From Dehalococcoidia bacterium (GTDB taxonomy: Bacteria; Chloroflexota; Dehalococcoidia; UBA1151; UBA1328), in NCBI GenBank assembly GCA_030745955.1, contig JASLNQ010000022.1, positions 1 through 15,449 on the forward strand: a DNA stretch of 15,449 bases, read 5' to 3'. Position 1 is the first letter of the stretch; the number at the start of each line of letters is the position of its first letter. The translations under genes and the position numbers were made by a program. The notes under the pieces were generated by a model. The model saw only the letters and a list, made by a program, of their open reading frames with translations. It was not told the DNA's origin and ran no database searches. This document shows positions 1 through 15,449 of this stretch, in pieces.

Positions 1-385
1 CGGAGAACGGCTCTACCAGCACGGCCCTCGACACGAGCTCGGGACGTTGCGCGGCAACCGCGGCGGCAACCCAGCCGCCCAGTGAGTGGCCTATCAACGT
101 CACAGGCCGGTCGCCGAGCGTGGCGACGACCGAGGCCACGTCGTCAGCCCATGTCTGGCGAACGGAGCCCATTCCGAACCGGCCCGACCTGCCCATTCCC
201 CGCAGATCGATCGCAAACAGGTGAAATTCCGTCGACAGCCCGTCGACCACTCGCCCCCAGGTGTGCCAGTTTGCCCCGTACCCGTGAACGAGCACCAGCA
301 CCGGCGCACCGGGTGAAGGTGTCGGCCACTCCGCCACGTTCACCGCAACATCTCCGGTGTGAACAAACCGTTCCGTGAAACTCAC
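1..385 (-). CDS. Alpha/beta hydrolase fold protein (3' end cut by window)
   Basis: The first 128 residues of an alpha/beta hydrolase are present; the rest lies beyond the window edge. Visible are the oxyanion-hole HGYG motif (residues 34-37), the DLRGMGRSG strand-turn after beta-4 (60-68) and the nucleophile elbow GHSLGG with Ser101 as the probable catalytic serine. The acid and histidine of the triad would be in the missing part. I chose the GTG at 385 because an in-frame TGA lies nine codons upstream and no ATG intervenes; no convincing Shine-Dalgarno is seen. A 7-bp inverted repeat (374-380 and 408-414) brackets the start codon. The gene lies 67 nt after the sucD stop on the same strand, with no terminator between, so it may be the last gene of the sucCD transcript. 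The fold is clear, but the substrate cannot be inferred (esterase, haloperoxidase-like or C-C hydrolase). Confidence 0.88.
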   Translation of the reverse strand, partial: MSFTERFVHTGDVAVNVAEWPTPSPGAPVLVLVHGYGANWHTWGRVVDGLSTEFHLFAIDLRGMGRSGRFGMGSVRQTWADDVASVVATLGDRPVTLIGHSLGGWVAAAVAAQRPELVSRAVLVEPFS

Positions 386-452
386 GATTGGGAATTCATA
401 TATGGAATTTCACGAAATGGGGACATCATCGCTACAGAAGTGCCGACCCGGC

Positions 453-1325
453 CTAACCGAGCACTTCCTTCATCGTGGCACCGATCAGCGCCGGCGATTC
501 CGCCACGTGCACCCCGGCCGCGCTGAGGGCCTTCATCTTTTCAGATGCGAGCGCCGCCTTGCCGGTAATGATCGCGCCAGCGTGGCCCATGCGCTTTCCG
601 GCCGGTGCCGACTGGCCCGCGATGGCCGCCACAACAGGCTTGGTAACGTGCTTCTCGATGTACTCCGCAGCCAGCTGCTCGCGGGTCCCGCCAATCTCGC
701 CGATCATCACTATCGCCTCGGTCTCGTCGTCGGCCTGGAACAGCTCCAGCACGTCGGTGAAGGTTGTCCCGTGGACCGGGTCGCCCCCAATCCCAACACA
801 CGTCGACTGACCAATGCCGTGCTGCACAAGCTGGGCGATAGCCTCGTAGGTCAGTGTGCCCGACCGGGACACGACGCCCACGTTTCCGGGCTCGACAATA
901 TTGCCGGGAACGATGCCGACCTTGGCCCTCGAGGCGGGGTTCAATACACCGGGGCAGTTCGACCCGATCAGCCGCGTCGGCTTGTCCTTGATGTAGGCCA
1001 GTACCCTCACCATATCGAGTACCGGGACACCCTCAGTGATGCACACGATAAGCTCCAGCCCGGCGTCGATCTGCTCGATAATCGCATCCATCGCAAAAGG
1101 CGCTGGCACAAAGATCACACCCGTGTTCGCACCTGTCTCCTCGACAGCCCTGGCCACTGTCGAAAAATACGGTACCTCGTCCTCGAACTTCTGCCCGTCG
1201 CGGCCGGGGTGGACCGCGGCGACCATGTTCGTACCGTAGCTGCGCGTCCTGCTTGCCTGGAAGCTGCCATCACGTCCGAGGCCCTGGACCAGGAGCCTGG
1301 TTTCAGTTCCAACCAGTACCGACAT
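453..1325 (-). CDS. sucD: Succinyl-CoA synthetase alpha subunit (divergent CoA-binding loop)
   Basis: The 290-residue product has the usual family length. It is the alpha subunit of the ADP/GDP-forming succinate-CoA ligase of the TCA cycle: it binds CoA and carries the phosphohistidine. His248 in [10 protein letters not shown] is the phosphorylated residue. The [11 protein letters not shown] stretch (152-162), the IGEIGG stretch (208-213) and the NCPG loop (123-126) are conserved. Oddities lie in the N-terminal CoA-binding region: the usual GxTGxxGT loop reads GLGRDGS (15-21, one residue shorter), VTPGKGG reads VHPGRDG (38-44), and GPNCPG reads GSNCPG. These could mark a related acyl-CoA ligase with another diacid, such as a malate thiokinase-like enzyme, or simply lineage divergence. 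The ATG overlaps the sucC stop (TGATG), so the two subunits are probably translationally coupled. Confidence 0.93.
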
Positions 1326-2503
1326 CAGTTGGCCCCTTCCAGGTCTAGCAACTTCTCTCTCAACACCTCCGCTGCACTCGCAAGGTCCGGGGCCGCGGTG
1401 ATATTAAGCCCCGAGTCGTCAAGGATCCTGGCCCCCTCGTCCGCGTTGGTCCCGCGCATCGCCACCACCATGGGCAGCGTCGCGTTCGTCTGCTTCGCCG
1501 CCGCCACGATGCCCTGCGCCACGACATCGGCACGGGCGATCCCGGCAAACAGGTTCACAAGGATGATTTCGACATCGCTGTCGTCCATGACGATCTTGAA
1601 CGCCTCTTCGATACGCCCCTGGTCGGCCGAACCGCCGATATCGAGGAAGTTGGCTGGGTCGGCGCCGGCTGTCTTCGTAATATCCATCGTGGCCATGGCC
1701 AGCCCCGCGCCATTTACCATGCAGCCGACCCGGCCGCCCTCGAGTTTTACGTACGACAGGTCCGATTCGCCAGCCCTCCGTTCCAGCGGGTCCTGCTGAT
1801 TCGGATCACGCAGCCCCGCGAGGTCGGGATGCCGGAAAAGGGCATCGTCTTCGAGGTTGATCTTGGCGTCGAGGGCAACGACCCTGTTGTCTTCGGTGAT
1901 CACTAGCGGGTTGATCTCGACCAGCGAGCAGTCGTTGTCGATGAAAATCTGGTACAAATCGGTGATCAGCCTGGTCATCGCACGGACCGATTCGGCGGGC
2001 ACACCGAGAGCCAGCGCAATATCGCGGGCATGGTAAGCAGTGAGCCCTATCAGCGGGTCGCCGGCAACGCGGAAAATCTTCTCCGGCGTGGCCTCGGCCA
2101 CCTGCTCGATCTCCATGCCGCCCTCGGTGCTGGCCATCACGACCGGTGCACCGACATCGCCATCGATCACGATCGACAGATAGAGTTCCGTCTTGATAGC
2201 CAGGGTTTCCGCGACCATCACCTTTTCGACCAGGACCCCTGCGGCACCGGTCTGCTTTGTCACCAGCCGAGTCCCAATGAGCGCCTCGGCCACTTTAGCG
2301 GCCTGCGCAGACGTATCGACAAGCTTCACCCCGCCGACTTTCCCGCGGCCCCCCGCATGGACCTGCGCCTTGACCACCACTCGGCCACCGATTCGGGATG
2401 CGATTTCCCGGGCCTCTACCGCGGTCGAAGCTACTTCAGCGCGCGGCGTGGGAACGCCGTACCTGTCGAGGATCTCTTTAGCCTGGTACTCGTGGATATT
2501 CAC
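1325..2503 (-). CDS. sucC: Succinyl-CoA synthetase beta subunit
   Basis: The 392-residue product (family about 390) is the nucleotide- and carboxylate-binding subunit of succinate-CoA ligase. It has an N-terminal ATP-grasp domain that starts [12 protein letters not shown], the glycine-rich [10 protein letters not shown] loop (46-55), and metal/nucleotide residues Glu197 and Asn199 in VEINPL and Asp212 in DAK. A C-terminal Rossmann-like domain follows with GGSA (290-293), [10 protein letters not shown] (317-326) and RGTN (350-353). In well-known SucC proteins these last loops read GGGA, NIFGGIVRCD and EGTN, so the substrate-side loops are altered, as they are in the partner alpha subunit. The GTG start is fixed by the conserved N-terminus; its Shine-Dalgarno is weak. 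It is first in sucC-sucD, behind a promoter candidate at 2595-2623. Confidence 0.94.
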
Positions 2504-2594
2504 GAACGGTCACTCACTTCTTTTTGCTCGCAACCCCATGCCGGGTGTCAAATTCAACTGGCGCGGGGAACTCCTTGGCACGGGGCCGCAAATC

Positions 2595-2623
2595 ATCGTA
2601 CCGAGGGTGATGGGAAGTGTCTA
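2595..2623 (-). promoter_or_regulatory. Sigma70-like promoter candidate for sucCD
   Basis: On the minus strand TAGACA (2618-2623) is followed by a 17-nt spacer and TACGAT (2595-2600). Each hexamer is close to consensus and the spacing is ideal. It lies between the terminator of the CheX-like gene and the sucC start, giving a leader of about 85 nt. Found by eye only. Confidence 0.45.
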
Positions 2624-2713
2624 CGAAAGACCGCTCGAAGGCGAGTGAAGAACCGAGTCCGTCGGAAGGGCGCCAACACGAATGCTTCCGGAACTTGAGG
2701 CCGGGAAACAACC

Positions 2714-2760
2714 AAAAAAAGGAGCGAGTCCACGCTAAACGCAGACTCGCTCCGAAAAAG
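2714..2760 (-). terminator. Rho-independent terminator of the CheX-like gene
   Basis: A perfect 10-bp GC-rich stem is present (GGAGCGAGTC at 2721-2730 against GACTCGCTCC at 2744-2753, 13-nt loop). On the minus strand it is followed directly by seven Ts (2714-2720). It begins about 20 nt after the stop of the CheX-like gene, which isolates that gene from sucCD. There is no T-run on the plus side, so it is one-directional. Confidence 0.88.
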
Positions 2761-2775
2761 GATAGGTGGCTTGGT

Positions 2776-3261
2776 TCAGGCTGCCGCTTCTTTGTAACGG
2801 GAATTGATCGAGAGTCCTATCCGGGCCGTCAGCAGGCCAAGTTCACTCTTGAACGTGACGAGGATCTGCTTCGGCACCGTCGAGGTGAGCGTGCTGCCCC
2901 GCGGTTCGATAATCACCGGCGGGCTAATGTCACAGGTGTAACCGTTTGTCGCCAGCTCGGTGGCCGCGTTTCCTGTGATCACGTTCGCAATCTCACCGAG
3001 GGCAGAAAGTGCCATCGGATCGCGAGCATCCATATTTTCGCCGATCATCCGGCGAACGACCTCTGTCGAAACCTGGTCGCTGAAACCGTAAAGTACGTTG
3101 CCCTGGAGCTTTCCACTAACACCGATAATGGCCGTAATGTCGTCGGTTGTGTACTGGTATGACACAGCCTCGGCACCGGCGATTTCAAGTTGAACGTTAA
3201 ACTCCTTCTGCCACACCATTTGTGCTGGACCGAGGAACGGGTTTACAAACTCTTGCCGCAT
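2776..3261 (-). CDS. CheX-like phosphatase domain protein
   Basis: The 161-residue single-domain protein resembles the CheX/CheC/FliY phosphatase family, which dephosphorylates response-regulator receiver domains. The family active-site signature S/D-x3-E-x2-N is seen as Ser86, Glu90 and Asn93 in SALGEIANVITGNA, with the expected Pro about 21-22 residues later (Pro114/Pro115). No membrane segment or signal peptide is seen. The ATG has AAGG about nine bases upstream. The gene is monocistronic: it is divergent from the PspC gene and ends in its own terminator. No flagellar or chemotaxis gene is in the window, so the partner is unknown; the receiver domain of the hybrid kinase at 4044-6848 is the nearest candidate. 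Family confidence is good, function in chemotaxis uncertain. Confidence 0.82.
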   Translation of the reverse strand: MRQEFVNPFLGPAQMVWQKEFNVQLEIAGAEAVSYQYTTDDITAIIGVSGKLQGNVLYGFSDQVSTEVVRRMIGENMDARDPMALSALGEIANVITGNAATELATNGYTCDISPPVIIEPRGSTLTSTVPKQILVTFKSELGLLTARIGLSINSRYKEAAA

Positions 3262-3437
3262 GAGTCAGTACCTTGACCTTGATTGAATATGTTCTTCACC
3301 ACCCCAACCGGGATGAACCGGGTTCAGACACAGATGGACACATCACATCATCCCCGATCAATGTTGTCTAATCTAAATCCCTATTTCGCCAGCCACATCG
3401 GTAAAACCGCCCAGTAGTCTCATCGGAAACGACACGC

Positions 3438-3452
3438 TACAGATGTGCTGTA
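3438..3452. promoter_or_regulatory. Short dyad upstream of the PspC gene
   Basis: TACAG and CTGTA form a 5-bp inverted repeat with a 5-nt gap, in the divergent region between the CheX-like gene (-) and the PspC gene (+). It ends 44 nt before the PspC start and could be an operator. No strong -35/-10 pair was found in this 235-bp interval on either strand, so the call is weak. Confidence 0.2.
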
Positions 3453-3496
3453 AGCTCTATCGCGCCCGGGGTGCGACATTGTCGAGGGAGCAAATA

Positions 3497-4042
3497 ATGA
3501 ACCGACTGGAACGAAGCAACACCGACAAATTCGTGTTCGGCGTCTGCGGGGGCCTGGCCGCGAACCTCGATGTAGACCCGGTGCTGATCCGGGTTGCATT
3601 CGTGATCCTCGGCGTGGCAACCGCCGGTACCGCAATCGTCGTTTACCTCCTGCTGGCGATCCTCATGCCACCACACGTAACCGGTGACGATGCGGACAGT
3701 ACTGCCACCGACGACAGCGCCCCGGACACCGGAAACTCCGGTTCTGATGCCCCGGGTGATATCTCCAGCAACCTCGATCAACTGCGACACGAGGCTGCCG
3801 AAGCGGCGGACAGGCTAAAAGTCGCACTTTCCCGGGATCGCGCAGGCAGGCAGGCCCCGTCACGGAACAGGCAGGTCTGGGGCATCATCGTCATCGTGTT
3901 CGGCGTCTTGCTCCTGGGTGGCAACCTCGGCTGGTACGGCTGGTTCGGACTGGGTGAATGGTGGCCGGTACTCCTCGTAGCGGCCGGAGTGGCGCTGATC
4001 GCGATCAACCAGCGCAACCCCGACGATAACAACCCTGGATAG
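3497..4042 (+). CDS. PspC-domain membrane protein
   Basis: The 181-residue protein has an N-terminal PspC domain (1-58): a charged start (MNRLERSNTDK), the typical GVCGGLAANLDVDPVLIRVAFV core, and a hydrophobic helix ending in LLLAILMPP. An acidic, Ser/Thr/Asp-rich linker (about 60-95) and a short amphipathic stretch follow. Two C-terminal membrane helices (about 127-143 and 154-170) resemble the LiaF-type or DUF5668 transmembrane region. Such proteins sense or respond to envelope stress. The start is the ATG at 3497 because GAGGGAG lies six bases upstream; a start at 3443 would give 18 unsupported residues. It converges on the histidine kinase with a single base between the two stops and no terminator. 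Confidence 0.88.
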   Translation: MNRLERSNTDKFVFGVCGGLAANLDVDPVLIRVAFVILGVATAGTAIVVYLLLAILMPPHVTGDDADSTATDDSAPDTGNSGSDAPGDISSNLDQLRHEAAEAADRLKVALSRDRAGRQAPSRNRQVWGIIVIVFGVLLLGGNLGWYGWFGLGEWWPVLLVAAGVALIAINQRNPDDNNPG

Positions 4043-4043
4043 A

Positions 4044-6848
4044 TCAGTCGTCAGCGCGGTCCGGCTCCGTCGCGACAGGCGTCGCGTTCCTGGCGACCAC
4101 AGCAAGTAACGCCGTGATATCGGCCAGGCGAGGCGGTTTCTTCAGCAACCCCACGACCCGTGTTGAAATAGTGTCGGTATCGAGCTGCCTGTCGGTCCAA
4201 CCGGTCATCAAGATCACCTCGGTGGTGGGCGATTCTGCCTCGATGAACTCAGCCAGCATCCGCCCGTTCAGCACCGGCATCTCGATGTCCGACACTACAA
4301 CGTCGAACGGCGTCCCCGACTTTTGAGCCTCGATAACAAGCTCAGACGCCTCGGTACCACCGGCAGCAACGGTAACCGCATGGCCTTCCGCCGTCAGCAT
4401 CTCTTCGACGACCATCCTCAGCATAGGTTCATCGTCGACGACAAGCGCCTTCAACGTGAATCCAGTCGACTCGTCATCGTCAACCCCCACCCGGTGGGCG
4501 ACTGTAGGACCGCCGACCGGGAAGGTAAGCCGGACCGTCGTCCCGTTATCTTCGCGCGAGTGGATAGAGACCGACCCTGAATGGCGCTGCATCACCTGCT
4601 GGACCATCGGCAGGCCGAGGCCGGTGCCCCCTTCGCCCTTGGTGGTGAAGAACGGCTCCATCGCCCGCCCCGCCGTCTCACGGCCCATCCCCGTCCCCTC
4701 GTCAATCACATCGACAACCACCCGCTCAGGCTGCGACACGTCGTCGGCATCTGCTGGCGCGGGGTCGGTATACCCGGCGATAACGATGCGACCTCCCTCC
4801 GGCATCGCGTCGACAGCGTTCAGCACGAGGTTCGTCAGGGCCTCGCGGATCTCGGTATCCACTCCAGGCACCTGGGGGAGCGCACGGGCGAAATCGGTCG
4901 AAATCCTGATCTCACCCCTGTCAGCAGACTGTTCGCGCCAGCGCGGGCGCGTGAGCTCGATCGTCTCCCGCACGATCTGCCTGATGTCGACCGCTTCGAT
5001 CTCAAGCTCGCTGGCCTCACGGTCGCGGTACAGCTGGCGCATTCGCTCGACGATGCGGGAAATGTCCAGGGCCGCAAGCCGGATCAGCTGAAGCAGTTTC
5101 TTCGAATGCTCATCGAGGTCCGTCGACTCCCGCAGCAGCATGTCGGAAAAGCCGACTACCGGCGACAGCGCGTTGTTGATGTCGTGCGCGATCCCGCCGG
5201 CCATCTGCCCGAGCGCCCTGAAACGCTCCTGCCGCATGACCTGCTGCTGGGTCTCAACAAGCTCTACGTTGATCGACCTCAGGTCATCCACGAGCCGCGC
5301 GCCGTATATCGCCTGTGCGACCGACGCCCCCACCGCGTTCATCAGCTCAACCTCGGCTGAATCGAGGGAACCGTACTCTTCCCGGGCCGCGATAATCGCC
5401 CCGTACGTTTCGCCGTTCGCGATCAGCGTATGCCCCACGACCGACCGCAACCCGGCCGCCGCGAACCGGTAGGCGAAATCGTCGAGGTGCCCGACCGCGT
5501 CCGAAAGGTTATGCGCCCCGCCGGAGGGGTCGGGCGTCAGAACGATCGAGTCGAGCGTCCTCGACTGCAGCGGGAGCGGCAGCACACCGTGCGTCCCCGC
5601 AACGTTGACGACTTCGAACTCGCCAGTTGTCGGGTCCAGCAACAACCCGCAGGCGTGGGCCGCAGGCAGCAGCTCGGCGAGTTGCGATGTCGCCGTGGCC
5701 ATGATCGCCTCGACATCGTGCGTCTTCGCGACCGCTGTCGTGATCGCATTTACGGTCGTGATCCGGGCGAGCCGCCTCAGCGTTTCAGACGCCCTCCGTT
5801 GCTCGGTCACGTCCCGGAGCATGACCAGCCGCCCCGACGGTTCCTGGTCGCCGGTGCCGTCCGACAACTCTGTCACCGTCGGCAAAAATACGACAGGCTC
5901 AAGGTTCGTCGGATTTTCAAGCGCGATATCGCCGGTCGCTTCAGATGGCTCAGCCGAGCACAGTTCGTGGTCCGAATGGTCACCCGGCAGCGCATCGCAC
6001 AAATGCTGCCCAATCAAGCTTAAGCCACCCGGGTTCGCGATCTTTCGGGCCGCAGGGTTGGCGTCGACAATGTGGCCTTCCGGGCCAAGCACGAACATCG
6101 CGTCGGGTATGTGCCTCACCAGGACATCGACGGCGACCGGCACAAGGTTAAACAACTTGAACCGGATATAGCTGTAGGCAATGATCGCACCGGAAACTGC
6201 GAACGACATCGGCGTGGGATCATAATCGCCCAGCGGGTTGAGCTCGCTCAGGAACAAAAGGTTGGCAACCAGCGGAATCGTCCCGGCAACGATGGCCGCA
6301 ATCATCTGGCTCCTGAACATCGACGTTTCGGCGAACGCCCGGTACAGGAGGAAGCCGAACGCGGCAAAGAAAGCGAAATACGAGTACGCCCAGTTAATCC
6401 AGAACCAGGAACCGCGCGCAAACACCACGGTCGCGCTGCCCGGTTCACCGACAATCGTCGCGTCGCGCCACATCAGGTCGTGCGAGCTGTTCGTCGTAGT
6501 CAGGGTCACCGTGATCACCGGGATGACCAGCATTGCGATCAACAGGCGCGGCGTGGCCAGGTGGATACGACCGGTCAACTGGGCCGCGGTGACAAACCAG
6601 AAGACCGGGACTGTCGAGATGCCGACATACTGGATCGGCACCAGCAGCAGCTTGTCGCCGAGATCGTCGAGCAGCACCTCGATGCCGTATCCGGCCGACC
6701 ATATCGCGGCCGCGATCATCAGCCACGCAAGGGCGGCGGCGCCCGGTGCCTGCCGGCGGTTCCACAGGAGCGCCGTCATCACAAGCGCCACCACCGCCGC
6801 GACAAATGTGGCGGTTGCTACGAAAGACGAAGTTTCGAACATCGACAT
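4044..6848 (-). CDS. Membrane hybrid histidine kinase (7TM-PAS-GAF-HisKA-HATPase-REC)
   Basis: The 934-residue sensor kinase carries its own receiver domain. In order: about seven membrane helices (1-230, resembling the 7TM N-terminal region of histidine kinases), a PAS domain (about 240-350, PDAMFVLGPEGHIVDANPAA), a GAF domain (about 370-515), a HisKA dimerisation domain with His555 in GGIAHDINNALSP, and a HATPase domain. The HATPase has the N box (Asn677), G1 DEGTG (716-720), the EPFFTTK box and G2 GTGLGL (741-746). A C-terminal receiver (about 799-915) has VVDDE acidic residues, Asp854 in SDIEMPVLNG as phosphoacceptor and Lys903/904. All catalytic residues are present. MSM has two possible ATGs two codons apart, with weak ribosome-binding sites. 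No separate response regulator is adjacent, so output may go through an unlinked phosphotransfer partner. Confidence 0.93.
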   Translation of the reverse strand: MSMFETSSFVATATFVAAVVALVMTALLWNRRQAPGAAALAWLMIAAAIWSAGYGIEVLLDDLGDKLLLVPIQYVGISTVPVFWFVTAAQLTGRIHLATPRLLIAMLVIPVITVTLTTTNSSHDLMWRDATIVGEPGSATVVFARGSWFWINWAYSYFAFFAAFGFLLYRAFAETSMFRSQMIAAIVAGTIPLVANLLFLSELNPLGDYDPTPMSFAVSGAIIAYSYIRFKLFNLVPVAVDVLVRHIPDAMFVLGPEGHIVDANPAARKIANPGGLSLIGQHLCDALPGDHSDHELCSAEPSEATGDIALENPTNLEPVVFLPTVTELSDGTGDQEPSGRLVMLRDVTEQRRASETLRRLARITTVNAITTAVAKTHDVEAIMATATSQLAELLPAAHACGLLLDPTTGEFEVVNVAGTHGVLPLPLQSRTLDSIVLTPDPSGGAHNLSDAVGHLDDFAYRFAAAGLRSVVGHTLIANGETYGAIIAAREEYGSLDSAEVELMNAVGASVAQAIYGARLVDDLRSINVELVETQQQVMRQERFRALGQMAGGIAHDINNALSPVVGFSDMLLRESTDLDEHSKKLLQLIRLAALDISRIVERMRQLYRDREASELEIEAVDIRQIVRETIELTRPRWREQSADRGEIRISTDFARALPQVPGVDTEIREALTNLVLNAVDAMPEGGRIVIAGYTDPAPADADDVSQPERVVVDVIDEGTGMGRETAGRAMEPFFTTKGEGGTGLGLPMVQQVMQRHSGSVSIHSREDNGTTVRLTFPVGGPTVAHRVGVDDDESTGFTLKALVVDDEPMLRMVVEEMLTAEGHAVTVAAGGTEASELVIEAQKSGTPFDVVVSDIEMPVLNGRMLAEFIEAESPTTEVILMTGWTDRQLDTDTISTRVVGLLKKPPRLADITALLAVVARNATPVATEPDRADD

Positions 6849-6966
6849 TTGAGCTGTAATCCGCGACGGGGCAGGAATTGGCGGTGGCGTACCCGCGGAT
6901 CCGTTACCGAAGGTCAGTGCTGCTCATTGCGACCACAGGGAACGTAATGACCACCCAAAGATTACA

Positions 6967-7692
6967 TCACACGCTCGGTATTTCGATCAGCACCGTCGCA
7001 CCCATGTCCAGGTATTTATTGCGCAGCTCGGGCTGGTAACTGCGGATGCACAGCTTCGTATCGCTGCCCTCCAGCAGCTTCACAACATGCTGAATGCAGC
7101 CGTCGTCGGTCTTCAGCGGGTGCTCCGGATTGGCTTCACGGTTGAACGAAAGATCGGCCGGTCCCCACGAAAGGCAATCGACCCCCGGCTTTGCGAGCGT
7201 CTTCGCCCGCGTCACCGCACTCAGCGACTCGATTTGCAGCCAGAGCACGCCGAAGTCGTTCCAGTATTCGGCGTAGTCCAGGCGATCGGCGTGCTCGCTT
7301 ACGTTCGCACGGGCCGCGCCACCCCACGACCGCTTGCCGACCTGCGGGTAATAGAAGTAGTCGATGGCCTCCTGCGCCGTATGCTCGGTTTCCGTCTGCG
7401 GCACCTCGACGCCCGATGGACCGAGATCAAGAATGTTGCCGACTAGGTACGAATGGAACGTGTGCTTGATACGGAACATCACCGGAACGCCAATGTCGGC
7501 GGTTGTCTCGCAAAACTCAACGAGCAGCCGCTCGTCATAGGGCCCATGCTGGCTGTCGGTCGAAAGGAACGTGTAGTCGCTGCTGCCAAGGATGTCCTCG
7601 ATACGGCCTTTAGTGGCGGTCATGGGAGTAGAGGCACCGACCGTGGTCTCGCCGTTGCGAATGCGGTGTTTCAGGTTGGTCTTGATAGTCAC
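6967..7692 (-). CDS. HpcH/HpaI family aldolase (class II, metal dependent)
   Basis: The 241-residue protein is of the HpcH/HpaI aldolase/citrate lyase family, which cleaves or forms C-C bonds of 2-oxo-acid hydroxy compounds in a metal-dependent TIM barrel. The catalytic His49 (TDSQHGPYDE) and Arg74 are 25 residues apart, as in the 4-hydroxy-2-oxoheptanedioate aldolases. The metal ligands are Glu155 (QIES) and Asp180 (GPADLS). The KRSWGGAARA stretch (120-129) matches the family's GxRG..RA loop. I chose the GTG at 7692 because GGAG lies eight bases upstream; the longer reading from 7752 adds 20 residues without family similarity. The kinase gene begins 118 nt downstream with no clear terminator, so cotranscription is possible. 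Family sure, substrate unknown. Confidence 0.87.
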   Translation of the reverse strand: MTIKTNLKHRIRNGETTVGASTPMTATKGRIEDILGSSDYTFLSTDSQHGPYDERLLVEFCETTADIGVPVMFRIKHTFHSYLVGNILDLGPSGVEVPQTETEHTAQEAIDYFYYPQVGKRSWGGAARANVSEHADRLDYAEYWNDFGVLWLQIESLSAVTRAKTLAKPGVDCLSWGPADLSFNREANPEHPLKTDDGCIQHVVKLLEGSDTKLCIRSYQPELRNKYLDMGATVLIEIPSV

Positions 7693-7888
7693 GACAGGCA
7701 CTCCATCTGGGAATCGAAATTCAACGGCCCAATGGCACAAAAGGCCGCCCACGGCATCTTAGCGGAGTTGACCGAGTAGTGTGTGGACGAGTGGACTGGC
7801 CGCACGCCTGGTGGAGATGGCGCAGTGCCCGGGCGATCAGGGTTCTGCCCTACACCTGCCCACGGCAGCGGTCGCAAAGCGCAATATC

Positions 7889-7978
7889 TGGCGGAGGGGA
7901 CAGGATTCGAACCTGCGTTGCCCTTACGGACAAACTTGTTTTCAAGACAAGCGCATTCAACCACTCTGCCACCCCTCC
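7889..7978 (-). tRNA. tRNA-Ser, anticodon UGA
   Basis: A 90-nt tRNA with encoded 3' CCA is read on the minus strand. The acceptor arm GGAGGGG pairs with CCCCTCC, the anticodon stem CTTGT/ACAAG encloses loop CTTGAAA with anticodon TGA, and the T arm contains GGTTCGAATCC. The variable arm is long (about 18 nt, GTCCGTAAGGGC), as in a class II serine tRNA. The minus-strand upstream region has a TACGAT element with TTGGCT 19 nt before it, a marginal promoter. No integrase and no second copy of the tRNA 3' end is seen in the window. Confidence 0.97.
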
Positions 7979-8084
7979 GCCGGGGTGCCAGGGTTTCGGA
8001 ATGAAACCGCACGAAGAATAAGTCTAATCGTAATTCCACCCGATCTGCACCAGCCAATTACCATATGTCTCTCAGCGGTTTCGA

Positions 8085-8114
8085 TTGGCATGGTGTAGCC
8101 CGATGCCCGATACT
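8085..8114 (+). promoter_or_regulatory. Weak promoter candidate for the 74-residue membrane protein
   Basis: TTGGCA (8085-8090), an 18-nt spacer and GATACT (8109-8114) lie about 75 nt before the start of the small membrane protein gene. The -35 is good and the -10 mediocre. Confidence 0.3.
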
Positions 8115-8190
8115 GTCGAGCAGGAAAAGCCAGACGGTTTCGGTGCGTAATCGCCCGGGTCCACAGGTCAGGTCGTTCGGAGAAACACCC

Positions 8191-8415
8191 ATGAGACAGC
8201 TCCTTGAATGGTCCGGGATGTGGACCGTAGTTACCGGGATCGTCGTCGGTATCCTCGGCATGATCGTGCTGATCGCGAACGAAGACTCCTGGTTTCTGTA
8301 TGCAGCCGGCTGGGTGATCGGCGGGCTTGGAGTCCTGATTCTCTTCTGGTCGGTGATCCGCGATCGCCTCCGGGCAAGAAAAACAGAAGACCTCGACGAC
8401 GTAGGCTTCAACTAG
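8191..8415 (+). CDS. Small two-helix membrane protein, unknown function
   Basis: The 74-residue protein has two hydrophobic helices (about 10-29 and 35-55) joined by a short NEDS turn and followed by a basic-then-acidic tail (RDRLRARKTEDLDD). I do not recognise a named family. The ATG at 8191 has GGAG eight bases upstream; the longer reading from 8065 adds 42 residues of non-conserved character and lacks a ribosome-binding site. It is transcribed away from tRNA-Ser and toward mutM, and stands alone. The basic tail after helix 2 suggests both termini face the cytoplasm. Confidence 0.62.
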   Translation: MRQLLEWSGMWTVVTGIVVGILGMIVLIANEDSWFLYAAGWVIGGLGVLILFWSVIRDRLRARKTEDLDDVGFN

Positions 8416-8480
8416 TCCGTGTGGGACCCGAGTCCGACCACTCTGCACCGGGGACTTCAGCGAACCCCGCCTGACAACTG

Positions 8481-8506
8481 ATTTCCCGACCGGAGCGGAG
8501 GGATCT
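8481..8506 (+). repeat. Palindromic repeat, class I, copy 1
   Basis: The sequence can fold as TCCC-GA-CCG-GAG-CGG-A-GGGA. This forward copy is identical over 26 bp to the reverse complement of the copy at 8759-8784. Confidence 0.85.
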
Positions 8507-8618
8507 GGGCGCCGTAACAATCCCCCGCCGCAAAACACCCGACCCTGCCGATCAATCCGAAACCGTCCCCGCGTCTCAGTCCACACCCTCCCCTCGACCT
8601 CCCTCCCGACCAGCACAC

Positions 8619-8644
8619 TGTCATCCCGGACTTGATCCGGGATC
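8619..8644. repeat. GTCATCCCGGA-type hairpin repeat
   Basis: The arms ATCCCGGA (8623-8630) and TCCGGGAT (8636-8643) enclose loop CTTGA. Its minus-strand reading gives the peptide MIPDQVRDD, familiar as a spurious ORF start produced by a widespread intergenic repeat in bacterial genomes. It is a different family from its neighbours, though both begin with a TCATC-C element. Only one copy is in the window. Confidence 0.75.
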
Positions 8645-8758
8645 AACCGCCAGTACGGGAAGGCCCGGCAAATCAGCCAACCTTGCCCCTGCCATCATCA
8701 GCTGTGCGAGAGTGTCGGGGACTCCTGGTAAAACGGCAATCGAGAACGAATTCCCGCG

Positions 8759-8784
8759 AGATCCCTCCGCTCCGGTCGGGAAAT
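8759..8784 (-). repeat. Palindromic repeat, class I, copy 2 (inverted)
   Basis: This is the exact reverse complement of 8481-8506, with the same TCCC/GGGA lower stem and CCG/CGG upper stem. It lies in the 3'-flanking region of mutM. Confidence 0.85.
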
Positions 8785-8890
8785 TGTGTGGTTGTCGTGC
8801 GAGGGGCGTGAGTAGCGGACGTAGCAGTAGGCCGCGCCGAGTGTCGAGGCGTTTTGCTACGGTCCCACCGCTGTCATCACCCCAACGCCC

Positions 8891-9712
8891 TCAGTGCTGG
8901 CAGTTACCGCAGTAGTACGCCGTCCGCCCACCGAAGCCCCGCGTCCTCAGCGGAATCTCGCACCGCGGGCAGAACGCCCCCGACTTCCTCAGCAAACGCA
9001 TCCGGTCGTCCTGGGCATCGACAATAAACGGCTGTCCCCGGTCGTCCAGGTGGCTCAAGATGAACTCCAGGGCATGTTCAAGCGATTCCCGGATCGCACC
9101 AAAAAGGGCCTCCAGCTTCCTGCCCGAAATGCGGTTCGCACGTCTCGCCGGCGAAATCCCGACACGGTGAAGGGCCTCATCGGCATAGATGTTCCCGACG
9201 CCCGCAAGCAGCGACTGGTCGAGCAACAGCGGCTTGATCTGCGCAGTGCGGCCACCCACCGCCTCGGTAAATTGCCCCGCATTGAACTCGGGGTCGAGCG
9301 CGTCGGGTCCCAGCCCCGCAAACGCTTCGTCAAGATCGGTAAACGTGCGGACCGCACCCCAGCGGCGCGGATCGGCCAGCACCATCCGCATGTGTTTTGT
9401 CCCGCTGCCCAACGCGAACTCAACCCGGGTGAAACGGGGGACCGGTTCACCGCGAGCCAGCACCACCATGCGGCCCGTCATGCCCATGTGAAGCCCGAGA
9501 ACACCCCTGTCGAGCACCGCGGCGATCTGCTTGCCGCGCCGTTCAAGCCGCTCTACCCGCCGGCCCGGCAACGGCACCAGGTCTGAAATCGCCCCCGTGC
9601 CCTTTTCAGGACTCGGCTTGTCCTCAACCACAACCCGCTCGAAGACGCTGCCGGGCATGCCCTCTCGAACGAGATAACGCCGCAGCGATTCAACTTCCGG
9701 TAGTTCAGGCAT
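8891..9712 (-). CDS. mutM: Formamidopyrimidine-DNA glycosylase (Fpg/MutM)
   Basis: The 273-residue base-excision-repair enzyme removes 8-oxoguanine and formamidopyrimidines and cuts the strand by beta/delta elimination. The N-terminal MPELPEVE gives the catalytic Pro (exposed after Met removal) and Glu. Lys61 in RRGKQ corresponds to the conserved Lys57 of the family. HMGMTGRM (75-82) carries the strand-opening Met region. The helix-two-turn-helix has LLDQSLLAGVGNIYADEAL (163-181), and the zinc finger is C248-x2-C251-x16-C268-x2-C271. All key residues are present. The ATG is fixed by the invariant N-terminus; the ribosome-binding site is poor. It stands alone between repeat-rich intergenic regions, with polA, another repair gene, 1.4 kb away on the same strand. 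Confidence 0.97.
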   Translation of the reverse strand: MPELPEVESLRRYLVREGMPGSVFERVVVEDKPSPEKGTGAISDLVPLPGRRVERLERRGKQIAAVLDRGVLGLHMGMTGRMVVLARGEPVPRFTRVEFALGSGTKHMRMVLADPRRWGAVRTFTDLDEAFAGLGPDALDPEFNAGQFTEAVGGRTAQIKPLLLDQSLLAGVGNIYADEALHRVGISPARRANRISGRKLEALFGAIRESLEHALEFILSHLDDRGQPFIVDAQDDRMRLLRKSGAFCPRCEIPLRTRGFGGRTAYYCGNCQH

Positions 9713-9768
9713 GGCAGGCTATTCTATGCCGACGCCGAAAAGTACCGTCATCTTGCCCTTATCGCGCA

Positions 9769-9799
9769 CCCCGTCATCTCGACCGAAGCGGAGAGATCT
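9769..9799 (+). repeat. Palindromic repeat, class I, GTCATCTC form, copy 3
   Basis: This 31-bp copy begins CCCCGTCATCTCGA and ends GAGAGATCT. The fold is ATCTC-GA-CCG-AAG-CGG-A-GAGAT. It nearly matches the copies at 10651-10681 and 10945-10975, which differ mainly in the first loop base. Confidence 0.85.
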
Positions 9800-9840
9800 G
9801 GTGTTCGCCTGTGCACGGCACACCCCAACGTCGATAACCC

Positions 9841-9868
9841 GAGATTCCTCCGCTCCGGTCGGAATGAG
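9841..9868 (-). repeat. Palindromic repeat, class I, copy 4 (inverted)
   Basis: On the minus strand it reads TTCC-GA-CCG-GAG-CGG-A-GGAA. The lower stem differs from other copies on both arms so that pairing is kept. Confidence 0.8.
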
Positions 9869-9903
9869 GTGCAGCGCGCGGTACCGTCAGGCAGCGCCCC
9901 TCA

Positions 9904-9927
9904 GGTCCCTCGACTCCGCTCGGAACG
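9904..9927 (-). repeat. Palindromic repeat, class II, copy 1
   Basis: The minus-strand form is TTCCGAGCGGAGTCGAGGGA. It shares the outer TTCCGA and GAGGGA with class I, but the core is GCGGAGTCG. Arms TTCC/GGGA pair with one G-T wobble. Confidence 0.7.
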
Positions 9928-10105
9928 TGCTACCAATGCGGCCCATTCCCTTCACCCAACTCATGTACGCGGGCAAAGTTCGGGTGATAGTGTTTACCGA
10001 TCCCGGCACTGAGAAACCGACTGGCGCTCCCGGGCCTCCTACGAAACGAAAAACCTCAGCGGCCGTACACCTGGCAGGTATTCGGTCCTAGGCGGGTAGA
10101 ACAGA

Positions 10106-10582
10106 ATGTCAGAGTACGCGTTCGCAAGAGTCATCCACGTTTTGGGGGTAGTGCTCTGGATCGGCGGAGTCGCCATGGTCACCACCGTGCTTCTGCCAGC
10201 CATGAAGCGAATGAAACCGGGTGAAGAACCGATAACGCTGTTCGAACGGCTCGAGTCGCGGTTCGCTTTCCAGGCGAAGATAGCGACCGTGCTGACCGGG
10301 TTGTCGGGCTTCTACATGCTGGACTACATCGACGGTTGGAGCCGGTACTCGGACCCAAAGTTCTGGTGGCTCCACGCGATGACCATCGTCTGGGCGATCT
10401 TCACCCTCGTGCTGTTCGTCCTCGAGCCGCTGGTCCTGAGCCGCATGTACAAAGAACACGGCGCAAGAAACCCGACCAAAACATTAGCTGTAGTCCACCG
10501 CCTCCACCTCGTACTCCTCGTCGTCAGCCTCCTGACCATCGCCGGAGCAGTCGCAGGCAGCCACGGCTGGTTCGTGTTTTAA
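10106..10582 (+). CDS. Four-helix CopD-like/DUF2269-like membrane protein
   Basis: The 158-residue protein has four predicted membrane helices (about 7-30, 56-74, 87-110, 131-152). Conserved-looking histidines sit at membrane positions (His11 in FARVIHVLGVVLWIGG, His90, His131, His134). The HVLGVVLWIGG opening resembles CopD-domain and DUF2269 integral membrane proteins, in which paired histidines can bind copper or haem; HemJ-type proteins have a similar look. I cannot decide between these. The ATG at 10106 has a weak G-rich ribosome-binding site. No copper gene is nearby, and the gene is alone between repeat-rich intergenic regions. Confidence 0.7.
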   Translation: MSEYAFARVIHVLGVVLWIGGVAMVTTVLLPAMKRMKPGEEPITLFERLESRFAFQAKIATVLTGLSGFYMLDYIDGWSRYSDPKFWWLHAMTIVWAIFTLVLFVLEPLVLSRMYKEHGARNPTKTLAVVHRLHLVLLVVSLLTIAGAVAGSHGWFVF

Positions 10583-10650
10583 CGACACGCCGCTCGAGAA
10601 CCAGTCACGTTGATCGTAGGACAGCTGTGCGTGTGCCCGACTCGACAGCC

Positions 10651-10681
10651 CCCCGTCATCTCGACCGGAGCAGAGAGATCT
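10651..10681 (+). repeat. Palindromic repeat, class I, GTCATCTC form, copy 5
   Basis: This 31-bp copy differs from 9769-9799 only in the first loop base and by a G-to-A change that breaks one pair of the upper stem (CCG/CAG). Confidence 0.82.
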
Positions 10682-10724
10682 GAGGCCGACTTACCAGCAC
10701 CATCCACCCAAACGAACACAACCC

Positions 10725-10751
10725 GATTTCCCGACCGCAGCGGAGGGACCT
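10725..10751 (+). repeat. Palindromic repeat, class I, TTTCCC form, copy 6
   Basis: The fold is TCCC-GA-CCG-CAG-CGG-A-GGGA. It is like 8481-8506 with loop base C. Confidence 0.82.
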
Positions 10752-10829
10752 CACTGGAAAGACCCTGCCTGCCAGGAAGAATCTCCCCATGCACAACGTC
10801 GATTGCTATTCAACAACCGCTGATAATTG

Positions 10830-10855
10830 AGATCCCTCGGTTCCGCTCGGGAAAT
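10830..10855 (-). repeat. Palindromic repeat, class II, copy 2
   Basis: The minus-strand form starts ATTTCCCGAGCGGAA and ends GAGGGATCT. The outer parts match class I TTTCCC copies exactly, but the core is of the class II type. It is an imperfect inverted partner of the copy at 10725-10751. Confidence 0.75.
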
Positions 10856-10944
10856 CACGTAAAACCACAGGTAACACCAGTCAAATATGCCATCGTGAGG
10901 CACTCGAAGGACGGCACGCACCCACAACCCGCACTGCACACTAC

Positions 10945-10975
10945 CCCCGTCATCTCGACCGTAGCGGAGAGATCT
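10945..10975 (+). repeat. Palindromic repeat, class I, GTCATCTC form, copy 7
   Basis: This 31-bp copy is identical to 9769-9799 except for T as the first loop base. Confidence 0.85.
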
Positions 10976-11026
10976 GAGGCTATCTTGCTCGCGCAGCCTG
11001 CCAGCGGAACCGAACCCCACACCCCG

Positions 11027-11050
11027 GGTCCCTCGGCTCCGCTCGGGACG
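11027..11050 (-). repeat. Palindromic repeat, class II, copy 3
   Basis: The minus-strand form is GTCCCGAGCGGAGCCGAGGGAC. Lower stem GTCCC/GGGAC, inner GC/GC pairing around GGA. It is the best paired class II copy. Confidence 0.75.
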
Positions 11051-11100
11051 CGTTACCTCACACAGCCACCCATTCGGGTCGTGCCACGCGCTCCACCCCC

Positions 11101-14007
11101 CTACCCCACCGAATCCATGTCGCCCCACGTCGGGCCCGTCTTCGCCTCAACCAGCAGGGGCACCGCCAGGTCCATCGCCGCCGGCATCATCGTTGTCACC
11201 ATCATCTGCATCTCCATCAGCTCACCCGGCGCAATCTCAAAAATCAGCTCGTCATGGACCTGGATCGACATCTTCGACTGCATCTTCTGCGCCCTGATCT
11301 CGTTTGAAATGTTGACCATCGCAATCTTGATCACATCGGCCGCTGTCCCCTGTATCGGCATATTCACCGAAACCCGCTCCGCCGCCGCCCGGTGCCCCGG
11401 ATGCCCCGCATTGATATCCGGCAGGTAACGCCTCCGCCCCGTGATCGTCTGCGCAAAGCCCGTATCGCGGGCGAACTGCTTCACCTCCTCGATAAAGCCC
11501 CGAATCCCCGGGTACTTGCCGAAATAGAGGTCGATGAACTCCTGCCCCTGCTGCCGCGTCAGGTCCGTCTGCCGCGCCACACCCACCGGGCCCAGACCGT
11601 AGATCACCCCGAAATTCAAAATCTTCGCGATCCTGCGCTGGTCGGACGTCACATCCTCCACGCCGTACATCGCCCGCGCCGTTGCGGCATGAATGTCCTC
11701 GCCGTTATGGAACGCCTGCAGCAGCCCCGGCTCCTGCGACATGTGCGCCAGGATCCGCAGTTCGATCTGCGAGTAGTCGGCAGCAAGGAACTGCCACCCG
11801 TTCTTCGCATCGGCAACGAAAGCCTTCCTCACCTTCCGGCCAAGCTCGGTGCGCACCGGGATGTTCTGCACATTCGGGTCGGTGCTTGAAAGCCTTCCCG
11901 TGGCCGACCCGACCTGGTTGAAGCTCGTGTGTACCCGCCCCGTCGACGGGTTAACCAGCTCGGGCAGCGCATCGACATACGTCGACTTCAGCTTCGTCAG
12001 CTCCCGGTACTTCAGCACCGCGTCGGCGACCTGGTACACACGCTCGTCAAGCCCGCTGGTCTCCCTGATCTTGTCGAGCGCGCTGGCGTCCATTGAATAG
12101 CCGGTCTTGGTCTTGCGGGTCTTCGGCGCACCCAGTTCGTCGATCAGCAGGTCGGCAACCTGCCGGTTCGACGCCAGGTTCAGTTCCCGGCCACCGATCA
12201 CCGCCGCTGCCGTCTGCTGAATAAGCTCGATATCCGCACCCAGCTGCTCCGACATCTCGGCCAGCGCCGACTTGTCGATCATCATGCCATTGCGCTGCAT
12301 CTCGATGATCACCGGCAGGAGCGGGAGCTCTATCTCCTCGTTCACCCGCCGGGCATTGTGCCTGTCGATTTCCAGTTCGAAATACTCTTTGAGCCGCCAA
12401 GTCAGATCGGCGTCGGCAGCCGCGTACGGACCCGCCTTTTCGATCGGCACCTCGGCCATCGTGATCTGTTTCCTGCCGACCCCGATCAACTCCTTGATCG
12501 GCGTCATTTCGACCTGGAACAGCTCGAGGGCCAGCTGTTTGAGCCCGATGGCCCGGCGACCGCACAGCGCAGCCGCGATCATCGTGTCGAAGCCAAGCCC
12601 CTTCACCTCGATCCCCGCCGTGCCGAGCACCATCATGTCGAAATTGGCGTTGTGCGCCGTCTTCCCGACCGACGCGTCCTCGAACAGCGGCCGCAGCGCC
12701 GCCAGGCCCTCGGCAAACGGCACCTGGTCGCCCTCGGTGTGACCCACCGCCACGTACCAGGCGTGCTCCGAGCGCACGGCAAATGAAAGGCCAACCAGCT
12801 CCGACGTCATCGGATCGAGCCCGGTGGTCTCCGTGTCGAACGCGAACTCGCCCCTGGCCCGCAACTCGTCGATCATCGCACCGAGACCCGCCATATCGGT
12901 CACGATCTCGTAGTCACCTGAAGGTGGCGGTGGACCGGCTACCTCTTCCAGTGCCTCAACCCCGGACAGCATCTCCACCTGGCCCGAAGCCGATACGGCG
13001 AAATCACCCGCTTCTTCGCCAGATTCACCCCCGGCTTTGCTCCCGGAACTTGAATCCGCCGTCGCCGTTCCAACCTCCGCAGCCATCACTGCGCTCTTTG
13101 GCAACCGGTTGGCCACCAATCGCAGTTCGTACTCCAGCAGCGTCTTCAAAACTGTTTCCCGATCGAACACCCCGAACCTCGAAGCCTCCAGGTCGAGCTC
13201 GACCGGCACGTCACGCACGATCGTCGTCAGCACCAACGCCTTCGCCGCAGTCTCACGGTGCTCATCGAGCAGGTTCATCGCCCGCTTGGCACCCCGCAGA
13301 CCCTCGATCTTCTCAACCTCCTCAAGCCGGCTGAACAGCGAATCGAAGTGCCCCAACTCGGTCAGCACAGCGCGGGCGGCCTTCTTGCCAACCCCCGGCA
13401 CGCCCGGGATGTTGTCGGACGAATCGCCCTCAAGCGCCTTGATCTCGGCCACAAACTCTGGCCCCAACCCGTCGTAGCGCGCTGCAACCGCCTCGGGATC
13501 GTAGATTCGCGCATTGCCGAAACCCGTGTACATCAACAGCGAAGTCTGCTCGTCCACCAGCTGCAGCTGATCAGCGTCCCCGGTCAGGATCAGCGTCTTC
13601 ATACCCTGTTCGGTCGCCTGTTTCGAGAGCGTGCCAATCAGGTCGTCGGCCTCGAACCCGTCGTACTCGAAAACGGGCACGCCCATCGGCCCGAGTATCT
13701 CTTTGACGATCGGGATCTGCTCGTGCAGGGCAGGGTCGACCTCCTGCCGCTGGGCCTTGTACTCCGGGAACATCTCCTTGCGGAAGGTCTTCGCCTTCGT
13801 GTCGAAAGTCACCGCGACATGAGTCGGCTTCTGCTCGCGCAGCACCTTCAGGAACATCGTCATGAACCCGCTCGCACCGGTCGTGTTCTGGCCTGACGCC
13901 GTGACCAGGTGGTCCCGAATTGCGAACCACGCCCTGAACACGATCGCGTGACCGTCTACGAGTAAGAAAAGTTGTTCGTCGGCGCCGGGGGGAGAGTCCG
14001 TGGTCAT
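11101..14007 (-). CDS. polA: DNA polymerase I with 5'-3' and 3'-5' exonuclease domains
   Basis: The 968-residue polymerase serves Okazaki-fragment processing and repair synthesis. The 5' nuclease (1-300) has Asp18, Asp69, EADD at 119-122, GDAD at 143-146 and EGDSSDNIPGVPGVGKK. The proofreading domain (about 365-545) is intact: DTET (Asp391, Glu393), HNANFD (Asp457) and YAAAD (Tyr528, Asp532). The polymerase domain has motif A DYSQIE (Asp744), the O-helix RRIAKILNFGVIYG (791-804) and motif C QVHDE (Asp919). A low-complexity Ala/Ser/Gly/Glu linker (about 305-365) joins the nuclease to the rest and explains the extra length compared with the 928-residue E. coli enzyme. The ATG at 14007 has a poor ribosome-binding site. 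A TATAAT box lies about 48 nt upstream. Confidence 0.98.
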   Translation of the reverse strand: MTTDSPPGADEQLFLLVDGHAIVFRAWFAIRDHLVTASGQNTTGASGFMTMFLKVLREQKPTHVAVTFDTKAKTFRKEMFPEYKAQRQEVDPALHEQIPIVKEILGPMGVPVFEYDGFEADDLIGTLSKQATEQGMKTLILTGDADQLQLVDEQTSLLMYTGFGNARIYDPEAVAARYDGLGPEFVAEIKALEGDSSDNIPGVPGVGKKAARAVLTELGHFDSLFSRLEEVEKIEGLRGAKRAMNLLDEHRETAAKALVLTTIVRDVPVELDLEASRFGVFDRETVLKTLLEYELRLVANRLPKSAVMAAEVGTATADSSSGSKAGGESGEEAGDFAVSASGQVEMLSGVEALEEVAGPPPPSGDYEIVTDMAGLGAMIDELRARGEFAFDTETTGLDPMTSELVGLSFAVRSEHAWYVAVGHTEGDQVPFAEGLAALRPLFEDASVGKTAHNANFDMMVLGTAGIEVKGLGFDTMIAAALCGRRAIGLKQLALELFQVEMTPIKELIGVGRKQITMAEVPIEKAGPYAAADADLTWRLKEYFELEIDRHNARRVNEEIELPLLPVIIEMQRNGMMIDKSALAEMSEQLGADIELIQQTAAAVIGGRELNLASNRQVADLLIDELGAPKTRKTKTGYSMDASALDKIRETSGLDERVYQVADAVLKYRELTKLKSTYVDALPELVNPSTGRVHTSFNQVGSATGRLSSTDPNVQNIPVRTELGRKVRKAFVADAKNGWQFLAADYSQIELRILAHMSQEPGLLQAFHNGEDIHAATARAMYGVEDVTSDQRRIAKILNFGVIYGLGPVGVARQTDLTRQQGQEFIDLYFGKYPGIRGFIEEVKQFARDTGFAQTITGRRRYLPDINAGHPGHRAAAERVSVNMPIQGTAADVIKIAMVNISNEIRAQKMQSKMSIQVHDELIFEIAPGELMEMQMMVTTMMPAAMDLAVPLLVEAKTGPTWGDMDSVG

Positions 14008-14054
14008 CTGGTCGGTTGTCCGGGTGAAATCGTGCCTGGGCGGGAGGTGTTCGG

Positions 14055-14060
14055 ATTATA
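14055..14060 (-). promoter_or_regulatory. Probable -10 element of polA
   Basis: A perfect TATAAT on the minus strand lies 47 nt before the polA ATG, about 40 nt from the -35 of the divergent padR promoter. The hexamer 17 nt upstream (CGATAT) is a poor -35, so only the -10 is claimed. Confidence 0.45.
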
Positions 14061-14099
14061 GCTTTCGGTCGCCCGCGATATCGACGCGGGGTTGTGCTG

Positions 14100-14128
14100 T
14101 TGACATACCTAGTCAAGCGATATATCGT
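14100..14128 (+). promoter_or_regulatory. Promoter of the padR-arsM operon
   Basis: A consensus TTGACA (14100-14105) is followed by 17 nt and TATCGT (14123-14128); TATATC two bases earlier is an alternative -10. It sits inside the large dyad at 14105-14140, so a bound dimer would block RNA polymerase. The leader to the padR ATG would be about 30 nt. Confidence 0.6.
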
Positions 14129-14140
14129 GTAGCTAGGTAT
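14105..14140. promoter_or_regulatory. Dyad operator candidate, probably for the PadR regulator
   Basis: The 36-bp dyad has outer arms ATACCTAG (14105-14112) and CTAGGTAT (14133-14140) and a palindromic centre CGATATATCG (14118-14127). 28 of 36 positions agree with the reverse complement. It covers the space between the -35 and -10 and the likely start site, immediately upstream of padR, as expected for an autorepressor. It is placed for padR rather than for divergent polA. Confidence 0.65.
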
Positions 14141-14162
14141 CAACCGGCCCGCTCCCGAAAAA

Positions 14163-14594
14163 ATGACAACGAACACAAAACCTGCCCCAAAACCCACCAA
14201 CGACCTGGCCGACGCCGCCTACTGGCAGGCGCTCAACCGCAAGAGCCTGTTGAGGTTTTTCACGCTGCACCAACTGAGTTCGAAGCCCATGCACGGCTAT
14301 GAGATAGGGACCCGCATAGCACTCTGCTGTGACACCCGGCCCACCGACGCCATGATCTACCCGATGCTCAGGGAACTCGAGACCGGCGGCTACGTCGAGC
14401 TCGAATCCGAAGTGATCAACGGGCGCAAGCGCAAGGTCTACTCGCTCTCCGAACGCGGGTTCGAGGCATATCGTGCCGCTGCCGACGCCTGGGCCGGAGT
14501 CCTGCCGCAAATTGAAATGGCGGTGAAGGAGGCGGGAGTAGAACCCCCCTGCTGCACCACTACTGTGATCGAAATCCACGCTCTTGGAGACTGA
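14163..14594 (+). CDS. PadR-family transcriptional regulator with two vicinal Cys pairs
   Basis: The 143-residue winged-helix regulator has a PadR core from about residue 27 (KSLLRFFTLHQLSSKPMHGYEIGTR, then MIYPMLRELETGGYVE and the GRKRKVYSLSERG wing) and a helix at 100-120 for dimerisation. Its first 26 residues are polar and Pro-rich. Cys55-Cys56 fall just before the recognition helix, where usual PadR proteins have no cysteines, and Cys130-Cys131 lie in the C-terminal tail. Vicinal thiols suit As(III) or another soft metal. The gene leads an operon ending in arsM, and its stop is four bases before the next start. No Shine-Dalgarno precedes its ATG (14163), so translation may depend on a short leader. 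PadR family sure; arsenic sensing inferred from cysteines and neighbours. Confidence 0.85.
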   Translation: MTTNTKPAPKPTNDLADAAYWQALNRKSLLRFFTLHQLSSKPMHGYEIGTRIALCCDTRPTDAMIYPMLRELETGGYVELESEVINGRKRKVYSLSERGFEAYRAAADAWAGVLPQIEMAVKEAGVEPPCCTTTVIEIHALGD

Positions 14595-14598
14595 GACA

Positions 14599-14775
14599 AT
14601 GGAATCAACCGAATCCACCAAACCCGCTAACGAGTCCTCATGCTGCGGCCCTTCAGGCTGTAGTTGCCAGTCATCTGGTGAGAAAGCCAAAGCCAGCGCC
14701 AGTCGCGCCTCTGCCTGCAATTGCGGCTGCGGCCGTGAATCGAGCACCGATAGCATCGACGACTGGTGCTGCTGA
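14599..14775 (+). CDS. 58-residue cysteine-rich peptide in the ars operon
   Basis: Nine cysteines in 58 residues (15, 16, 21, 23, 40, 42, 44, 57, 58) are arranged as SCCGPSGCSC, ACNCGCG and a terminal WCC. The linkers are Ser/Lys/Glu-rich and there is no membrane segment. I know no named family. The pattern resembles a small metallothionein or a metal chaperone. The ATG at 14599 is preceded by GGAG (14586-14589) inside the end of padR; a TTG at 14584 would overlap padR and is less likely. Tight spacing to padR and arsM downstream suggest arsenic or soft-metal binding. SCCGP is shared with the ArsM N-terminus down to identical codons. A modified-peptide precursor is an alternative, but no maturase is visible. 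Confidence 0.7.
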   Translation: MESTESTKPANESSCCGPSGCSCQSSGEKAKASASRASACNCGCGRESSTDSIDDWCC

Positions 14776-14786
14776 ACCCGGATCTG

Positions 14787-14832
14787 CCCGGCAGTCGAGG
14801 ACGAGACCCGCGATAATGAATCGACTGCCGGG
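14787..14832 (+). repeat. Strong stem-loop between the Cys-rich gene and arsM
   Basis: A perfect 12-bp inverted repeat is formed by CCCGGCAGTCGA (14787-14798) and TCGACTGCCGGG (14821-14832), with a 22-nt loop. It follows the small gene's stop by 11 nt. No T-run follows, so it is not a classical terminator. It may be an attenuator, an mRNA-stabilising hairpin, or a regulator site. Confidence 0.75.
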
Positions 14833-14872
14833 TGACCGGTCACCTTATTTGACTACAGGGTGATTGACACCC
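14831..14872. promoter_or_regulatory. Two further palindromes upstream of arsM
   Basis: GGTGACCGGTCACC (14831-14844) is a perfect 14-bp palindrome that overlaps the end of the preceding stem by two bases. GGGTG-ATTGA-CACCC (14858-14872) follows. They could be alternative RNA folds or a second operator; no -10 box was found here. Confidence 0.45.
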
Positions 14873-14892
14873 GGCGAATTGGAGACTGAACG

Positions 14893-15449
14893 ATGAGCGA
14901 CACAAATCCTCTCGGCACACTGACCCCTTCCCAGGCGGACGCGTCATGCTGCGGCCCCGACGCCTGCTGCGGCGATGACGAAACGGCCGAGATCACCCAC
15001 GCCCAGCTCGACAGCATCACGGCTGCCGTCCAGCACCGCTACGGCAACCTGGCCGAAAACGCTGCCGAAAGGGCGGCAGACCCCACGCGGCAGGGCGCTG
15101 CCGACACCTTCTACACCGACGACCAGCGGTCGGCCCTCCCCGACGAGGCCGCCGGGGCATCGGCAGGCTGCGGAAACCCCGTAGGCATCGCCGACGCTAA
15201 ACCCGGCGAGACCGTTCTCGACCTGGGTTCGGGAGGCGGCATCGACTGCTTCCTGGCCGCCAAAGAGGTCGGTGAAAACGGCTCCGTGATCGGGATCGAC
15301 ATGACCCCCCGCATGATCGAGCTGGCGCAGAAGAACGCCTCGAGCCTTGAGACCACGAACGTCGTCTTCAAGCTCGGCCACATCGAGTCGATCCCGCAGC
15401 CCGACAACACGGTCGACCTCGTCATTTCCAACTGCGTGATCGCACTTTC
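14893..15449 (+). CDS. arsM: ArsM-type arsenite methyltransferase with Cys-rich N-terminus (3' end cut)
   Basis: The first 185 residues of a SAM-dependent arsenite methyltransferase are present. The SAM motif is VLDLGSGGGIDCF (108-120), with VIGIDMTPRMIELA (132-145) and DLVISNCVIAL at the end. Cys93 in GCGNP and Cys181 in SNCV correspond to conserved As(III)-binding cysteines of the family; the third would lie beyond the window. HRYG (48-51) marks the usual N-terminal region, so about the first 45 residues are an extension that carries SCCGPDACCGDD (Cys19, 20, 25, 26). The ATG at 14893 has GGAG eight bases upstream. It is the third gene of the padR operon. Family sure; role of the extension unknown. 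Confidence 0.93.
   Translation, partial: MSDTNPLGTLTPSQADASCCGPDACCGDDETAEITHAQLDSITAAVQHRYGNLAENAAERAADPTRQGAADTFYTDDQRSALPDEAAGASAGCGNPVGIADAKPGETVLDLGSGGGIDCFLAAKEVGENGSVIGIDMTPRMIELAQKNASSLETTNVVFKLGHIESIPQPDNTVDLVISNCVIAL

Follow-up and report, generated by a model that had tools for sequence, protein, structure and literature searches.

The ArsD metallochaperone is a small protein with Cys pairs that is found in ars operons. Small Cys-rich proteins are also known as bacterial metallothioneins, whose family in Pfam is presumably PF02069. Polycysteine leader ORFs are short, carry their Cys codons at the end and lie upstream of an operon gene; those of mycobacteria are said, by the title of a 2020 report by Canestrari et al., to be cysteine-responsive attenuators. 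According to a review of bacterial metallothioneins, SmtA has 56 aa with eight metal-binding Cys, and almost all studied bacterial metallothioneins carry at least one His (PMC12193353). In the ars1 operon of Bacillus sp. CDB3, the amount of full-operon transcript is reduced by a hairpin that lies between arsC and arsD (PMC4562236).

These systems are compared here with a locus from a Dehalococcoidia bacterium (GenBank assembly GCA_030745955.1, contig JASLNQ010000022.1), in which a short Cys-rich ORF lies between padR, encoding a PadR-family regulator, and arsM. The whole 15,449-nt stretch of DNA that was analysed is referred to as the window, and its features are compiled in Table 1. Judged from the sequence, the ORF possibly encodes a young, lineage-specific As(III)-binding thiol peptide of the padR-arsM operon, a reading which we adopt tentatively.

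Table 1. Positions of the features discussed, numbered from the first base of the window.
Feature	Position	Strand	Description
tRNA-Ser (anticodon tga)	7889-7978	-	
Promoter-like site of padR	14100..14140	+	TTGACA-17-TATCGT; consensus match only
padR, PadR-family regulator	14163..14594	+	Pfam PF03551, E 2.9e-12
Junction copy 1, TTGGAGACTGA	14584..14594	+	padR end and Shine-Dalgarno; serves arsM in relatives
Nine-cysteine ORF, 58 aa	14599..14775	+	ATG 14599 to TGA; clusters CCGPSGCSC, CNCGCG and terminal WCC
Hairpin A:B (predicted)	14786..14833	+	13 bp, 22-nt loop; begins 10 nt past the peptide stop
Hairpin B:C (predicted)	14826..14876	+	9 + 10 bp; ends 4 nt 5' of the arsM GGAG
Junction copy 2	14860..14889	+	final 30 nt of padR in diverged form; carries the arsM Shine-Dalgarno
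arsM, cut by the window end	14893..15449	+	starts with ATG; N-terminal tail SCCGPDACCGDD

The nine-cysteine reading frame and its neighbours

The ORF comprises 58 codons and a TGA stop and encodes nine Cys in three clusters, 14 Ser and no His. The original prediction of a Cys-dense ORF of 58 residues between padR and arsM is exact in coordinates, length and Cys count. It had also claimed a good ribosome-binding site, tight spacing to padR and soluble character, which agrees with a GGAG at 14586-14589, 9 nt 5' of the ATG, a start four bases past the padR stop (14594), and an acidic, soluble composition with a pI of 4.55 and a GRAVY of -0.67. The mechanical ORF list opened the same frame at an upstream TTG (14584), which gives 63 aa. 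The cysteine content exceeds chance: the ORF has the highest Cys fraction among the 66 window ORFs of 45-90 aa, 9 Cys in 63 residues were reached by none of 6,296 ORFs from second-order Markov simulations, and at least 12% Cys was present in 3 of 814 ORFs from 194 kb of other fetched loci, a comparison set from which loci L014-L025 were left out. Codon use is weakly gene-like and lends little support, as its synonymous codon score of -0.074 per codon is near the bottom of the range for real genes of the window, whose 58-codon chunks span -0.10 to 0.24; padR overall scores -0.029. In an earlier version of this test, none of 5,000 gene-like draws was as low as the ORF, and padR was low there too.

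Upstream, the PadR of the window has two CC pairs, one at residues 55-56 and the other at 130-131, and among 69 listed PadR sequences, several of which are fragments, the central CC motif occurs in 49 and the C-terminal one in 44; the regulator may sense As(III). Its promoter-like site is one of three such sites within 14000-15000 (shuffle mean 0.5) and overlaps the inverted repeat ATACCTAG...CTAGGTAT, which could plausibly serve as the PadR operator.

Downstream, the arsM fragment has its best NCBIfam match to arsenite methyltransferase PRK11873 (E 4e-49), with 167.5 bits for a fragment against a cut-off of 263 bits for full-length proteins, and it matches methyltransferase domains in Pfam as well as ArsM sequences from the PDB. 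Since four of the five PDB alignments begin at residue 36-41 of the window's ArsM and the fifth at 91, its N-terminal tail lies outside the aligned part. All 29 ArsM compared, including that of the window, have 2-5 Cys before CGNP. In 20 of them (the window, L026-L030 and the 14 close loci) a Cys cluster precedes the first helix as an N-terminal tail, and the other nine have CC pairs farther inside. In a broader set, at least two Cys precede CGNP in 119 of the 120 ArsM listed of 177 matches. The tails may bind As(III). Within the 29, CCGP stands in the tail of the window's own ArsM only, with four more sequences carrying it farther inside, and CGCG is present in two tails; among the 120 listed, CCGP is again confined to the window's ArsM. 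A doubled N-terminal CCGDGCC module with eight Cys was observed in a 316-aa ArsM (P0151), the sole one of the 120 in which more than four Cys precede CGNP; additional thiol modules do thus arise here.

Elsewhere in the window, a dispersed 37-nt repeat occurs in five direct copies that are 62-100% identical to the reference (8475-8511, 9768-9804, 10650-10686, 10720-10756 and 10944-10980) and in inverted copies at 8759-8784 and 9839-9862. The ORFs listed over the tRNA-Ser are probably spurious.

Homologues, related loci and the origin of the insert

No Pfam or NCBIfam family matches the peptide at E<=1, and it was not found in a set of 5.8 billion proteins, a search from which distant relatives would escape because three shared 5-residue words are required. 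As the window's PadR (on 8 contigs) and ArsM are both contained in this protein set, gene callers probably passed over the ORF, and the absence of the peptide fits a missed gene and a sequence that is not a gene alike. A protein search of 393 genomes of the class gave matches in eight of them (E 0.003-0.007) and no convincing relative; from the reading frames at these places alone, the matches are judged to be chance. The DNA pattern for CCGPxGCxC matched once in the 393 genomes, antisense to apparent succinyl-CoA synthetase genes, compared with seven matches in six genomes for the reversed control. There was no match in the plasmid search, and none of 37 pattern stretches in viral contigs was a relative. 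The DNA of the insert matched short pieces only in 49 of 76 genomes of a family (E<=1, best E 0.013), which are likewise judged to be chance. Among the titles and abstracts retrieved from the open-access literature, none reports a small Cys-rich peptide beside arsM.

Related loci were obtained by a PadR scan of genome contigs, which yielded 13 loci, 11 of them from Chloroflexi/Dehalococcoidia with padR followed by arsM, among these Candidatus Lucifugimonas marina, which we take to be a SAR202 member. Within the family of one such locus, the PadR is present in 29 of 76 genomes. The nearest relatives of the window's PadR, P0002 and P0041, reach 82-83%. Once repeats were dropped, 28 distinct relative loci from SAR202-type Chloroflexi carried both genes; padR adjoins arsM in all 28, and in none of them is there space for a 58-aa ORF between the two. 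The 14 closest loci encode ArsM that are 74-82% identical to that of the window. Half of these 14 (L001-L004, L007, L008 and L043) have the arsM start 3-4 nt past the padR stop, with GGAG followed by the start codon, an initiation site which equals that of the peptide. In four (L005, L009, L010 and L011) arsM begins within padR, the overlap being 11 or 4 nt, and in L006, L033 and L042 the padR stop is lost or the frame disrupted, with arsM still adjoining. Among the 14 more distant loci, no candidate arsM start lies more than 83 nt past padR. No relative locus has room for the ORF, which was thus added in the lineage of the window.

The original prediction had taken a lack of homologues preserved near arsM as evidence against a thiol peptide, and such a lack is what the searches and the 28 loci revealed, so that there is no evidence of selection on the peptide. 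A thiol peptide is reasonable in an arsM operon, given the CC pairs of PadR and the Cys tails on the ArsM of close relatives, and if translated it might buffer As(III) or hand it to ArsM, as the original prediction had proposed.

Several further observations were made at the related loci. In L006 (1230-2513), padR lacks a stop at its usual end and PadR and ArsM form one frame of 427 aa; a similar read-through of the junction is found in P0166 and L042. In L011 (5066-5440) the PadR frame is disrupted and a TGA stands at the position of the first Cys of the relatives' C-terminal CC pair, which may reflect decay, sequence error or selenocysteine. A diverged second arsM-like stretch with 47-64% identity to the window's ArsM follows shortly past the first arsM in L001, L003, L004, L005, L010 and L043.

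In comparison with its relatives, the window contains an insert of about 295 bp between padR and arsM. The longest direct repeat in 14000-15449 joins the end of padR (14565-14594) to 14860-14889 with 70% identity, and it includes the perfect 11-mer TTGGAGACTGA, the second copy of which is located at 14879-14889. In the 19 nt upstream of this 11-mer, copy 2 matches the padR ends of seven relatives at 9-10 of 19 positions, which is equalled by 0.4-2.2% of the 19-mers of the window; farther upstream (30-60 nt) the match falls to 8-9 of 30, which is chance level. From the repeat and the match to the relatives' padR ends, the junction seems to have been duplicated, placing the peptide on the old arsM initiation site. 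Junction duplication is preferred over the possible insertion of a transposon-like element that duplicated an 11-bp target, since no inverted repeat is listed at either end of the insert and the copied stretch seems to continue upstream past the 11-mer. A simple tandem duplication of the first 260 nt of arsM was rejected, the best ungapped 40-nt match being 25, which was equalled by 4 of 60 control pairs.

The ORF and arsM share the exact 14-mer TCATGCTGCGGCCC, encoding SCCGP, which taken by itself would point to an origin of the ORF as a copy of the arsM start. The match between peptide and arsM was equalled by 49 of 2,000 codon shuffles, or 248 of 2,000 with a softer score, and the best local match to the window's own ArsM tail (SCCGP) by 30 of 2,000 free residue shuffles. 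Profile searches and alignments against the 14 ArsM tails did not separate the peptide from shuffles (102, 155 and 119 of 1,000), and in another run shuffles did as well in 79, 179 and 333 of 500, where 119 of 1,000 and 333 of 500 refer to alignment to the family's ArsM tails with Cys-preserving shuffles that kept the clusters. Homology of the peptide to the ArsM tails is therefore not statistically supported.

Predicted hairpins and competing explanations

The two hairpins predicted between the peptide stop and arsM, which the original prediction did not include, just as it did not include the copy of the padR end in this gap, share arm B and are mutually exclusive. They open the possibility that the ORF acts as a leader, in which translation of its Cys codons, ending in Trp-Cys-Cys-stop, would select the hairpin and so adjust arsM to the supply of cysteine or thiols, or to ribosome stalling. 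The folding z-scores of -4.98 for the A:B stretch (14784-14836) and -6.47 for the B:C stretch (14822-14880) argue for such a function; however, the choice of both stretches was made once the RNA had been folded, the z-score for the whole gap between peptide and arsM is -3.58, and on energy alone the B:C stretch ranks third among 770 59-nt windows. A:B contains the only perfect 12-nt inverted repeat of the window with a loop of 3-40 nt and is dominant in the predicted free RNA (0.98). Covering the RNA to 14790 would switch the fold, with A:B falling from 0.98 to 0.01 and B:C reaching 0.96, whereas a ribosome on the last Cys codons or the stop, assumed to cover 12 nt past the first base of the A-site codon and thus the RNA to 14779-14785, leaves A:B at a predicted 0.85-0.89. 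A leader function is consequently possible, but needs a few more bases of cover than assumed. In addition, predicted access to the arsM Shine-Dalgarno shifts only modestly (from 0.29 to 0.42-0.66), the one terminator-like match is not above shuffles (mean 0.8), and Rfam gives no family at gathering score, with a weak atpB match over the hairpins (19.2 of 37.4 bits). Although the mycobacterial polycysteine ORFs and the CDB3 hairpin offer parallels, we consider regulation by this leader unlikely. Far less credible still is a selenocysteine read-through, in which the peptide and ArsM would form one frame and yield a long ArsM with a Cys/Sec tail. Only three TGA (14773, 14833 and 14887) part the two, a hairpin follows the first of them, and NCBIfam models of ArsM selenoproteins match weakly; yet three recodings would be required, arsM is equipped with a GGAG and an ATG of its own, as it is in relatives, and the 22-nt loop is unlike that of bacterial SECIS elements, which have a small loop.

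A stronger competitor is that the ORF is a by-product of the rearrangement, an open frame left behind an inherited ribosome-binding site that may be translated and has no selected function. The absence of the peptide at 28 of 28 relative loci and from the homologue searches, the weak codon signal and the junction copy, which points to rearrangement, all agree with this explanation; the Cys content, unlike that of chance ORFs, and the intact reading frame speak against it, and we regard it as somewhat improbable. A young thiol peptide is favoured over a by-product, and this in turn over a leader ORF, although a thiol peptide and a leader are compatible and do not exclude each other. For the favoured thiol peptide, a rearrangement at the padR-arsM junction would have copied the padR end and the ribosome-binding site within it, so that a new reading frame came to occupy the place where arsM had once started. 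Its product would be a free-standing counterpart of the Cys tail on the ArsM of close relatives. Co-transcribed with its neighbours and translated upon induction of the operon, the peptide would use its Cys clusters to bind As(III) and either buffer it or offer it to ArsM. Both functions could be united in a self-contained arsenic/thiol control cassette, where the speed of peptide translation, set by cysteine supply or by thiols tied up by As(III), would pick the hairpin and gate ArsM, and the released peptide would hold As(III); this we consider doubtful at best.

If the peptide is made, it would represent a thiol peptide that has only recently arisen at an operon junction and would show how arsenic operons gain sequestering parts. 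The hairpin pair beside it offers a candidate RNA control of arsM that can be put to the test, in a group that is related to marine bacteria and mostly uncultured. If the peptide is not made, the locus would be a warning that a high Cys content and a good ribosome-binding site can make a short ORF look functional while it is confined to one lineage.

Comparison with known systems

The peptide resembles the bacterial metallothioneins SmtA/BmtA/PmtA and MymT in size, Cys number, CC/CxC motifs and the neighbouring regulator gene, and of the metallothionein-type traits it has small size, Cys richness and the motifs CC, CSC and CNCGC. However, it has no His, and neither Pfam nor NCBIfam gives a match at E<=1. 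The latter also separates it from ArsD, of which it has about half the size. In contrast to the polycysteine leaders, the ORF has a Shine-Dalgarno sequence and comes after padR, and the gene next to it downstream is arsM instead of sulphur genes. With the arsC-arsD attenuator in the ars1 operon of Bacillus sp. CDB3 the locus has in common strong hairpins within an ars operon (PMC4562236), whereas the window has two predicted exclusive hairpins after a Cys ORF and no clear terminator. With the tails of the SAR202-type ArsM (CCGDGCC, CCGDDCC and NCGCG), the peptide shares the position in the operon, the vicinal Cys clusters and the acidic setting; it differs from them in being free-standing and in carrying nine Cys in three clusters.
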